A model generated the notes under the pieces. That model worked only from the letters and a program-made list of their open reading frames with translations, was not told where the DNA came from and made no database searches. A stretch of 64,000 nucleotides of DNA from assembly GCF_026155325.1 (NCBI RefSeq), contig NZ_JAPFPW010000003.1, forward strand, positions 1-64,000, given 5' to 3'. The position numbers and the translations under genes were made by a program. Below, piece by piece: positions 1 through 64,000 of the stretch. Positions within the stretch are counted from its first letter, which is position 1; each line of letters begins with the position of its first letter. The stretch comes from Desulfobotulus pelophilus. GTDB taxonomy: Bacteria; Desulfobacterota; Desulfobacteria; Desulfobacterales; ASO4-4.

Positions 1-32
1 AGATCAGACAGTATAGGAATGAGGTATTTATC

Positions 33-1040
33 ATGCGTAAACAGCGGAAAAACTACACAGCCCAAGAGAAGGTTTTCATCCTTATACGGTTCCCGGTTGA
101 TCGGGTCGAAGTTTCTGACCTGTGCGATGAGTACAACCTTCACCCTACGGTTTTTTACCGGAGGCAGAAAGAATTTTTTGAAAAGGGCTCAGCCGCTTTC
201 GAGTAAGACCGCGCCAGCCAAAAAAGGCTGAACAAAAACGCATTGAGGAGCTTGAAGCCAAGCTGCGGGTTAAGAACGACGTACCCTCCAAGCTGATGGG
301 AGAACACGTTCAGTTAAAAAAGGAGCGTGTGCTCCGTAGCCGGGTTACTGCGCCGCTGGAACGGCAAGGCGTCCAGGAAAGGAGACGGGGTTCGTGCAGC
401 CACTACAGCCCCATGAGCACTGGCATATTGACGTTTCTCACAGCATCTGTGTGGTACCTTCTACTATCGTGCAGCCTTCTGGACGGCTTCAGCCGCTATA
501 TCGTTCATTGGGAGCTGCGTGAAACCATGACCGAAAAGGACGTGGAAATCATCCTGCAAAGAGTCGGGAGAAGCTCCCCGAAGCGACCCCCAGGATCATT
601 TCCAACGGCCCGCAGTTCACTTTAAAGAGTTCATCCGGGTGGCTGGCATGGCCATGTTCGGACTTCGCCCTTTTATCCAGAAAGCATCGGCAAGCTGGAG
701 TGTTACCACAAAACGATTAAGATGGAGTGTATTCGTACCAAAGTGGCACTATCACTCGAGGAGGCCAGAATCCAGATCGCCGACTACATACGCTACTGTA
801 CTGACGAGAGGTTGCACAGCGGTATCGACTACCCTGCCCCAAAGACGAAACTGGAAGGCTTGTAAAAACAGATTTTTACAGAACGAGACAAGAAACTCGA
901 AGCGGCCAGGAAGGACCGAAAGCAAAAATGCCTGGAAGAGAAACGCCGCCCCGCCCATCAGATTCCGGAAACAGGGGGACTTTTTACTCGCTAACTCAAC
1001 AGGGGCAACCCTCCAGTTTCAGCTGAAGCAAAACAATTTT
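33..1040 (+). pseudogene. IS3-family transposase remnant (orfA + orfB), frameshifted
   Basis: Broken transposase of the IS3 family. From 33 an intact N-terminal piece reads MRKQRKNYTAQEKVFILIRF and ends at a stop at 206; it is the orfA helix-turn-helix segment. The coiled-coil part (AEQKRIEELEAKLRVKND) follows in another frame. Pieces of the orfB DDE catalytic domain appear further on: EHWHIDVSH, CSLLDGFSRYIVHWELRE, MTEKDVEIILQR, then GKLECYHKTIKMECIRTKVAL and LSLEEARIQIADYIRY, and a basic ERDKKLEAARKDRKQK tail. They are spread over all three forward frames with several stops, so no active enzyme can be made. The left end may lie outside the window. The family call rests on these conserved strings; the exact IS name is not recognised. 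Confidence 0.8.
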
Positions 1041-1504
1041 AATGGCGGCTATATTTGGGTATCAGTTAAGAAGGCTGACAATATATTCTTTGTATTAATC
1101 AAGCTTTTTGAATCTTTACGGCTTGTTAAGGCGGCTGCTGACGGCTGCTTCATCCCTTCGGAGATATTTACGAGCCGTATTACGGGAAATACCAGTTTTT
1201 TTGCCTGTTTGCCTGTTTGCCTGTTTGCCTGTTTGCCTGTTTGCCTGATGGATAAGCAGTTACCATTATCATGCAGTATTTTTATCTTATGAATCACAAC
1301 CCACTCCTTCGTCTCCGGCTTAGTTTAAAAGCCTGAGAGCTTATAGAATTTGAGCAATAAAAAATACCTTCCGCTGTGCTTTAGGGTTGGTCAAGGCTAT
1401 TGACCGCTAGTAAGTCATTTACCATGGACATGCATCATGGGAGTATAAGTATTCGCTTTTGCACTGTTTTTATAGAAGAATCTATCCAGTACTTTAAAAC
1501 TGCT
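1041..1504. other. Intergenic stretch without a supported gene
   Basis: Lies between the IS3 remnant and the 3' end of hrpA. It holds the octanucleotide repeat at 1201-1248 and otherwise A+T-rich sequence. I see no credible coding frame or RNA gene; the short open frames run through the tandem repeat and look accidental. Confidence 0.5.
1201..1248. repeat. Tandem octanucleotide repeat TTGCCTGT
   Basis: Five exact head-to-tail copies of TTGCCTGT followed by a sixth with a changed last base (TTGCCTGA). No recognised gene contains it. Such short tandem units typically vary in copy number by slipped-strand replication, so this may be a polymorphic locus. An effect on hrpA is unlikely because the repeat lies beyond the hrpA stop codon. 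Confidence 0.95.
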
Positions 1505-4500
1505 TTATACCAGATTCCGGATGAGACGAACCTGCTCGTTAAGGCGTTTAGCAGATATGGGACCTGAGGCTCCTACTTCCTGGGCAAATACGGACACCTT
1601 AAATTCTTCGAGCATCCAGTAAAAGTTTTCAACCGCCCTCTTTTTTTCTTCTGAAACATGGGGACTTAACTCAGACAGGATATCTCGGAGTGTTTTTTCC
1701 CATAAAAGGATTTCTTTGGCTTTTCTGGCGTCACGTATAAAGTCCTCCGTGGCTCTTCTGGCTCGGACCTCCATGGCTTTCAGATAGCGTGGAAAGTGAA
1801 AAAGCCGGTCCGGCGGATAGAGCAGGATAAAGTTTTCCGGTACCAGACGTTTCAGCTCTTTTTCCATCATGTCCATAAATTCCCCGGTTTTAGCTCCCCC
1901 TTTGTTTTTCAGGGAAGAAAAACTATCGGTTGTTTCATGGAAAGCAGACAAGACAGGATTCACCACTTTCATGAGTTTGATACCGGAAGGAACAAGTTCT
2001 TTTTTGGCTTTGTCAAGAGCTTTATGGAATGCTTCCGGGGAGCGGATATTCCGTTCAAGCAGGGGGGAGCAAACGGCTTCCTTCAATCGGCTGTGAAAAA
2101 TATCTTTCCCACCGAAATGCAAGAGCTTTTTTTGAAACAACGGTGGGGGTTCAAGGACTTTTCCGAGCTGGGCAAGATCCGTTTTCAGTTCCTTTGTCAG
2201 GAAAAATGCCATTGCTTTAGCGTGATGAGAGCGGGCTTCCGCCATGGAAAGATAGAGTTTGCGTTCGATGCATTCATTTTCTGTGCAGGTAAATGCTGAA
2301 AAGGCAAGTTCTCCGGAAGATGCGGATGCCGGTACGGGAATGCTTTCCGGCATATTCGTGAGGTCTGAAAGGGTTACGTTCTTCTTTTCCCATGTCTTGC
2401 AAAGGTCTGCAAAGGCTTTGTCTTTTTTTATTTCATGGATGCTTTCCCTGAGAACTCCTGGATCTCTTGACATGGTGAGGATTTCGCCTTTGCTGTCTGT
2501 GAGACAGAGGCGTAGACGGAGATGGGGTGGTAGTACCTTTTCGCTGAAGCGGGAGGGAGCGACGTCCACATTATGGCGTTCGTAAAGAAACCGGCTTAAG
2601 GCCATGGCAAGGGGTTTGCCCTCCGGTTTCAAAACATGAGCTATATCCTTGGCTGTTTCTGGGAGAGGAACAAGGCGTTTACGGATAATTTTAGGAAGAC
2701 TTTTAAGCATAGCTTCTATTTTTTCTGCAAACAGGCCGGGCACCAGCCACTCCAGTGAGTGGGGATCAACTTCAAGGCTTTGGTTGACGGGAATATGGAC
2801 ACTGATGCCATCGGTTTCTTCTCCGGGATTAAAGCGATAGGTGCAGGGGAAGCCGTCTTTTTTGCCAAGGGGTAGTTTTTCGGGAAAAAGGGAGAGTTTG
2901 TTTTTTTCTTCATGCTGCAAAAGGACGTCACTTTCCTGCATGCGAAGAAACAGGTCATCTCCTTTTTCACGAATCTGGTGGAGCAAGGTTCGGATATCAA
3001 AGGTGTTTTGGATTCTGTGTGCGTAGAAATCGTATAGGGCATCCTCTCCTGCAAAAAGGTCCCGTCTCCGAAGGCGGTCTTCCATTGCGAGCACATCGGA
3101 AATCACTTTTTGGTTGTGGGCGAGAAAAGGAGGGATCTGCTTGAGCTCTCCCTGTACAAGGGCGCTGTGAATAAAAATCCGGGTAGCTGTTGCAGGGTCC
3201 TGATGACCAAAGGGTACCGACTCCCTGTCCCCGAGTATCAGCCCGTACAGGCTTCTTCTTCGAAAAGCCATAACAGCGCCTCTGTTTTTTTCCCAGTGTG
3301 GTTCATAAACGGTCTCATTGATAAGATCTCCTGCGACGTCCACTACCCATGAAGGCTCTATGGAGGCAAGGCAGCGGGCATATAACCTGGAAGTCTCTAC
3401 CAGCTCAGCGGCGACAATCCACCCCGAGACCTGGTTGAAAAGGCCGGATCCCGGGAAAATCATCACTTCCTTATTTTTGGGAGCCAGCATGATATTTTTA
3501 TCCTTATGTCTGGCAATGGTAGACAGATGGCCTGTCAGAATTGCCTTGTGAATGGCCTCATACCTGGGGCTGAAAGTACCGCTGCTTTTTTCGTCATTGA
3601 AAGGTATACTGGTGGTCGAAATGTCTGTTTCGTCTAGCATTTCAAGGATTTGAAAGCACAGGTCCCGCCATTCGCGCATGCGCTTGAAGGAAAGGTAGTA
3701 ACGTTGGGTGAATTTTTTCAGCCCTGCGATGCCAAAGCTACCCTTGCTTTCTTTGATGAACTGTTTCCAGATGTTGAGCAGGGTAATAAAATCAGACAGA
3801 GAATCCACAAAAGGTTTCTGTGCCTGAAGGGCTTGCTGTTTTTTATCTTCGGGTCTTTCCCTGGGATCCACTGCAGTAATGCCTGCGGCTATAATGGTTA
3901 TATCCTCGACGCACCCAAGATGTTCCGCAGCAACCAGCATACGGGCAATTCTTGGATCCAGAGGAATGGAGGCCATTCGTTCTCCCACAGGAGTCAGTAC
4001 AAAGGGCGCGCTTTCTTTCTCTGATGGTCTGCCAGGGCGTATGGCTCCCAGTTCCATGAGGACATCATAGCCATCCTTGATAAGACGGTCTGCCGGTCTG
4101 TCTACAAAGGGAAAATCCCTGATGTCACCAAGACGCAGAGCTGTCATTTTCAGAAGAACGTCTGCAAGATTGGCCCTGAGAATTTCGGGAGTGGTAAAGC
4201 GCTCTCTGGCCTCGTAGGATTCTTCGGAATAAAGGCGTACGCAGATACCGTTTGCCACACGGCCACATCGACCTTTTCTCTGGTCTGCGCTGGACCTGGA
4301 TATGGGGACAATGGGAAGGCTGGTACTGCGAGTGCCCGGCATGTACCGGGGTACCCTGGCTACCCCCGTATCCACAACATAGCGGATACCGGGAATGGTG
4401 AGTGACGTTTCCGCAACATTGGTTGCCACAACGATCTTTCGTCCCGAAGCAGGTTGAAAAACACGGCGCTGTTCGCTTCCGCTCAAACGGGCATAAAGGG

Positions 4501-5491
4501 GCAGAATAGCGTTTTTCTTATTGTTTTTGCTCTGCAGCAGATCGCAGGCCTCACGGATATCCTGCTCTGTGGGTAAAAAAACCAGAATATCACCGAAAGG
4601 ATCTTTGGATGCGAGGTCACTAACCGCCTCTGCTGCCTGTTCCGCCAATGAAGGGCCTTTTTCGTCCTCCTCAGGCTGGGGCTGATAGCGGACTTCAACG
4701 GGATACATACGACCGGAAACGGTAATGATAGGGGCGCTGTCAAAGGCCTGAGAGAATTTTTGTGTATCAATGGTGGCGGAGGTGATGATGATTTTTAAGT
4801 CTTTTCGCTTATCCTTTAAGCGGATGAGAAAGCCCAGAAGAAAATCGATGTTGAGGCTGCGTTCATGGGCTTCATCAATGATAAGAGTGTCGTACTGGTT
4901 TAGGAATGGGTCCGAAAGGGTTTCAGACAGAAGCATACCATCGGTCATTAACTTGATTGCCGTATGGTCGCCGGTCTGATCCTTGAACCGGACCTTGTAG
5001 CCAACGCTTTCTCCTAATGCTGTGTTCAGTTCTTCGGCAACACGTTCGGCCACGCTTATGGCTGCAATTCGGCGCGGTTGTGTGCAGCCAATACGGCCAT
5101 GGCGGCCCCTGCCTGCTGCAAGGCAGAGCTTGGGGAGCTGTGTGGTTTTTCCTGAACCTGTCTCGCCTTCTATGATGATAACGTTATTACTTTCAATGGC
5201 TTTGATGATGGCTTCTTTATGGGCTGTAATAGGAAGATGCTCATCAAACTGAGGTACCGGAAGTCTCTGTAATCTGTCTTCAAAACGTTTTCTGGCAGTA
5301 AGGAGAATTTTTTCAAGCGCATGAATTTGCTGCTCCTGTTTTTCAGGCGGGAGACTGAAAAGGCTTTTCCTGAATCTGCGGATTCTTTTCCGGATGAGTA
5401 TGCGGTCTGTAATGAGGGTGTCTGTACTGGCCTTGTGGATGCGGTGCAGTTTTTTTTCGAATGGGCTCATAACGGAAGCTTGCTTATGCAT
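1505..5491 (-). CDS. hrpA: ATP-dependent RNA helicase HrpA (DEAH/RHA family)
   Basis: Large DEAH-box helicase of about 1,328 residues, close to the roughly 1,300 residues of enterobacterial HrpA. Visible motifs are Walker A GETGSGKT near residue 110, the DEAH box near 207, motif III SAT, and the motif VI string QRKGRCGR. A helicase-associated segment and the HrpA-specific C-terminal region follow. In other bacteria HrpA unwinds RNA, processes fimbrial mRNA and rescues stalled ribosomes; the role here is inferred from family. The start is uncertain: an ATG at 5491 (MHKQAS), a TTG two codons upstream and an ATG at 5470 (MSPFEKK) are all possible, and none has a clear Shine-Dalgarno site. The gene seems to be transcribed alone. 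Confidence 0.95.
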   Translation of the reverse strand: MHKQASVMSPFEKKLHRIHKASTDTLITDRILIRKRIRRFRKSLFSLPPEKQEQQIHALEKILLTARKRFEDRLQRLPVPQFDEHLPITAHKEAIIKAIESNNVIIIEGETGSGKTTQLPKLCLAAGRGRHGRIGCTQPRRIAAISVAERVAEELNTALGESVGYKVRFKDQTGDHTAIKLMTDGMLLSETLSDPFLNQYDTLIIDEAHERSLNIDFLLGFLIRLKDKRKDLKIIITSATIDTQKFSQAFDSAPIITVSGRMYPVEVRYQPQPEEDEKGPSLAEQAAEAVSDLASKDPFGDILVFLPTEQDIREACDLLQSKNNKKNAILPLYARLSGSEQRRVFQPASGRKIVVATNVAETSLTIPGIRYVVDTGVARVPRYMPGTRSTSLPIVPISRSSADQRKGRCGRVANGICVRLYSEESYEARERFTTPEILRANLADVLLKMTALRLGDIRDFPFVDRPADRLIKDGYDVLMELGAIRPGRPSEKESAPFVLTPVGERMASIPLDPRIARMLVAAEHLGCVEDITIIAAGITAVDPRERPEDKKQQALQAQKPFVDSLSDFITLLNIWKQFIKESKGSFGIAGLKKFTQRYYLSFKRMREWRDLCFQILEMLDETDISTTSIPFNDEKSSGTFSPRYEAIHKAILTGHLSTIARHKDKNIMLAPKNKEVMIFPGSGLFNQVSGWIVAAELVETSRLYARCLASIEPSWVVDVAGDLINETVYEPHWEKNRGAVMAFRRRSLYGLILGDRESVPFGHQDPATATRIFIHSALVQGELKQIPPFLAHNQKVISDVLAMEDRLRRRDLFAGEDALYDFYAHRIQNTFDIRTLLHQIREKGDDLFLRMQESDVLLQHEEKNKLSLFPEKLPLGKKDGFPCTYRFNPGEETDGISVHIPVNQSLEVDPHSLEWLVPGLFAEKIEAMLKSLPKIIRKRLVPLPETAKDIAHVLKPEGKPLAMALSRFLYERHNVDVAPSRFSEKVLPPHLRLRLCLTDSKGEILTMSRDPGVLRESIHEIKKDKAFADLCKTWEKKNVTLSDLTNMPESIPVPASASSGELAFSAFTCTENECIERKLYLSMAEARSHHAKAMAFFLTKELKTDLAQLGKVLEPPPLFQKKLLHFGGKDIFHSRLKEAVCSPLLERNIRSPEAFHKALDKAKKELVPSGIKLMKVVNPVLSAFHETTDSFSSLKNKGGAKTGEFMDMMEKELKRLVPENFILLYPPDRLFHFPRYLKAMEVRARRATEDFIRDARKAKEILLWEKTLRDILSELSPHVSEEKKRAVENFYWMLEEFKVSVFAQEVGASGPISAKRLNEQVRLIRNLV

Positions 5492-5826
5492 TGACAATGG
5501 GAATACCGCTTGTGTAGGTTAAGGTATAGAATATGTTGAAAAGAAAAAAGCGTCCCATACCCCAGTTTAGGGAAGGAACAGGATTCAGACAGTCTAGTAT
5601 AGGGGCATTTCGAAAACCAGCCTTTTTTCCCCGCAGTCTGGATTCCGAGGTAATACCAGACGGTAGAGAAGGGGAGGCGCTGTCCGGGAGATAAGGATCC
5701 AAGTGCTCTTTCGGAAACGACTGCGAGCTCAGGCCTGAAGGAACCCATGCCGGGGCAGCTGACCTTTCCACGACATACTGTAATGGCGGCAATGGAAATG
5801 CCATTTTTTAAAAAGCTCCTTGGTTT
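5492..5826. other. Intergenic region between EVE gene and hrpA
   Basis: About 335 bp with no supported gene. Overlapping minus-strand open frames here have no family resemblance and no good ribosome site. It presumably carries the hrpA leader. A short stem (AATGGC at 5782 with GCCATT at 5800) is followed on the plus strand by T residues, but it is too weak to call. Confidence 0.4.
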
Positions 5827-6309
5827 TCAGCGCTTATTTTTTATTCCGGCCATTTTCAGAATGGCATGGAAGTGAGTGGCTGAAGCCGGTAATACGGAAA
5901 GACGGTTTCCCCTTTTAAGGAGAATCATGTCCTGAAACAGGGGGTTTTTTTTCAGGTCTCTGAGATATACTGGGTAGGTAAAGATCTCTTTTAGCTGAAT
6001 ATCCACTTGGAACCATATGGGTTTTTCCGGTATGCTTTTGGGGTCGTGATAAGCCGAGTCCGGATTCCATGCACTGGTATCCGGATAGGCTTCACGGACA
6101 ACAGAGCAAAGTCCTACAATGGCAGGTTCTTTGATACTGCTGTGATAATAGAGAATGGCGTCCCCTTTGTTCATGCCATCTTTGAGGTAGTTGCGGGCCT
6201 GATAATTACGGACGCCGTCCCATCCCTCGGTCTGGTCAGGACGGGAAGCCAGATCTTCAATGGAAAAAACCGAAGGTTCGGATTTCAGGATCCAATAGTT
6301 CTGAGCCAT
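5827..6309 (-). CDS. EVE-domain (PUA-like) protein, THYN1/YdcG-like
   Basis: About 160 residues and almost entirely one EVE domain. The N-terminus AQNYWILKSEPSVFSIEDL and the block WDGVRNYQARNYLKDGMNKGD-ILYYHS are signature strings of the family related to eukaryotic THYN1. EVE domains have the PUA fold and bind modified bases in DNA or RNA; in bacteria they are found alone or fused to restriction-type nucleases. No nuclease lies next to it here. The ATG at 6309 is chosen because GGAG sits five bases upstream. It follows leuB on the same strand after a probable terminator, so it may have its own promoter or depend on read-through. Confidence 0.9.
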   Translation of the reverse strand: MAQNYWILKSEPSVFSIEDLASRPDQTEGWDGVRNYQARNYLKDGMNKGDAILYYHSSIKEPAIVGLCSVVREAYPDTSAWNPDSAYHDPKSIPEKPIWFQVDIQLKEIFTYPVYLRDLKKNPLFQDMILLKRGNRLSVLPASATHFHAILKMAGIKNKR

Positions 6310-6319
6310 GGGCACTCCG

Positions 6320-6352
6320 TAAAAGCGGCAGCTGCCCCAAGGGTGCTGCCGC
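6320..6352 (-). terminator. Probable leuB terminator
   Basis: Read on the minus strand, GCGGCAGC pairs with GCTGCCGC, extended by an inner CCC/GGG pairing, and is followed by TTTT. It lies nine bases after the leuB stop codon and just before the EVE gene. The T-run is short, so termination may be partial. Confidence 0.6.
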
Positions 6353-6360
6353 AGGATAAA

Positions 6361-7503
<1,143 letters not shown>

Positions 7504-7632
7504 TTATTATCAGAATGCCAGTTTAATGCCAAGATTTTCCCTGCCTGAATATGGTGGGGCATCCTATGCTGTTTTTAGAAAACTGCGTTTGACGTATGTC
7601 GGGATCCTCTTTTTGAAAGGAGGGCTTCAGAT

Positions 7633-8109
7633 ATGAATGATGAAGGTGAAAAAGGGTGTAAGGCGGGCAATGATAGTACCTTGGCAGGTGTAACTCAGCG
7701 GCTGATACGGCATATATTGGGGCTGTCTTTTGAGGAGCGTCGGAGGCTTTTGGCTCACCTGGAGGCTGTTGAAGGGGTTCCGCTGAAAGACCAGAGAAAA
7801 TCTCCCCGCATACTCTATTCCGCAGAGGTAGATTTTCTGGTGGATGACAGGCCTTTCAGGGGGATGATTCTGGATATCTCCGAAGAGGGAGCGCGGATTG
7901 CTGCCTGCGATATTCCGCCTGCTGGAGCGGAAGTCCGTATGGCTTTTCCACTTCCCGGCCGTGAGCATACCTATGTCCGCATGACCGGGATTGTTGTTCG
8001 TGATGCAGATATGGATTTTGGAGTTTCTTTCAGCAAAGGTCTTAACCCCAATCTTAAGCGTTATGACCTGAAGATTCTGGGTTCTTCGTCCCTGAAGAAG
8101 GATTTGTAG
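7633..8109 (+). CDS. PilZ-domain protein (c-di-GMP receptor-like)
   Basis: 158 residues. The first 55 form a charged helical segment (SFEERRRLLAHLEAVE). A PilZ domain follows, with the RKSPR arginine motif near residue 57 and the D-x-S-x-x-G-type motif DISEEGARI near residue 81. These two motifs bind cyclic di-GMP in the family, so a signalling role is inferred. Start chosen at 7633, with AAAGGAGG upstream. It is divergent from leuB, and its last 56 bases overlap the 3' end of the convergent membrane-protein gene. No diguanylate cyclase or flagellar gene is close, so the output is unknown. Confidence 0.85.
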   Translation: MNDEGEKGCKAGNDSTLAGVTQRLIRHILGLSFEERRRLLAHLEAVEGVPLKDQRKSPRILYSAEVDFLVDDRPFRGMILDISEEGARIAACDIPPAGAEVRMAFPLPGREHTYVRMTGIVVRDADMDFGVSFSKGLNPNLKRYDLKILGSSSLKKDL

Positions 8110-8902
8110 TTTTTTGGGGGTTGAAGTCCTGCTCATTGTGGGGGCCGGGCGGAAGTTGAACGGAAGGTTTTGTTGACACCTTTAGTTTTTTGATTGCAGG
8201 AGGAAGAAGTTCCGGGCGCTGATGTATTCGGGAGGGAGGACTGACTACTTCTCCTTCTTTGTTAATGACGGTGTCGTCTTCGAGAATGACAAGTCCCAGG
8301 CGTTTGACGACTTCGTTTTTGTAGTGATGGCGGAAATCAATGGCTTTTTTCTGCAGTTTGTAATTGAGTACCATCCACAGCACAGCAAAAAGAGTGCCCA
8401 CAAAGAGAAAAACTCCCATGGATATCAGGAGATACTGGGCTGATTTTTCACCAAAACGGGCAATAAAAGTAAATATATCTTCAATTTTATAGACAATACC
8501 AGCTCCGAGGCCGAGAAGGACAAGGATAAAAAGGAAAGGGAGCTGGCGGGCGGTTCTCAGGAAGGCCTGGATGCGCAGAGTTGTTTTTCCGGCATCAGGA
8601 TCTCCGGTAAAAGTTTCTTCATCGTAAAGTGGATTTTGGCCGTATAGATATTTGTTGAAGCCGACAACAAATATGCCAAGGAGGAAGGTAATGGCAACAG
8701 GAATGATAAAGGCTGCAAAAAAATAGGATTTCCATGGAAAAGACCGGGTCTCGGGTCCCAGCTGACCAATAAAGGAAACAAAAAAAATAACGGCTTCCAC
8801 GATGCAGATGAAAATAAGGTAGTTCTTGAGGAAGTGTTTGATTTCCACCTGACTGAAAAGGGAGGCAATGCCTCTGTGCTCAGGGCTTTGGGGGGCATTC
8901 AT
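8054..8902 (-). CDS. Unrecognised four-helix membrane protein
   Basis: About 282 residues, family not recognised. Hydrophobic segments are visible at about residues 26-45 (LIFICIVEAVIFFVSFIG), 54-77, 118-140 and 158-182, giving a likely four-helix inner-membrane protein. The N-terminus is cytosolic-looking and the tail of about 95 residues is charged and Pro/Ser/Asn-rich. The ATG at 8902 (MNAPQSPEHRG) is preferred over an upstream in-frame start because GGAG sits nearby. Its 3' end overlaps the PilZ gene tail-to-tail by 56 bp, which is unusual for core genes and may mean the C-terminal tail is poorly constrained. Confidence 0.7.
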   Translation of the reverse strand: MNAPQSPEHRGIASLFSQVEIKHFLKNYLIFICIVEAVIFFVSFIGQLGPETRSFPWKSYFFAAFIIPVAITFLLGIFVVGFNKYLYGQNPLYDEETFTGDPDAGKTTLRIQAFLRTARQLPFLFILVLLGLGAGIVYKIEDIFTFIARFGEKSAQYLLISMGVFLFVGTLFAVLWMVLNYKLQKKAIDFRHHYKNEVVKRLGLVILEDDTVINKEGEVVSPPSRIHQRPELLPPAIKKLKVSTKPSVQLPPGPHNEQDFNPQKTTNPSSGTKNPESSGHNA

Positions 8903-9282
8903 GTGTTTTTCTCCGTCAGAATCATTTTTTCTCCCCTGCTCGGTTACGGACAGGCACAATTTGAACCTGAAATTTTAGCCCCAGGTTTCAAGGAATTCAA
9001 TCTTTAAATTGCAAAAAGAATTGACAGGGCTGTCTGGAGGCTTTTTTCAGGGTTTATGTTTTCGTTGAACGGTGTGGGCAGGGCGAGGTAGTTGGTCAAT
9101 TTTTATAAAGGAGGAAGGGGCACGAGTTTTTTTCGGATGGTATGCCGTGCCGAATGCAGGAACATGGTCGACAGGGCTTAAGGCCAAACGAAAGACCAGA
9201 AAAAACAGGGGCCTCTTATGGGTACCTAGGATACCTTTGCAGGCTGACAGTTTTTTAGATGTCTTGCATGTGTTTTTCTGGA

Positions 9283-9324
9283 ATCAAATAAGGAAACCAG
9301 ATTAAGTTGGTTTCCTTATTTGAT
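9283..9324. repeat. 17-bp perfect inverted repeat (hairpin)
   Basis: ATCAAATAAGGAAACCA at 9283-9299 is matched exactly by its reverse complement at 9308-9324, with an 8-base loop. CTTTTGTTT follows on the plus strand. It could act as a terminator or be the end-joined terminal repeats of a lost insertion element; no gene upstream is recognisable. Confidence 0.85.
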
Positions 9325-9431
9325 CTTTTGTTTAGTGGTTTATATGAAAGTTACTATCCTGTGGAAGAATATGGTTTCTTCGGTCTGTGTCGTTGAAAAT
9401 GAGGTAAAAAATTTTAACTATGTGGCGTAGG

Positions 9432-9457
9432 CAGAGACTGGCAATCTCTGTTTTTTT
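9432..9457 (+). terminator. Rho-independent terminator-like hairpin
   Basis: CAGAGA pairs with TCTCTG across a 7-base loop, followed by seven T residues. It lies just upstream of the integrase remnant and would shield it from upstream transcription. Confidence 0.55.
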
Positions 9458-9519
9458 ATGGCTCCTTAGTGTTTTTTTAGGCTTTTATATTTTTCTGTCT
9501 ATGGACTGAAGGGGACAGC

Positions 9520-9909
9520 ATGAAGGCAAGAGGCAAACTTATAGCAGCCAAGGTTGCATATCTTAAAAGAGGTTTTCATTTCGATGGCGGGAATCTGTAT
9601 TTTAACGTCAAGGAATCCGGTAGATGATCATGGATATTTCGGTATGAACGTGCCGGGTATCGGCGGGATCTGGGCCTGGCCTTTCCCGTATGTTTTCCTG
9701 AAGCAGACGGGGGAGAAGGGCACAACGGAGGAAGAATGATTACCGGTGGCCTGAGCCCGGTACTGGAAGAATGTCCATTGATTCCGGACCACGTATCTGA
9801 GGCATGCCTTGCCCATACTTCGGGCGATAAGGTTCGGGATGCTTAGGCCAGGACCGATCTTCTGGAAAGAGGGCCAGATGATTTGAGCGGTGAAGGAACG
9901 GTCGGGTAA
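9520..9909 (+). pseudogene. P4-type tyrosine integrase remnant (internal deletion, two in-frame stops)
   Basis: One reading frame from the ATG at 9520 (GGGGACAGC upstream) to a stop at 9907 keeps both ends of a phage P4-type integrase and lacks the middle. The N-terminal part (KLIAAKVAYLKRGFHFDGG, then SWIFRYERAGYRRDLGL) is the arm-DNA-binding domain; a TGA at 9625 interrupts it. The C-terminal part (HVSEACLAHTSGDKVRDA, stop at 9844, ARTDLLE) is the end of the catalytic domain that normally carries the last histidine and the tyrosine motif. About 270 residues are missing between them, so it is dead. It marks the surrounding region as a former integrative element. Confidence 0.8.
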
Positions 9910-9971
9910 TTTTTGTTTACCCGGCCCCCTTTCCATTTGTCCGGAATATTTTGTAAAGAATCAGACTTTTT

Positions 9972-10094
9972 TTAGATAATTTTCATTGCATCGCAAACAG
10001 CCTTGGTTACAAACCAAGTCCCTTCATTTTTGGATAAGGCTTTTACGGTGTGATTTTGAAAGGTGAAATCAGTGATGGGCAGATGCTGTGTCAT
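9972..10094 (-). pseudogene. Truncated BRO-N antirepressor
   Basis: 40 codons with an excellent ribosome site (AAGGAGG, seven bases before the ATG). The start of the protein, MTQHLPITDFTFQNHTVKAL and then TWFVTKAVCDAM, matches the start of BRO-N phage antirepressors (typically FxFxxHxVR...WFVAKDVCDAL). The frame stops right after this first third, and no remainder of the domain is seen downstream. Probably a truncated prophage gene. It is transcribed opposite to the integrase remnant. Confidence 0.6.
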
Positions 10095-10318
10095 GAATGC
10101 CTCCTTATATATAGAATTAAGGTATCCGCCGTCCTTGTGCGAAAAGAGAGGCGGAGCTGTATGGTCGCACTACCGGACACAAGGCAGACCGGCCTTCTGA
10201 AGAGGCCCATACAGCTTTTCTCCTCATCACTTTCCATTGCCCCATAACCTGAAATATGCTATCCCTCCCCCGTTTTGGGAATCTTGATAAACCCGATACA
10301 AAAATAAAAGGAGGCCCC

Positions 10319-10489
10319 ATGGCCAGACGTAAAAAGCCGAAGATCACGCTGGTGATTGAAGTGGATCATTCAAAGATCCGAAAACCCATCAGCCCGCCGA
10401 CCCAGACCCACAAAGACAAAAAGAGTTACAATCGGAACATGAAGCACAAAAAGCGGTTCCCCGAATGGGGGCCGCTTTTTTATGCTTGA
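10319..10489 (+). CDS. Small basic protein of unknown function
   Basis: 56 residues starting MARRKKPKITLVIEVDHSKI, with a strong AAAGGAGG site before the ATG. The body is very basic (VDHSKIRKPISPPTQTHKDKKSYNRNMKHKK) and resembles short uncharacterised proteins seen in Desulfobacterota and prophage regions. The last 12 codons are encoded by a terminator hairpin (10449-10481). The original gene therefore probably ended after the KHKK stretch and lost its stop codon. It may still be expressed. Confidence 0.5.
   Translation: MARRKKPKITLVIEVDHSKIRKPISPPTQTHKDKKSYNRNMKHKKRFPEWGPLFYA
10449..10481 (+). terminator. Rho-independent terminator inside the 3' end of the small ORF
   Basis: AAGCGG-ttCCCC pairs with GGGGgCCGCTT across a short GAAT loop and is followed by TTTTTT. 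It overlaps the final codons of the basic small protein. Confidence 0.8.
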
Positions 10490-10493
10490 ATAT

Positions 10494-11190
10494 TCACCGC
10501 CAGCCAGCCTTTCCTCTCTGATTCAAATCCTTTAATTCCGTGTTCAGGATATTTTTCACGGAATCTACGTCCAGACCTGCATTGTGGGCGATCATGTCTT
10601 CGGTTGACCCTGCCTGCTGGTACTCCCACCATTGTACGAGGGGTGGCGTAGCTGCCTTATTTCCGTCCCATGATCAAGCCTTCCTGAATTCTTTTTTCTT
10701 TTATATCCTGCACCAGCATGACCGCATCCTCCTGTTCAGTGACTTCCTGTAAGAGCGCATTCTTTCCATCATCGCTGATGTCGGTGTACGTTTCAAGAAA
10801 AAGCCACATATTTTTCAAACGTGGCAAGGGAAGTCAGCTGATACAGCCCCACCCATGCCTCGCGGATAAGCCGGCTGCCTTCTCCGGCCTGTAGTGCATC
10901 TTGGGTAGAAGATTTTTCATTACAGGATTGAGAACTGCATAATAATTCTGGGCCTGATAGTCAAAAAGCCGGACAAGCTGATGTTCAAAATGCCGGAAAA
11001 TCCGGTCTCCCATACGGCCTTCCAGTTTCCCTGTCACGTCTTTTCTCCATTTTTCCCTGAGGGTGAACAGCACCGTGGGAACCACAGGCCTTTGGGGTGG
11101 CCTTCCATGATGTCCGTGGCATAGTGGAGCAGGCGGTAAGGTTAAAAACAAGGGAGGAAATGGCGGCTTAATGGATTCTGCCAGCCTTGA
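10494..11190 (-). pseudogene. Rpn/PD-(D/E)XK-type nuclease-transposase-like remnant
   Basis: Minus-strand pieces in different frames resemble the Rpn (recombination-promoting nuclease, putative transposase) superfamily. They are LLHYATDIMEGHPKG, VVPTVLFTLREKWR, FRHFEHQLVRLFDYQ, NPVMKNLLPKMHYRPE, then FxETYTDISDDGKNALLQEV, and a C-terminal helix-turn-helix-like end (YQQAGSTEDMIAHNAGLDVDSVKNI). At least three frame changes and one stop interrupt the series, and no catalytic N-terminus is visible. The order of the pieces is what supports the call; the family name is tentative. Confidence 0.4.
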
Positions 11191-11597
11191 TATCAAGCAA
11201 GGGTGGCAGAGGTGTACGGGTTGACATCCCGGCGCATCCGGAGAAGCCCACGAACAGCCCCGTCATAAGTGTATGCGATGGCGCAAAAAATGCGTCTGCA
11301 TTTTCTTGGAAACTTGTGTCTTCTCGGGATGTGAAGCCCGGCTGCGGATGGGGATGGGGAGGGAATTATCGGAAATACTTGTGGGGCTTGTCAGAGTAGG
11401 ATGGGTGGGGTAGGAAAAGGATCGTATATTATTGGTGCAGCAGGGGCTGCATAATTCCCTGTTCTGCATATTATACGGCGTGATCCGCGCTCTTCGCACA
11501 GGCCATCACGTGGATTCAGCAGACAAATCCTCCGGCTTTGCGGCTGATCCGCCGCCTGGTATTTTTTATAAGTAGTGAATCACGAGAGGTGTGTTGC
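11191..11597. other. Unassigned stretch
   Basis: About 400 bp between the Rpn-like remnant and the N-acetyltransferase. I recognise no gene, RNA or repeat here. Confidence 0.4.
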
Positions 11598-12404
11598 GTG
11601 GATACAACGGCTTATCTCGAACGTATTAATTATGTCGGGTCGCTTTTGCCAACTGCAGATACACTACGAAAGCTGCATGTGGCGCATTTGCTCACCGTAC
11701 CCTTTGAAAACCTGAGTATTCACTGGGGGGAACCAATCGTCCTTGATGACGAAGCTCTTTTCGAAAAGGTGGTTATGAGAAGGCGTGGCGGCTTCTGCTA
11801 CGAGTTGAATGGGTTATTCGCTTCTTTGCTGCGTGCTTTAGGGTTCGATGTCGTGATGCTTGCGGCTCGTGTCATGAATAATCGCGGAGAGTTCGGGCCT
11901 GAGTTCGACCACATGGCCTTGATGGTCACACTCGCGGAACGGTGGATTGCAGACGTTGGCTTTGGCGATTCATTCCGTGAGCCTCTGAGGCTGGCTGACC
12001 GGCGGGAACAGAAGCAGGGGCAGCGAGCTTACCGTATCGGGGAAGATAATGGTGGCCGTCTGATTCTGACCGAACGCAAGGAGAGTGGTGAGTGGAAGCG
12101 GCAATATGGCTTTAGCTGTGAGTCGCGCGTTTATAGTGATTATGCGGAGATGTGTCACCATCATCAGACCTCACCGGAGTCACACTTTACGCAGCAACGT
12201 ATCTGCTCCTTAGCCACAGAGGAAGGCCGTTTGACTTTAAGTGGAATGCGGTTGATTATTACGCAAGATGGCGAACGGCAGGAACAAGAATTGGTGAAGG
12301 AGGAGGAATGCGACGAGGTACTTCGTACCCACTTTGGCATCGGAACCTCACGGAAACAGGGGGGACAGCCGACCGGAGAAGAAAAGAAGTCCGGCCTCTT
12401 TTAA
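11598..12404 (+). CDS. Arylamine N-acetyltransferase
   Basis: Transfers acetyl from acetyl-CoA to arylamines, hydrazines or related acceptors through a cysteine. About 268 residues, the normal bacterial NAT length (around 280). The catalytic triad is visible: Cys67 in RGGFCYELNG, His105 in FDHMAL and Asp119 in IADVGFGD. The N-terminus DTTAYLERINY and the string VPFENLSIHWG are also typical. The GTG at 11598 is preferred because GAGAGG sits eight bases upstream and the protein then begins where family members do. It is an intact cargo gene inside a decayed island, followed 27 bp later by an exporter gene. A detoxification pairing is possible but not shown. Confidence 0.93.
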   Translation: MDTTAYLERINYVGSLLPTADTLRKLHVAHLLTVPFENLSIHWGEPIVLDDEALFEKVVMRRRGGFCYELNGLFASLLRALGFDVVMLAARVMNNRGEFGPEFDHMALMVTLAERWIADVGFGDSFREPLRLADRREQKQGQRAYRIGEDNGGRLILTERKESGEWKRQYGFSCESRVYSDYAEMCHHHQTSPESHFTQQRICSLATEEGRLTLSGMRLIITQDGERQEQELVKEEECDEVLRTHFGIGTSRKQGGQPTGEEKKSGLF

Positions 12405-12431
12405 CGGAATCGATAAGATAGGAGATGATAT

Positions 12432-13088
12432 ATGGATGTCAGTTTACTGGGTATTTTCACTACGGTGGCATTAGCCCATTTTCTTGCGTTGTTAAGCCCG
12501 GGGCCGGATTTTGTCTTGGTTGTAAAAAGTGCCGTCAGGAATAATGGGAAAAATGCCGTGGGTATAGCAATGGGAATAGCTTCAGCGAATGCCATATACA
12601 TTGGCCTGTGTCTGATAGGAGTAGGAGCAATTTTAGCGGCTTCCGTTCCTGTGATGATAGTACTGAAAATTGTTGGCGGGCTTTTTCTGATGTATCTGGC
12701 TATCCAGGCCATCAGGGCTCGGAAAAGTTCATACAGTAGTTTTGAATCAGGCATCTCACCTTTTTCCGCTTCGGATAAAACCACATTTTTCAAAGAGTTT
12801 TTTATTGGTTTTATGTCAGGTATGCTGAACCCTAAAAATCTTTTATTTTACCTAAGCTTATTTACTGTAGTGCTTACAAGCGAAGTTGGTTTTACTTTTA
12901 AGCTTGCCCTGGGCGTTTGGATGACGGCGGTTGTATTTTTCTGGGATGTGGCCATTATCTTTTTCCTCTCAAAACGCCAAATAAGAAGTAAATTCACTAA
13001 GGTCGTGTATTATGTGGATAAGGTTACGGGGGCCATACTGGGAGTTATTGGCTTTACCATCGTGAAGTCAGCTTTGATAAGACAGTAA
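12432..13088 (+). CDS. LysE/RhtB-family amino-acid exporter
   Basis: 218 residues with about six hydrophobic segments. The N-terminus carries the family motif HFLALLSPGPDFVLVVKSAVRNN, followed by GIAMGIASANAIYIGLCLIGVGAIL and, mid-protein, GMLNPKNLLFYLSLF, which is diagnostic of LysE/RhtB/YahN translocators. These proteins export amino acids or small amphiphiles across the inner membrane using the proton gradient; the substrate here is unknown. It lies 27 bp after the N-acetyltransferase on the same strand, probably one transcript. The start ATG at 12432 has a GGAGA site upstream. Confidence 0.92.
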   Translation: MDVSLLGIFTTVALAHFLALLSPGPDFVLVVKSAVRNNGKNAVGIAMGIASANAIYIGLCLIGVGAILAASVPVMIVLKIVGGLFLMYLAIQAIRARKSSYSSFESGISPFSASDKTTFFKEFFIGFMSGMLNPKNLLFYLSLFTVVLTSEVGFTFKLALGVWMTAVVFFWDVAIIFFLSKRQIRSKFTKVVYYVDKVTGAILGVIGFTIVKSALIRQ

Positions 13089-13151
13089 AATATAACAAAT
13101 TCAGTCAAGGAGTGTTCCTGTTGTCGGGCCTGTGCTCCAAGCGCTGGCCGC

Positions 13152-13720
13152 ATGAAAGAACCAATGGAAACACTCGAAGAAAAGATAGCCCGTGTGGTGA
13201 AAGAGAACGCGGCCCTTGACCATGCCCTTGTTGGCAGGAGAGGTTACATTTGATTTCTTGTTTGCCCGAGGGCCTGTCTGGAAGAATCGAGCACTTTGGC
13301 CGTACTGCTGTCGCTGGGTTCCCGGCAAAACCCATGGTTGATATTCTGGTAGAAGTGGTGGGTCTTGATGAGACCAAACAGCGCAAGGTCCCTATTCTGG
13401 AGGCTCAGGGTGTAACTGTTTTTGGAGACCGTCTTGGGGGAATGACACACCGTCGTTCTGCTGCTGGTTTATGAAACGCGATAATGATGGGGACAGAACC
13501 CATCATATCCCTATGGTCGAGGCCCATTTCTGGCATTGGAACAGACTCCTGTTCCTGGACTATCTGAACGAGCATCCAGATGTTGTCTTTAAATATAGTA
13601 ATATTGAGCTTTTTTGCCACTCATCAGAACGACCGCGTGGCGTACACGCAAGCAAAGGGCGATTTTGTCAGACGGGTTACAGGAAAAGCATTGCCGTGGA
13701 AAGGTCAACGAGGGCATTAA
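13152..13720 (+). pseudogene. GrpB/UPF0157-family protein, frameshifted
   Basis: Broken GrpB family gene (nucleotidyltransferase-like fold, often annotated as a dephospho-CoA kinase-associated protein). Pieces appear in order in different frames: METLEEKIARVVKEN from 13164; GRIEHFGRTAVAGFPAKPMVD then ILVEVVGLDE near 13280; RTHHIPMVEAHFWHWNRLLF then LDYLNEHPDVV near 13490; and NDRVAYTQAKGDFVRRVTGKA ending at 13720. At least three frame changes are needed to join them, so no full protein is made. The order and wording match intact family members closely, so the decay is probably recent. Confidence 0.75.
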
Positions 13721-13775
13721 GGGCCATGTCCAAAAGTCGCCGTGTTTTATGTCCGTTGTTATATAAAAGGAAGAT

Positions 13776-14019
13776 ATGCCACTGCTGATCCGGGAAGTTC
13801 CGGTAACGGATGCTCCGTAGTTGTTATTGTCGGCCGATCTTTCGAGGGAAAAGATTCTTTCATATCTTTCAGGGTCAAGAAGCTTCCTTGTGTCGGTCAA
13901 AGGGGGGGTTGTGGGTGCATGCCATATTGCCAGCCACCAGCGGCTGGCAATATGGCATCGTAGTTTGCCGGAAAAAAGTGTCCGTTCCCTTTTTCTTGTA
14001 TAAAAAGGAACCTGATTGA
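13776..14019 (+). pseudogene. GNAT-family acetyltransferase fragment
   Basis: From the ATG at 13776 (AGGAAG upstream) MPLLIREVPVTDAP is followed by a stop (13818). The neighbouring frame continues LLLSADLSREKILSYLSGSR, SFLVSVKGGVVGACHIA, which resembles the first half of small GNAT acetyltransferases (…SYL.GSR.FVA..GG.VVGAC…). The similarity ends exactly where the perfect palindrome at 13919-13958 begins, and the acetyl-CoA-binding half is missing. Confidence 0.5.
13919..13958. repeat. 17-bp perfect inverted repeat
   Basis: ATGCCATATTGCCAGCC (13919-13935) is followed, after a 6-base loop, by its exact reverse complement (13942-13958). It sits at the point where the GNAT fragment loses resemblance to its family, suggesting a rearrangement scar. 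No T-run follows, so it is not an obvious terminator. Confidence 0.85.
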
Positions 14020-15120
14020 TGAAACACTTGTTTTTTTCATCTTGTATTTCTTACGGTCTTGAGACTTTCTTTTTCTGCTATGGCCCAGACTTTGTGTGAC
14101 GGCTCAGAAAAGACGGACATCAACCCCACAACGCCTTCTTCAGATTTTGAAATTAACAATAACCGCACCGTGGCCCATTACCCACGGGCCTGATGTGGAT
14201 GCGTTGCTCTCTGGGGCAGCTCTGGAATGAGGACCGGCCTGATGCCACGTCTGGGATGAGGCAGTACGGAAGGCTCAGGACTGGAACGAAGCCGGTGGTT
14301 TCGGAGGCAACAGGGACTGACGACTTCCCGGATCGAGAAATTGAAATCCATTGCTGAGTACAGATGCGATTCGCCTTCCCGTATGCCCGTAGTTTTTCCA
14401 CAGGCACCGCGAGTTGGTTCTGGTCTGCTTCCTCCGTTGCAAACAGCCATGATCATGCGTGGGCCTTGATTTTGGTCACGGCTATGTTTACTACGACTAC
14501 ACTAAGGATTTTAGCTGGTTTGTCCGCCTTGTGCGTGGCGGAGAGTAGCGGGGGGCTTTTTTTAGCCAAAAGTGAAAGGAGTCAGTCCCTTTTCCGGGCG
14601 AAAGAACAACTGGCAAAGCCCCGCATCAGAAGCGATGCAGGGGCTTTGTTTACTGGATCCGCAATAGCTGCTTCCTGCCGCACTGACTCCGGAAGGACTG
14701 AAGGAAGGCTTCGTGGTACACTTCCGGACGGAGCCCTCTTACCGTCCGGAGCAGGTTGGCAACGGATACCATCTTGTGCTGAATAAGCTGGCTTACGGTG
14801 TTGAGGCTGATCAGTATGGTATTCGCTTTCCGGACAAGGTGCCGTGCCAGAAGAATCTGGTCTTCATGGTCATGGATGATGCTTGCGGGAGCGGAAGCCC
14901 ATAGCGGTCCGTTCAGCGGGGGGATTGGTGATGCCAAAACGAATCCCTGAAAAAAAAGATCCAGAGGCTGGCGGAGATCCTGCTGGGAATGGCCAGTGAA
15001 TAAGAAGGGCATGTTTGAATGCACTTGCTGTCACATAAAAGAAGCAGGCTAAGCTTTAGGGTGGGGCAGTCCCTTTTATTAAAAAGGATGGGATTATAAA
15101 GGAAGAGAAAAAGCTATCGA
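14020..15120. other. Decayed island segment without a recognisable gene
   Basis: About 1.1 kb. Open frames on both strands (for example 14364-14786 plus and 14650-15024 minus) have no resemblance I can name and no convincing ribosome sites. The one clear structure is the hairpin at 14613-14650. Confidence 0.4.
14613..14650 (+). terminator. Terminator-like hairpin
   Basis: GCAAAGCCCCGCATC pairs with GATGCaGGGGCTTTG with a single bulge, and a short T-run (TTGTTT) follows. The gene it served is no longer recognisable. Confidence 0.6.
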
Positions 15121-15291
15121 GTGAGGGATGTGATGGCCGGATTGAGTGTAGCCATAAGCACTATCTGGCGATGGTGTAAGATTGGGATTTTCCCGAAGCC
15201 GAGAAGATTTGGTCAGGACGGCAAGCTTATAGGGTGGTGTGCTGAGGACATTGAAGGTTTTAAGGCATCCATCAAAAATGTTTCCGCCTAA
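15121..15291 (+). CDS. AlpA-type HTH regulator (excisionase-like), short
   Basis: Up to 56 residues of a MerR-like winged helix: RDVMAGLSVAISTIWRWCKIG, then IFPKPRRFGQDGKLIGWCAEDIEGF. The pattern SxSTIWRW...G.FPKP...G......W..EDIE.. is typical of AlpA-family phage regulators, which activate integrase or excision genes. There is no ATG ahead of the first helix. A GTG at 15121, with AAAGGAAGAG about 15 bases upstream, would give the complete helix; the ATG at 15133 would cut it. A strong terminator follows immediately. Its position between the island and the 3' end of tRNA-Ser(GCT) fits an island control gene. Confidence 0.6.
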   Translation: MRDVMAGLSVAISTIWRWCKIGIFPKPRRFGQDGKLIGWCAEDIEGFKASIKNVSA

Positions 15292-15332
15292 AAACAAATG
15301 GGAAGGGTTTTTACCTTTCCCATTTGTTTTTT
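15292..15332 (+). terminator. Rho-independent terminator after the AlpA-like gene
   Basis: AAACAAATGGGAA-GG pairs with CCTTTCCCATTTGTTT around a short loop and ends in TTTTTT. It begins at the stop codon of the AlpA-like gene. Confidence 0.85.
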
Positions 15333-15341
15333 CCATAAAAA

Positions 15342-15371
15342 AAAGAAGCCGAAATTTTCCGGCTTCTTTAT
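15342..15371. terminator. Second hairpin, probably bidirectional
   Basis: AAAGAAGCCG pairs with CGGCTTCTTT across an 8-base loop. It is flanked by A residues on the left and T-rich sequence on the right, so it could stop transcripts from either side, including those from the tRNA-Ser genes. Confidence 0.6.
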
Positions 15372-15490
15372 CGTTTTTCTTTTTTTGTCTGAGTTTTTCT
15401 ATAATGCAGCTTGCCTATGGATGGCCCTATAGACGATCTTTATGGCCTGCTCTTAAGGTGTTGAAATTAAATATAAAAAAATCTAAAAAA

Positions 15491-15582
15491 TGGCGGAGAG
15501 AGAGGGATTCGAACCCTCGATGCGCTTTTGACGCATACACGCTTAGCAGGCGTGCGCCTTCGACCTACTCGGCCATCTCTCC
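15491..15582 (-). tRNA. tRNA-Ser (anticodon GCT)
   Basis: 92 nt including an encoded CCA. The acceptor stem GGAGAGA pairs with TCTCTCC. The anticodon loop reads CTGCTAA with anticodon GCT, a long variable arm typical of class II tRNAs is present (GCGTCAAAAGCGC region), and the T-arm contains GGTTCGAATCC. The D-arm GGCCGAGTAGGTCGAAGGC is serine-like. It decodes AGC/AGU. The decayed island lies directly beyond its 3' end, the usual attachment site of P4-type integrases. Confidence 0.96.
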
Positions 15583-15593
15583 GTATTTTTTTG

Positions 15594-15681
15594 TGGCGGA
15601 GGAGGTAGGATTCGAACCCACGGGGCTGTGACACCCAACGGTTTTCAAGACCGCCGCCTTCAGCCACTCGGCCACTCCTCC
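15594..15681 (-). tRNA. tRNA-Ser (anticodon TGA)
   Basis: 88 nt including an encoded CCA. The acceptor stem GGAGGAG pairs with CTCCTCC. The anticodon loop CTTGAAA carries TGA, and a long variable arm (GTTGGGTGTCACAGCCC) and T-arm GGTTCGAATCC are present. It decodes UCA and related UCN codons. It lies 11 bp upstream of tRNA-Ser(GCT) on the same strand, so the two are almost certainly one transcript. Confidence 0.96.
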
Positions 15682-15695
15682 AACAACGACTTGGA

Positions 15696-15725
15696 TGATT
15701 AGCACTAAGGCAGTGTTCCGGTCAA
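15696..15725 (-). promoter_or_regulatory. Candidate sigma-70 promoter of the tRNA-Ser pair
   Basis: On the minus strand TTGACC is followed after 18 bases by TAATCA, about 15 bases before the first base of tRNA-Ser(TGA). Position and spacing fit a stable-RNA promoter; the -10 box is imperfect. Confidence 0.5.
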
Positions 15726-15795
15726 TGTTTTTTTGAGTTGGCTACCCTGAGGTTCTTTGCGATGGGGTCAATTTTCAGCTGAATGCAGCCCTTTA

Positions 15796-15823
15796 TTGAC
15801 ACACGGGAGTGAGCGTCTATAAT
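15796..15823 (+). promoter_or_regulatory. Near-consensus sigma-70 promoter
   Basis: TTGACA and TATAAT separated by 16 bases; both hexamers are perfect matches to the consensus. Transcription would begin near 15830, about 55 bases before the acidic-protein gene, which is therefore probably strongly expressed. Confidence 0.8.
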
Positions 15824-15884
15824 ATAAAAGTTTTATTTAGCTTCCCACACCGGACCCGAATAGTCGGGCCTGAAGGAGATTCCA

Positions 15885-16364
15885 ATGAAGCAGAAGTACC
15901 TGTTGTCCAAAGATACGGAGAATGGCCTGACTGTGAAAGAATACGCCGAGCTGGAGACGGGCATTTTCTCTCTGCTCTGCGAGGAAAATTTTACAGCGGA
16001 AACCATAGAAATGGCTATTGCGGATGGCAAAGAAGCCCTCATGGGAGCTTTGCGGACCCATAATATGTATCCGCCCGCAGGCTTTGCAGAACCCATTTCT
16101 GATGCAGTCATCGCCCTTTTTGCAGGGGGTGAGGAGCGTAAGGAACTGTTGTTTGATGACATGGATTTTATTTCACAGGAACAGAATATCGCTGCCAGCT
16201 ATGAAAGTGATGATGATTCATCAGATTTGATTGATGATCTCCTGGAAGATGATCTGGATGCTGATGCCTACAATGAGGATGATCTGGATGAGCTGGATGA
16301 AAGTGACAAAAAAGGCAGTATCAAGCTTGCCGATGATGAGGGCGGTGTGGATATCGATATCTGA
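15885..16364 (+). CDS. Unrecognised protein with a very acidic C-terminal tail
   Basis: 159 residues, no family recognised. Residues 1-95 look folded and partly helical (VKEYAELETGIFSLLCEENF then ETIEMAIADGKEALMGAL, and a GFAEPISDAVIALF stretch). From about residue 105 on, the protein is dominated by Asp and Glu (SDDDSSDLIDDLLEDDLDAD, then YNEDDLDELDESDKK) and is probably disordered. The ATG at 15885 has GAAGGAGA upstream, and a consensus promoter lies just before it. There is no signal peptide or membrane segment. It precedes argS by 117 bp on the same strand but probably forms its own transcription unit start. Possible roles such as binding a basic partner are speculation. Confidence 0.75.
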   Translation: MKQKYLLSKDTENGLTVKEYAELETGIFSLLCEENFTAETIEMAIADGKEALMGALRTHNMYPPAGFAEPISDAVIALFAGGEERKELLFDDMDFISQEQNIAASYESDDDSSDLIDDLLEDDLDADAYNEDDLDELDESDKKGSIKLADDEGGVDIDI

Positions 16365-16480
16365 TTGAAAAATTTCGGTGTGCATCGGACGGTGCCGGGG
16401 CCCTGGCCATTTACGGGTTTCCGGCATCCCTCTTTATAAACGGAATAAATGACCTTTGAATATCCGGGAAAGTCATTGTT

Positions 16481-18133
16481 ATGAAAGAGCATTTAAAGAG
16501 CCTTGTGCTCAAGGCTGCGGAACGTGCCCATGGATCAGGTGCCCTTGTATCTGAAGTGTTTCCGGAGTTTGAGATCGAGGTCCCCAGAGCGGAAGCCCAT
16601 GGGGATTTCTCAGCAAATATAGCAATGGTTGGGGCGAAGACCCAGAAACTGCCCCCCCGTAGGATTGCAGAAATTCTACTGGATCATCTGGAAGACAGCG
16701 CCGACATTCTGGAAAAAACAGAAATAGCAGGACCCGGGTTCATAAATTTTTACCTGAAACCTTCGGCCTGGTTGCCCGTTATCCGCAGGGTGCTTGATGA
16801 AGGAGCCGTTTTTGGCCGTGTGAATGAGGGCGGCGGACGGCGGGTTCAGGTGGAGTTTGTCAGTGCGAATCCAACGGGTCCTCTTCATGTGGGACATGGC
16901 CGGGGAGCTGTGGTGGGAGATGCCATGGCTAGTATTTTATCCGCCTGTGGCTATGATGTGGAAAAGGAATACTACATAAACGATTCCGGTCGTCAGATCC
17001 TTACCCTTGGTACCTCTGTGTGGCTGCGCCTGAAGGAAGCTTCCGGGAAAGGCACAGCCTTTCCCGAAGACTGTTATCAGGGTGATTATATAAAAGATCT
17101 GGCCCTTGAAGTGAAAGAGCGCTATCCGGAGCTGTCTGCTCTGGATGATGAAAAAGGGATTGCTGCCTGTGCCCGATTTGCCGCCGACAGCATCCTCCAT
17201 GGAATTAAAGAAGATCTTGAAGCTTTCGGTGTTGTCCATGATAAGTGGTTCAGTGAGCAGAGTCTTTACGATGAGGGAATTGTGGATGCTGTACTGAAGG
17301 ATCTGGAAGCTACCGGCATTGTGTATGAAAAAGACGGAGCCAAATGGTTCCGGACCACTGACTGGCAGGATGAGAAGGACAGGGTGGTTGTGCGCAACAA
17401 TGGCATGACTACATATTTTGCATCTGACATCGCCTATCATAAGAATAAATATGAAAGGGGCTTTGACCGGGTTATTGACGTATGGGGGGCTGATCATCAC
17501 GGTTATATCAAGCGGATCAAGGCGGCTGTAGCCGCAACGGGTACGGATCCGGATCGTTTTGAGGTCATTCTGGTACAGCTTGTTGCTCTGCTCCGCAATG
17601 GACAGCCTGTGGCCATGAGTACCCGGTCCGGTGAGTTCGAGACATTAAAAGCCGTTGTGGATGAGGTGGGCAAGGATGCAGCCCGTTTTTTCTTTCTGAT
17701 GCGCAGTTATGAAACCTCCCTTGATTTTGACCTGGAGCTGGCCAAGAAAAAAAGTAATGATAACCCCGTGTTTTATGTCCAGTACGTGCATGCGCGCATC
17801 GCCAGCATCCTTCGTAAAGCCGAAGAGATGGGTATACAGGAAAATCTTGAGAAGCTGGATCTTCTCAAGGAGCCTGAAGAGATCCAGCTGGTACGCCACC
17901 TGGCCCGCTTCCCGGAAACCATCGCTCTGAGCGGCAGCAGGCTGGAACCCCACAGGGTCCCTTTTTATATGATGGAGCTGGCCTCTGCTTTCCACACCTA
18001 TTACAACTGCCATAAAGTTCTGGGTGAGGATGAAATTCTGTCTTCGGCAAGGCTGGCTCTGATTAGGTCTGTACAGCAGGTTATTCGTAATGGGCTGGTT
18101 CTTTTGGGGATTTCTGCTCCAGAAGAAATGTGA
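16481..18133 (+). CDS. argS: Arginyl-tRNA synthetase
   Basis: Class I synthetase that charges tRNA-Arg. 550 residues, normal for bacterial ArgS. The N-terminal Add1 domain (residues 1-100) is followed by the signature [15 protein letters not shown], whose HVGH (residues 136-139) is the HIGH motif. The second signature is AMSTRSGEF near residue 380 in place of a standard KMSKS, as is common for ArgS, and the DALR anticodon-binding domain forms the C-terminus. It is the first core gene of a row argS-SPOR-gatC-gatA on the plus strand; the stop codon is 23 bp before the SPOR-gene start. Confidence 0.97.
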
Positions 18134-18156
18134 CCGGGTTGGTGAGGAAAAGAACC

Positions 18157-18882
18157 ATGACCCGGATTTCCGAGGGAAGTGAGAAAAAAGACCCCAGAAA
18201 TACCGGGGGGGCAGGCCAGATATGGGACAGTTATGTTTTTGTCCTTATGGTGGGTGTTTTCATGTTTGTGCTGGGTCTTCTGGTGGGTAGGGGAACGGCT
18301 CCGGTAACGTTTGATATTCCACGGGTAGATGCCCGTCTTCAGGAACTCTTTGCAGGTAAAGGGGCGCAGGAACCTCTTCAGACACCGGAGCTGGCATTTT
18401 TTGAGGCTCTGAAGCATGGCGAAGACATGACAACGGAAGATTTACCCCGTAAAACTCTTCGGTTTGACGGGGAAAAGGTGCCTATGCCAACGGACTCTTT
18501 GCCTGTAGAACCGGTGGAGAGGGTTTCAGCGCCTGCGTTTTCTGCAGAGCCTGCCCCCCGGACCGTAAGGGAATTATCTCCAGAGCCGAAGCCTGAAAAA
18601 AGAGTGTCGCCACAGGAATCCAGACAGCCATCTCCTGCTTTGGGAGATGGATCCTATACCATTCAGATAGCTGCCGTAAAACGACCGGAAGATGCCGCAC
18701 GTCTGGTGCAGAGATTCCGTGATCTGGGGTATGCCGCCTATGCCGTGACAGGAAGTGATGATGAAGGCGGGGTCTGGTACAGGGTCCGGGTGGGGCGTTT
18801 TTCCGGCCGTGAGGCTGCTCAGCCTGTTCTGGACCGTCTGCAAAACGAGCAGGTAAGGGGTTTTGTGCTGCGGGCGGAGTAG
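18157..18882 (+). CDS. SPOR-domain membrane protein
   Basis: About 241 residues. A cytoplasmic N-terminus of about 25 residues, one membrane helix (about residues 26-44, SYVFVLMVGVFMFVLGLLVG), a Pro/Glu-rich linker and a C-terminal SPOR domain (about residues 166-241: YTIQIAAVKRPEDAARLVQR ... WYRVRVGRFSGREAA). SPOR domains bind denuded peptidoglycan glycan strands at the division septum, so a cell-envelope or division role similar to FtsN or DedD is likely. The ATG at 18157 has GAGGA eight bases upstream; a GTG at 18130 overlapping the argS stop is the alternative. Confidence 0.88.
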   Translation: MTRISEGSEKKDPRNTGGAGQIWDSYVFVLMVGVFMFVLGLLVGRGTAPVTFDIPRVDARLQELFAGKGAQEPLQTPELAFFEALKHGEDMTTEDLPRKTLRFDGEKVPMPTDSLPVEPVERVSAPAFSAEPAPRTVRELSPEPKPEKRVSPQESRQPSPALGDGSYTIQIAAVKRPEDAARLVQRFRDLGYAAYAVTGSDDEGGVWYRVRVGRFSGREAAQPVLDRLQNEQVRGFVLRAE

Positions 18883-18935
18883 GCCACATCTGTGATGGGT
18901 ATGAACCATATTGAATTTGTAAGGGGGATATTCCG

Positions 18936-19223
18936 ATGAGGATTTCTGCAGAAGAAATTTTGCACGTGGCAGGGCTTGCCCGTTTGCATATGGATGAAGA
19001 AGATATGGACCGCATGGCCGGACACTTGAGTGCTATTCTTGCTTATGTGGATACCCTGAAAGAGGTGGATACGGAAGGCGTGGCACCCATGTCCCATGCA
19101 GTTCACCTTGTCAATGCCATGCGGGAGGATAGGGTGGGAGAGCACCTGGGTGTGGAAGCGGCCCTTTCCGGAACGCTGGAAAGGGAAAACGGTCATTTTC
19201 TGGTTCCTAAAATTGTGGGCTGA
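18936..19223 (+). CDS. gatC: Asp-tRNA(Asn)/Glu-tRNA(Gln) amidotransferase subunit C
   Basis: 95 residues, standard GatC length. The sequence ISAEEILHVAGLARLHMDEE, then HLSAILAYVDTLKEVDTEGV and PMSHAVHLVNAMREDRV, is the family pattern. GatC wraps around GatA and stabilises the GatCAB complex, which converts mischarged Glu-tRNA(Gln) or Asp-tRNA(Asn) to the correct amide. A GGGGGA site precedes the ATG. gatA follows after 50 bp; gatB is not in the window. Confidence 0.95.
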   Translation: MRISAEEILHVAGLARLHMDEEDMDRMAGHLSAILAYVDTLKEVDTEGVAPMSHAVHLVNAMREDRVGEHLGVEAALSGTLERENGHFLVPKIVG

Positions 19224-19273
19224 TCCCATAGGGCAAAAATGAGGTCTGTACCGCCTCAATGAGGAGAGTGAAC

Positions 19274-20752
19274 ATGAGCCATACCGAGGGCCTGTATATA
19301 CATGAAGCACGTAAGCATCTGGATGCCGGAGATTTCACTGCCGTTGAGCTGACTCGCCAGACTCTGGATGCCATTTCAGATAAAGATCCACTGATCAATA
19401 GTTATATTACGGTGGATGAAGAGTCAGCCATGGAGCAGGCCAGGGTAGCGGATGAAAGAATCCAGAGGGGTGAAGCGGTCGGCCTGACGGGTATTCCCAT
19501 AGGGTTGAAGGACCTGATTCTCACAAAAGGGCTGCGAACCACCTGCGCCTCCCGTATGCTGGAAAATTTCATCCCTCCCTACAGCGGTACTGTTGCAGAA
19601 AAACTCATGGCTGAGGGTGCTGTAATTACGGGAAAACTGAATATGGATGAGTTTGCCATGGGGTCTTCCAGTGAGTCATCATTCTTCGGACCCGTAAAAA
19701 ACCCATGGAACCCGGGTCATGTCCCCGGGGGATCATCGGGTGGCAGCGCGGCTGCCGTGGCGGCGGGCCTCTGCCTCGGCTCCCTTGGAACGGATACGGG
19801 AGGTTCCATTCGTCAACCGGCAGCCCATTGCGGTGTTGTGGGACTGAAGCCAAGTTATGGACGCGTTTCCCGGTATGGTGTGGTTGCCTTTGCCTCTTCG
19901 CTGGATCAGGTCGGGCCCATGGCACGAAGTGTGGAAGACTGTGCAATGCTGCTGCAGGCCATTGCCGGTTATGATCCCAGAGACAGTACTTCCGTCAATG
20001 TGCCGGTCCCGGATTACAGCGCTTCGTTTGCAAGGGATCTGAAGGGAATGACCATAGGGTTACCTGTGGAATACCACAGTGCGGAAGGAGTGAAGCCAGA
20101 AATCAGGTCAGCCATCCAGGAGGCGGTCAAGGTACTTCAGACCTGTGGTGCTAAAATCGTGGATATCCGGTTGCCTCACATGCCCTATGCTGTTGCGGCC
20201 TATTATGTGGTGGCTTCCAGTGAGGCCAGTACCAACCTTGCCCGTTTTGACGGTATTCGCTACGGATACAGAACACCTGATGCGAAAGATCTCCTTGATT
20301 TGTATGAAAAATCTCGGTCTGAAGGTTTTGGAGAAGAGGTGAAACGTCGTATTCTTATCGGTACCTATGCCCTGTCTTCAGGTTACTATGACGCCTACTA
20401 CAATAAAGCACTGAAGGTAAGGGCTCTTATTGCAAAGGATTTTACGGATGCCTTTGCATGCTGTGATCTGATTGCAGCCCCCGTTACTCCGGCACCTGCC
20501 TTTAACATAGGAGAGGTTTCGGATGACCCGCTAACAATGTATCTAGCTGATATTTTTACTATATCAGCCAATCTTGCCGGTATCCCCGGAATGTCGGTGC
20601 CTTGTGGATCAACTTTCCATGGACTTCCCATGGGGCTGCAGCTCCTGGGTAAGCCTTTTGATGAGTCGACCCTTTTTAAGGCCGCCTACGCCTATGAAAA
20701 GGAGGCGGCCTGGGGCCGTGCACTTGCGGATCCCCGGAAGGCAAGGCTGTGA
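19274..20752 (+). CDS. gatA: Asp-tRNA(Asn)/Glu-tRNA(Gln) amidotransferase subunit A
   Basis: Amidase subunit that releases ammonia from glutamine for transamidation of mischarged tRNA. 492 residues. The amidase-signature triad sits at the canonical positions: Lys79 in GIPIGLKD, Ser154 in PGGSSGGS and Ser178 in [10 protein letters not shown]. The ATG at 19274 (MSHTEGLY) is chosen because GAGGAG lies seven bases upstream; an ATG five codons earlier overlaps that site. It forms an operon with gatC and probably with argS and the SPOR gene, ending at the terminator at 20968. The presence of GatCAB with no GatB nearby means gatB must be elsewhere in the genome. Confidence 0.97.
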
Positions 20753-21123
20753 GAGCGGATGTCGGGTCCTCGTCTGCGGTAACGGCGGTATGCAGGCGAA
20801 TGGGAGATGACCGGCCTTCGGGAATCGGGAAACCGGTGGCAATGGTTGCGATGATGGTGTGGCAGTGTTTTGATGTATTGCTTCTAAAGAGGACGTTTCT
20901 GCTGAGCCTGGTACAAAATGAAAAAAAGTGGAGACGGTGGATTTTTTCTTCGTGACCTGCAGGGAAGGAAGGCTGTTATAGCCTTCTTTTTCTTTTTTTG
21001 ACAAGCAAGAATACAGACAGGCTCTTTCCGTATTGGTAGCTGGAAGATATCTTGGGCGGGATACTTTTCAATTCTTTTAACCGGATTGTTTTTAATCAAA
21101 AAAGTTTTTTCCCGGAGTGTGGT
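20753..21123. other. Intergenic region gatA-mutL
   Basis: About 370 bp with no supported gene. It contains the gatA terminator (20968-20995) and the leader of mutL. The open frame from 20749 has no family resemblance. Confidence 0.5.
20968..20995 (+). terminator. Rho-independent terminator of the argS-gatA gene row
   Basis: GAAGGCT pairs with AGCCTTC across a 5-base loop, followed by TTTTTCTTTTTTT. Confidence 0.85.
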
Positions 21124-23070
21124 ATGTCAAAAATTCGTGTGATGCCGGACATTCTTTCCAATAAAATCGCTGCAGGGGAAGTGGTGGAACGCCCGGCTTC
21201 CGTGGTCAAAGAGCTTGTGGAAAACAGCCTGGATGCGGGAAGCACGAGTATTGAGGTAGCCATAGAAAAGGGTGGACTGGCAGGTATCCGGGTTTCGGAT
21301 AACGGTCATGGCATGGCCTCCGACGATGCCCTGCTGTCTTTGGAACGGTATGCCACAAGCAAGCTTACGACGGACGCGGATCTTTTTTCCATCCGTACCC
21401 TTGGTTTCCGGGGGGAAGCCCTCCCCAGTATGGCCTCCGTATCCCGTTTTGAGCTTGTCAGCAGGGAAAGGGGTGCGGTGTCCGGAGTACGTGTCCTTGT
21501 GGAGGGGGGACGGATTCTGGATGTGGCGGAGGCAGGAGCCGCGCCGGGAACGGTGGTTTCCGTAAAAAGACTTTTTTTTAACGTGCCGGCGCGCAGAAAA
21601 TTTCTTAAAACGGAAAGTACGGAAATGGGGCACATTGCCGATACCCTTCTTTCCGTTTCCCTTGGCTTTCCGGATGTTCAGTTCAGGCTTCTGCATAATG
21701 GCAGGGTACTCAGGCATCTTCCCGGAGGAGGCTCCTTTATCAGGGCAGTGGATGTGCTGGGAAAGGAGGTCGAGTCCAGGCTTTTCCCCGTGGAGCAGGC
21801 AGGAGCCGGGATTCGGGTAAGGGGCTGGGTGGCATCCCCGGATATATCCCGTAGCAGTACCCAGCGGATTTATCTTTATGTGAATGGCCGGTATGTCCGG
21901 GACAGGTCTGTTTATAAGGCCCTTTTTGAAGGTTATAAAGGCCGTATGATGACGGGCCGTTATCCTGTGGCCGTTCTTTTTCTGGAAGTGGATCCGGCAA
22001 GGGTGGATGTGAATGTGCATCCCACCAAGCATGAGGTTCGTTTTTCCGATGGCCGATCGGTCTGGGCCGCTGTGCGGGACGGGGTGGCTTCCGCATTGAG
22101 CATGGAGGACAGGCGCAAATGGCAGACACCCTCCTTGCTTTCCCGCAGGGAAAGCCTTGAAGAGATGCGCAGTATTGTCGCTTCCCATGGGAATCCTTTT
22201 TTATTGCAGAAAGAAGAAGTTGCAGGAGAAGAGCCATCAGAGGAAAAGATTTCTCAGGCCGATGGAGGTTCCGTCTCCAGGGATGAGATCCGGATGATGT
22301 CTGTTCAGAAGGGGTCGGAACCGTCAATGAATGCTGCTCGGGTAGAGGAGAGGACCCATGACGGCGGAAAAGAAGGAAGGACTGACAGGGATTTACCCCT
22401 GCCGCCCGTTTCTTTCAGGGCAGAGAGGAAAAGCCGGCTGCTCTCCGGTTCTATGCAGCGGGAAAGTCTTTTTGATAAAAACGGATTTTACGCGGAACTG
22501 AAGGTCATTGGTCAACTGCATGAAAGCTATATTCTTTGTGAGTCTGAATCCGGCCTAGTGGTAGTGGATCAGCATGCCGCTCATGAGCGTGTGCGCTATG
22601 AAGCCCTGCGGAAGCGGCATACAGAAGGCCGTGGACTGGCTCAGCAGCTCCTTGTGCCCTATGTGGTGGAGCTGGGTTTCCGGGAAGCTGTCGTGGCGCA
22701 GGAGCTGCTGCCCTATCTGGAAAGCCTCGGGCTTTATGTGGAGCCCTTTGGGGGAAACAGTTTTGTGATTAAAGCTGTTCCCGATCTTCTCTCCCACGGA
22801 GATATCGGACGGGTGTTTACGGATATGGTGGCCGAAATGGCGGCTGTGGGTCTGGCCGGAGGGCTTGCGGAAGCACTGGATGAGTGTCTGATTCTCATGG
22901 CTTGCCACTCGGCTATCCGGGCCAATCAGGCGTTGAAGCCCGAAGAGATCCGTCATCTTTTTCTTGAGCTGGATGCCTGTGCTCATCCTTCCCGGTGTCC
23001 CCACGGCAGGCCCATCTGGATTCAATGGGAAAAACGTTTTCTGGAAAAAAGTTTTGGCAGAATGGGGTAA
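21124..23070 (+). CDS. mutL: DNA mismatch repair protein MutL (with endonuclease motif)
   Basis: GHKL ATPase of methyl-independent mismatch repair. 648 residues. N-terminal ATPase motifs are KELVENSLDAG, DNGHGM and GFRGEALPSM; a variable linker spans roughly residues 335-455. The C-terminal domain carries DQHAAHERVRYE, an exact DQHA-x2-E-x4-E endonuclease motif, plus the supporting ACHSAIRANQAL and CPHGRP motifs. This MutL should therefore nick DNA itself, as in organisms lacking MutH. The ATG at 21124 (MSKIRVMPD) has GGAG upstream and matches the usual family N-terminus; the frame open from 21052 is only leader. It is convergent with the crotonase gene. Confidence 0.97.
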   Translation: MSKIRVMPDILSNKIAAGEVVERPASVVKELVENSLDAGSTSIEVAIEKGGLAGIRVSDNGHGMASDDALLSLERYATSKLTTDADLFSIRTLGFRGEALPSMASVSRFELVSRERGAVSGVRVLVEGGRILDVAEAGAAPGTVVSVKRLFFNVPARRKFLKTESTEMGHIADTLLSVSLGFPDVQFRLLHNGRVLRHLPGGGSFIRAVDVLGKEVESRLFPVEQAGAGIRVRGWVASPDISRSSTQRIYLYVNGRYVRDRSVYKALFEGYKGRMMTGRYPVAVLFLEVDPARVDVNVHPTKHEVRFSDGRSVWAAVRDGVASALSMEDRRKWQTPSLLSRRESLEEMRSIVASHGNPFLLQKEEVAGEEPSEEKISQADGGSVSRDEIRMMSVQKGSEPSMNAARVEERTHDGGKEGRTDRDLPLPPVSFRAERKSRLLSGSMQRESLFDKNGFYAELKVIGQLHESYILCESESGLVVVDQHAAHERVRYEALRKRHTEGRGLAQQLLVPYVVELGFREAVVAQELLPYLESLGLYVEPFGGNSFVIKAVPDLLSHGDIGRVFTDMVAEMAAVGLAGGLAEALDECLILMACHSAIRANQALKPEEIRHLFLELDACAHPSRCPHGRPIWIQWEKRFLEKSFGRMG

Positions 23071-23073
23071 AGC

Positions 23074-23116
23074 AAAACGGACACCGCAAGCATTTCAGGC
23101 GATGTCCGTTTTTTTG
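23074..23116. terminator. Bidirectional terminator between mutL and the crotonase gene
   Basis: AAAACGGACAcCGC pairs with GCGAtGTCCGTTTT (one G-T pair) and is flanked by A residues on the left and seven T residues on the right, serving both convergent genes. Confidence 0.85.
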
Positions 23117-23130
23117 TAAAGTTTGTCTGA

Positions 23131-23853
23131 TCAGTCTGCAATGAAGAGGGCCAGAGACTCAATCACCGGTTTATCTTCAACGTTCATGATCTCAATAATT
23201 TCTTTGTGCAGGCGTTTTTTGTGTTCGCCAAAGATACCGCGTTTTTTGTGGAAGGTTTTGGCAAAGGCCACGGATTCCGCCATCAGGCTTTCCAGATTGT
23301 CGCAGGCCCTGGTGATCACATGATCGGCTTCCATCTCCGCCGCTCCTGCCCGTTTACCTGTAAGCTTCATTTCATTGAATTTGTAATAGGGAATGGATTT
23401 TTTGCAGAAGGCGATCATGCCGGGCAGGAAGGGAATGCCAAGGTCCACTTCAGGGAAACAGAAATATCCCCGGTCGGCGCGCATGAAGCGGAAATCACAG
23501 GCGCAGCTTAAAATGGCTCCATTACCAAAGGCGTGACCGCTGATGGCCGCAATGGTGGGTACGGGAACGGTGAGCAGTTTGGCAAAGACCTCATTCATTT
23601 TGTACATGAAATCTTTCATGGCCTGATAATCCTGGGCGTTCAGTCTTCCGCCCAACCACTCAAGATCCACACCCTGGCTGAAATTTTTCCCGTCATTGCC
23701 CGTAAGAACAATGGCTTTGATTTCTGGATCGGCAAGTGCTTCATCAATGGCCGTGCACATTGCTTTGCCGAATTCGAGATTGTGGCGGTTTTCCCCGCTG
23801 TTCATGCGGATAATGGCAACGGATTCGTCTTTTTCCCATTCAACAATAGCCAT
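23131..23853 (-). CDS. Enoyl-CoA hydratase/isomerase (crotonase) family protein
   Basis: 240 residues, one crotonase domain. The oxyanion-hole regions FSQGVDLEWL (near residue 60) and ISGHAFGNGAILSCACDFRFM (about 104-124) are present, as is FPEVDLGIPFLPGM with the glutamate position used in hydratases and isomerases. The short length and the C-terminus (KKRLHKEIIEIMN) are more like eukaryotic Eci/YdbS-type delta3-delta2-enoyl-CoA isomerases than classical hydratase. The exact reaction cannot be fixed from sequence. The ATG at 23853 has GGGAG upstream. It is convergent with mutL and divergent from the hydantoinase-like gene, and no other beta-oxidation gene is close. Confidence 0.88.
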   Translation of the reverse strand: MAIVEWEKDESVAIIRMNSGENRHNLEFGKAMCTAIDEALADPEIKAIVLTGNDGKNFSQGVDLEWLGGRLNAQDYQAMKDFMYKMNEVFAKLLTVPVPTIAAISGHAFGNGAILSCACDFRFMRADRGYFCFPEVDLGIPFLPGMIAFCKKSIPYYKFNEMKLTGKRAGAAEMEADHVITRACDNLESLMAESVAFAKTFHKKRGIFGEHKKRLHKEIIEIMNVEDKPVIESLALFIAD

Positions 23854-24208
23854 GGTTTCTCCCTGATGCTTGCGGGGCTGAGCCCGTCGTTTCGGGTTGT
23901 TCCGGACTGTCAGGCCGGTTTCTCAAAAGTTATTATCTGTCAGGGATAGAGCAAAAGATCCTGCTTGACAAGAGCGGAACGCAGCCTTTTCTTCTTACAC
24001 CTGTTTTTTTGTGTGCAAAAGAACGGTTTGAATCAGGACGCCGGTTCCGTGACGGGAATGGGAAGGGCGCATTGACACGTAAGGGCTCCATTGGGTAGCC
24101 TGAAGAAAAGTCTCTGAAATGGCAGCTTTTCGGGTTGCACGGATACCGGGTAAACAAAGAGGGGGAGGCTTGCATTATTTGCCTGTTTCCCATGAAAAAG
24201 GAGGTTCC
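23854..24208. other. Divergent intergenic region
   Basis: About 355 bp between the start of the crotonase gene and the start of the hydantoinase A-like gene. It must hold two divergent promoters. I see no gene, and no operator I can name. Confidence 0.4.
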
Positions 24209-25873
24209 ATGATCATCGGACTGGATGTGGGCGGTACCCATACGGATGTGGTACTGCTGGGCCCGGAAGGGGTTCTGGCAAGGACCAAGGAGGTTACGGA
24301 TCAGGAGAATCTTGTGGATACGGTTCTCAGGGGTGTGGACGGGGTGCTGGGTGACATTGACCCAGGTAAAATTACCCGTGTGGTTCTCTCCACCACCCTC
24401 ACCACCAACAGTGTGATCCGCAACACCCTTACCCCCGTGGGCATGGTGGTGGCCGCAGGACCGGGAATGGACCCAAAACTCCACGCCATCGGTTCTTCCT
24501 TTCATGTGGTGAAAGGTGCACTGGATCACAGGGGGGCCGAGATCGCCGCACTGGATAAGGAAGCCGTCAAAAAGGCTTTTGCCCTTATCAGGGAAAAGGG
24601 TATCAGGGCTATTGGTCTTGTAACCAAGTTTTCCGTTCGCAATCCTTCCCATGAAGAGGCCATGGAAAAGGCGGCCAAGGGGCTTTTTGATACGGTTTTC
24701 TGCGGTCACAGGCTTTCCGGGGTGCTGAATTTCCCCCGCCGTATTGCTTCCTGCTGGCTGAATGCAGGGGTTCATGATGCTTTTTTTTCCTTTAGCCAGG
24801 CTGTGAAGGAGGCTTTTCGGGCAAGGGGGATCATAGCGCCTGTGCATGTGCTTAAGGCGGATGGTGGCACCTTTTCTCTGGATGCGGCATTGGAATGTCC
24901 CGGAGAAACGGTACTTTCCGGGCCTTCGGCCAGTGTGATGGGAGCCATTCCCCACTCCCCTTCCGCTAAAGATGTACTGGTGCTGGACATTGGTGGCACC
25001 ACCACGGATATGGCCGTTCTTATAGATAAGGTTCCTGTGCTGGAGCCCCTGGGTGCGGAAGTGGGCGGCGTGAAAACCCTTTTCAGGGCTTTAAAAAGTG
25101 TGAGCATCGGCCTGGGCGGAGACTCAGAGCTTACGCGTAAAGGAAAAGAGCTTCTCATCGGGCCGGACAGAAAAGGTCCTGCCCTCTGCCTTGGCGGACC
25201 CGTTCCCACACCCACGGATGCCATGGCCGTTCTCGGTCTTTTTGAAGGTGGTGACAGGGCAGCGGCTTTTAAGGGCATGGAAACCCTTGGCAGGGACCTT
25301 GGCATGGAAACGGAGGCGGTTTCCCGCTTTGTGCTGAAAAGCCTTTGTGAGAAAATCCGGGATGCGGCCTTTGCCATGGTCGAGGGTATCAATGCGAGAC
25401 CCGTTTACACCCTCCATGAAATGCTGGAAGGTTATGTTGTAAAGCCCGAAGCCCTGCTTGTTATGGGTGGTCCGGCTGCGGTGCTGGCTCCCGGTCTGGG
25501 TGAGGCCTGCGGTCTTGAATCCCGTGCCGTTCCGGACTGGGGGGTGGCCAATGCCATTGGTGCGGCCCTTGCCCGTACCACCTGTGCCGTGACTGTGCTG
25601 GCGGATACCCAGCGGGGTTTTGTGCGGGCACCGGAAGAAGGGTATTCTGCTGAAGCGCCCATTGCTTTTAATATGGATGATGCCATCGCCCTTGCCAAAA
25701 AACTGGTCCGGGAAAAGGCCTTGCGTCTGGGGGCGGATGCAAAAGGACTTGAGGTGGAAGTGCTGGAGGCTCAGGAGTTTTCCATGATGCGGGGTTACCG
25801 CCGTGCTGGTAGAAACATAAGGGTTCGGGCTCAGGTGAAGCCGGGGCTGATCCGAAATGGGGGGGTAATATGA
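24209..25873 (+). CDS. Hydantoinase/oxoprolinase A-like protein (HyuA family)
   Basis: 554 residues with the ASKHA-type actin-like ATPase fold of the HyuA/oxoprolinase family. Two glycine-rich phosphate motifs are visible: DVGGTHTDVVLLG at the N-terminus and DIGGTTTDMAVL near residue 262. The family hydrolyses cyclic amides with ATP, or carboxylates substrates such as acetone, normally with a HyuB partner. No hyuB lies nearby. The ATG at 24209 has AAAGGAGG upstream and places the phosphate motif at the very N-terminus as in the family; the longer upstream frame is leader. It overlaps the following histone deacetylase-like gene by 4 bp, so the two are translationally coupled. The substrate is unknown. 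Confidence 0.85.
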   Translation: MIIGLDVGGTHTDVVLLGPEGVLARTKEVTDQENLVDTVLRGVDGVLGDIDPGKITRVVLSTTLTTNSVIRNTLTPVGMVVAAGPGMDPKLHAIGSSFHVVKGALDHRGAEIAALDKEAVKKAFALIREKGIRAIGLVTKFSVRNPSHEEAMEKAAKGLFDTVFCGHRLSGVLNFPRRIASCWLNAGVHDAFFSFSQAVKEAFRARGIIAPVHVLKADGGTFSLDAALECPGETVLSGPSASVMGAIPHSPSAKDVLVLDIGGTTTDMAVLIDKVPVLEPLGAEVGGVKTLFRALKSVSIGLGGDSELTRKGKELLIGPDRKGPALCLGGPVPTPTDAMAVLGLFEGGDRAAAFKGMETLGRDLGMETEAVSRFVLKSLCEKIRDAAFAMVEGINARPVYTLHEMLEGYVVKPEALLVMGGPAAVLAPGLGEACGLESRAVPDWGVANAIGAALARTTCAVTVLADTQRGFVRAPEEGYSAEAPIAFNMDDAIALAKKLVREKALRLGADAKGLEVEVLEAQEFSMMRGYRRAGRNIRVRAQVKPGLIRNGGVI

Positions 25874-27180
25874 TGCTGAAGGCAAAAAGCAGGATAGGAC
25901 TGGTCTTTTTTCCGGCCTTTGACTGGGCCATCGATCCCAGCCATCCGGAGCGGGAAGAGCGTCTTCTTTATACCCAGGATCAGATTTTTGAAGAAGGCCT
26001 CATGGACATTGAGGGTATTCAGGAATTCAAGCCGGATCTGGTGACGGATCAGGATATACAGAGAGCCCATTTCTGCGTGCCCGATGAGTCAACGGTCACC
26101 ACCAGCAGTCACTATGTATCCGCAGGCGGGGCCAAAACCATGGCAAGGGAGCTGATGGAAGGCCATATAGAAAAGGGTTTTGCCCTCGTTCGTCCGCCGG
26201 GTCATCATGCCATGCGGGTGGTGCACGGGGGTAGGGGATTCTGCAACATCAACATCGAAGCCATCATGGTGGAATATCTGCGCAGCCAGTGGGGTGTTAA
26301 GCGCATTGCCATTGTGGATACGGACTGTCACCACGGAGACGGCACTCAGGATATTTACTGGCATGATCCGGATGTGCTCTTCATTTCCCTGCATCAGGAT
26401 GGCCGTACCCTGTATCCGGGTTCGGGGTTCATGGAGGAGCTGGGTGGACCCAATGCCGCAGGCTATACGGTGAATATTCCCCTGCCGCCCCACACCTCGG
26501 AGGAGGGCTATCTTTACACAGTTGAAAATGCGGTGATGCCCATACTCGATGATTTCAAGCCGGACCTCATCATTAACTCAGCAGGTCAGGATAATCATTA
26601 TACAGACCCCATCACCAACATGAATTTCACAGCCCAGGGCTATGCAAAACTGACGGAGATTTTAAATCCCCACATTGCCGTGCTGGAAGGGGGGTATTCC
26701 ATTGAGGCGGCCCTTCCCTATGTGAATGCTGGCATTATCCTTGCCATGGCGGGCCTTGATTACAGCCATGTGCTGGAGCCGGATTATAATCCCGCTGTTC
26801 TGAAGGAATCGAAGGATACCCTGCAGTATATCCATAAGCTCTGTGACCGGGTGATGGATCAGTGGAGCCGCAGAGGTCCGGAACTTTCGCAGAAGGTATT
26901 CGGGAAAAAGGAATTCCATGAAAGATCCCGCTCCATTATGTATGATACGGACGGCATCTATGAGGGGCAAAAGGAAATTCTCCGGTCCTGCTCGGACTGC
27001 GCCGGGTCTTTTCGCATTGAAAGCAAGTCGGACCGGGACTGGCGCATCATAGGCGTGCATATACCTTTGAATGCCTGCCCTGCCTGCAAGGCTCAGGGAG
27101 AAGAATGGTACGAAAATGCGTCCGGTGCGGACAAGGCCTATCTGCAGGATCGCAGTCGGGATCTTTACCTGAAAAAATAG
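25870..27180 (+). CDS. Histone deacetylase/AcuC-family protein with C-terminal zinc-ribbon-like tail
   Basis: 436 residues. Residues about 1-330 form a class II-type deacetylase domain with RPPGHHAM (the catalytic histidine pair), VDTDCHHGDGTQDIY (zinc ligands Asp and His), a glycine-rich HPHIAVLEGGYS-like end, and NSAGQDNHYTDP carrying the second zinc Asp. The family hydrolyses acyl-amide bonds (acetyl-lysine, acetylpolyamines or other amides). Unlike most bacterial members (about 310-375 residues), it continues for about 85 residues with two CxxC pairs (CSDC and CPAC), a likely zinc ribbon. ATGA overlap with the HyuA-like gene indicates one operon and probably a shared substrate. It is followed directly by a structured repeat element. 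Confidence 0.88.
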   Translation: MMLKAKSRIGLVFFPAFDWAIDPSHPEREERLLYTQDQIFEEGLMDIEGIQEFKPDLVTDQDIQRAHFCVPDESTVTTSSHYVSAGGAKTMARELMEGHIEKGFALVRPPGHHAMRVVHGGRGFCNINIEAIMVEYLRSQWGVKRIAIVDTDCHHGDGTQDIYWHDPDVLFISLHQDGRTLYPGSGFMEELGGPNAAGYTVNIPLPPHTSEEGYLYTVENAVMPILDDFKPDLIINSAGQDNHYTDPITNMNFTAQGYAKLTEILNPHIAVLEGGYSIEAALPYVNAGIILAMAGLDYSHVLEPDYNPAVLKESKDTLQYIHKLCDRVMDQWSRRGPELSQKVFGKKEFHERSRSIMYDTDGIYEGQKEILRSCSDCAGSFRIESKSDRDWRIIGVHIPLNACPACKAQGEEWYENASGADKAYLQDRSRDLYLKK

Positions 27181-27527
27181 TAATGGATCAGCACAGTTTA
27201 TTCTCAAATTCGAATACAGTAATTGCAGCAGCGTCGTGCTGTTGCAAGGCACCTTGGCTGTTTGCAAGTGACGTTGCAATCGTTTCGGATCAGAGATTCG
27301 AAGGCCTGTGCGAAAGAAGCGGCAAACTGTCTGAGCCGCCACAAAGGCAGCGTGCTTAAGTCTGCTATGGTAATCAAAAAGCTTGTCCTGCCTGTGGCGG
27401 GGAGTTTTTGCCGCTTCCGCACAGGGCAAGAAGCTCGAAGAATAAGCTTGCGTCACGGGCAAATAGCCTGGGTGCCTGTGCATCTGCCTGGCAGGTATGC
27501 TACTTGGAAAATTGTGCTGAACAGTTA
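27181..27527 (+). repeat. Structured repeat element, copy 1 (347 bp)
   Basis: Non-coding element that starts right after the deacetylase stop codon. It shares a gap-free left block (27181-27295, 115 bp) and right block (27450-27527, 78 bp) with the copy at 34368-34638. Its ends are imperfect inverted repeats (TAATGGATCAGCACAG and TTGTGCTGAACAGTTA) bounded by TA. The 154-bp core is unrelated to that of the other copy but folds on itself: segments near 27303-27350 (CCTGTGCG, AAGCGGCAAA, CCGCCAC, AGGCAG) pair with 27389-27426. This fits an IS630-like, TA-targeting MITE or a mobile structured RNA element. No transposase is present, and the orientation is arbitrary. Confidence 0.75.
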
Positions 27528-27558
27528 CAAAAAATCACTGTAAGGAGTGGCATTGGGC

Positions 27559-28485
27559 ATGGAAGCCAAGGCTTTTCGCAGAATGCGGATTCGGGCCCAT
27601 CTGGAAATGAGGATGCGGATGGCAGCGGCTGTCCGCAGCTTTTTTGCTGAAAGAGATTTTTTGGAGGTGGAAACTCCCATCAGAATTCCAGCCCCTGCAC
27701 CGGAGGTACACATAGACTGTGTGTCTGCCTCCGGAGCTTTTTTGCAGGCATCTCCGGAGCTTGCCATGAAGGAGTTGCTGGCCTCGGGTTTTGACAGAAT
27801 CTTTCAGCTGGCTCGCTGTTTCCGTGCAGGTGAGCGGGGGGTAAAACATCTTCCGGAAATGACTTTGCTGGAATGGTATGTGAAAGAGGAGGATTATCGC
27901 TATATGATGGAGGAGACGGAAAAACTGATCTGTTATATGGCAGAATGCGAAGGCATGGGCGGCATCCTTGTCTGGCAAGGGAAAAATGTAGATCTGACAC
28001 CACCCTTTGAAAGGCTTTCCGTTGAAGAAGCTTTTTTACGCCACGGTAGCCTGTCCATGGAAGCAGCCCTTGAGAAGGGCTGCTTCAACGATGTCATGGG
28101 GCTTGAGATTGAGCCGGAGCTGGGTCGTACAAAACCCGTGTTTCTCCATGACTATCCCGCATCCGAAGCCTCCCTTGCCCGTATGAAACCGGAAAATTCA
28201 GCCCTTGCAGAGCGATTTGAGCTTTACATCTGTGGTGTGGAGCTGTGCAATGCCTACACCGAGCTTGTGGATGCAAAGGAGCAGGCCGTTCGTTTCCGGG
28301 AGGCTGCGGCAGAAAGGGCAAGGCTTGGAAAGAGGGCTTATCCTGAGGCCGCCACTTTTCTGGAGGCCCTGGGCCATATGCCGCCTGCAACGGGGAATGC
28401 TTTGGGTTTTGATCGTCTGGTCATGCTTTTTTCGAACGCTCCGGATATTGATCATGCCACGGCCGTGTTGCCGGAGGAATTGTAA
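27559..28485 (+). CDS. epmA: EF-P lysine lysyltransferase EpmA (PoxA/GenX)
   Basis: Class II LysRS-like enzyme without the anticodon domain. 308 residues, close to the 325 of E. coli EpmA. Motif 1 FFAERDFLEVETP, motif 2 RCFRAGERGVKHLPEMTLLEW and motif 3 GFDRLVMLF are all present, with FELYICGVELCNAYTEL as in the substrate pocket. In enterobacteria it attaches beta-lysine to elongation factor P so that ribosomes pass proline runs; neither EF-P nor the aminomutase EpmB lies in this window. The ATG at 27559 has TAAGGAG eleven bases upstream, directly after the repeat element, so the element lies in or just before its leader. Confidence 0.93.
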   Translation: MEAKAFRRMRIRAHLEMRMRMAAAVRSFFAERDFLEVETPIRIPAPAPEVHIDCVSASGAFLQASPELAMKELLASGFDRIFQLARCFRAGERGVKHLPEMTLLEWYVKEEDYRYMMEETEKLICYMAECEGMGGILVWQGKNVDLTPPFERLSVEEAFLRHGSLSMEAALEKGCFNDVMGLEIEPELGRTKPVFLHDYPASEASLARMKPENSALAERFELYICGVELCNAYTELVDAKEQAVRFREAAAERARLGKRAYPEAATFLEALGHMPPATGNALGFDRLVMLFSNAPDIDHATAVLPEEL

Positions 28486-28581
28486 TTTCCGTTTCCTAAG
28501 GCTGGGGGAAACGTTTGGTTATCTGGAACCCATAGGTGTTGTCCGGGTTCAGATTAGGATACAGAAAAAGGAGTCTGCAGG

Positions 28582-29589
28582 ATGGATAATACTTGGAATC
28601 CCGGTCGTCTTCTTCGTCTTTCCGGTTCTTACTGGGAGGTCTGCACTCTGCATACGGGGGTGAAGCTGGAAGTTTTCACCCTTCTTTCTTCTGGCCCTCA
28701 AGGGGCGGAAGCTCTCTGTCATGCCCTGAAGGGGGATCTGCGGGGAGTGGTGGCTCTGCTGGATGCCCTTTCTGCCATGGGCCTTCTTGTAAAAAAGGAG
28801 GGGCTTTACGGGAATACCCGGGGCGCGGAAGATTTTCTTGTGAAAGATGCTCCCGGTTATGTGGGCTATATGATTCTGCACCACCATTTTCTCATGGATC
28901 CCTGGAATCGTATGTCAGAGGCCGTTCTTACGGGAAGATCCGTGGATAGCAGTCTCAGCGGTGCTACGGAAGAAGCGGAACGGGAAAGTTTTCTCATGGG
29001 TATGTTCAACATTGCTTCGGCCGTTGCGCCGGGTGTTGCCAAGGCCCTGGATCTTTCCGGATGTGACCGTCTTCTGGATTTTGGCGGAGGTCCCGGCACC
29101 TTTGCTATCCATCTGTGCATGGAACATCTTCACCTTCAGGCGGAGGTGTACGATCTGCCCACCACAAGGCCCTTTGCGGAAAAAACCATTGCCCGCTATG
29201 GCCTTGAAGGGCGCATTGGCTTCAGGGATTTTAATTTCCACGAGGACAGTCTGCCGGAGCCGGAAAGCTTTGATGCCGTATGGATTTCTCATATTCTTCA
29301 CGGGGAAGGTCCGGAGGATGCACAGAATGTGGTGGTAAAGGCACTGGAAGCCCTGAAGCCGGGGGGCAGAATTTTTATTCATGATTTTATTTTGACGGAT
29401 GATCGTACCTCTCCCCTTTTTGCAGCCCTTTTTAGCATCAATATGCTGGTGGCAACGGATCGTGGACAGTCCTATTCAGAAAAAGAAGTCAGGATGATGT
29501 TGCAAGCCGCCGGAGCAGGTTCCATCCGGCGGCTTGCTTATAAAGGCCCGACTGAATCGGGTATTCTTATGGGTATCAAGGCAGGATAA
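28582..29589 (+). CDS. SAM-dependent O-methyltransferase (plant-type/ASMT family)
   Basis: 335 residues. The N-terminal winged-helix dimerisation domain (YWEVCTLHTGVKLEVFTLLS, ALSAMGLLVKKEGLY) is followed by a Rossmann methyltransferase domain. SAM motif I is LLDFGGGPGTFA near residue 155; the acidic residue is in EVYDLP, and the post-motif is LKPGGRIFIHDFIL. The architecture matches acetylserotonin/caffeate-type O-methyltransferases, which methylate small hydroxylated aromatics or peptides. The methyl acceptor is unknown. GGAG precedes the ATG at 28582. A MarR-type regulator follows 51 bp downstream on the same strand. Confidence 0.88.
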   Translation: MDNTWNPGRLLRLSGSYWEVCTLHTGVKLEVFTLLSSGPQGAEALCHALKGDLRGVVALLDALSAMGLLVKKEGLYGNTRGAEDFLVKDAPGYVGYMILHHHFLMDPWNRMSEAVLTGRSVDSSLSGATEEAERESFLMGMFNIASAVAPGVAKALDLSGCDRLLDFGGGPGTFAIHLCMEHLHLQAEVYDLPTTRPFAEKTIARYGLEGRIGFRDFNFHEDSLPEPESFDAVWISHILHGEGPEDAQNVVVKALEALKPGGRIFIHDFILTDDRTSPLFAALFSINMLVATDRGQSYSEKEVRMMLQAAGAGSIRRLAYKGPTESGILMGIKAG

Positions 29590-29640
29590 GAGGGAACAGG
29601 AAGCTTTTTACAGGTCTTTGGGCCGGAAGATAGATCAGTA

Positions 29641-30102
29641 ATGGATGATAAGCGACTTTTTTATCTGATTCACAGGGTACATGGCAGGTTGATCCATGCG
29701 GTGGATCAGTACCTTTGGGAAAAGCTCCAGATTACCAGTGCCCAGCTGATGGCACTTTTTTATATCCGGGATCATGGCGGCTGCCTGCTCAAGGATCTGG
29801 GGGAGGGAATTCAGCTGAAAAGCTCTGGTATTACCGGTCTTGTGCGTCGTATGGAAAAAAATGGTCTGATTGTTAAAAGTCCTTGTGAACAGGATGGCCG
29901 TGGTTTTCGACTGTGCATTACACCTGAGGGGGAAGGCATTGCTGTCCGGGCCGTTCCCATGATCAGTCATCTGAATACCATTATTTATGAGGGCTTTTCC
30001 CATGAGGAGCTGGATACGGTTTTCCGTTTTATGAATCTTTTTCTGGAGAGAGTTTCAGAGCTTCCGGCAGGTTTCCATGCAGACGATGCACCGTTTTGTT
30101 AG
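29641..30102 (+). CDS. MarR-family transcriptional regulator
   Basis: 153 residues with the MarR winged helix: QITSAQLMALFYIRDHGGCL, then LKDLGEGIQLKSSGITGLVRR (recognition helix) and MEKNGLIVKSPCEQDGRGF (wing). MarR proteins are dimers that usually repress a neighbouring gene and are released by small phenolic or oxidising ligands. The gene follows the O-methyltransferase gene, its most likely target. The cysteine in the wing (SPCEQDGRG) stands where DPxDxR is usual; it is an oddity that could sense redox state, though this is speculation. Confidence 0.85.
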   Translation: MDDKRLFYLIHRVHGRLIHAVDQYLWEKLQITSAQLMALFYIRDHGGCLLKDLGEGIQLKSSGITGLVRRMEKNGLIVKSPCEQDGRGFRLCITPEGEGIAVRAVPMISHLNTIIYEGFSHEELDTVFRFMNLFLERVSELPAGFHADDAPFC

Positions 30103-30490
30103 TTGTGAAAAGAGTCGGGCTTTGTATGCAGGCGGTCAGAGGATTGCTATGGGAAAGCAGACCCATGGCTTGTTTTGTGGTGAATGGCTTTGCGCTGTGT
30201 AAGGGTTTGTTGCGGCCTTTTTTTCCGTATGAGGACGACAGTTTGCGTTGTTTATGTCTGGATGCTTCCTTCTGGTATTCAGGGCGGCAAGGAGAGGTGA
30301 GTGATGTTTTTGAGAAAGCTTCTGGTCCAGATCTGTAACGAAAGCGGGTGCAGGAAGGCAGGAAAAAACGGAACCTGCCATGCCGGAAAAAGGTCAGGGA
30401 GATAGTTCTTGACATGGATACGCGCGAGGAATAAAAAGCGGATATAGTTTGCATGCGTATTAAAATTGATTCTTCCTGAAGGGGGTTTTC
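30103..30490. other. Leader region of the molybdenum module
   Basis: About 390 bp without a supported gene. It contains a probable promoter at 30409-30437. Confidence 0.5.
30409..30437 (+). promoter_or_regulatory. Candidate sigma-70 promoter of the molybdopterin oxidoreductase gene
   Basis: A perfect TTGACA, a 17-base spacer, then TAAAAA. It lies about 54 bases before the start codon. The -10 box matches the consensus at the key first and second positions. Confidence 0.5.
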
Positions 30491-32746
30491 ATGGGAAACT
30501 GGCATACGACAGGATGCGTGCTCTGCGCCCAGAACTGCGGGTTGGAAATTCTGGTGGAGGAAGGCCGTATGGTGAAAGTAAGGCCGGATAAGGACAACCC
30601 CAGAAGCGAGGGCTATGCCTGTCGCAAGGGCCTGAATGTGATTTACCACCAGTATCCGGCAGATCGTCTCACCCATCCTTTGAAAAGAGTGGACGGTGCC
30701 TTTGTTCCCATCTCCTGGGATCAGGCCATGGAGGAAATTGCGGAAAAACTGAAAACCGGCCTTGCCGCCCACGGCCCCCGTTCCTTTGCCTATCTGGGAG
30801 CTTCCGCCCAGGGGGGGCACATGGAAGCCGGGTTTGGGGTAAGCCTCATGCGGGCTTTGGGTTCCCAGAACCTCTACACCTCCGCAGGCCAGGAGTTTAG
30901 CGGAGCCTGGTGGGTGCAGGGCCGCATGTTCGGAAAGCAGTATATCCTCACCGGCCCGGATGAGCATGAAACCCAGATGCTGGTGGCCTGGGGCTGGAAC
31001 GGGATGCAGAGCCATCAGATGCCCAAGACCCCTATGGTACTGAAGGAAATCAGTAAAAACCCGGAACGCCTTCTCGTGGCCGTCGACCCCCGAAAAAGCG
31101 AAACCGCTGAAATGGCGGATATCCACCTTGCCCTCCGGCCTGGAACGGATGCCCTCCTCATCAAGGCCATGATCGCCATTCTGGTGCAGGAAGGCTGGGA
31201 GAAAAAAGAATACCTTGAAGCCCATTGCGAGGGCTGGGAGCGCATCCGGTTCTGGTTTGAAAATTTTGACAGCCGGGCCGCCCTTGAAGTCTGCGGCCTT
31301 GCCCATGAAACCGTGCATGAACTCTGCCGCCTTATGGCTACCCGCCGATGGTCCTTTCATCCGGATCTTGGCATCTACATGGGCAGGCACAGTACCCTCA
31401 ACTCCTATCTTCTCAATGTTCTGGGCTCTGTTTGCGGTATTTTTGGACAAAGGGGCGGTAATATCATCCCCGGCATGGTTATGCCCTTAGGCTTTCATGC
31501 GGATGAGCGCAGCGAAAAGGTCTGGAAATCCGCCGTTACCGGAATGCCCCCCGCCGCAGCCGGATCTTTTCCCTGCAGCATCCTCCCCGAAGAAATCCTT
31601 AGCGATCACAAAGACCGCATCCGCTCCATCATCGTGAGCACCTGCAATCCCCTACGCTCCTGGCCGGATACCAAGGCTCTGGAAAGGGCCTTCTCCAGCC
31701 TCGATCTTATGGTGGTTTGTGATATGGTCATGAGCGAAACCGCCCGCCTGGCCCACTATGTGCTGCCCTGCCGCAGTTTCTATGAATCCTATGACGGAAC
31801 CTTCTTTCCATGGACGTATCCTGAAGTGTATTTCCAGCTGCGAAGGCCCCTTGTGAAACCCCATGGGGAAAGCCTTGAAGCCTCGCAGATTTTCACCCTG
31901 CTTGCGGACAGGCTGGGCCTGATCCCGGAAATTCCGGAAAAGGTGATGGAAGCCGCATCCAAAGACCGCATGACCTTTGGGGCCGAACTCATGGGCTGGA
32001 TTGCAAACCATCCGGAGCACCTTTCCAAAATGCTCTTCATTCTGGGAAAAACCCTGGGCAAAGCCTGGGACAGTGCAGCCCTTGCGGCCCTCTGGGGTAT
32101 GATGATGACAGCCCCGAAGTCTTTCAGGAAAAATGCGGCCCGTGCCGGATTTGAAACGGGCTTTGACATGGGCGACCGGATCTTTCAGGCCCTGTTGGAT
32201 CATCCTCAGGGACTCTGGGTTGGGAAGGTGGATAGGGAAAAAAACCTTGATGAAGTAAAAACCATTTCTGGAAAAATTAATCTCTTCATTGAGGAGCTGG
32301 CGGAAAAGGCGGCATCCCTCACTGCAGCAGAAGAGATCAAGGCCCTGACCCTGCCGGAGGATTTTCCGCTGGTTCTTAATGCCGGGCGGCACCGCTCCAC
32401 CAACATGAACACCCAAATGCGAAACCCGGAATGGATTAAAGGCAAACGCGGCTGCACCATCGCCATTCATCCCGAAGAGGCTGCAAAACTGGGGCTTCAG
32501 GATAAAGACACCGTCCGGGTGGTCACGGAAGGGGGCAGTGCCGTAGGCGAGCTTGAGGTGAAAGAGGACGTGCGGCCGGGCATGGTGCTGATTCCCCATG
32601 GTTTTGGTCTCATCTATGACGGTGTGAAATGGGGCTTTAATGTGAATGATCTTACCATGCACACCCACCGGGACCCCATCGGAACGCCCCTTCATCGTTT
32701 GGTACCTTGCAGGCTTGAGCTCTGTGGGGAAGGGAAGGGACTGTGA
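30491..32746 (+). CDS. Cytoplasmic molybdopterin oxidoreductase (DMSO reductase superfamily)
   Basis: 751 residues. The N-terminal [4Fe-4S] motif is Cys9-x2-Cys12-x3-Cys16 with Cys44 in the ACRKG context. The central molybdopterin domains contain WDQAMEEIA, VDPRKSETAEMADIHLALRPGTDALL and STCNPLRSWPD, and the C-terminal cofactor-binding domain begins near VLNAGRHRSTNMNTQMRNPEW. There is no twin-arginine signal, so the enzyme is cytosolic. The residue that coordinates molybdenum or tungsten cannot be read reliably; the region SAGQEFSGAWWVQGRMFG has no Cys or Sec at the usual place. It overlaps the FmdE-MoeA-like gene, which points to a dedicated cofactor supply. Its substrate is not known. Confidence 0.9.
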   Translation: MGNWHTTGCVLCAQNCGLEILVEEGRMVKVRPDKDNPRSEGYACRKGLNVIYHQYPADRLTHPLKRVDGAFVPISWDQAMEEIAEKLKTGLAAHGPRSFAYLGASAQGGHMEAGFGVSLMRALGSQNLYTSAGQEFSGAWWVQGRMFGKQYILTGPDEHETQMLVAWGWNGMQSHQMPKTPMVLKEISKNPERLLVAVDPRKSETAEMADIHLALRPGTDALLIKAMIAILVQEGWEKKEYLEAHCEGWERIRFWFENFDSRAALEVCGLAHETVHELCRLMATRRWSFHPDLGIYMGRHSTLNSYLLNVLGSVCGIFGQRGGNIIPGMVMPLGFHADERSEKVWKSAVTGMPPAAAGSFPCSILPEEILSDHKDRIRSIIVSTCNPLRSWPDTKALERAFSSLDLMVVCDMVMSETARLAHYVLPCRSFYESYDGTFFPWTYPEVYFQLRRPLVKPHGESLEASQIFTLLADRLGLIPEIPEKVMEAASKDRMTFGAELMGWIANHPEHLSKMLFILGKTLGKAWDSAALAALWGMMMTAPKSFRKNAARAGFETGFDMGDRIFQALLDHPQGLWVGKVDREKNLDEVKTISGKINLFIEELAEKAASLTAAEEIKALTLPEDFPLVLNAGRHRSTNMNTQMRNPEWIKGKRGCTIAIHPEEAAKLGLQDKDTVRVVTEGGSAVGELEVKEDVRPGMVLIPHGFGLIYDGVKWGFNVNDLTMHTHRDPIGTPLHRLVPCRLELCGEGKGL

Positions 32747-32748
32747 TC

Positions 32749-34350
32749 ATGGAGATTCGGGGATTATCCATCGAAGACTATCTGGAAAAAATCAGGGCCT
32801 TTCATGGACATCTGGCTCCGGGCATGGTCTGCGGGGGCTTCATGGTGGAGCTTGCCTTTCAGAGCCTTCCCGAAGGAGGGCTCTACGATGCCATTGCAGA
32901 AACCAGGGCCTGTCTGCCCGATGCCATTCAGGTGCTCACCCCCTGCACCATCGGAAACGGCTGGCTGCGCATCGAGAATACGGGCCGCTTTGCCATTCTC
33001 CTTTATGATAAGCACACGGGGCAGGGGGTGCGGGTGGCTCTGGACCCGGAGCGTCTCAAAAAGTGGCCGGAAGTGCATGTCTGGGCCATGAAACGGAAGC
33101 CCAAGAAGGAGCAGGATAAAAAACGGCTTTTCAGTGAAATCATCGAAGCGGGTTTCGGGCTTTACAAGGTGGAACGGATTTTTGTAGACCGGAAGCGTTT
33201 TTCCAAAAAAGGCCGGATTTTCACCTGCCCGGATTGCGGCGAAAGTTTCAGGGGATCGGAGCCGGGGTCTTGTGAGGCCTGCATGGGCAGGGTGGTCTTT
33301 TCTCCTTTGCGGAATGAGAATTCCGGGATAGGGGCCATTCTCGTGGAAGAGGCCGTGGGCCGAAAAGCCCTGCACGACATGACCCGCATTGAGCCGGGCA
33401 TTTTCAAGGGGGCGGCCATTGTGAAGGGTCAGAGTCTTGGGGATTCGGATGTTCTGCTCTTACAATCCATGGGCCGGGAAAGGGTCTATGTGGAAGAGAA
33501 CGGGGTGGGGGACATCTGCGATGCCCTTCTCCATGAAAACGAGGCCGCCCTTGCCTTTGCGGAAAAAATGGCAGGTTCCGGCATCGGCTACCTGCCCTTT
33601 CCCAAGGAAGGAAAGATTGATTTCACGGCAAAGCAGGGGGGGATTTTCCGTGTGAACCGGGAACGCCTCATGCGTTTTAACCGCTGCGAGGGGGTGATGT
33701 GCGCCACCCGCAGGAATGTAAGCCCCGTAAGTTCTGGCATGGTGGTGGGCGGCACACGGGCCATCCCTCTTTTCCTTGAAAAAAGGGCCTTTGACAGGGC
33801 CATGGAGGTTTTGGCCGAAGGCCCGCTCTTTTGCCTTGCGCCCTATGTTTTTTCACGGCTGGGAGTTCTTGTGACGGGAACGGAGGTGTTTGAAGGCCGG
33901 GTTAGGGACGGTTTTCTGCCCATTCTGGAAGACCTTGCGGCGGGGTATGGTCTGAAAGTCACGGAAAGCCGGATATGCCCGGACGATGCAAAAAAGATCG
34001 CAAAAGCCGCCTCGGAGATGGTGGAGGGAGGGGCTCAAGTGCTGGTGGTAACCGGAGGCCTTTCCGTAGATCCCGATGATGTGACCCGAAAAGCCCTTCA
34101 GGACGCGGGTCTTGTGGATGAGGTCTATGGGGCTCCTGTGCTGCCCGGAGCCATGACCCTCACCGGACGCATCGCTTCCACCCGTGTCCTCGGGGTTCCC
34201 GCGGGGGCTCTCTATTCTGCGCCCACGGCCATGGACTTTCTTCTGCCCTGGCTCCTTGCGGATATCCCCATCACGCGGGCCGACATGGCAAGCCTCGGGG
34301 AAGGCGGTTTTCTGGATGCTGGACGGCGGAGGCTTGAGGGAAAACAGTGA
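32749..34350 (+). CDS. FmdE domain fused to MoeA-like molybdopterin-binding domain
   Basis: 533 residues in two parts. Residues about 1-180 are an FmdE domain (formylmethanofuran dehydrogenase subunit E family), with the FHGHLAPGMVCGG signature and a zinc ribbon (CPDC ... CEAC near residues 158-178). From about residue 195 the sequence follows a MoeA/MoaB-like molybdopterin-binding protein (IGAILVEEAVGRKALHD, and VLVVTGGLSVDPDDVTRKAL near residue 435). FmdE proteins of non-methanogens are often beside molybdopterin enzymes and are thought to help deliver the cofactor; that role is inferred. The ATG at 32749 is preceded by AGGGA. A GTG at 32743, overlapping the previous stop codon, is the alternative. 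Confidence 0.85.
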   Translation: MEIRGLSIEDYLEKIRAFHGHLAPGMVCGGFMVELAFQSLPEGGLYDAIAETRACLPDAIQVLTPCTIGNGWLRIENTGRFAILLYDKHTGQGVRVALDPERLKKWPEVHVWAMKRKPKKEQDKKRLFSEIIEAGFGLYKVERIFVDRKRFSKKGRIFTCPDCGESFRGSEPGSCEACMGRVVFSPLRNENSGIGAILVEEAVGRKALHDMTRIEPGIFKGAAIVKGQSLGDSDVLLLQSMGRERVYVEENGVGDICDALLHENEAALAFAEKMAGSGIGYLPFPKEGKIDFTAKQGGIFRVNRERLMRFNRCEGVMCATRRNVSPVSSGMVVGGTRAIPLFLEKRAFDRAMEVLAEGPLFCLAPYVFSRLGVLVTGTEVFEGRVRDGFLPILEDLAAGYGLKVTESRICPDDAKKIAKAASEMVEGGAQVLVVTGGLSVDPDDVTRKALQDAGLVDEVYGAPVLPGAMTLTGRIASTRVLGVPAGALYSAPTAMDFLLPWLLADIPITRADMASLGEGGFLDAGRRRLEGKQ

Positions 34351-34367
34351 CTGGCAAAAAACCATGG

Positions 34368-34638
34368 TAATTGTTCAGCACAGTTTATTCTTAAATTCTA
34401 ATGCTGTCACTGTAGCCGCTTCGTACTTTAGCAAGGCACCATGGCTATTGGCAAGCGACATTGCAATCGTTTCGGATCAGAGCTTTGTCCGGCACTCAAG
34501 CCATAAACCCAAAGCCTTTGATGCAAATAATATAGCTTTTTCAGGCTTGGGTGCCGGATTGCGTCACGGGGAAATAGCCTGGGTGCCTGTGCATCTGTCT
34601 GGCAGATATGGTACTTGGAAATCTGTGCTGAACAGGTA
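34368..34638 (+). repeat. Structured repeat element, copy 2 (271 bp)
   Basis: Second copy of the element at 27181-27527. The left block (34368-34482) and right block (34561-34638) align without gaps to copy 1. The ends are near-perfect inverted repeats (TAATTGTTCAGCACAG and CTGTGCTGAACAGGTA), starting and ending with TA. The 78-bp core has a different sequence but again forms a stem: TCCGGCACtCAAGCC (about 34488-34502) pairs with GGCTTGGGTGCCGGA (34544-34558). The element ends only seven bases before the mobA ATG, so it forms the whole leader of that gene. Confidence 0.8.
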
Positions 34639-34644
34639 CAAATC

Positions 34645-35232
34645 ATGATAAACAACTGCACGGGGGTTATTCTTGCGGGCGGGCGCAGCACCCGCTACGG
34701 AGGGCGGAACAAGGCACTGTCACCCTTTGGAGATGGCCGCCTCATGGATGCCGTTCTTAGACCCATGAAGGAAGTTTTCGGCAAAAAAATCCTCATCGTG
34801 AGCCGGGAAACCGCCACCTATAGGGATTTTGGCTTTCCTGTGGTTGCCGATGTCCTTCCCGTTCCCGGAGCTGCCACGGGCATCCATGCAGGGCTTTTTC
34901 ATGCGAAAACGGATATCGTTTTTGTGGTGGCCTGTGACATGCCCTTTATACGGCCGGAGCTGATCCGCCTCGTACTTTCCCGTATGCATTCTCCTCTCCT
35001 GGCCCTTTTCCCCTGCCATGGGAAGAACCATCTGGAACCCCTGTGTGCCGTCTATCACAGGGACGGCATTCCTGTCCTTGCAAGCCACATCCTTGAAGGC
35101 AAAAGCAAGGTGCAGTGGATTTTTACAGGGGAGCAGAAGGGCCTTGTTCCGGAAATTTTACTCAGGGAGGCGGATGAAGATCTGAAGTCTTTTATCAACA
35201 TCAACTCGCCTGAGGATGGCATGGATAGATAG
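34645..35232 (+). CDS. mobA: Molybdenum cofactor guanylyltransferase
   Basis: Transfers GMP from GTP to molybdopterin to make the guanine dinucleotide cofactor used by DMSO-reductase-type enzymes. 195 residues, as in E. coli MobA. The nucleotide-binding loop GVILAGGRSTRYGGRNKAL is at the N-terminus, followed by DVLPVPGAATGIHAG and the metal-binding VVACDMPFIRPEL. The start ATG at 34645 gives the family N-terminus but has only a weak ribosome site, because the structured repeat ends just before it. It completes the molybdenum module begun at 30491. Confidence 0.93.
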   Translation: MINNCTGVILAGGRSTRYGGRNKALSPFGDGRLMDAVLRPMKEVFGKKILIVSRETATYRDFGFPVVADVLPVPGAATGIHAGLFHAKTDIVFVVACDMPFIRPELIRLVLSRMHSPLLALFPCHGKNHLEPLCAVYHRDGIPVLASHILEGKSKVQWIFTGEQKGLVPEILLREADEDLKSFININSPEDGMDR

Positions 35233-35551
35233 TTGACCTATATATCAGTGGTGGGGCGTTTTGATGTTGGAATTCTGAAATGGGCAGAAGAAGGTGTCGG
35301 ACGATCTGCGGGTCTTTTTTAGCATGAACGGGTAGCGTCCCCGTGACTTACCCAATACTCCGTGAGCAGGTATGGGCAAAGGGTGTGGATTGAACGGGTC
35401 CGGTTTACTTTTTTGCAAACGGTTGGGAAAAATGTTATGCTGCATTATATCAATTTAAAATAGCTGTATTTTTAGATGTATGCTCAGTTCCTGAGTCTGT
35501 GCGTGATATCGTACCATTGCAAAGCCTAGGGCCAGTTATCAGGGAGGATCA
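35233..35551. other. Intergenic region
   Basis: About 320 bp between mobA and the periplasmic binding protein gene. No gene, RNA or clear hairpin seen. Confidence 0.4.
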
Positions 35552-36391
35552 ATGCAAAAAATATGGGTAGTTGCCCTGATGCTTGCTCTGGCGGCCGGAA
35601 CCGGGAACGCCCGTAGCGTTATTCGTATGGGCTATGCGCCTGAAGGGCATATCCCTATTATTTCTGAGGCTCCGGATAATTCAGGTCTGTATCAGGATGT
35701 TTTTTTGGCGGCAGCGGAAAAAATTGGTTATGGGCTTGAAATAACAAGAATGCCTAAAAGGAGAATTCTCAATCTGGTGGAAAGTGGAGAGCTGGATTTT
35801 TATCCTGGTTTTTCTTACACGGCAGCACGGGCGCAGTGGGCTTTTTATTTTAAAAATGGTCTTGTGGAATCCAATGCAGCCGTTACCCTTGCCGCAGAAC
35901 CGGAAATTACCGACAGGGAAGAGATCAATGCGCGAGGCTATGTTGTCCTTGTGCCCCTTGGGGGAGAATATGGAAAAGAGTTTACCTTATACTATGAGTT
36001 CCCCAGGTTGTCCGTTGAAAAAGCCATGGAAATGTTGCAGACAACTCCTAAACGGGGCGATGTGTTTGTTTACAGAAAATCATCCCTTGCATATTATCTG
36101 AAACGGAATCCTGCTGAAGCCCCGCTATTCCGAATTCACAGCAGGCCATGGAGCCATGAGTCCATGTATCTGGGTTTTTCGAAAAACTCGCCCCTTGCAG
36201 AGTTTGAGGTCAATTTGGATTTTGATCCATCATTACCCGAATCAGAAACCAATCAGCCCGAGAGGCTGCTTCCATCCTGTGTTGCCGCACAATTTATGAC
36301 AGCCATCGATGAGATGGGTAACAATGGGGAGATCGACGCACTTTATATTCGGTACTATGGAAAGACCCGGGATGGTACAGACCTTGATTGA
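35552..36391 (+). CDS. Periplasmic substrate-binding protein (SBP family 3)
   Basis: 279 residues. A signal peptide (about residues 1-20, KIWVVALMLALAAGTGNA) is followed by an SBP_bac_3-type fold: VIRMGYAPEGHIPI at the N-terminus, ELDFYPGFSYTAARAQWAFY where ligand contacts occur, and the C-terminal GEIDALYIRYYG. Such proteins bind polar amino acids or related solutes for ABC importers, or act as sensor-like orphans. No permease or ATPase gene is near, so it is an orphan binding protein. GGGAGGA lies upstream of the ATG at 35552. It is convergent with the zraR-like gene. Confidence 0.8.
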   Translation: MQKIWVVALMLALAAGTGNARSVIRMGYAPEGHIPIISEAPDNSGLYQDVFLAAAEKIGYGLEITRMPKRRILNLVESGELDFYPGFSYTAARAQWAFYFKNGLVESNAAVTLAAEPEITDREEINARGYVVLVPLGGEYGKEFTLYYEFPRLSVEKAMEMLQTTPKRGDVFVYRKSSLAYYLKRNPAEAPLFRIHSRPWSHESMYLGFSKNSPLAEFEVNLDFDPSLPESETNQPERLLPSCVAAQFMTAIDEMGNNGEIDALYIRYYGKTRDGTDLD

Positions 36392-36481
36392 TATGGTTAG
36401 TGAGGCTGTTTTTGATGTTCTCCCCATATCCGCTGTTTTATGGAATAGATATGGTGGGGATACCCCGGGCGAAGAGTTTTT

Positions 36482-37819
36482 TTAAGCACCTCCGTAGAGT
36501 TTCAGTTTGTTGTGCAGGGTTGCCCTTGTAATCCCCAGAATTCTGGCGGCTTCTGATTTGTTCCCCTCCGTTTGTTCCAGTGTGCTGAAAATGGCCTTGC
36601 GCTCCAGGTCTGCCAGTGTGGTGAGACTTCCTCCGGAAGGCAGGTTGTTCGCAAGATCTGTGGGAAGGTGATCTTCTCTGATGGTGTCTGAAGGGCAGAG
36701 AATAACGGCCCGTTCAATGACATTTTCCAGTTCCCGCACATTTCCGGGCCATCTGTGGTGAAGGAGGGCATCCATGGCCCTTGATGAAAAACGAAGGACC
36801 TGCTTGCGGTTTTTTTCCGCATACAGACGAAGAAAGTGCTGGGCCAGCAGGGGGATGTCACCGTTTCGATCCCGTAAGGTGGGCATTTCCAGCCGCAGTA
36901 CGTTAAGTCGGTAATAAAGGTCTTCCCGGAAGATTTTTTCCGCAACACAGCGGGAGAGATCCTGATTGGTGGCGGCAAGAATGCGTACATCAACCCTTAC
37001 AATTGTATCGCTGCCTATCCTCTGTACTTCTCCTTCCTGAAGAGCCCTCAGCAGTTTGGCCTGCATGGCCGAAGATGTCTCACCGATTTCATCCAGAAAA
37101 AGGGTTCCTCCATCGGCCTGAACAAAGCGTCCTTCCCGTCTCCGGTCCGCTCCGGTAAAGGCTCCCCTTTCATGGCCGAAAAGTTCGGATTCCAGAAGGG
37201 TGTCCGCTAATGCCGCACAGTTCAAAGGAACAAAGGGCTGGTCTTTTCTCGGACTCATGGCATGGATGGCCTTTGCAATGAGCTCTTTACCCGTTCCGGA
37301 CGGGCCAGTGATCAGAACCGTGGCTTCACTGTCGGCCATGGTTGAGGCCATTTCCATGAGTTTTTTCATGGCATGGCTTTTTCCAATGATTCTGGGAATG
37401 TCGGGTCGGGTTGCCAGATGTTCTTTCAAACGCCGGTTTTCATCTTTGAGACGGCTATGCTCCAGAGTTCGGGAGAGGAGAATGCGGAGTTCATCGAAAT
37501 CCAGCGGCTTGGTGAGATAGTCATAGGCTCCGGCCTTGAGGGCTCTTCGTGCGGAATCAACGGAGGAGTAGGCGGTCATGATGATGATGGGGAGTACCGG
37601 ATTCCATGCCAGCATCCGTTCCAGGGCTTCAATGCCGGAAATACCGGTCATGCGTACATCCATGAGGATAGTATCCACAGCTTCTCTCTGGACTCTTTCA
37701 AGGGCCTCTTCTCCGCTGGCGGCCTCATCCACTCCATAGCCATAACCCGAAAGAAGGGTGCGGAGCATTTTTCTGTGACTCTCATCATCATCTACCACAA
37801 GAATCTTTGGAGCTGTCAT
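36482..37819 (-). CDS. Sigma-54-dependent response regulator (NtrC/ZraR-like)
   Basis: 445 residues. The receiver domain carries the acidic pair VVDDDES and phospho-acceptor Asp near residue 54 (ILMDVRM). The AAA+ domain has Walker A TGPSGTGKE, the sigma-54 contact loop ELFGHERGAFTGA and GTLFLDEIGE. A C-terminal Fis-type helix-turn-helix follows (NKSEAARILGITRATLHNKL). It activates promoters used by RpoN. The gene lies 19 bp after the histidine-kinase gene in one operon. A matching -24/-12 promoter stands before the divergent ZraP-like gene, the probable target. Similarity to ZraR is by layout and overall sequence; the signal is not proven. Confidence 0.92.
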   Translation of the reverse strand: MTAPKILVVDDDESHRKMLRTLLSGYGYGVDEAASGEEALERVQREAVDTILMDVRMTGISGIEALERMLAWNPVLPIIIMTAYSSVDSARRALKAGAYDYLTKPLDFDELRILLSRTLEHSRLKDENRRLKEHLATRPDIPRIIGKSHAMKKLMEMASTMADSEATVLITGPSGTGKELIAKAIHAMSPRKDQPFVPLNCAALADTLLESELFGHERGAFTGADRRREGRFVQADGGTLFLDEIGETSSAMQAKLLRALQEGEVQRIGSDTIVRVDVRILAATNQDLSRCVAEKIFREDLYYRLNVLRLEMPTLRDRNGDIPLLAQHFLRLYAEKNRKQVLRFSSRAMDALLHHRWPGNVRELENVIERAVILCPSDTIREDHLPTDLANNLPSGGSLTTLADLERKAIFSTLEQTEGNKSEAARILGITRATLHNKLKLYGGA

Positions 37820-37838
37820 ATGGATTTTCCTTGGTTGT

Positions 37839-39572
37839 TCAGAGGGGAAAAGAAAGGGTGAAGGTGGTGCCTCCCTGTTCCATATTGTTTACCTCTATGC
37901 GTCCATTGTGTGCGGTGACAATTTTTTCCACAACAGCAAGGCCAAGGCCTGTGCCTTTACTTTTGGTTGTGTAAAAGGGATCAAAAATCTTTGTCAGATC
38001 CGTTTCCGGGATGCCGCAGCCCGTGTCTTCCAGCTGAATATAAAGCCATTGCCCATCTTCATGGGCCGATACGGTAAGTTTCCCTTCCTTTTTCATGGCC
38101 TGTATGGCGTTGAGGCAGAGATTCAGGAGTACCTGGGTAATGCGGTCCGGGTCCATGAGGATTTCCGGAAGCTCCGGAATTTTGGCATGAAGGGTGATGG
38201 CGGCTGCTCTGGTGTCCGGTTCAATCAGGCGCAGGGCATGGTGGATAAGGGGGGTTGGCAGGGTTGGTACGGGCTGGATATCCGAAGGCCTTGCAAATTC
38301 CAGCAATTCACCGATAACCCGGTCCATTCGGTTGACTTCCCGGATCAAAATATCCGCTGCCTCGTGATGGGGGCTGTCTTGGGCAAAGAGTTGGCGGAAG
38401 TGAGTGGCAAAGCCTTTGATGGAGCTTAAGGGGTTGCGGATTTCATGGGCTACTCCGGCTGCAAGCTGCCCCACGGCGGCAAGTTTTTCCTTACGACGGA
38501 CCTCCTCTTCCAGCCGCCGGATCTGGCTGAGATCCCGGAGCACCAGAACCCTGCCGAGGAGATGATCCTGCCCATGAATGGGGGAGAGGGTTACGGAAAC
38601 AGGCAGGAGGCCCCGTGCCGAAGGAAGGAGTACTTCCGATTCCGGAAGTTGATCCGGCTCTTCCCTGAAGAGGTCACTGAGAGTCTGGGGCAGATGGGGA
38701 AAAATGGAATGGCCTGTGAGTCGCTGCAGGGGTTTTTCCAGTAGTTCTTCTGCTGTCTGGTTGGCAAAACGGAGTCGACCCGAAGCATCCAGAACCAGAA
38801 GCCCTGCCGGAAAGGACCGGATGATTTCCGTTGACATGGCCTGGGTATCCCGAAGGCGCAGTTTTGATTGACGCAGGGCTTCGGCCCGGAACAGTGCGAG
38901 AACGGCAAAGACAGCAAGGAGCATGAGTGTGCCTGCCATGATGAAGGTATGGCGTACGTCTTTGCTGCGGGCTGCGTCAAAAGCATCCACATCCATTCCT
39001 ACCACAAGGGTCATGGGTGGGCTGGATGGTTGGAAAAGGTCACCGCAGAAGGGAGATCCGCAGGGGCTTTCTGCAGCTCTCCTTGCCCTGGTGTGGTGGC
39101 CCATGGTTCGGGGAAGGGGGGTAAACGTATGGTGGAAGAGAAAGTGCCTGTCTTGACCTTTGCCGGAAATGGTCCACCCTTCCGGATGTTCCGATGGAAG
39201 GTTCTGGATGAGTCCGGAAGAAAGGGTCCGACCGGCAAGGCCGTCGGGATCGGCATTGACATAGACCCTGCCATTGGGGCCGGTGAGCAGGATATAGAAG
39301 ATATCTGGCAGGGTAGTGGTTTCTTCGAAAAGGGTTTTCAGCTGAGCGGCCTCACCCAGCCTGCCCATCATTCCGGTGCGGGTACCCGCTTCCAGAGAAC
39401 GGGTGAGAAGATGGCCCTTTTCCATCAGAATTCTGACCATATCTCTTTGGGTTCGCTGGTTGTGTGTCAGAGCCATGCTGAGTATGACCAGGGCCAAAAT
39501 GAAGATGAGTGATGGAATGAGCCATCGGGAGCCCGTGTTGGAAAAATTGGAAAAATGGGATGGGTGGAACAT
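37839..39572 (-). CDS. Membrane histidine kinase (ZraS-like)
   Basis: 577 residues. Membrane helix 1 at about 17-36 ([18 protein letters not shown]) and helix 2 at about 208-228 enclose a periplasmic sensor domain of about 170 residues that contains a CGSPFCGD cysteine pair and several histidines ([13 protein letters not shown]). A PAS domain follows ([20 protein letters not shown]), then HisKA with the phosphorylated His in [16 protein letters not shown] and a HATPase domain ([20 protein letters not shown] then [11 protein letters not shown]). The layout matches ZraS, which senses zinc. The Cys/His content is consistent with metal sensing but does not identify the metal. First gene of the kinase-regulator operon. 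Confidence 0.9.
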
Positions 39573-39707
39573 GGCGACTCCGATGTGTATTATGTTTATA
39601 CGATTTCTTGTCTGTCACTGTATTAATTTTATACTGTTTTGGGAACAATAAAAAAATAAAAGCAGTTTTTTTTCTTATGTGCTTGTTTTTATATGCTTTT
39701 GTTTTTT

Positions 39708-39723
39708 TGGCATCGTGTTTGCA
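39708..39723 (+). promoter_or_regulatory. Sigma-54 (-24/-12) promoter of the ZraP-like gene
   Basis: TGGCATCGTGTTTGCA has GG and GC separated by exactly ten bases, as RpoN promoters require, and matches the consensus at TGGCA and TTGCA. Transcription would start near 39734, about 68 bases before the ZraP-like start codon. A possible activator site (TGTTTTGGGAACA, an imperfect dyad at 39635-39647) lies upstream. Confidence 0.75.
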
Positions 39724-39801
39724 TTGTTATGGCAGCAGAAGGGCGCCAGTGTTCGTTGATAATGAAGAAAATACTCTGTTCACCTACATAAGGAGAAAAA
39801 A

Positions 39802-40185
39802 ATGAAAAAGTTGATCGTTGGAATTCTTGGAGCTGGCCTGATAGGTTTAGTGGCTGTTCAGTCTTTTGCCTGGCATGGTGGTGGCTCCATGCGGGGTAAG
39901 GGGATGGGAACCTGTATGGATATGTCTCCTGAAGATCGTGCCTCCTTCATGAAGGAAACAACGGAGCTGCGGGTGGCCATGGAAACCAATCGTGCAGAAC
40001 TGGCTGCCGTGATGGCGGAAGAACATCCGAATCAGGCAAGGGTGGAGGCGTTGTTCCAGGAAATGGCCCGTCATAAGGCTGCCATGGCACTGAAGGCCAG
40101 GGAAAGGGGACTGACCGGAATGGGAGAAGGTTGTCCATGTACAGGCATGCGCCATAGCAGAAAGGGTGGCGCGTCCATGCAGTAA
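39802..40185 (+). CDS. Periplasmic ZraP/CpxP-like metal-associated protein
   Basis: 127 residues. A signal peptide (about residues 1-23, IVGILGAGLIGLVAVQSFAW) is followed by a Gly/Met/His-rich start (WHGGGSMRGKGMGTCMDMSP) and a helical central segment (RASFMKETTELRVAMETNRA ... EALFQEMARHKAAMALKARE). The tail is Cys/His-containing (GCPCTGMRHSRKGG). This matches ZraP, a periplasmic zinc-binding chaperone that also restrains ZraS. AAGGAGA precedes the ATG. Divergent from the kinase operon and behind a sigma-54 promoter, so feedback control as in the ZraPSR system is likely. Confidence 0.85.
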   Translation: MKKLIVGILGAGLIGLVAVQSFAWHGGGSMRGKGMGTCMDMSPEDRASFMKETTELRVAMETNRAELAAVMAEEHPNQARVEALFQEMARHKAAMALKARERGLTGMGEGCPCTGMRHSRKGGASMQ

Positions 40186-40211
40186 AAATGCTTAGCAGGA
40201 AGCATGATAGG

Positions 40212-40239
40212 AACAACGGGGCCTTTTGGCCCCGTTGTT
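40212..40239. terminator. Bidirectional terminator between zraP-like gene and rsmA
   Basis: AACAACGGGGCC and GGCCCCGTTGTT form a perfect 12-bp stem with a TTTT loop. Its right arm touches the rsmA stop codon (40238-40240). Confidence 0.85.
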
Positions 40240-41089
40240 ATTGAATACTGTCGTAAAAAAGGTCGGCCAGGCGGACGAACTCGGCTACGCTGAGGGTTTC
40301 TGCCCTGCGGATGGGATCGATATCCGCATTCAGCAGTAATGTTTCCGCCTCTTTTGTGTTTAGTTCTCTGAGCCCTGAAGAAAGACTGTTCCTGAGTGTT
40401 TTACGTCTCTGGCCGAAGGCCGCACGGACTACGTCAAACAATATTTTTTCGTTCTTTGCCTGCAAAGAAGGCTTTTCTGGAAAAAGAACCTCTATAATGG
40501 CAGAGTCGACTTTGGGCCTGGGGTAAAACAGGTGGGCCTTGACCGTTGCCAGAAGATGAATAGCACCGCAATATTGCATGATAACAGAGAGCCTTCCGTA
40601 ATCACGGCCGCCCGGGGGCGCCACTATGCGTTCAGCCATTTCTGTCTGCAACATGAAAACTCCCCGCGTGATGCGGTGGCGGAAGCTCAGCAGCCGGATG
40701 AGAATCTGGGAAGAGATATTGTAGGGCAGATTGCCGATGACAAGGGTGTTCCGGCCTTCTGCCAGCATGGGCTCCAGGTCTACCTTGAGAATACTGCCGG
40801 AATGTATGGTGATGTTGCGTAAGCCTGCAACATGTATTTCTGTTTCAAGCAGGGGAATGATTTCCCTGTCCAGCTCCACCGCATGAACATGATCTGCCCT
40901 TTGGGCTGCCGGAATGGTCATGGCTCCAAGGCCGGGGCCAACTTCTATGATTGTCTGACCGCAGCCATCATGGATACCGGCCCGTTCCAGAATCATTATC
41001 GGAGTGGATGGGTCTGTGAGAAAGTTCTGGCCCATATCTTTTTTGGGCTTCATGTTCCAGGCTTTAAGAAGGGTCTGGGGTGCTGTCAT
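40238..41089 (-). CDS. rsmA: 16S rRNA dimethyladenosine transferase
   Basis: Dimethylates the two adjacent adenines near the 3' end of 16S rRNA during 30S maturation (KsgA). 283 residues, normal length. The motifs DMGQNFLTDPS, IIEVGPGLGAMT (SAM motif I), VELDREII and the catalytic NLPYNISSQIL are present, as is the C-terminal QRRKTLRNSL. Its start overlaps the end of the DUF2062 gene by 26 bp, so the two are co-transcribed and probably translationally coupled. Confidence 0.97.
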   Translation of the reverse strand: MTAPQTLLKAWNMKPKKDMGQNFLTDPSTPIMILERAGIHDGCGQTIIEVGPGLGAMTIPAAQRADHVHAVELDREIIPLLETEIHVAGLRNITIHSGSILKVDLEPMLAEGRNTLVIGNLPYNISSQILIRLLSFRHRITRGVFMLQTEMAERIVAPPGGRDYGRLSVIMQYCGAIHLLATVKAHLFYPRPKVDSAIIEVLFPEKPSLQAKNEKILFDVVRAAFGQRRKTLRNSLSSGLRELNTKEAETLLLNADIDPIRRAETLSVAEFVRLADLFYDSIQ

Positions 41090-41603
41090 TATGATGATCT
41101 TCCTCGCTGGGTAAGAGTCTGTCGGATGTGGATGCCCGGAGCAGGCGCAAGGTCAGGTAGTAGGCTCCAATGGCCACAGGAATTCCCATGATCACGCCGC
41201 CCAGGAGGGTGGCCCACAGAACCGGAACTTTCCCGTGAATAAGGTGGCCTGCTTCATGGACTTTTTCCTGCAGAGTTCCCGGGCTGTTAAAATGATAGGC
41301 AAGGGTGAGTATTTCGTTAAAACTGACACCCTGGACTCCCGTAATGGTTACGCCAGTCCAGTAGGCAGCGTAGTAAAGAAAGGGAATGGTTACGGGATTG
41401 GAAACCAGTGTACCGATGAAGGCGGCGGGTATGCTTCCCCTGAGAAGAAAACCCAGAATTACCGCGAGGATGGTGTTCAGGGGGATGGTGGGTGTCATGG
41501 AGATAAAGACACCGATGGCAAACCCCCTTGCCACAAAGGGTTTGGTGCCTCCGAGCTGTTCAAGCTGCCGATAGATATGGAGAAGGCGTTGTTTTGGCGT
41601 CAT
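41064..41603 (-). CDS. DUF2062-family membrane protein
   Basis: 179 residues with the family pattern PFVARGFAIGVFISMTPTIP, FLLRGSIPAAFIGTLVSNPV and FLYYAAYWTG near the N-terminus, and a final hydrophobic pair (VLWATLLGGVIMGIPVAIGA). DUF2062 proteins are small inner-membrane proteins often found beside rsmA or glycosyltransferase genes; their function is unknown. The last codons overlap rsmA. The ATG is at 41603. Confidence 0.85.
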   Translation of the reverse strand: MTPKQRLLHIYRQLEQLGGTKPFVARGFAIGVFISMTPTIPLNTILAVILGFLLRGSIPAAFIGTLVSNPVTIPFLYYAAYWTGVTITGVQGVSFNEILTLAYHFNSPGTLQEKVHEAGHLIHGKVPVLWATLLGGVIMGIPVAIGAYYLTLRLLRASTSDRLLPSEEDHHNDSTPDPS

Positions 41604-42124
41604 GGTACCCGGAAGGTCGGTGCATCATGGCTGTATGATGTCCGTCCGTTTAGTCTGGGCATGGAATGCTCGGTGGTGTCAGGCATGTTGTTTTGTAATC
41701 CGGTGTTGGCAAGCCGATTGGACGTTGGGATAAATTGTTATAAAATTAAATATTTACATAGCAAATGTTCCGGCGCTTTGAAAGGAACGGATATTGTTAT
41801 CATGAAAATGTACGGTGGGCAAATGAATCAGTTCAAAAAAAGAAAGGCATGCCTGTTTTTTTTGATTATTATGGCCAGGCCTGATCCCTGATAGTTTCAT
41901 GCAGGATCAGGATCTGTGGAAAAGTTACGGGGAGGGGCTGTCTGATAGAAGGTGATGGGAAGAATTTTTTACTTTTTTCTTTTTATGGTATTCTTTTTGA
42001 AGATATTTTTTCAGGAACAAGAATTCTTTTCTTGAATTTTTTGCAGGAAAAAGTATTTTGTTTTTATATCCGTTTTTGATTGTTTATTTTTACTGTTAAC
42101 CCGTATGGTACGAGGAGTGCTCCC
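41604..42124. other. A+T-rich intergenic region
   Basis: About 520 bp between two divergent genes with no supported coding frame. A small stem (CCTGATCC at 41880-41887 with GGATCAGG at 41904-41911) is the only structure I see. Confidence 0.4.
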
Positions 42125-42547
42125 ATGGCCAAAAAGAAAGCCGCACGTCCTGCTGTAAGTGATCTTATTGAACAGGTGCTGGATCAGCATGATATCCCTA
42201 CCCGTAAAGATATTATGGCTTTAATGGACAGGATGGCGCAGTTGGAAAATCTGCTTAAACAGATTAACCTCACGGCCGGTATGCATGTTGGCGGACCCAG
42301 AAAGGCCAGCAGCAGGAAGGGCAAACGGATCGGCCTCAGTGCTTCGGATGTTGTTCTGTCTGTCATGCGTGAGCACGGTGGCCTGATTGACTTCAAGGAT
42401 GTTCGTGAAAAAACCGGCTATGATGATAAAAAATTGCGAAACATTGTTTTTCGTCTGTATAAAACAGGTAAAATTCTCCGTGAAAGAAGGGGAACGTATC
42501 AGATTGCGGTATCATCGCCGGAAAATACGGTGCCCGGTCGGGGGTGA
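42125..42547 (+). CDS. Small DNA-binding-like protein (coiled coil + winged helix)
   Basis: 140 residues, family not recognised by name. A basic N-terminus (AKKKAARPAVSDLIEQVLDQ) leads into a coiled-coil-like helix (ALMDRMAQLENLLKQIN), a Lys/Arg/Ser-rich linker (GPRKASSRKGKRIG), and a C-terminal winged helix (LSASDVVLSVMREHGGLIDF then KDVREKTGYDDKKLRNIVFR and LYKTGKILRERRGTYQI). The tail resembles HTH domains that assess chromatin or ribosomal binding. GAGGAG precedes the ATG at 42125; the upstream frame is leader. Probably a regulator or nucleoid-associated protein; this is inference. Confidence 0.7.
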   Translation: MAKKKAARPAVSDLIEQVLDQHDIPTRKDIMALMDRMAQLENLLKQINLTAGMHVGGPRKASSRKGKRIGLSASDVVLSVMREHGGLIDFKDVREKTGYDDKKLRNIVFRLYKTGKILRERRGTYQIAVSSPENTVPGRG

Positions 42548-42791
42548 AACAGCGCCTGTTTATGTTTGATAAATCTGACCTGTCCGGTTTCCACAATATA
42601 TTGGCACCACCCGTGGATGAAGGATGGGTGGGTCTGATGTTTTCCTTTGTCAACGGATTGCAAAAAGAGCTCGCTGGACAGTCGGAGCTTCTGATGGTAT
42701 TTCGTTTAAAAAAGCATTGTTATGTTTAATCGTAAGGCTTTGTTTGTAAGCCGTCTGTTTTTAATGGATGATGAAAGGATTCCCTTTTTTC

Positions 42792-45752
42792 ATGGATACA
42801 ATGAAAGTTAACGGTTTGTCCATTCTGTCTGAAGGTAGTCGTATTGGCGGTTATGTGGTTGTTGGTACAGCCTCTCTTCCCGAGATCCGGGGAACGTATC
42901 ATGTACTGAAACATGAGATTACGGGTGCCCGTCACGTGCACATCGCCTGTGATGATAGTGAGAATACCTTTGCCGTTGGGTTTAAAACCGTTCCTGCAGA
43001 TGGGACGGGGGTTGCCCATATTCTGGAACATACGGCCCTGTGCGGTTCGGAACGTTACCCTGTGAGGGATCCTTTTTTTTCTATGATCAAACGCAGTCTG
43101 AATACTTTCATGAATGCCTTTACGGCTTCAGACTGGACCATGTATCCCTTTGCTACCCAGAATCCCAAGGATTTTTATAACCTTCTGGGTGTGTATCTGG
43201 ACGCCGCTTTTTTTCCGAAGCTGGATCTTATGAGTTTCCGGCAGGAAGGCCACAGGCTGGAGTTTGACGAGGACGGCGTGTTGCAGCGTATGGGGGTTGT
43301 GTACAATGAAATGAAGGGAGCCATGAGTTCGCCCAGTCAGATCATGGGGCGCGGTCTTCTGAAGGCCTTGTACCCCGATGTGACCTATGGACATAATTCC
43401 GGTGGGGATCCGGCTTTCATACCGGATTTAAGCCATGACGATCTGCTTGCTTTTCACCGGAGACATTACCACCCCAGTAATGCCTGGTTTTTTACCTATG
43501 GGGATCTGCCCCTTGAGGAGCATCTTGCCGTCATAGAGAGGGAGGTGCTGTCCCGTTTTAGCCGTATCGACCCTGAAACGGATGTTCCTTCCCAACCCCG
43601 CTGGGAGAAACCGGTTGAAGTACGTGAAACTTACCCGGCGGTGGAAGGGGACATTTCCGGCAAAGATTGTCAGGTCGCTTTGGCCTGGCTTACCCCGGAC
43701 ATTCTGGATACCCGTTCTGTGCTGGGTTTTGTTCTTCTGGAGCAGATTCTTCTGGGGAATGCGGGTGCTCCCCTTCGGAAGGCTCTTATGGATTCAGGCC
43801 TGGGCACGGCCCTTTGTGATGGCGCGGGTTTTGATGGTGATAACAGGGATACCGCTTTTTGCTGTGGCATGAAAGGAATGGCCGAATCCGATGCTCTGCC
43901 GTTGGAAGAGCTGATTCTTGGAACCCTTGAAAATCTTGCGGACAAGGGTATTGAAAAAGAGCTGGCAGAGGCGGCCATTCATCTGCTGGAGTTTCAGAAA
44001 AAAGAAATTTCCAATACCCCTTATCCCTACGGCCTGAAAATGATCATGGCTGTGGCTGGTACATGGTTCCATGGAGGAGACCCTCTTAAGGTAATTCAAT
44101 TTGAAGAGGACCTGGAATCCATCCGCAGGGAGTTGGAACATGGCTATTTTGAAAACCTGATCCGGCACTATCTTCTGGATAATCCTCACAGGGTGCGCTT
44201 CATGCTGGCGCCGGACACGGATAAGCAGCGAATCATGGAAGAACAGGAGCGCAGGGAGCTGGATGAGCTGGCCGTTTCCCTAAGCGAAGAAGAAAAGGAT
44301 AGAATCCGTGAAGAGGCGGTGACGCTGAAAAAACTGCAGGAAAAGGAAGAAGATCTTTCCGTTTTGCCCACCCTCGAGCGGAAGGATATGGATCCTGATG
44401 TGAAGGTGGTGCGTTCTCTCAGGCAGGAGGGCCGTCTGGCTGTCTATGACGCGGCCACATCCGGTATTGTGTATACAACTCTGGCCTTCGGTCTGGGCGG
44501 GCTTCGGGAGGAGGAGCTTTCCCTTGTGCCGGTGTTCTCCCATATTCTGACCCGGATGGGCACAAAAGATATGGATTATGTGGCCGCAGCCCGGAAAATG
44601 GATGCAACCACAGGTGGTATCGGGTCCGTCAGCCATGCGCGTACACGGCTGGACAATGGCTGTCTTTCACCTTTCCTGAGCCTTTCGGGTAAAGCACTGG
44701 AGCGGAATCTTGTTCCTATGCTGGAACTCCTGGAAGCCTTTACATCCCGATATGATTTTTCGGATACGGAACGGCTTCGCAAGCTTCTTTTTGAGTACAG
44801 GGCTGCCATGGAATCGGCCGTTGTGCAGAGCGGTCATCGCCTGGCCATCTCCCTTTCGTCCCGAAACCTGAGTCCCGGCTCCGCCCTTTCAGAAAACTGG
44901 AGCGGTGTCCATCAGCTAAGGCGTATTAAAACACTGACGGATAGAATCCGGAAGGAGGGCGATGGCGTTCTGAAAGAGCTGCAGGAAAAGTTTACGGCCA
45001 TGGCCGGGCAGATTTTTGTCCGGAAAAATCTGCTTTCCGCATTGGTTACGGAGAAGGAAATCCGGAATGCGGCCATGGACGGCCTGGTGGCGTTGGAGCA
45101 GAAGCTGGGCAGTGAAGATGCCGAGGCGGCCTTTGTCATGACATCGTCTCTTCCCGATCAGCCGGGATTTATCCGTGAGGCCTGGACAACGGCAACCGCT
45201 GTCAACTTTGTGGCGTCCTCCCTGTCTACCCCCCGGTTGGACCATCCGGATGCTCCGGTTCTTTCCGTAATAGCCAAGCTTCTGCGGTCGGCTTATCTGC
45301 ACAGGGAGATTCGGGAAAAGGGGGGGGCTTATGGTGGGTTTGCCCTTTTCAATGCAGAAGAAGGTATTTTTTCCATGGCATCTTACAGGGATCCTCATAT
45401 CCGGAGAACGCTGGATGTGTTTGAGGGAGCAGCCGGTTTTCTGGCTTCCGGGAACTTTGATGAAACCGATATAAAGGAATCCCTGCTGCAGGTCTGTTCA
45501 GAAATAGACAAACCTGATACCCCATCTGCCGCGGCCAGAAAAGCCTTTATGCGGGATCTTGCGGGCCTTTCGGATGAGGCAAGAAAGCGTTTCAAGGAAA
45601 GACTTCTGATGGTCAACCGGGATGCTGTGTGTGATGTGGCTTCCCGCCTTTTCGTAAAAGAACGGATGCATCAGGGTGTGGCGGTGATTACGGGTACGGA
45701 TATACTGGCAAGGGAAGATATTGTGCCACCGCTGATTTCTCAGACTATATGA
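42792..45752 (+). CDS. M16C-family metalloprotease (presequence protease-like)
   Basis: About 986 residues, the usual size of PreP/Cym1-type peptidasomes. The inverted zinc motif HILEH is at residues 76-80 with the third ligand glutamate in GVVYNEMKGAMSS. The C-terminal half carries the substrate-binding REKGGAYGGF string. Four M16 domains with a central linker (EEEKDRIREEAVTLKKLQEK) are implied. There is no signal peptide. In mitochondria and plastids the family degrades targeting peptides; the bacterial role is probably general peptide clean-up. The ATG at 42792 (MDTMKVNG) has AAGGA upstream; an ATG at 42768 is an alternative. Confidence 0.92.
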   Translation: MDTMKVNGLSILSEGSRIGGYVVVGTASLPEIRGTYHVLKHEITGARHVHIACDDSENTFAVGFKTVPADGTGVAHILEHTALCGSERYPVRDPFFSMIKRSLNTFMNAFTASDWTMYPFATQNPKDFYNLLGVYLDAAFFPKLDLMSFRQEGHRLEFDEDGVLQRMGVVYNEMKGAMSSPSQIMGRGLLKALYPDVTYGHNSGGDPAFIPDLSHDDLLAFHRRHYHPSNAWFFTYGDLPLEEHLAVIEREVLSRFSRIDPETDVPSQPRWEKPVEVRETYPAVEGDISGKDCQVALAWLTPDILDTRSVLGFVLLEQILLGNAGAPLRKALMDSGLGTALCDGAGFDGDNRDTAFCCGMKGMAESDALPLEELILGTLENLADKGIEKELAEAAIHLLEFQKKEISNTPYPYGLKMIMAVAGTWFHGGDPLKVIQFEEDLESIRRELEHGYFENLIRHYLLDNPHRVRFMLAPDTDKQRIMEEQERRELDELAVSLSEEEKDRIREEAVTLKKLQEKEEDLSVLPTLERKDMDPDVKVVRSLRQEGRLAVYDAATSGIVYTTLAFGLGGLREEELSLVPVFSHILTRMGTKDMDYVAAARKMDATTGGIGSVSHARTRLDNGCLSPFLSLSGKALERNLVPMLELLEAFTSRYDFSDTERLRKLLFEYRAAMESAVVQSGHRLAISLSSRNLSPGSALSENWSGVHQLRRIKTLTDRIRKEGDGVLKELQEKFTAMAGQIFVRKNLLSALVTEKEIRNAAMDGLVALEQKLGSEDAEAAFVMTSSLPDQPGFIREAWTTATAVNFVASSLSTPRLDHPDAPVLSVIAKLLRSAYLHREIREKGGAYGGFALFNAEEGIFSMASYRDPHIRRTLDVFEGAAGFLASGNFDETDIKESLLQVCSEIDKPDTPSAAARKAFMRDLAGLSDEARKRFKERLLMVNRDAVCDVASRLFVKERMHQGVAVITGTDILAREDIVPPLISQTI

Positions 45753-45956
45753 TGAAAAAGGATCTCTCCCCGTATGGTTGGGGTAAAATCCATTGACAGA
45801 AAAGGGTCTTAAGCCTAAGACATAAAGAGAATGGAGTATTTCCAGGGGTTGGTGTGCTCCGCTTTGCGGTGGTTTTTCAGAATTGTTTTTGCTGAAAGCC
45901 ACCGCTTGTTTTTTCGGGGTCTTCACCCCCCCCGGGGGAAGAGGAGGGCTTACGCC

Positions 45957-46370
45957 ATGCAGGAAAGAACGATTTATATTACAGAAGTGGATCTTGAACG
46001 TGTGGAACGTCTGGTTGAGGCAACGGATAAACGGGGCAAGCTGGGCGAGCATCTCGATCGTCTGATGGATGAACTGGACCGTTGTCAGGTCGTGGGTCCT
46101 GAAGAGGTACCCGCCGATGCCATCACAATGAATTCCAAGGTGCTCCTTAAAGACCTGGCTACGGGAAAAGAGGCGGAATGGACACTGGTTTTTCCCGGTA
46201 AGGCAGATATTACGCAGAACCGGATTTCCATTCTTGCTCCTGCGGGTATTGCCATGATCGGCCTCAGGGTAGGGGATGTGGTGACCTGGCCCACACAGGA
46301 CGGAGAAAAACGTCTTCGTGTGGAAGCCATCCTGTATCAGCCCGAGGCTGCGGGAGATTTCCATTTATGA
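45957..46370 (+). CDS. rnk: Rnk/GreA-C-terminal domain protein
   Basis: 137 residues, like the 136-residue E. coli Rnk (regulator of nucleoside diphosphate kinase). The N-terminal short coiled coil (YITEVDLERVERLVEATDKR) is followed by the GreA/GreB C-terminal FKBP-like domain (VTMNSKVLLKDLATGKEAEW, LVFPGKADITQNRISILAPA, GLRVGDVVTWPTQDGEK). Rnk binds RNA polymerase near the secondary channel and competes with GreA and DksA. AGGAGG precedes the ATG at 45957. A terminator follows 79 bp after the stop. Confidence 0.88.
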   Translation: MQERTIYITEVDLERVERLVEATDKRGKLGEHLDRLMDELDRCQVVGPEEVPADAITMNSKVLLKDLATGKEAEWTLVFPGKADITQNRISILAPAGIAMIGLRVGDVVTWPTQDGEKRLRVEAILYQPEAAGDFHL

Positions 46371-46448
46371 TGTGTCCTGCTGCACCGGTTTGATGGTGTT
46401 GTTCTCAGGGAAAAAACGTGTTTTGTCCAGTCTTTTACCCTGGAACAC

Positions 46449-46486
46449 AAACCCGCTGACGGAAGAAGGCTTCTGTCAGCGGGTTT
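46449..46486 (+). terminator. Terminator after rnk
   Basis: AAACCCGCTGAC pairs with GTCAGCGGGTTT across a 14-base loop. The right arm is the first of three tandem copies, see the repeat at 46475-46522. Confidence 0.7.
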
Positions 46487-46522
46487 GTCTGTCAGCGGGT
46501 TTGTCTGTCAGCGGGTTTGTCT
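46475..46522. repeat. 16-bp tandem repeat (three copies) built from the terminator arm
   Basis: GTCAGCGGGTTTGTCT occurs three times head-to-tail, followed by a partial GTCTG. Each copy could pair with the single left arm at 46449-46460, so three alternative hairpins are possible. Confidence 0.9.
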
Positions 46523-46560
46523 GTCTGAGGGGAGTTAATAAACAGTTTAAGGACAGGAGA

Positions 46561-47067
46561 TTAAAGGGCATCCAGCGCCTTGAGTGCGGCTTCAAAATCC
46601 GGGTCCTGACCGATTTCCGGTACCAGTTCCGTGTAAACGACCTTACCCTCCTGATTGATAATCACCACAGCCCGTGCAAGAAGTCCCTTGAGAGGGCCAT
46701 CTTTCAAAGTAACACCGTAGGCTTCGCCAAAGGCTGGGTTCCGGAAGGAAGAAAGTGAGGAGACGGCTGCAAGGCCTTCGCTGCCGCAGAAGCGACTGTG
46801 GGCAAAGGGAAGGTCTGCGGATATGCAGAGAACGGCGGTTTCCGGTCTCTTTTCTGCTTCTTCATTGAAGCGGCGAACGGATGAGGCGCAGACCCCCGTA
46901 TCAATGCTTGGAAAAATATTCAGAACCCGTTTTTTCCCGGAGAATTCTGAAAGTCCTGTTTCACCGAGATCCGTTGTTGTGAGAGTAAAATCCGGAGCCT
47001 GACTGCCTGTTTCCGGAAGATTGCCATGGGTCTGAACAGGGTTACCTTTCAGGGTGACGGTAGCCAT
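46561..47067 (-). CDS. tpx: Thiol peroxidase (Tpx-type peroxiredoxin)
   Basis: 168 residues, the usual Tpx length. The peroxidatic Cys60 is in FPSIDTGVCASSVRRF and the resolving Cys94 is in FAHSRFCGSEG, the pattern of atypical 2-Cys peroxiredoxins of the Tpx class, which reduce lipid and alkyl hydroperoxides with thioredoxin. N-terminus VTLKGNPVQTHGNLP is typical. The ATG at 47067 has AAGGAGA upstream. It stands alone, consistent with an oxygen-defence gene of an anaerobe. Confidence 0.95.
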   Translation of the reverse strand: MATVTLKGNPVQTHGNLPETGSQAPDFTLTTTDLGETGLSEFSGKKRVLNIFPSIDTGVCASSVRRFNEEAEKRPETAVLCISADLPFAHSRFCGSEGLAAVSSLSSFRNPAFGEAYGVTLKDGPLKGLLARAVVIINQEGKVVYTELVPEIGQDPDFEAALKALDAL

Positions 47068-47511
47068 GAAATTCTCCTTTTGGTGTATAGGGTTAGGATG
47101 ACATAAGTGTATCTTCCATGAAACATGGTCACGTAAGATGACTTCGTCAAGCCCTCGTATTGCTTTTTTTAAGGCGAAGACATGTCAGCTCTTTATGAAT
47201 ATAGAGGTTTGTCGGCTGCTGTATAGGGGGATGGGCAGGGATATGATGGGCACCGCCGGTGTTGTGGAGCGAGCAAAGCAAGGGGCCGTTTTTCCAGGAT
47301 GCTTTTTCATGAATTGAGTAAATAGGGTTTGGGACTTTTCGGTGAAGGATCGGAAAGACTGATGACGATCAAAGCAGGGAGATGTTTGCGCAGGGAGTTG
47401 TAAGCAAATTTTTTTTTCAGGGTCACATCCACATGGAGCAGGGGGGGCTGTGATGATACCGCATAGGTTTTATGTGTGTAACATGTTTGCTTTCCTCTTC
47501 TCTTCGATGCT
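47068..47511. other. Intergenic region
   Basis: About 440 bp between the tpx start and the end of the DUF2520 gene. A minus-strand open frame (47307-47519) has no family resemblance and is not called. Confidence 0.4.
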
Positions 47512-48390
47512 TCATGCATCTCTTTTCGCTAAAACCATCCTGATGGCATCTGCCCTTTCTTGGCTGAGATGAGATCCTTTTTCTGCAATGTGAAGGGTTG
47601 CATGGCCCAGTTCTCTGTAAAGGCGGCAGTGTTCCGGGCATTTTTCTTTCATGGCTTTCAGGTGACGGGTGAGGGTTTCGGTGTCACCCCTGACAAGGGG
47701 GCCGGTGAGGGCCGCCGCCGGGGACATTCTGTGAAGATTGGAGAGAGTGCCGTTTACGAGGGGGCTGAGGAAGGACATGGCCCTGCTGCTATCAATCCCT
47801 GAGGCATCCAGAAGTTCAAAGGCCGTATCCATGAGGGTGACAAGATAATTGGAGGCCACAACGGCGGCGGCATGGTACAGAACCTTTGTTTCGGCTGCTA
47901 TGGTTATGCCCCTTGCCCCCAGTCGTTCTGCCATGGTCAGTCCTGTTGCCACGGCTTCCGGCATCCCCTCTACCGTTATAAGAATACTCTGAAAGGGATT
48001 GTCGGTCTGGTTGAGAGTTTTTGCAAAACTCTGCAGGGGGTGGAAAGAGCCGATGAAAGCTCCTTGTTTCGCTGCCGGAGTAAGAAGGTCTGAAGACTGG
48101 GATCCGCTGAGATGAAAGATGATCTGCCCGGGTCGGAAAACACCTTTGCAAGCCAGTTCTGAGCAGGCATGGGCAATGCTGTCGTCCGGTAAGGCGAGAA
48201 AAAGAATATCTGCTTTGTCGGCCATTGTTTCAGGGGAGAGCATGGGAATGCCCATTGTGTCGCAAGCCTCCCTTGCCGTCTCTTCCCTGAGGTCCCATAG
48301 GCCGCAAACGGGCCATCCGTTATTTTGGAGTTGAAAGGCTAGATGATGGCCTGCTCTGCCGCATCCTATGATTCCTGCGCTCTGTTTCAT
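47512..48390 (-). CDS. Rossmann-fold/DUF2520 oxidoreductase-like protein
   Basis: About 292 residues. An N-terminal NAD(P)-binding domain with GIIGCGRAGHHLAFQL and PDDSIAHACSELA is followed by the helical DUF2520 domain (LYHAAAVVASNYLVTLMDTA, SGIDSSRAMSFLSPLVNGTL, ALTGPLVRGDTETLTRHL). The architecture is like ketopantoate reductase and F420-dependent NADP reductase-like proteins; the substrate is not established. panB lies about 8 kb away, so a link to pantothenate synthesis is possible but unproven. The ATG at 48390 gives the standard N-terminus; a TTG seven codons upstream is an alternative. No strong ribosome site is visible. Confidence 0.82.
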   Translation of the reverse strand: MKQSAGIIGCGRAGHHLAFQLQNNGWPVCGLWDLREETAREACDTMGIPMLSPETMADKADILFLALPDDSIAHACSELACKGVFRPGQIIFHLSGSQSSDLLTPAAKQGAFIGSFHPLQSFAKTLNQTDNPFQSILITVEGMPEAVATGLTMAERLGARGITIAAETKVLYHAAAVVASNYLVTLMDTAFELLDASGIDSSRAMSFLSPLVNGTLSNLHRMSPAAALTGPLVRGDTETLTRHLKAMKEKCPEHCRLYRELGHATLHIAEKGSHLSQERADAIRMVLAKRDA

Positions 48391-48634
48391 CGGACAGGTC
48401 CATTTTCTCAAAGTTACTGCGGGGCTAGCCGCATGGGTTGCTGAAAATTGTCTGGAATGACGGTCTCAGCCTTACCCCGATCGCGCCACAGATACAAGCA
48501 TGAACTTGGGATCGGTGAAAAACCGGAAAAAGAGGTTGTTACCAGCGCCGGTAGAGAGAGTTGGCACTCTGCGCCCGATCAGCCCCGGCGGCCCCGGAGC
48601 CTGCTCTGGCTGGCGGACTCGGAAGGGGTGTTTT

Positions 48635-50581
48635 CTAAGGGTTCCGCAAGGCTTCTTTTTCCAGTTGAGCTGTTTTTCTGCTGCCGAGAATAACCGTATT
48701 CAGGCTGGCTATGGCTTGATAAAGGCAAGTTGACTGTCCCTGAAGTTCCTGGGCTGCGGAGGCGGTTTCTTCCGAATCCGCGGCGTTCTGCTGGGTGATC
48801 ATGTCCATTTGGGCAACGGCTGTATTGACCTGGCCGATTCCCTGGGCCTGTTCTTCGGATGCTTCTGCAATTTGTGCTACAAGGGGAACGGAGCTTTCCA
48901 TCCTATTGCGCATACTGTCGAAATTTTTCGTAAGTTCTGCTGCTGCCTCCGTCCCTGCTTCAATTTTTTCTATGGCTGTTACAATGAGCCGGGTGGTATC
49001 ACCGGCTGCCCGTGCAGAGCGGTGGGCAAGCCTGCGGACTTCATCGGCCACAACGGCAAACCCTTTGCCTGACTCACCGGCCCGTGCGGCCTCCACAGCC
49101 GCATTCAGTGCCAGCAGATTGGTCTGGAAGGCAATCTCTTCGATGGTCTGAATGATATTTCGTATTTCATCACTGGACGCATTGATCTCTATCATTGTGG
49201 CAGACATATGCTGTGCCGATATGGCACCGGTTCGGACGTGGTTGCGGACCTCCTGCATGGACGTATTGGTTTCTTTTGAGTTTTCCATATTGCGTTGTGC
49301 CATAGCGGCCAGCTCTTCCAGAGCGGAAGAGGATTCTTCCAGAGAAGCTGCCTGCTCGCTGGTCCTTTCAGCAAGGGCCATGCTGGATGCTGACATGTGG
49401 CTGGAGATCCCGGAAACTGTACCGGCCATGGACTGGAGATCTCTGGAGATGCTTCGGATGCGGGTTACAATGCGGCTGACGGTGAAGCGAATGATGACAG
49501 ACAGAAAGATGGCAAACAGAAGAATACCTGCTCCCATGAAGGCTTCTGCCCTGTGAGTGAACCGGAGGGATGCGGCTTCGGTTTCGGCCATTTTGTCAAG
49601 GAATGCAGTGGTGTCGAGTATGAATGCGAGGACGCCGACCTGTTTTTCGGAGAAATCATGTACTGGCATGAGGGCAATCCGGTATCCGCTCCTGTTCAAC
49701 GAAACGGAAGTGTTGCGGCAGCGGTCAAGATCCTCTTTGCGAATCATGAAGGGCAGCTGGTTGCCCTGAGTGGATGCGGCAAGAACATAGGCCTCTTGAA
49801 GACGGGGGTACTCTCTTTCGTTTCTAAGATTTTCAGCCGTGCCCAGCAGCTCGGCATTCATGAAAAGGCTGAAATTTTCATTGTCATTGTCTTTCAGCAG
49901 GGTCAGAAGCGGATTGTAGGCAGAAAGGGACTCAACGCTTCCAAGGATAGTGCCTTTTTGATCTTTTATGGGGACAACGCCTCGAATGACAAAACCTCCC
50001 CTGCCTACCTCAAGACCTGTGAGGGGTTTGCCCTCCCGGTTAACCTGAACCACCGTCTGCCGGAAGGAAGAAAGGTCATCGGTAATATCCATCCTGATTC
50101 CGTTTTGCACAGTCTGCCAGCCTTCCCGCCATGTTCTGGCAAGACTTTGGGCCGGTGGAATGTGGAAGTGGATCTGGAGGGGGGCAAAATCTGTATGAAT
50201 GGTGTGCCCTTTCTGGAAGCCGCTGATATGGTTTTTCAGTATGGCGCGGGCCTCGCGGCAATAGGGATCCTGTTCATCCAGAGGATTGCCCTTATGGGCA
50301 AGCTTGTAAGCATTGAGGACCTCTGGCGTTGCGCTGAAAAGGGACGCCTGTTCCAGAGCCCGTGCTTGAAGGGAGGAAAAAAGTCCTTGGTACTGGGCTG
50401 TTTTGCTTTGAATGTATTGATCCAGGGACTCCGCATGTATTTCCATAAGATCGGTCATATGGCGTTGGGAAAGCGTATGGAGAAGAAACCAGAGGCTCCC
50501 ATACCCGACAATGGCTGCAAGGACGAGGGCTGCCAGCATGGGCGTCATGATGCGGTTTTGCAATCCCTTTGCTTGTTTCAT
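48635..50581 (-). CDS. Methyl-accepting chemotaxis protein (double-Cache sensor)
   Basis: About 648 residues. Membrane helix 1 at about residues 11-34 ([21 protein letters not shown]), a large periplasmic dCache-like sensor domain (about 40-290), and helix 2 near 305-330 ([20 protein letters not shown]). A HAMP-like connector leads to the cytoplasmic signalling coiled coil with the conserved tip [20 protein letters not shown] then [20 protein letters not shown]. No CheR-binding pentapeptide is visible at the C-terminus. The start at 50581 ([10 protein letters not shown]) has AGAGG upstream; a longer frame begins at 50695. No other chemotaxis gene is in the window. Confidence 0.93.
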
Positions 50582-50844
50582 TACGAACCTCTTTTCTCCC
50601 CGATTGGCCCAGAGAGATTTGTCTGTGAGGGAAAACCCCTGACTCAGGGGCATCGCAATTATGTGGAAAAGGGTCATGGAAATGACCGGGACCATACATG
50701 AAAGGATGAATGCAAGAGTTTACTTGCAAAAGAGCACGACGGTATACCGATGTTTTTGAAAGGGAATAAATAATTTATAAAATAGATTTTTTATGGAGGA
50801 AGGGCAAGGTTTTTTGGTGGGGCTTTTTTACGGAAGTGCATACA
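50582..50844. other. Intergenic region upstream of the chemotaxis receptor
   Basis: Contains the receptor promoter region. I see no gene. Confidence 0.4.
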
Positions 50845-50873
50845 AAAACCTCCCGCCGGGAACCGACGGGAGG
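50845..50873 (-). terminator. Terminator of tRNA-Asn
   Basis: On the minus strand CCTCCCG and CGGGAGG form a stem with an 11-base loop, followed by TTTTTG. It lies about 45 bases after the 3' end of tRNA-Asn. A further perfect 8-bp stem (CTGCACAC/GTGTGCAG, 50888-50908) lies between them. Confidence 0.75.
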
Positions 50874-50918
50874 CGTATAAAAACCAACTGCACACCGAAG
50901 TGTGCAGGGATTATCTTG

Positions 50919-50994
50919 TGGCTCCCCAGCACGGATTTGAACCGCGGACCCAGTGGTTAACAGCCACTTGCTCTGCCGACTGAGCTACTGGGGA
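50919..50994 (-). tRNA. tRNA-Asn (anticodon GTT)
   Basis: 76 nt with encoded CCA. The acceptor stem TCCCCAG pairs with CTGGGGA. The D-arm TAGCTCAGTCGGCAGAGC is present, the anticodon loop CTGTTAACC has GTT, and the T-arm GCGGTTCAAATCCGT is standard. Confidence 0.97.
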
Positions 50995-51029
50995 GCATGC
51001 AATTTCTGCCTTGCAGCAGAACGAGGCAA

Positions 51030-51058
51030 CTTATACGGGTTTCCTGGCGTGCTGTCAA
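51030..51058 (-). promoter_or_regulatory. Promoter of tRNA-Asn
   Basis: On the minus strand a perfect TTGACA is followed after 17 bases by TATAAG, ending about 36 bases before the first base of tRNA-Asn. The -35 box overlaps the AT-rich palindrome at 51055-51086. Confidence 0.75.
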
Positions 51059-51086
51059 CTATAAAAAATAAATTTTTTATAGTTGA
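51055..51086. repeat. 14-bp perfect AT-rich palindrome
   Basis: TCAACTATAAAAAA and its exact reverse complement flank a TAAA loop. It lies between the antiporter gene and the tRNA-Asn promoter, touching the -35 box. It may be the antiporter terminator or a regulatory site. Confidence 0.8.
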
Positions 51087-51205
51087 TCGTAAGTCTTTTA
51101 TTTTTAGATAAAAAATATTTGGTCATGGCAGTGGGGTGCCATTCAGCCTGGGTTTTGTGGTGGCACGGAATGTTCGCTGGCATGGCTCTCTTTTGGTTTT
51201 ATGGC

Positions 51206-52180
51206 TCAGGATGCTATGCCGTTTCGTATGAAGAGACTTGCAATGTAGGTGGCATAGAGAAACAGCATAAAAAGACCTTCTCCCCGGTTAATGGACCGGC
51301 GTTTACCTGTGAACATAAAGATAAACAGCAGAATGTTAGACAGGATGACCAGTCCGATATCCACATTGTTGTGCATGGAAAAGGGCAGGGCCTTGATGGT
51401 GGCACTGATGCCCAAAACAAAGAAAATATTGAAGATATTAGAGCCTACCACGTTGCCGACGGCTATGGCTGCATTGCCCCTCCATGCTGCCATGGCAGAA
51501 GTGGCCAGCTCGGGAAGGGACGTACCGATGGCCACAATGGTGAGGCCGATGATATCATCGGCAACGTTAAAATCCCGGGCTATTACTACGGCAGAAGCCA
51601 CAATCCAGTCTCCTCCAAGGGCCAGCCCTATCATGCCGAGCACAACATAAACCCATGACTTGATGGGACCAAAGCTGGCTTCCGAAGGAGGGTCCAGCCG
51701 CCGGTCGTTTCCCTTGGACTGGGAAAGGTTGTAGGAGTAGTAGGAGAAAATCATGAAAAATCCCAGAAAGGCAAGGCCATCCGTCCGGGTCAGCTGGTTG
51801 TGAAGGGCACCGTCAAAAAAGACATCATTGACAGCAACGGCAAGCATGATGCCGCCGAGAAGGCTTAAGGGGATTTCTGCCCATACCGTACCTTCCTGAA
51901 CCTTAAGGGGGGCAATGGCTCCGGCAAGCCCCAGTACAAGAAGGGTATTGGCGATATTGCTTCCCAGTACGTTGCCTACGGCGATACCGGAATTATCCGT
52001 AAGGCTTGCATAGATATTGACAAAGAGTTCGGGGAGGGACGTACCCAGAGCAACAATGGTCAGGCCGATGACAATGCTGGGTACCTGAAAGCGCCGGGCG
52101 ATGCTGACGGCACCGTTCACAAGAAGGTCGGCGCCTTTGATAAGGAGGCTGAGACCAATGACCAGTTGCAGGTATACCAT
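51206..52180 (-). CDS. Calcium/sodium antiporter family protein (YrbG-like)
   Basis: 324 residues with the two inverted Na_Ca_ex halves. The conserved alpha repeats are both visible: GLTIVALGTSLPELFVNIYA with GNVLGSNIANTLL, and GLTIVAIGTSLPELATSAMA with GNVVGSNIFNIFF. About ten membrane helices are implied. Such proteins exchange Na+ or H+ for Ca2+ across the inner membrane; the physiological ion in bacteria is often unclear. The ATG at 52180 has GAGG upstream; a longer frame from 52231 lacks support. Last gene of the hisS-aspS-CBS/ACT row. Confidence 0.92.
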   Translation of the reverse strand: MVYLQLVIGLSLLIKGADLLVNGAVSIARRFQVPSIVIGLTIVALGTSLPELFVNIYASLTDNSGIAVGNVLGSNIANTLLVLGLAGAIAPLKVQEGTVWAEIPLSLLGGIMLAVAVNDVFFDGALHNQLTRTDGLAFLGFFMIFSYYSYNLSQSKGNDRRLDPPSEASFGPIKSWVYVVLGMIGLALGGDWIVASAVVIARDFNVADDIIGLTIVAIGTSLPELATSAMAAWRGNAAIAVGNVVGSNIFNIFFVLGISATIKALPFSMHNNVDIGLVILSNILLFIFMFTGKRRSINRGEGLFMLFLYATYIASLFIRNGIAS

Positions 52181-52342
52181 GATAGACCTCAGGAGGCTTG
52201 AAAGAAGCATGCAGGTATTGCTGGGGCACACTTTGCGGAGTTCGGGTTGCCGGGTAAAGGGTTCGCGGTGCTGGCCGGAAACAAGGGAGTGATTCTCTGC
52301 CGCCTTCTTTAAAAAAGAGGGAGGCAGAGAAAGCGGAAGCGG

Positions 52343-53017
52343 TCATGGGGCCGGAATGTACGGCGTAAAGTCTTTTACATGGCGGGTCAGGACCACGAAG
52401 CCACCCGTCTCAAGGCTTTTGACGGCAGTATCCAGATCCCTGGCTGCCACGCGCATGACCAGCTGGAATACGCCGGGGTGTTCTTCCACCGGCCAGGATA
52501 TGAGACTCTGGATATTGATCCCTTCGGTGGAAAGAATTCGGGCAATCTCTGCCAGAGCTCCCAGACGGTCACGGATGATAACCTGAAAGCGAACGGAGCC
52601 TTCGGCAATGCCGATGGCATCCAGCAGTACCTTGAGTACATCAGTCCGGGTGATAATCCCTACCAGCCTGTCATTTTCCATGACGGGCAGCGAGCCGATT
52701 CGTTTTTCCTGTATGATCATGGCCGCGCGTTCTATGGTGGTGTCCGGTGTGATGGTGACGATTTTTTTGCGCATAATCATTGCCATGGTCACTTTGCTGA
52801 GCAGGTAGTTCAGCTCATGGCTGGAAAGGCTTGTGGCCGATGAAGCCCAGTGCTGGCGGAGATCCCGATCCGAGACCACTCCCACCAGTCTGCCGTCTTT
52901 GTTGACTACAAGCAGATGCTCGATGCCCTTCTGGTCAATGAGTTCCCGAGCCTCTGCAAGGGGCATTTCCGGCGGGACAGTGACGAGATCCGTGCGCATG
53001 ATGCGGCCAATGTACAT
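52343..53017 (-). CDS. CBS-pair plus ACT domain regulatory protein
   Basis: 224 residues. CBS1 (about 7-57, ELIDQKGIEHLLVVNKDGRL then VGVVSDRDL) and CBS2 (about 79-131, MIIQEKRIGSLPVMENDRLV then GIITRTDVLKVL) bind adenine nucleotides in many proteins. The ACT domain (about 140-215, RDRLGALAEIARILSTEGIN) usually binds an amino acid. The combination suggests a sensor of energy and amino-acid state without an enzyme domain (AcuB-like). It lies 23 bp after aspS in the same operon, so a link to amino-acid supply or translation is plausible but unproven. Confidence 0.87.
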   Translation of the reverse strand: MYIGRIMRTDLVTVPPEMPLAEARELIDQKGIEHLLVVNKDGRLVGVVSDRDLRQHWASSATSLSSHELNYLLSKVTMAMIMRKKIVTITPDTTIERAAMIIQEKRIGSLPVMENDRLVGIITRTDVLKVLLDAIGIAEGSVRFQVIIRDRLGALAEIARILSTEGINIQSLISWPVEEHPGVFQLVMRVAARDLDTAVKSLETGGFVVLTRHVKDFTPYIPAP

Positions 53018-53040
53018 GCAATCCTCCTTGGGCTTATTTT

Positions 53041-54834
53041 TTATCCCTGCAGTTCGGTTTCAACCCGAACCCCCAGCTCCTGCAGCTGGGCCGGTGCCGC
53101 TGCGCTGGGTGCTCCGGTAAGCAGGCAGGCGGCTTTCTGAGTTTTGGGGAAGGCGATAACATCCCGTATGGATGCCTGTCTGGTGAGCAGCATGACAAGG
53201 CGGTCAAAGCCGAAGGCCATGCCTCCATGGGGAGGGGCTCCGGATTTCAGGGCATCCACGAGGAAACCGAATTTGTCTTCATAATCTTCGCGGGAAAGGC
53301 CCAGCACATCAAATACCTTTTGCTGCATTTCCGGTTGATGGATACGGATGGAGCCGCCTCCGATTTCATTGCCGTTGAGTACGAGATCGTAGGCCCTGGA
53401 TTTGGCGGCAAGGGGGGCAGAATCGAGTTTTGGGTAGTCCTCCTCCTGGGGTGCCGTAAAGGGGTGGTGAAGGGCGACCAGTCGTTTTTCCGTTTCGTCA
53501 TACTCAAACATGGGAAAACGGGTCACCCAGACAAAGCGGAAAACGGAATCATCCACAAGCCCCAGTTTTTCACCCAGATGGTTTCGGAGGTTTCCCAGGG
53601 CTTCGTTGACAACGGAAGATCTGTCCGCCACAAAAAAGACAATGTCTCCGCTTTCCATGTCGAGGCGGCTTACCACTGCGGCCTTTTCTTCCTCTGTAAA
53701 AAACTTGGCAATGGGAGACTGCCACTCCCCGTCTTCCTTCACTTTGATCCATGCAAGACCCTTTGCCTTGTAGATGGACACAAAGTTAGTGAAATCATCA
53801 ATTTCCTTACGGGTAAAGCCGCCGCATCCTTTGGCATTGATGGCTTTAATCATGCCTCCTTTGGATGCCACATCGGCAAAAACTTTGAATCCCACTGTTT
53901 TCATCATTTCCGTGAGATCCACAAGCTCCAGTCCAAAGCGCAGGTCCGGTTTGTCCAGGCCATAGCGGCCCACAGCCGTTTCATAATCCATACGTTCAAA
54001 GGGCGTTTGAATGTCCATGCCCAGTACTTCTTTGAATACGGCGGATACAAGGCCTTCGCCAATGTCCATCACATCGTTTTCACCCACAAAGCTCATTTCC
54101 AGGTCAATCTGGCTGAATTCAGGCTGGCGGTCGGCCCTCAGGTCTTCATCCCGGAAGCACTTGACAATCTGGTAGTAGCGGTCAAAGCCCGCGATCATGA
54201 GCAGCTGCTTGAAGAGCTGGGGGCTTTGGGGCAGGGCATAAAAATATCCCCGGTTCACCCGGCTGGGTACGAGATAGTCCCTGGCTCCTTCGGGTGTACT
54301 GCGGGTGAGGAAGGGGGTCTCTATGTCCAGAAAACCTTGGGAGTTAAGGAAGTTGCGGATCGCCTGTCCTGTTTTGTGGCGTGTGATGATGTTCCGTTGC
54401 AGGTTGGGTCTGCGGAGATCCAGGTGGCGGTACTGCAGGCGGATGGTTTCGGATACTTCCGCATTTTCTTCAATGAGAAAGGGTGGCGTTACTGCCGTAT
54501 TGAGAATGCGCAGCTCATCGGCCATAACTTCAATGGAGCCGGTTTTCAGGGTGTTGTTTCCCATCCCTTCGGGTCTGGCCATGACAATGCCACGGATGGC
54601 AAGGACGAATTCAGATCGGATTCCGTGGGCTGCGGCATGGACTTCCGGGTTCCGCTCAGGGTTGAAGACCACCTGGGTTATGCCTTCTCTGTCCCGCAGG
54701 TCCACAAAAATCACGCCGCCATGGTCCCGTCTGCGCTGAACCCAACCCATGAGAACAACGGAGGAACCTATATCCTTACTGCCAAGGGCTCCCAGGTGAT
54801 GGGTGCGTCGCATATCTTGAAGTGTATCAGGCAC
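53041..54834 (-). CDS. aspS: Aspartyl-tRNA synthetase
   Basis: Class IIb synthetase, 597 residues, bacterial type with the GAD insertion. An N-terminal OB-fold anticodon domain (LMGWVQRRRDHGGVIFVDLR) is followed by motif 1 (FLDIETPFLTRSTPEGARDY), motif 2 (FRDEDLRADRQPEFSQIDLE) and motif 3 (GMAFGFDRLVMLLT). Bacteria that have GatCAB, as here, may use a non-discriminating AspRS to make Asp-tRNA(Asn); the class cannot be told by eye. The start is a GTG at 54834 with AAGGAG seven bases upstream. hisS lies 89 bp upstream. Confidence 0.97.
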   Translation of the reverse strand: MPDTLQDMRRTHHLGALGSKDIGSSVVLMGWVQRRRDHGGVIFVDLRDREGITQVVFNPERNPEVHAAAHGIRSEFVLAIRGIVMARPEGMGNNTLKTGSIEVMADELRILNTAVTPPFLIEENAEVSETIRLQYRHLDLRRPNLQRNIITRHKTGQAIRNFLNSQGFLDIETPFLTRSTPEGARDYLVPSRVNRGYFYALPQSPQLFKQLLMIAGFDRYYQIVKCFRDEDLRADRQPEFSQIDLEMSFVGENDVMDIGEGLVSAVFKEVLGMDIQTPFERMDYETAVGRYGLDKPDLRFGLELVDLTEMMKTVGFKVFADVASKGGMIKAINAKGCGGFTRKEIDDFTNFVSIYKAKGLAWIKVKEDGEWQSPIAKFFTEEEKAAVVSRLDMESGDIVFFVADRSSVVNEALGNLRNHLGEKLGLVDDSVFRFVWVTRFPMFEYDETEKRLVALHHPFTAPQEEDYPKLDSAPLAAKSRAYDLVLNGNEIGGGSIRIHQPEMQQKVFDVLGLSREDYEDKFGFLVDALKSGAPPHGGMAFGFDRLVMLLTRQASIRDVIAFPKTQKAACLLTGAPSAAAPAQLQELGVRVETELQG

Positions 54835-54923
54835 GAAAGTTCTCCTTCAATAAACCGTAAAAAGATGGGATGTAAGAGGTCTTTGCCGAAGTATGCTCCG
54901 GCGTGAGCAGATTGATTTCCGGA

Positions 54924-56183
54924 TCAGGCTTTCCGGAAACCCTGAACCAGGGTCTGGATAAGACCTTCCATGGAAACGGTTTCCTGCTCTCCTGTTGCCA
55001 TGGATTTCAGTGTCACGCTACCTGTGGACAGCTCATTGTCTCCCATGATGACGACAAGGGAAGCGGCCAGCCGGTCGGCGCGCTTCATGAGGGCCTTGAG
55101 GCTTCTGCCGGAATAATCCGTTTCAGAATGAATACCCTGTTCCGCAAGCTGCATGCAGAGGTCAAAGGCTTTTTCCATGGCCTTTTCTCCCAGAGGAATG
55201 AAAAAGACATGGGGTGGGCATTCTTCGGGCGGAAGGGTCTGGGCGATGACTTCCACCAGCCGGTCAAAACCTATGGCAAAGCCTATGGCTGGAATATCCG
55301 GTCCTCCAAGAGTTTTGACCAGGCCGTCATATCGACCGCCTCCGGCTACGGAACTCTGGGCCCCCAGCATATCGGTCTGCAGTTCAAAGGCGGTGCGTGT
55401 ATAATAATCCAGGCCACGGACCAGTCTTTTGTCCACTTTGTAGGAAATATCCCTTTTGTCCAGTTCTTTCCGTACGGTGGCAAAGTGTTCAGCACAGGGC
55501 TTGCAGAGTTTATCCAGCAGTTCCGGAGCCTGGGCCATGGCCTTTCGGCAGGATTCGTTTTTGCAGTCCAGTACGCGAAGAGGGTTTTTATCCCTGCGGC
55601 GCAGGCAGTCATCGCAGAGTTCGGAGGCTTTCTCTTCAATGAAGGCCTTCAGATTTTCCCTGTAAGGAGGACGGCAATCCGGGCAGCCCAGAGAGTTGAC
55701 ATGGGCAGAAATGCCCGTAACCCCCAGTCGTTCAAGGAGGCTTGCCAGCATCAGTATCATTTGGGCATCCACGTAAGGGGAGGCGATGCCGAATGCCTCC
55801 ACGTCAATCTGGTAAAACTGGCGGTAGCGGCCTTTCTGGGGCCTTTCCCTGCGGAACATGGGGCCGATGGTATAGAGTTTCCGGATGGGTTCTGTCCCCG
55901 ACAGTTTGTGCTGAATGTAAGCACGCACAACGGAAGCCGTGGCTTCCGGTCGCAGCGTCAGGCTCTCTCCCCCGCGGTCGGTGAAAGTGTACATTTCTTT
56001 TTCAACAATATCGGTGGTTTCACCGATGCTGCGGGCAAAAAGTTCTGTTTTTTCGAGAATGGGCAAACGGATTTCATGGTAGCCATGGCTTTCAAAAAGC
56101 CTGCGGGCTTCTGTTTCTATGCGTTGCCACAGACGGCCTTCCGGTTGCAGAATATCTTTAAAACCTCGAATCAGCTGAATCAT
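54924..56183 (-). CDS. hisS: Histidyl-tRNA synthetase
   Basis: Class IIa synthetase, 419 residues, standard for bacteria. Motif 1 region RLPILEKTELFARSIGETTD, motif 2 FRRERPQKGRYRQFYQIDVE, the histidine-A segment LVRGLDYYTRTAFE and motif 3 AIGFAIGFDRLVE are all present, plus a C-terminal anticodon domain. A zinc-like CPDC-x-DC region (CDDCLRRRDKNPLRVLDCK) is as in many HisRS. The ATG at 56183 (MIQLIRGFKDILQPE) has GGATGGAG upstream; the longer frame is leader. First gene of the row and divergent from panB. Confidence 0.97.
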   Translation of the reverse strand: MIQLIRGFKDILQPEGRLWQRIETEARRLFESHGYHEIRLPILEKTELFARSIGETTDIVEKEMYTFTDRGGESLTLRPEATASVVRAYIQHKLSGTEPIRKLYTIGPMFRRERPQKGRYRQFYQIDVEAFGIASPYVDAQMILMLASLLERLGVTGISAHVNSLGCPDCRPPYRENLKAFIEEKASELCDDCLRRRDKNPLRVLDCKNESCRKAMAQAPELLDKLCKPCAEHFATVRKELDKRDISYKVDKRLVRGLDYYTRTAFELQTDMLGAQSSVAGGGRYDGLVKTLGGPDIPAIGFAIGFDRLVEVIAQTLPPEECPPHVFFIPLGEKAMEKAFDLCMQLAEQGIHSETDYSGRSLKALMKRADRLAASLVVIMGDNELSTGSVTLKSMATGEQETVSMEGLIQTLVQGFRKA

Positions 56184-56441
56184 GGGACTCCATCCTGAAC
56201 AATCCGTATCCCCAAAAGGATGTTTTTGTATCACATAAAGTAAGCATAACCTATTTTTCTTATCGCAGGCCCCCTCAAGCGTCAACCGGATTCCTTGAAA
56301 TACGGCTGCTTTGTGCAGGATTCCAACCGGGGCTTGACATGGGAAGTCTGCGGAGATAGGCAAAGGGACAAGGTTTTTTCTATATCAGGTACCTTGATGA
56401 AAGGTAAAGACCATTACCGTAATCCATGGAGGAAGTGGGGC

Positions 56442-57230
56442 ATGGCATCTGTAAGCACCACGCATCTTGTGAAGATGAAGGCTGAGGGTACAAAAATTGT
56501 TGCGGTTACAGCCTATGATTTCCCCTTTGCCCGGTTGGCGGATGAAGCCGGTGTGGATGTGATTCTTGTGGGCGACTCTCTGGGTATGGTGGTTCAGGGG
56601 CAGAAAAATACGCTTCCCGTCACCATGGAAGAAATGTTGTATCATACCAAAATGGTATCCCGAGGGGTTACAAGATCCCTTGTGGTGGGAGACATGCCTT
56701 TTTTATCCTATCAGGCGGATGTGTGTGAAGCCGTGCGCAACGCAGGGCTTTTTTTGAAGGAAGCGGGCGCAGCGGCTGTGAAGCTTGAGGGAGGAGCTGG
56801 TGTTTCTGAAACCATACGGGCCATGGTGGATGCGGGTATTCCCGTACAGGCCCATATTGGTCTCACGCCCCAGAGTGTGCATGCCATGGGGGGATACCGG
56901 ATACAGAGAGATGAGAACCGGCTGGTAGATGATGCGCATAAAGTGGCTGAAGCCGGTGCCTTTTCCATCGTTCTGGAAGGAATTCCCGCACCCATAGCCC
57001 GGAGGATTACGGAAGAAGTGGGGATTCCCACAATCGGAATCGGAGCTGGGGTGCATTGTGACGGGCAGATACTTGTCATGCATGATCTGTTGGGACTGAA
57101 CCTTGGGTATATGCCGAAATTTACCAGGATGTTTGCCGACCTGAAAGGGGAGAGTCTGAAGGGTTTCCGCGCTTATGGGGACGCTGTCCGAGAAGGGAGC
57201 TTTCCTGGGCCCGACCACAGTTATCAGTAA
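56442..57230 (+). CDS. panB: 3-methyl-2-oxobutanoate hydroxymethyltransferase
   Basis: First step of pantothenate synthesis: transfers a hydroxymethyl group from methylene-tetrahydrofolate to 2-oxoisovalerate. 262 residues, normal. The active-site strings [47 protein letters not shown] and [20 protein letters not shown] are all present. The ATG at 56442 has GGAGG upstream; the frame open from 56295 is leader. panC, panD and a ketopantoate reductase are not next to it. Confidence 0.96.
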
Positions 57231-57343
57231 TTTTACGTAAGGTCTTGCAAAGGCAGGGTTGTGGGCATATACTCATAACAAGCTCGAAAAGACTGTCTCT
57301 GTGTCAGCGACAGGAGAAATCTTCGGGCAGAAAAGGAGGTCAT

Positions 57344-57586
57344 ATGCCAGGTATGAACGGACAGGGCCCTGCGGGCATGGGATCCCGGCCCGGCAGAGGT
57401 CTGGGACCCTGCGGTTTGGGAAAACGTAAGGATGAAATGCGTGAGGGACTGGCGCAGACGGGAACGCTGCAGGGTGGCAGGGGCATGGGTGGCAGGAGAG
57501 GTAGCCGACGCTTCTGCCGTGGGGCCGGATACGGTGGCCCCGCCGTGCCGGAACCATCATCCTCTTCCGGCCCTGACGAAGTCTGA
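57344..57586 (+). CDS. DUF5320-type Gly/Met/Arg-rich small protein
   Basis: 80 residues: PGMNGQGPAGMGSRPGRGLG ... GRGMGGRRGSRRFCRGAG. The start MPGM-x-GPxGMG-x2-GRGLGxC is the DUF5320 pattern. Members are found in anaerobes, commonly beside iron-sulfur or NifX/NifB-type genes, and have no assigned function. AAAAGGAGG precedes the ATG at 57344. A terminator follows. It lies between panB and the radical SAM gene on the same strand. Confidence 0.8.
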   Translation: MPGMNGQGPAGMGSRPGRGLGPCGLGKRKDEMREGLAQTGTLQGGRGMGGRRGSRRFCRGAGYGGPAVPEPSSSSGPDEV

Positions 57587-57651
57587 GAATTCGCAGGGCA
57601 GAAGAACATTTTTTCAGGGTACGCTTCTGCGGAGGCTTGCCCGTGCAGAGA

Positions 57652-57682
57652 GGAGGCTGCCACATTGGCAGTCTCCTTTTTT
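57652..57682 (+). terminator. Rho-independent terminator of the DUF5320-type gene
   Basis: GGAGGCTGCC and GGCAGTCTCC form a 10-bp stem (one G-T pair) with a 5-base loop and six T residues. Confidence 0.88.
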
Positions 57683-57865
57683 GTTGCCAAAGGAGGGGCT
57701 GCAGCTGTAAAGAAAACTGCTTAGCATTGTTTCCCTTTTAATGAATCAGAGGTCTGCAGTTTTTTTCAGCAATGTGCGCGGGAGCCTGCAGGAAAAGTGC
57801 TGTCCGGTGACAGGTGAGCTGTTTCATGGCGGGGATGCCATTGCTGTTCCTTCGGTGAGGTGGTC

Positions 57866-59257
57866 ATGGCTCTTGTTCAGGAATATCCTTGTTTTGAAGA
57901 AGAAAATTTTAAAGAATATGGAGAGGGAGTTCAGAGGCTTTGCTATGCAGAAGGTGAGAAGGCCAGAAAGGGAATGGATGAAAGACGGCGTATTCTTACC
58001 TCCCTAGCAGGAAAAGTGGTGGACGGGTGTAAGGGTACCAAGCCGGATATGTCAAGGTTATCACCAGGGTGTGCTTTGTGTGCAGCGGGAGAATGGTCCT
58101 GCCTTTTTATTAATGGGAAGTGTAATGGATCCTGTTTTTACTGTCCTGCGCCCCAGAATGAGGAAAGTGTTCCCGCTTCCCAGGGTCTGAATTTTCTTTT
58201 GCCCGATGCCTACGCAGACTATGTGGCTGGTCTTGGATTTCGGGGGGTGGGGTTTTCCGGTGGAGAACCCCTTCTGACCCTTGGCAGAACCCTTGATTAC
58301 ATTCGGGCTGTCAGGGACCGGATGGGGCTGGGCATACATCTGTGGATGTATACCAATGGTATTCTGGTGAGCCGTGAAAACCTGAAAGCACTGGCACGGG
58401 CTGGCCTTGACGAAATCCGTTTTGACATAGGTGCCATGGATTACCGTCTTGACAGGGCGGCCATGGCTGCGGATTTTTTGCCCGTGGTGACCGTTGAAAT
58501 TCCGGCCGTTCCGGAAGAAGAAGCCCGGCTGATGGTGAAGATACCGGAAATGGCAGCTGTGGGTATCCGTTACCTGAACCTGCATCAGTTGCGTCTTACA
58601 CCTCATAATTTTAAGCGTATGGCCAGCAGAAGGTATACCTATATCCGAGATGCACATCTTACGGTCATGGAATCTGAGATTACAGCCCTTCGTCTTTTGG
58701 CTATGGCAAGGGATATGGATCTCCCACTGGGGGTTAATTACTGCAGCTTTGCCTTTAAGCACAGATTTCAGCAGGCTGCTTTGCGCAGGAAAACATCGCC
58801 GATGGCGGCCTTTTCCGATGAAGGGCTGACGGAAAACGGTTATCTCCGTCAGCTCACACTGGAAGGGCCAGTGCTGTATCTGGAAGAAGAGGCTGCCCGG
58901 CTTGGAAAAATTGGCGCAGATCCCGGGCTGTACCGTTTGACTGCACGAAAGGACGGGTTACGGATCAGCTCGGAGCTGGCCGGTATTGTCCGGCCCGGAC
59001 CCTGTACAGGCAGGTTGCTGTATTCCGGAGTTCGTTTGATGAACATGGAAGAGGCACCCCTTGGGGCCAAAGAAATGCAGTTCGGAGAGCATTGTCGCAT
59101 GGGTCGGGTCCGATTGCCTGCGGTGGATCCTATTGTTCTGGGGAAGGAAGACCTGAAGGCTTTTCTTACATGGTTGGCCGTTCCATCAGAGGGCGCTTTA
59201 CCGGAGAAGGCTTTGCCCTTTGAAGCTGTCCTGCCGGGGCTTCAGGCTTATGCCTGA
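57866..59257 (+). CDS. Radical SAM protein (COG2108-like)
   Basis: 463 residues. The radical SAM cluster is Cys86-x3-Cys90-x2-Cys93 (KCNGSCFYCPAP). Just before it are three more cysteines (69, 72 and 79; GCALCAAGEWSC) that could bind a second cluster or zinc. GFSGGEPLLTL is the GGE motif for SAM. The tail (about residues 330-463) is less typical. It resembles COG2108 proteins related to pyruvate formate-lyase activases, whose substrates are unknown. GAGG precedes the ATG at 57866; an in-frame GTG lies two codons upstream. It faces the flavodoxin operon and its stop codon sits inside a shared palindrome. Confidence 0.87.
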   Translation: MALVQEYPCFEEENFKEYGEGVQRLCYAEGEKARKGMDERRRILTSLAGKVVDGCKGTKPDMSRLSPGCALCAAGEWSCLFINGKCNGSCFYCPAPQNEESVPASQGLNFLLPDAYADYVAGLGFRGVGFSGGEPLLTLGRTLDYIRAVRDRMGLGIHLWMYTNGILVSRENLKALARAGLDEIRFDIGAMDYRLDRAAMAADFLPVVTVEIPAVPEEEARLMVKIPEMAAVGIRYLNLHQLRLTPHNFKRMASRRYTYIRDAHLTVMESEITALRLLAMARDMDLPLGVNYCSFAFKHRFQQAALRRKTSPMAAFSDEGLTENGYLRQLTLEGPVLYLEEEAARLGKIGADPGLYRLTARKDGLRISSELAGIVRPGPCTGRLLYSGVRLMNMEEAPLGAKEMQFGEHCRMGRVRLPAVDPIVLGKEDLKAFLTWLAVPSEGALPEKALPFEAVLPGLQAYA

Positions 59258-59270
59258 AGCCCCGGCAGGA
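59229..59270. terminator. 19-bp perfect palindrome ending two convergent genes
   Basis: TCCTGCCGGGGCTTCAGGC (59229-59247) and its exact reverse complement (59252-59270) flank a TTAT loop. The left arm encodes the last residues of the radical SAM protein, and the stop codon lies in the right arm. No long T-run follows on either strand. Confidence 0.8.
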
Positions 59271-59279
59271 GGGGGTGTT

Positions 59280-59789
59280 TCAGTCTTTTTTGATGGTTCG
59301 GATCATGGTCTCAAGGCTTTTTCTGAAAATATCCCAGTCTGCAGGAGGCATGTCGCCTGTGAGGATCCATTCAAGGGCATAGTGGAAGCCAAGATAATCA
59401 TAAGTGAAAATGGCGTGTTTTTTCCGCAGATAATCGATGGCCGGCCGACACATGAAGCCCAGGCATACGGGACTCTTATGATCCTTCAGCCGACAGCCTG
59501 TGCTGCCGTGGTATTCACAGGGACTGACGCCGGAATTTTCTGGCTGATTTTCCGGTTTGCCATAAAGCTCGTGGCGTCTGGATCGGAGCAGATCAAAGGA
59601 GGGATGGTCCAGGTCGTAGATCGTATGATACCTGTCCCTGCAGCAGGCTGCCACGGGCAGCCCTGGCGTAAGAGAGAGGAGGCGGGGAATACAGACGGCC
59701 GTACAATAGTCAAAATATGTATAGAAATGATGTAGCAGGCTTTCTGCTTCAAGGTAGCGGTGCAGACAGGCCTCAGGGCTTTTCTCCAT
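59280..59789 (-). CDS. Cysteine-rich protein of unknown function (169 aa)
   Basis: 169 residues, function not recognised. A helical N-terminal part (CLHRYLEAESLLHHFYTYFD, YCTAVCIPRLL) leads to a cysteine-rich centre: AACCRDRYHTIYDLDHPSFD, then CEYHGSTGCRLKDHKSPVCL and GFMCRPAIDYL. The spacing recalls small [Fe-S] or zinc-binding cysteine clusters, and the end is an aromatic-rich helix. The ATG at 59789 is chosen because GGGAG lies seven bases upstream; the frame continues up to 60026 but that part is Pro-rich and not protein-like. It is the last gene of the operon flavodoxin - 131-aa protein - this protein. Confidence 0.7.
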   Translation of the reverse strand: MEKSPEACLHRYLEAESLLHHFYTYFDYCTAVCIPRLLSLTPGLPVAACCRDRYHTIYDLDHPSFDLLRSRRHELYGKPENQPENSGVSPCEYHGSTGCRLKDHKSPVCLGFMCRPAIDYLRKKHAIFTYDYLGFHYALEWILTGDMPPADWDIFRKSLETMIRTIKKD

Positions 59790-60064
59790 GGCTTGCTCCC
59801 AGACAGGATGATTTATGGGCTGCCTGTTTCGGGGAATCGGTGCAGCCGTATTTTCTGCTGGGAAGTATCCGAAAGGAAGAGGCCTTGTCAAGCAGGTCCC
59901 CCGGAAAAAGATTCCGGAGGTATCCCGGGGAAGGACACCTCCGGAGCAGGAGGGAAGGGGTGGAGAAACACCAGCTGGCACATAGGAAGGCGATCCATAC
60001 GTGTTTGCAGGTGGAGAGGCATGCACAGCCTTACGGGGAGAGCGGGCTGTGCATGGGAGGGCCG

Positions 60065-60460
60065 TCAGGCCGCGTTGCGCCGTTCACTGCAGCAGGTGCC
60101 GCCGCTGCCGCATCCGTTCTCACAGTTGCAGCTATCGCCGCAGCATGAAATTACCTGATCCTCATTTTCTTCTTCAAGTGCTTCCAGAAGATGGGGTCGC
60201 TGAAGGCCGTTTTCTTCACTGTCTGGTACAAAGCCTTTCCCCTGGCAGTGGGAGCAGAGACAGCCGGAAAGAACGATTCTTGTAACTCCTGCTCCCATGG
60301 GTACCAGCTGAAAGGGGATCTGATGGGCAGCCATGTAACCTACCAGCCACTTGACAAAGATTTCGTTTTTGAGGTCAATGGAGGAAAAACTCCCTTGGGC
60401 CAGCTGGGTGATCATGCGGATCTGGAAACTTCGCATCACCTTAGACTGTTTTTTGGTCAT
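60065..60460 (-). CDS. Cysteine-tailed protein of unknown function (131 aa)
   Basis: 131 residues, family not recognised. The first 75 residues look globular (SFQIRMITQLAQGSFSSIDL, IFVKWLVGYMAAHQIPFQLV) and end with VTRIVLSGCLCSHCQGKG. After an acidic stretch the C-terminus is extremely cysteine-rich (ISCCGDSCNCENGCGSGGTCC), nine cysteines in under 25 residues, a probable metal- or cluster-binding tail. AAGGAG precedes the ATG at 60460. Second gene after flavodoxin (48 bp gap) in one operon. Confidence 0.7.
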   Translation of the reverse strand: MTKKQSKVMRSFQIRMITQLAQGSFSSIDLKNEIFVKWLVGYMAAHQIPFQLVPMGAGVTRIVLSGCLCSHCQGKGFVPDSEENGLQRPHLLEALEEENEDQVISCCGDSCNCENGCGSGGTCCSERRNAA

Positions 60461-60508
60461 CAGTTTTCTCCTTTTGTCTGACGGCATGGGGCCGGAATTT
60501 TTGCAGAA

Positions 60509-61031
<523 letters not shown>

Positions 61032-61034
61032 TAG

Positions 61035-61056
61035 TTTTTTTAGCTGCGGCTAAAAA
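61035..61056. terminator. Palindromic hairpin after the DUF2325 gene
   Basis: TTTTTTAGC and GCTAAAAAA pair around TGCG. It can end the DUF2325 transcript, but it also resembles the flanking operator dyads (TTTTAGC...GCTAAAA) and lies just upstream of the flavodoxin -35 box, so it may be a second regulator site. Confidence 0.5.
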
Positions 61057-61062
61057 AGAGCT

Positions 61063-62322
61063 TTATTTTTCTTCTGCTGCCTTTGAGAACCTGTTCCCAG
61101 CAATCAGCGGATTGGAAACGGAAGGACTTTCTTCCTCCTGCAGCGCTGTTTTTTCCAATGCTGCGGTTATGGCAGACCGGCTGGATGAATCCAGCATGCG
61201 CAGGCACTTGCCGTGTTTCCGGCAGATTTCCTTTACAAGCCCGCAGGCTCCGTGGCTGTTGCAGTTGACAGGGCATAAAATGATATCGGACCGTCTTACA
61301 CGGGCTTCCAGTGTCTGCTTGCCCCCATGGATACAGCCGTCATGATACTCAAATTGCCCCCCTGTTGTTTCAACGGCATTTCTGTAAAGGGGCCGCATGC
61401 AAGGTCTCCCGCCAACGACGAGAACGCGTTTGTATCCGAGGTCGGGCACTTCAGCCTTGGGCGGGAAAGGGCGGAGTGCATGGGGCTTGGTCTGCTGAAT
61501 GGGTGTTTCTGCTGGTTCTGAACCGGAAATCTGGGGGGCTTTGCGCCATTCTGCCCTTTCCGTTTCCAGTTTTTTGACCCGCTGGTTCAGTGCCTGGTTT
61601 TTATCCTGAAGGCGCTGAAGCCTTTCTGAAAGATTTTCCAGAGATTCCTTTGCTGTCTCTTCTCTTGGGCTTGAGGTGCTTGTGTTCGTTTCAAGACGCT
61701 GCCACTTTTCGAGTTCTGCCGTTTTTGCCATCAGGGTGTCGGTTTTTTCTTTCAGATTTTTTTGGATACGGCGGGAAAGTTCTTTTTCTTCCGCAAGGAG
61801 TTTTTCCAGTCGTACAATCATGCGTCTTGATTCCAGCAGGTCACGTTTTGCGGTGTGGCCGAGCATGTGCAGGGTTCCGAAGACTTCCGCCTGCAGAGAC
61901 TGGGATATATTGGACCGGCAGGCAATGATATAAAGGGGAAGTTCCAGTTCACCGGTCTGAATTCCTGTTTCCCAAAGCTTTCGTATCGCAGATTCGGGGC
62001 TGTGCAGCCATTCGGTTGCGCTGGTGAGATATTTTTTCTTGAGAAAAGTGTCAATCCTGCGGGCTACCCGTGTTGGTGCGTCAATATTTTCCATCACTGC
62101 GGCATGAAGGGATGCGGGACAAATGCGGCGAACATTGAATCCGGCTTTTTTCAGAAGATGATGATGGTCATCAATGGAAAGGCATGTCCCAACCAGAGGG
62201 CATTTCATGGACTGGGGTATTTCCCAGAGGGAGGCAAAGTGCGCTCCTTTGGAGGTCCAGTTCTCTGCGGGGATGAAAGTTTCAAGGGCAGCGCGGGAAA
62301 AGTTGGGCGGCATCGGTGTCAT
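61063..62322 (-). CDS. DUF2325 protein with long coiled coil
   Basis: 419 residues. The first 160 residues are helical and of unknown fold. A coiled coil spans about residues 160-265 (RRMIVRLEKLLAEEKELSRR, LERLQRLQDKNQALNQRVKK). The DUF2325 domain is at about 293-385 (KRVLVVGGRPCMRPLYRNAV, FEYHDGCIHGG, RSDIILCPVNCNSHGACGLV). DUF2325 proteins have no proven function; they carry conserved cysteines and histidines and are often seen near DtxR or iron genes. The ATG at 62322 has CAGGAG upstream. Its promoter carries the same operator-like dyad as flavodoxin. Confidence 0.82.
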   Translation of the reverse strand: MTPMPPNFSRAALETFIPAENWTSKGAHFASLWEIPQSMKCPLVGTCLSIDDHHHLLKKAGFNVRRICPASLHAAVMENIDAPTRVARRIDTFLKKKYLTSATEWLHSPESAIRKLWETGIQTGELELPLYIIACRSNISQSLQAEVFGTLHMLGHTAKRDLLESRRMIVRLEKLLAEEKELSRRIQKNLKEKTDTLMAKTAELEKWQRLETNTSTSSPREETAKESLENLSERLQRLQDKNQALNQRVKKLETERAEWRKAPQISGSEPAETPIQQTKPHALRPFPPKAEVPDLGYKRVLVVGGRPCMRPLYRNAVETTGGQFEYHDGCIHGGKQTLEARVRRSDIILCPVNCNSHGACGLVKEICRKHGKCLRMLDSSSRSAITAALEKTALQEEESPSVSNPLIAGNRFSKAAEEK

Positions 62323-62349
62323 GGGGACTCCTGTGAGAGTTTTTAGTGT

Positions 62350-62385
62350 ATTTTACATGGGCAATAAAGTTTGTGTCAACTAAAA
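62350..62385 (-). promoter_or_regulatory. DUF2325 promoter with operator-like dyad
   Basis: On the minus strand TTGACA (62374-62379), an 18-base spacer, then TAAAAT (62350-62355). The sequence TTTTAGTTGACACAAAC (62369-62385) overlaps the -35 box and matches the flavodoxin site at 14 of 17 positions when aligned in reverse orientation. Confidence 0.6.
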
Positions 62386-62503
62386 AAATAAATATCAATA
62401 AAAACATCGGGCGTAGATGTCCGTGACATCCGTTGTTTTATAGCTTACGGATTGGAGGATCGGGGGTAGTAAGACGTCAGGGTGTTTGTGCTATCTTATT
62501 TTT

Positions 62504-62947
62504 TCAAGGGGTTATGGTTGTTTCAATTGGTCGGGGACCCGGATAAAAGATGCTGATCCCGAAATCATCACCGGTGTTGAGGATTCCGTCGGCCCCATGG
62601 CAGATAAGCTGAAAGCCTCTCCCGTCCGGGGTTCTTATGTAGGAGAGCCCATTTCCCCATCGGTCTATGGGCATTTGCTTCTGCATGTTGTGGGGAAATT
62701 CTCTGGTAAGCCATGAACCCAGTTCTTCAGGAGGCGGGTAAAGACCTGTCTGGAGGTAGTGTTTTTCCAGTGCAAAGGCAATTTCCTGAATGTGGTTTCG
62801 CGTAAGAATTTCACGCAGGGTATTGGTTATGCCATGGACAAGGATGTCTGCAGGAGCTGTCCATACCTGAAATAGAAGGAGGATGCCAGCCAGATAAAAA
62901 AGAAACCGCAGGTGAGATTTTCTGAAAGGGGGAACGATCTTTCTCAT
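62504..62947 (-). CDS. Pseudopilin GspG-like protein (type II secretion core fold)
   Basis: About 147 residues. One N-terminal membrane helix (about residues 12-30, RFLFYLAGILLLFQVW) is followed by a GspG-like C-terminal domain: LREILTRNHIQEIAFALEKH, YLQTGLYPPPEELGSW, MPIDRWGNGLSYIRTPDGRG and GADGILNTGDDFGISI. The last two strings are the family calcium-loop region. It lacks the prepilin cleavage motif, so it is not a classical pseudopilin. The start at 62947 (MRKIVPPF) gives the membrane helix at the N-terminus; no strong ribosome site is seen. No other secretion gene is in the window. Confidence 0.75.
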   Translation of the reverse strand: MRKIVPPFRKSHLRFLFYLAGILLLFQVWTAPADILVHGITNTLREILTRNHIQEIAFALEKHYLQTGLYPPPEELGSWLTREFPHNMQKQMPIDRWGNGLSYIRTPDGRGFQLICHGADGILNTGDDFGISIFYPGPRPIETTITP

Positions 62948-63179
62948 TTCAATGGTATAGCAGCGGTTGTGGGATAATGCCAAGGGGAAATGCATCAGGC
63001 GGTTGGCTCAATGGAGAACTCTCGTACCATCATTGATGCATTTTTTAATAAAGAAACTTTCCTGGTTTTTTTCTGGCTGCGTCTGTCTCAACAATTATGC
63101 ATAGAGGGGATTTCCATGGGAACTTTGCAGGACTCTGTGGTTAGTGGTCCATCACACGGAGGGTGGACGGGTAGAGCCG

Positions 63180-63202
63180 AACGCCCCGGAAAGGGGCGTT
63201 TT
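63180..63202 (+). terminator. Hairpin with T-run
   Basis: AACGCCCC and GGGGCGTT pair around a GGAAA loop, followed by TTTTC. No clear gene upstream on the plus strand; it may end an unseen small transcript or stop read-through into the convergent DtxR gene. Confidence 0.6.
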
Positions 63203-63231
63203 CGGTGGCAGGTCAGGAGCTGTGTGGCCCG

Positions 63232-63987
63232 TCAGAAAGGAACCACAAGTATTTTTTCCGCATCTTCAATTCTGAGGATAAGGTGATATCCTTTAATTTT
63301 TATGGTAAGATTTTCGCTTTCCTTTTCGATGTTCTCCACTTCCACCACGTTGCCAGGACCGGCTTCAATGTCATTCAGATGGCGGAGTGCGGAAGGCCGT
63401 CCTTCAAGGCTGGAGAGAACACCTTTCTCACCGATCTTAAGTCTTGAGAGAGGGATGAGATTTTTTTCGGAATCCTGAATAAAGTCCTTTTTTTCTTTTA
63501 ACTCATTGACGCAGTTGGAAAGGCAGGTCTCACATCCACCGGCTTCCAGCCTTTCACAGTGGCGGCTGAAACCTTTGATCCAGTCTGCTCCTCCACGGGG
63601 ACAAATATCCACAAACTCCACAAATTGAATCAGCCGGTCCAAAATATTGGGAGAAATGGCATGCTCCATTTTGCAGGCAGCATCTTCGGCTTCGTCTATG
63701 GGAATAAGCAGGATTTTTGTAAAAAAGTCTTTGAGAGCCTCATGCCTGCGCACAACGTCCCTGGCCAGCTCTGCACCTTTGGCGGTAAGGGTAATGAGAT
63801 CGTAGGGTGCATAATTGATGTAGCCTTTTTCCGAAAGGGAACGAAGGGCACCGGTAACAGATGAGTTGTTGACATTCAAGCGCTGGGCAATATCTTTTGC
63901 GCGTGCCGCCTGTTTTTCCGCAACCACATGAAAGATGGTTTCAAGGTAATCTTCAAGACTTGCGCTTAACTTTTCAGATTCAGACAT
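63232..63987 (-). CDS. DtxR-family metalloregulator with five-cysteine segment and FeoA-like domain
   Basis: 251 residues. A winged-helix domain (about 1-62: ASLEDYLETIFHVVAEKQAA, RAKDIAQRLNVNNSSVTGAL) and a dimerisation domain with metal ligands (RRHEAL near 81; ACKMEHAIS near 104-112 giving Cys105, Glu108 and His109) are clear. An extra segment follows with cysteines at 129, 144, 152, 155 and 159 (CP...HCERLEAGGCETCLSNC). An SH3-like FeoA domain closes the protein (about 180-250). This family represses iron or manganese genes when metal is bound. The ATG at 63987 is 13 bases from the window edge, so its own promoter is not visible. Confidence 0.9.
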   Translation of the reverse strand: MSESEKLSASLEDYLETIFHVVAEKQAARAKDIAQRLNVNNSSVTGALRSLSEKGYINYAPYDLITLTAKGAELARDVVRRHEALKDFFTKILLIPIDEAEDAACKMEHAISPNILDRLIQFVEFVDICPRGGADWIKGFSRHCERLEAGGCETCLSNCVNELKEKKDFIQDSEKNLIPLSRLKIGEKGVLSSLEGRPSALRHLNDIEAGPGNVVEVENIEKESENLTIKIKGYHLILRIEDAEKILVVPF

Positions 63988-64000
63988 AATATATTCCTGG

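Follow-up and report, generated by a model that had tools for sequence, protein, structure and literature searches.

A modular MITE family of Desulfobotulus with 8-bp target duplication and apparent rearrangement of its hairpin core in place

Introduction

The window analyzed here, i.e., the first 64,000 nucleotides of contig NZ_JAPFPW010000003.1 of Desulfobotulus pelophilus (forward strand), carries two copies of a repeat whose flanks are alike and whose cores agree in shape though not in sequence, which raises the question of how such a pair may arise. The original prediction proposed either a non-autonomous, IS630-like MITE with a replaceable core or a mobile structured RNA or leader. This work indicates that the two elements belong to a high-copy MITE family, seen so far only in Desulfobotulus, which duplicates 8 bp of its target and very probably is later rearranged in place.

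The two elements of the window

Shared flanks and unlike cores were indeed found: the left blocks form an ungapped alignment of 115 bp (83% identity) and the right blocks one of 79 bp (91% identity), while the cores, A in element 1 and B in element 2, are not alignable. Both repeats are real, with each end lying one base further out than first drawn (27180–27528 and 34367–34639), and their terminal inverted repeats (TIRs) were confirmed directly in element 2 as well as genome-wide. The features are as follows.

27172–27179, no strand: left 8-bp target duplicate of element 1, AAAAAATA
27180–27528, plus strand: element 1, form L-A-R
27180–27200, plus strand: left TIR of element 1, diverged at TGGATC
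27243–27273, plus strand: inner left arm of element 1, complementary to 27451–27482
27286–27447, plus strand: core A, hairpin module of element 1 (approximate limits)
27451–27482, plus strand: inner right arm of element 1
27509–27528, minus strand: right TIR of element 1
27529–27536, no strand: right 8-bp target duplicate of element 1, AAAAAATC
34359–34366, no strand: left 8-bp target duplicate of element 2, AAACCATG
34367–34639, plus strand: element 2, form L-B1-R, interpreted as L-B1-A-B2-R after collapse
34367–34386, plus strand: left TIR of element 2
34488–34558, plus strand: core B1 of element 2, a hairpin with TCCGGCACTCAAG type arms (approximate limits)
34620–34639, minus strand: right TIR of element 2
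34640–34647, no strand: right 8-bp target duplicate of element 2, AAATCATG, holding the presumed mobA start codon

According to Pfam, the neighboring genes encode a histone deacetylase domain, a class II tRNA synthetase core (the gene first labeled epmA), an FmdE plus molybdopterin-binding domain, and a MobA-like transferase. Both copies had been placed right after a stop codon and just before the next gene. In fact, the first base of element 1 is the last base of the upstream TAG, element 2 begins 16 bases past its stop, and the presumed mobA ATG (34645–34647) sits within the target duplicate to the right of element 2, the one to the left holding a second ATG. Promoter matches in the two elements were weak and numbered 0 and 2, and element 1 contains two terminator-like sites.

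Copy number and mobility of the family

The flanks are multi-copy: in the own genome, element 1 gave 54 match pieces and element 2 gave 57. Counts of the terminal repeat were 13, 101, and 218 in three congeners, with a single occurrence (G384) among 386 other genomes of the class. This single match, among two-component-system-type genes (open reading frames, or ORFs, read by eye), was rejected as a family member, being at chance level, with one match of the reversed-pattern control as well. Viral contigs gave no match to the inner pattern. In about 2.6 Mb from three genomes, 152 distinct copies were found (153 rows were listed, one G001 copy being entered twice, as L100 and L105); the doubly entered copy very likely also stands in the 56 copies of G001, the 68 rows of the pairing analysis, and the 114 copies whose form was classed by core length. 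Most full copies are about 180–480 bp long and non-coding, with the TIR GTAAYTGTTCAGCACANTTT, and among 77 full-length copies classed on long contigs, 69 were intergenic and 8 shared over 60 bp with an ORF, genes being called here, and in the orientation classing below, as greedy ORFs without a trained gene finder.

The mobile unit is G-TAAYTGTTCAGCACA...TGTGCTGAACARTTA-C (also written G-TAAYTGTTCAGCACA...TTA-C), the family ends being also given as GTAAYTGTTCAGCACA. Flank identity peaked at 8 bp (0.69 vs 0.31 in shuffled flanks, z 21) in 90 of 128 copies, the other 38 being omitted as having one end without a good TIR. The only other high values, at 6 bp one base in and 10 bp one base out, are in the same register. 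Seven or eight of the eight flank bases matched in 46 of these 90 copies, three or fewer in 22, and many of the duplicates are A/T-rich. When forms were classed by core length, not sequence, matches at seven or eight bases were obtained in 31/53 copies of A length, 5/12 without core, 3/9 A+B, 3/8 B, 3/4 B+A+B, 1/2 of about 54 bp, and 0/2 others. The main core forms all carry 8-bp duplicates, and every such form has therefore moved as a unit. Exact empty sites were found for both window loci, each empty in genome G002 (with a single AAAAAATC at the site of element 1), and for eight more sites. Multiple copies, TIRs, the 8-bp duplication, and empty sites all support the predicted non-autonomous MITE.

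Core modules and the collapse of element 2

The family is built as a quasi-palindrome, with a shell (L and R arms) enclosing nested hairpin modules B1, A, and B2, and its cores were found as none, B, A, A+B, and B+A+B. Module junctions, here and at the sites compared below, were taken from alignments by eye. Element 2 (G000) matches L-B1 and then R, its junction falling within the B-end repeat, and its ortholog in D. alkaliphilus (G001) matches L and then B2-R, with the junction within the 13-bp B-start repeat. B1 and B2 have common ends in the same orientation; B2 had been considered as an inverted B1, which side-by-side reading ruled out, while a deletion model fits. On these alignments, the best reading of element 2 is an L-B1-A-B2-R form after collapse, of which the D. 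alkaliphilus ortholog would have retained the other B module. A replaceable core stands in part, since copies of each main form moved whole and cores differ at orthologous sites, but element 2 is accounted for by a deletion between repeated modules.

Rearrangement at orthologous sites

At 6 of the 10 sites occupied in two species (P3, P5, P8, P7, P9, and E1, the site of element 1), the interior matched better when flipped (0.79–0.91) than when unflipped (0.49–0.61). Despite the flipped interior, the termini were unmoved at three of them, namely P3 and P5 (outermost bases) and P8 (outer 30 nt). The flipped core of P8 moreover carries a near-private string, ATCGCCAA, present in 3 of 152 copies, and the two P8 copies are mutually nearest relatives (rank 1 both ways). 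Inversion in situ is accordingly strongly supported by the alignments at P8, and inversion in place well supported at P3 and P5, whereas the inverted ortholog of element 1, as well as P7 and P9, may reflect re-insertion or conversion instead. P10 is a simple internal deletion with 95% identity, and the core difference at P6 was not counted because of a run of N in the G001 copy. The ten sites leave out five further pairs with elements in both species, i.e., three pairs whose two insertions lie at different bases (G2C3:199118/G0C27:9525, G2C1:9225/G0C20, and G2L182:5161/G1L181:813), one with unclear ends (G2C7:90722/G0C12:49178), and an uninverted short remnant at the same site (G2C7:71371/G0C12:77891), with which 6/11 would be inverted.

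From a mechanistic point of view, a trans-acting transposase, perhaps IS66-like and now either lost or located outside the sequence read, would cut and join the GTAA ends. Once inserted, the long palindrome would rearrange in place, its interior inverting between inverted repeats and its modules disappearing through deletions that join repeated module ends such as those of B1 and B2; both events would probably proceed via template switching or slippage on the hairpin, and re-amplification would then spread the rearranged products. Through such flips and losses, orthologs would keep the same shell but come to differ in their cores, which would explain a shared shape without shared sequence. In the window, element 1 is read as an L-A-R copy and element 2 as a collapsed L-B1-R copy.

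Alternatively, the cores of orthologs could differ because dispersed copies exchanged sequence via the conserved arms, by gene conversion or unequal exchange, an explanation that we consider possible, if somewhat improbable. In line with it, the ortholog was the nearest copy both ways only at P4 and P8, and 8 of 10 pairs failed in at least one direction; ranks by summed bit score, which favors longer partners (and with one copy twice in the count of 56), were 27/56 and 2/30 for E1, 28/56 and 44/67 for P9, 10/56 and 4/67 for P7, 24/67 and 12/30 for P5, 6/56 and 1/67 for P3, 5/56 and 1/30 for E2, 36/56 and 1/67 for P6, and 9/67 and 1/56 for P10. Since the ortholog is often not the nearest copy, several sites may have undergone re-insertion into A-rich targets or conversion by a different copy. 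The B-less A forms, too, have an identical junction at several sites, and B being present or absent with that junction in several pairs suggests exchange between copies. By contrast, P8 is flipped and still has near-private core bases common to both copies, and simple deletions account for both forms of element 2 and for P10.

Independent insertions into preferred A-rich targets, the apparent inversion being a re-insertion in opposite orientation, seem unlikely as a general account. The A/T-richness of many duplicates would agree with this explanation, as would the A-rich sites E1 and P9, whose orthologs are not nearest relatives, but it does not fit P3, P5, and P8, where idiosyncratic termini or an outer module stayed unmoved while the interior flipped.

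Rearrangement in place after insertion is the reading we retain as very probable. Both modular MITEs (BOX) and MITE inversion (Correia) have precedents. BOX of Streptococcus pneumoniae is a modular MITE-like repeat with end modules and variable middle modules, a predicted hairpin fold, TIRs, target duplication, and between-strain length changes at given sites (PMC3049150). The Desulfobotulus family resembles it in architecture, through fixed end modules and variable middle ones; BOX, however, varies the number of boxB in a tandem array (PMC3049150), unlike the nested hairpins B1, A, and B2, which are present or absent in set positions within an interior that also occurs inverted between orthologs. 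In Neisseria, Correia repeat enclosed elements are described as small and intergenic with inverted ends, inversion being reported (PMC10969869). The present family differs in its 8-bp duplication and nested core modules, and its inversion is deduced from species comparison only. Correia ends also differ from those of the Desulfobotulus family.

The many copies in three congeners offer a natural series in which one site is met empty, filled, flipped, or collapsed, so that inversion and deletion driven by the hairpin of a mobile element can be traced base by base. A more speculative version, which we regard as decidedly unlikely, is a self-remodeling hairpin whose interior is flipped by a dedicated transposase or recombinase acting on the TIRs, and so frequently that orientation is near equilibrium between sister species; it would amount to hundreds of intergenic switches, and the flips could alter the expression of neighboring genes.

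Conserved shape and the RNA hypothesis

A conserved structured RNA, acting as leader, sRNA, or processing signal, was suggested by the strong folds. Both cores do fold, element 1 (z −8.2, 0/100 dinucleotide shuffles as stable) and element 2 (z −3.8, 0/200) being more stable than their shuffles, and in 68 L-A-R rows 98.6% of cells were paired, compared with 34–46% in slid controls. Pairing is, however, expected anyway of a DNA palindrome. As to compensatory change, proposed as a check, 50 cells were changed on both sides vs at most 20 in slid controls, but mostly from one subfamily of 12–13 rows, and pairs with changes on both sides numbered 9 vs 0 to 11, one slid control thus being higher. Copies show no strand preference toward neighboring genes (25 same and 21 opposite in tandem contexts, 15 convergent, 8 divergent), and in an Rfam scan of the window only three tRNAs reached the gathering score, with no match to the elements. 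A directional RNA leader is not supported, and a structured RNA of any of these kinds appears highly improbable. The family shows how cores of the same shape that look unrelated can come about with no selection acting on RNA structure, which makes conserved shape a trap when function is sought.

Search for a transposase partner

MITEs of the IS630/Tc1 type are short inverted-repeat elements with TA ends and TA duplication. The TA at both ends of the elements and the existence of an IS630-type transposase in G002 recall such an origin, but TA belongs to the terminus and is not the duplicated target, the duplication is of 8 bp, and the sole IS630-type IS met lies inside a copy, with ends of another type (CTAATAAG, read by eye), so this reading is rejected as scarcely credible. 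That same IS explains a 1448-bp case in G002, which had come up among wider-spaced TIR pairs as a candidate autonomous carrier.

In the IS66 family, ends begin with GTAA and direct repeats are of 8 bp (PMC11946415, PMC12888890), two features which the family shares; it has no transposase, and the rest of its TIR is unlike the GTAAGCG and GTAACCG printed there. A single IS66-type transposase was found across the three genomes; its inverted repeat, GTAACTTCTCAATAAG/GTAACTTCTCAATAAGTGTAGGCAT, is of another sequence, and its flanks, GGAACCTC and AAAAAGAC, do not match. TnpB_IS66 had no match in any of the three. As the TIR is not shared with this one IS66-type element of the genus, the family is not filed as IS66-derived. 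No autonomous element or transposase with the family ends was found, with about 2.6 of about 11.5 Mb read directly. Four of 172 TIR matches in the examined stretches were without a recognized L or R arm nearby; no transposase was seen by eye among the ORFs surrounding the two best-matching ones of these four, or around the one of them in contig 4 of G000. The own genome contains one match to a Y1 transposase.

Identity and distribution of the repeat family

Alignment of the two repeats confirmed the original prediction of conserved blocks around folding cores that do not align with each other: element 1 and element 2 share a left block (83% identity, 115 bp, gapless) and a right block (91% identity, 79 bp, gapless), and both fold more stably than dinucleotide shuffles (z -8.2 and -3.8, respectively). 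Their location was right, but each end had been placed one base short, the true units being 27180-27528 and 34367-34639. The family is indeed multi-copy, as the proposed search of the genome and its relatives with the flanks revealed. In the source genome (3.66 Mb), BLAST returned at least 54 pieces with element 1 and at least 57 with element 2, and 153 copies (152 distinct) were called in about 2.6 Mb, partly chosen for containing copies, from the source genome (G000, 30), Desulfobotulus alkaliphilus (G001, 56) and a third Desulfobotulus genome (G002, 67). Among 58 genomes searched as relatives, these three gave matches; the exact inner pattern occurred in D. alkaliphilus only (16 stretches) in a genome contig collection that may omit the source genome. 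The terminal inverted repeat GTAAYTGTTCAGCACANTTT, with at most one mismatch, was found 13 times in G000, 101 times in G002 and 218 times in G001. The search of 386 further genomes of the class yielded one occurrence, and the reversed-pattern control gave one match in total. Intact termini are thus far scarcer in the source genome than in its congeners, which hints at an older or less active family in the former. A run of N lies within one D. alkaliphilus copy (L105, about 284-547), perhaps because the hairpins are difficult to sequence or assemble.

Transposition with an 8-bp target duplication

The family transposes, duplicating 8 bp of its target. In 90 copies with a recognisable inverted repeat at both ends, from 128 first-called copies, left-right flank identity peaked at the 8 bases beside G-TAA...TTA-C (0.69 vs 0.31 in shuffled pairs, z 21); the other high values, for 6 bases counted from one position further in and for 10 bases counted from one position further out, reflect the same register. 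These flanks matched at 8/8 positions in 27 copies, at 7/8 in 19 and at 3/8 or fewer in 22. Empty sites are in agreement: the element 1 target AAAAAATC stands twice around the G001 copy and once in the vacant G002 site, and the element 2 target AAACCATG is single at a congener's empty site. Altogether, the flanks adjoin in another species with a 3 to 7 base overlap in 12 comparisons at 10 sites, including both window loci, in a count that omits comparisons with more than 10 unmatched bases at either flank. The duplication and the empty sites imply that the TA ends belong to the element and not to the target, and the IS630-like identity first proposed is thereby ruled out.

The presumed mobA start codon lies within the element 2 target duplicate (34359-34366 and 34640-34647), so that insertion, at a site occupied in G001 and vacant in G002, would have doubled the ATG and given mobA a new 5' leader.

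Modular cores and their probable collapse

Each copy consists of a shell, formed by a left arm (L) and a right arm (R) whose inner parts are mutually complementary, in which hairpin modules occupy fixed positions: none, B, A, A then B2, or B1-A-B2. Near-perfect target duplicates occurred with every main form, indicating that copies of each main form moved as a unit.

Core forms, assigned by core length, in 114 rows with both arms (very likely counting one copy twice), and copies with 7-8/8 target duplicates
A: 68 rows; 31/53
None: 15 rows; 5/12
A+B: 10 rows; 3/9
B: 10 rows; 3/8
B+A+B: 5 rows; 3/4
About 54 bp: 4 rows; 1/2
Other: 2 rows; 0/2

Modules A and B are found almost only in these shells: four overlapping BLAST queries gave 175 pieces, of which 163 lay within called copies and 10 beside one of the arms (L or R), with 2 lying elsewhere. 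Some copies carry an extra end module, CCACGCCGTGTTACGGCG...GTTAC, past the usual terminus:

G001:C3:125355-125401 (copy G1C3:125008), extra end module, 47 bp
G002:C1:275574 onward, extra end module

In G1C3:125008, the left flank recurs after this module as a perfect 8-bp duplicate, ATCAGATA, which indicates that this copy moved together with its extension.

The G001 positional ortholog of element 2 shares its insertion point, to the base, and its orientation (81% unflipped vs 67% flipped). Compared with an L-B1-A-B2-R copy, element 2 reads L-B1 then R, with its junction in the B-end repeat, and the ortholog reads L then B2-R, with its junction in the 13-bp B-start repeat. Both would follow from one ancestral large form through two independent deletions, each between repeats at the module ends. 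By summed bit score, these orthologs are nearest copies one way only (rank 1 of 30, and 5 of 56 the other way). A third copy, G1C2:46906, shows this collapse too; across 151 bp, its L-B1 part is 98.7% identical to an intact large copy lying 0.7 kb off.

Probable inversion of the interior at shared sites

At ten sites, two species carry an element at exactly the same base. At six of them (E1, the site of element 1, and P3, P5, P7, P8 and P9), the interior fits better flipped (0.79-0.91 vs 0.49-0.61 unflipped), and at four (E2, the site of element 2, P4, P6 and P10) it does not. The sequences strongly support inversion in situ at P8, where the outer 30 bases match unflipped but the core, which carries a string present in 3 of 152 copies, matches when flipped; each copy also ranks first for the other. 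Inversion in situ also appears well supported at P3, where an idiosyncratic GTCA terminus is in place with the interior turned, and at P5, where the extra end module is likewise in place; the P5 ranks are poor (24 of 67 and 12 of 30), both copies being short and the score favouring longer partners, and the string common to both is present in one further distinct copy. At E1, P7 and P9, the flipped fit is compatible with inversion, but re-insertion into an A-rich target, or conversion by a different copy, may also explain it, because other copies rank above the partner (ranks 27 of 56 and 2 of 30, 10 of 56 and 4 of 67, and 28 of 56 and 44 of 67, respectively).

BOX, as described in PMC3049150, is likewise a modular MITE-like repeat changing length at a site, and Correia elements are, according to the review PMC10969869, MITEs reported to undergo inversion, as suggested here. 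The present family varies on this known kind of repeat by combining nested cores with collapse and flipping. The family is not known to us from print, and we found no description of transposable elements or such repeats in Desulfobotulus in the open-licence literature.

Leader RNA or DNA palindrome

The elements had also been read as a mobile structured RNA or leader. The proposed check for compensatory changes was partly favourable to this reading: pairing was retained in 98.6% of cells across 68 L-A-R rows (34-46% in slid versions), and both-side changes affected 50 cells (0-20 slid). Their 9 pairs fall, however, within the slid range (0-11), they trace mostly to one subfamily of 12-13 rows, and kept pairing would also be expected of a DNA palindrome correcting one arm from the other. 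Moreover, among full-length copies on long contigs, 25 run along and 21 against the gene direction in tandem contexts (others being 15 convergent, 8 divergent and 8 overlapping an ORF), and Rfam at gathering thresholds matched only tRNAs in the whole window, and neither element. The reading as a leader RNA is therefore not supported.

Possible relation to IS66

IS66 elements have ends beginning with GTAA and 8-bp repeats (PMC11946415), as does this family. A single IS66-type transposase gene was found in Desulfobotulus:

G001:C66 (locus L251), 212-2117, IS66-type transposase gene

Its element differs, however, with a perfect 25-bp inverted repeat, GTAACTTCTCAATAAGTGTAGGCAT, and 8-bp flanks that do not match. 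Searches for TnpB_IS66 and IS1595 transposases came back empty in all three genomes, and the search for a transposase with the same ends, advised at the outset, disclosed no such carrier in the stretches read (about 2.6 Mb). For these reasons, kinship with IS66 is suggested from the ends and target only; no MITEs tied to IS66 were found in the open-licence literature. One G002 copy contains, within its right arm, an IS630-type insertion sequence with ends of CTAATAAG type:

G002:C1:136501-137614 (locus L167), IS630-type insertion sequence, 347-residue open frame
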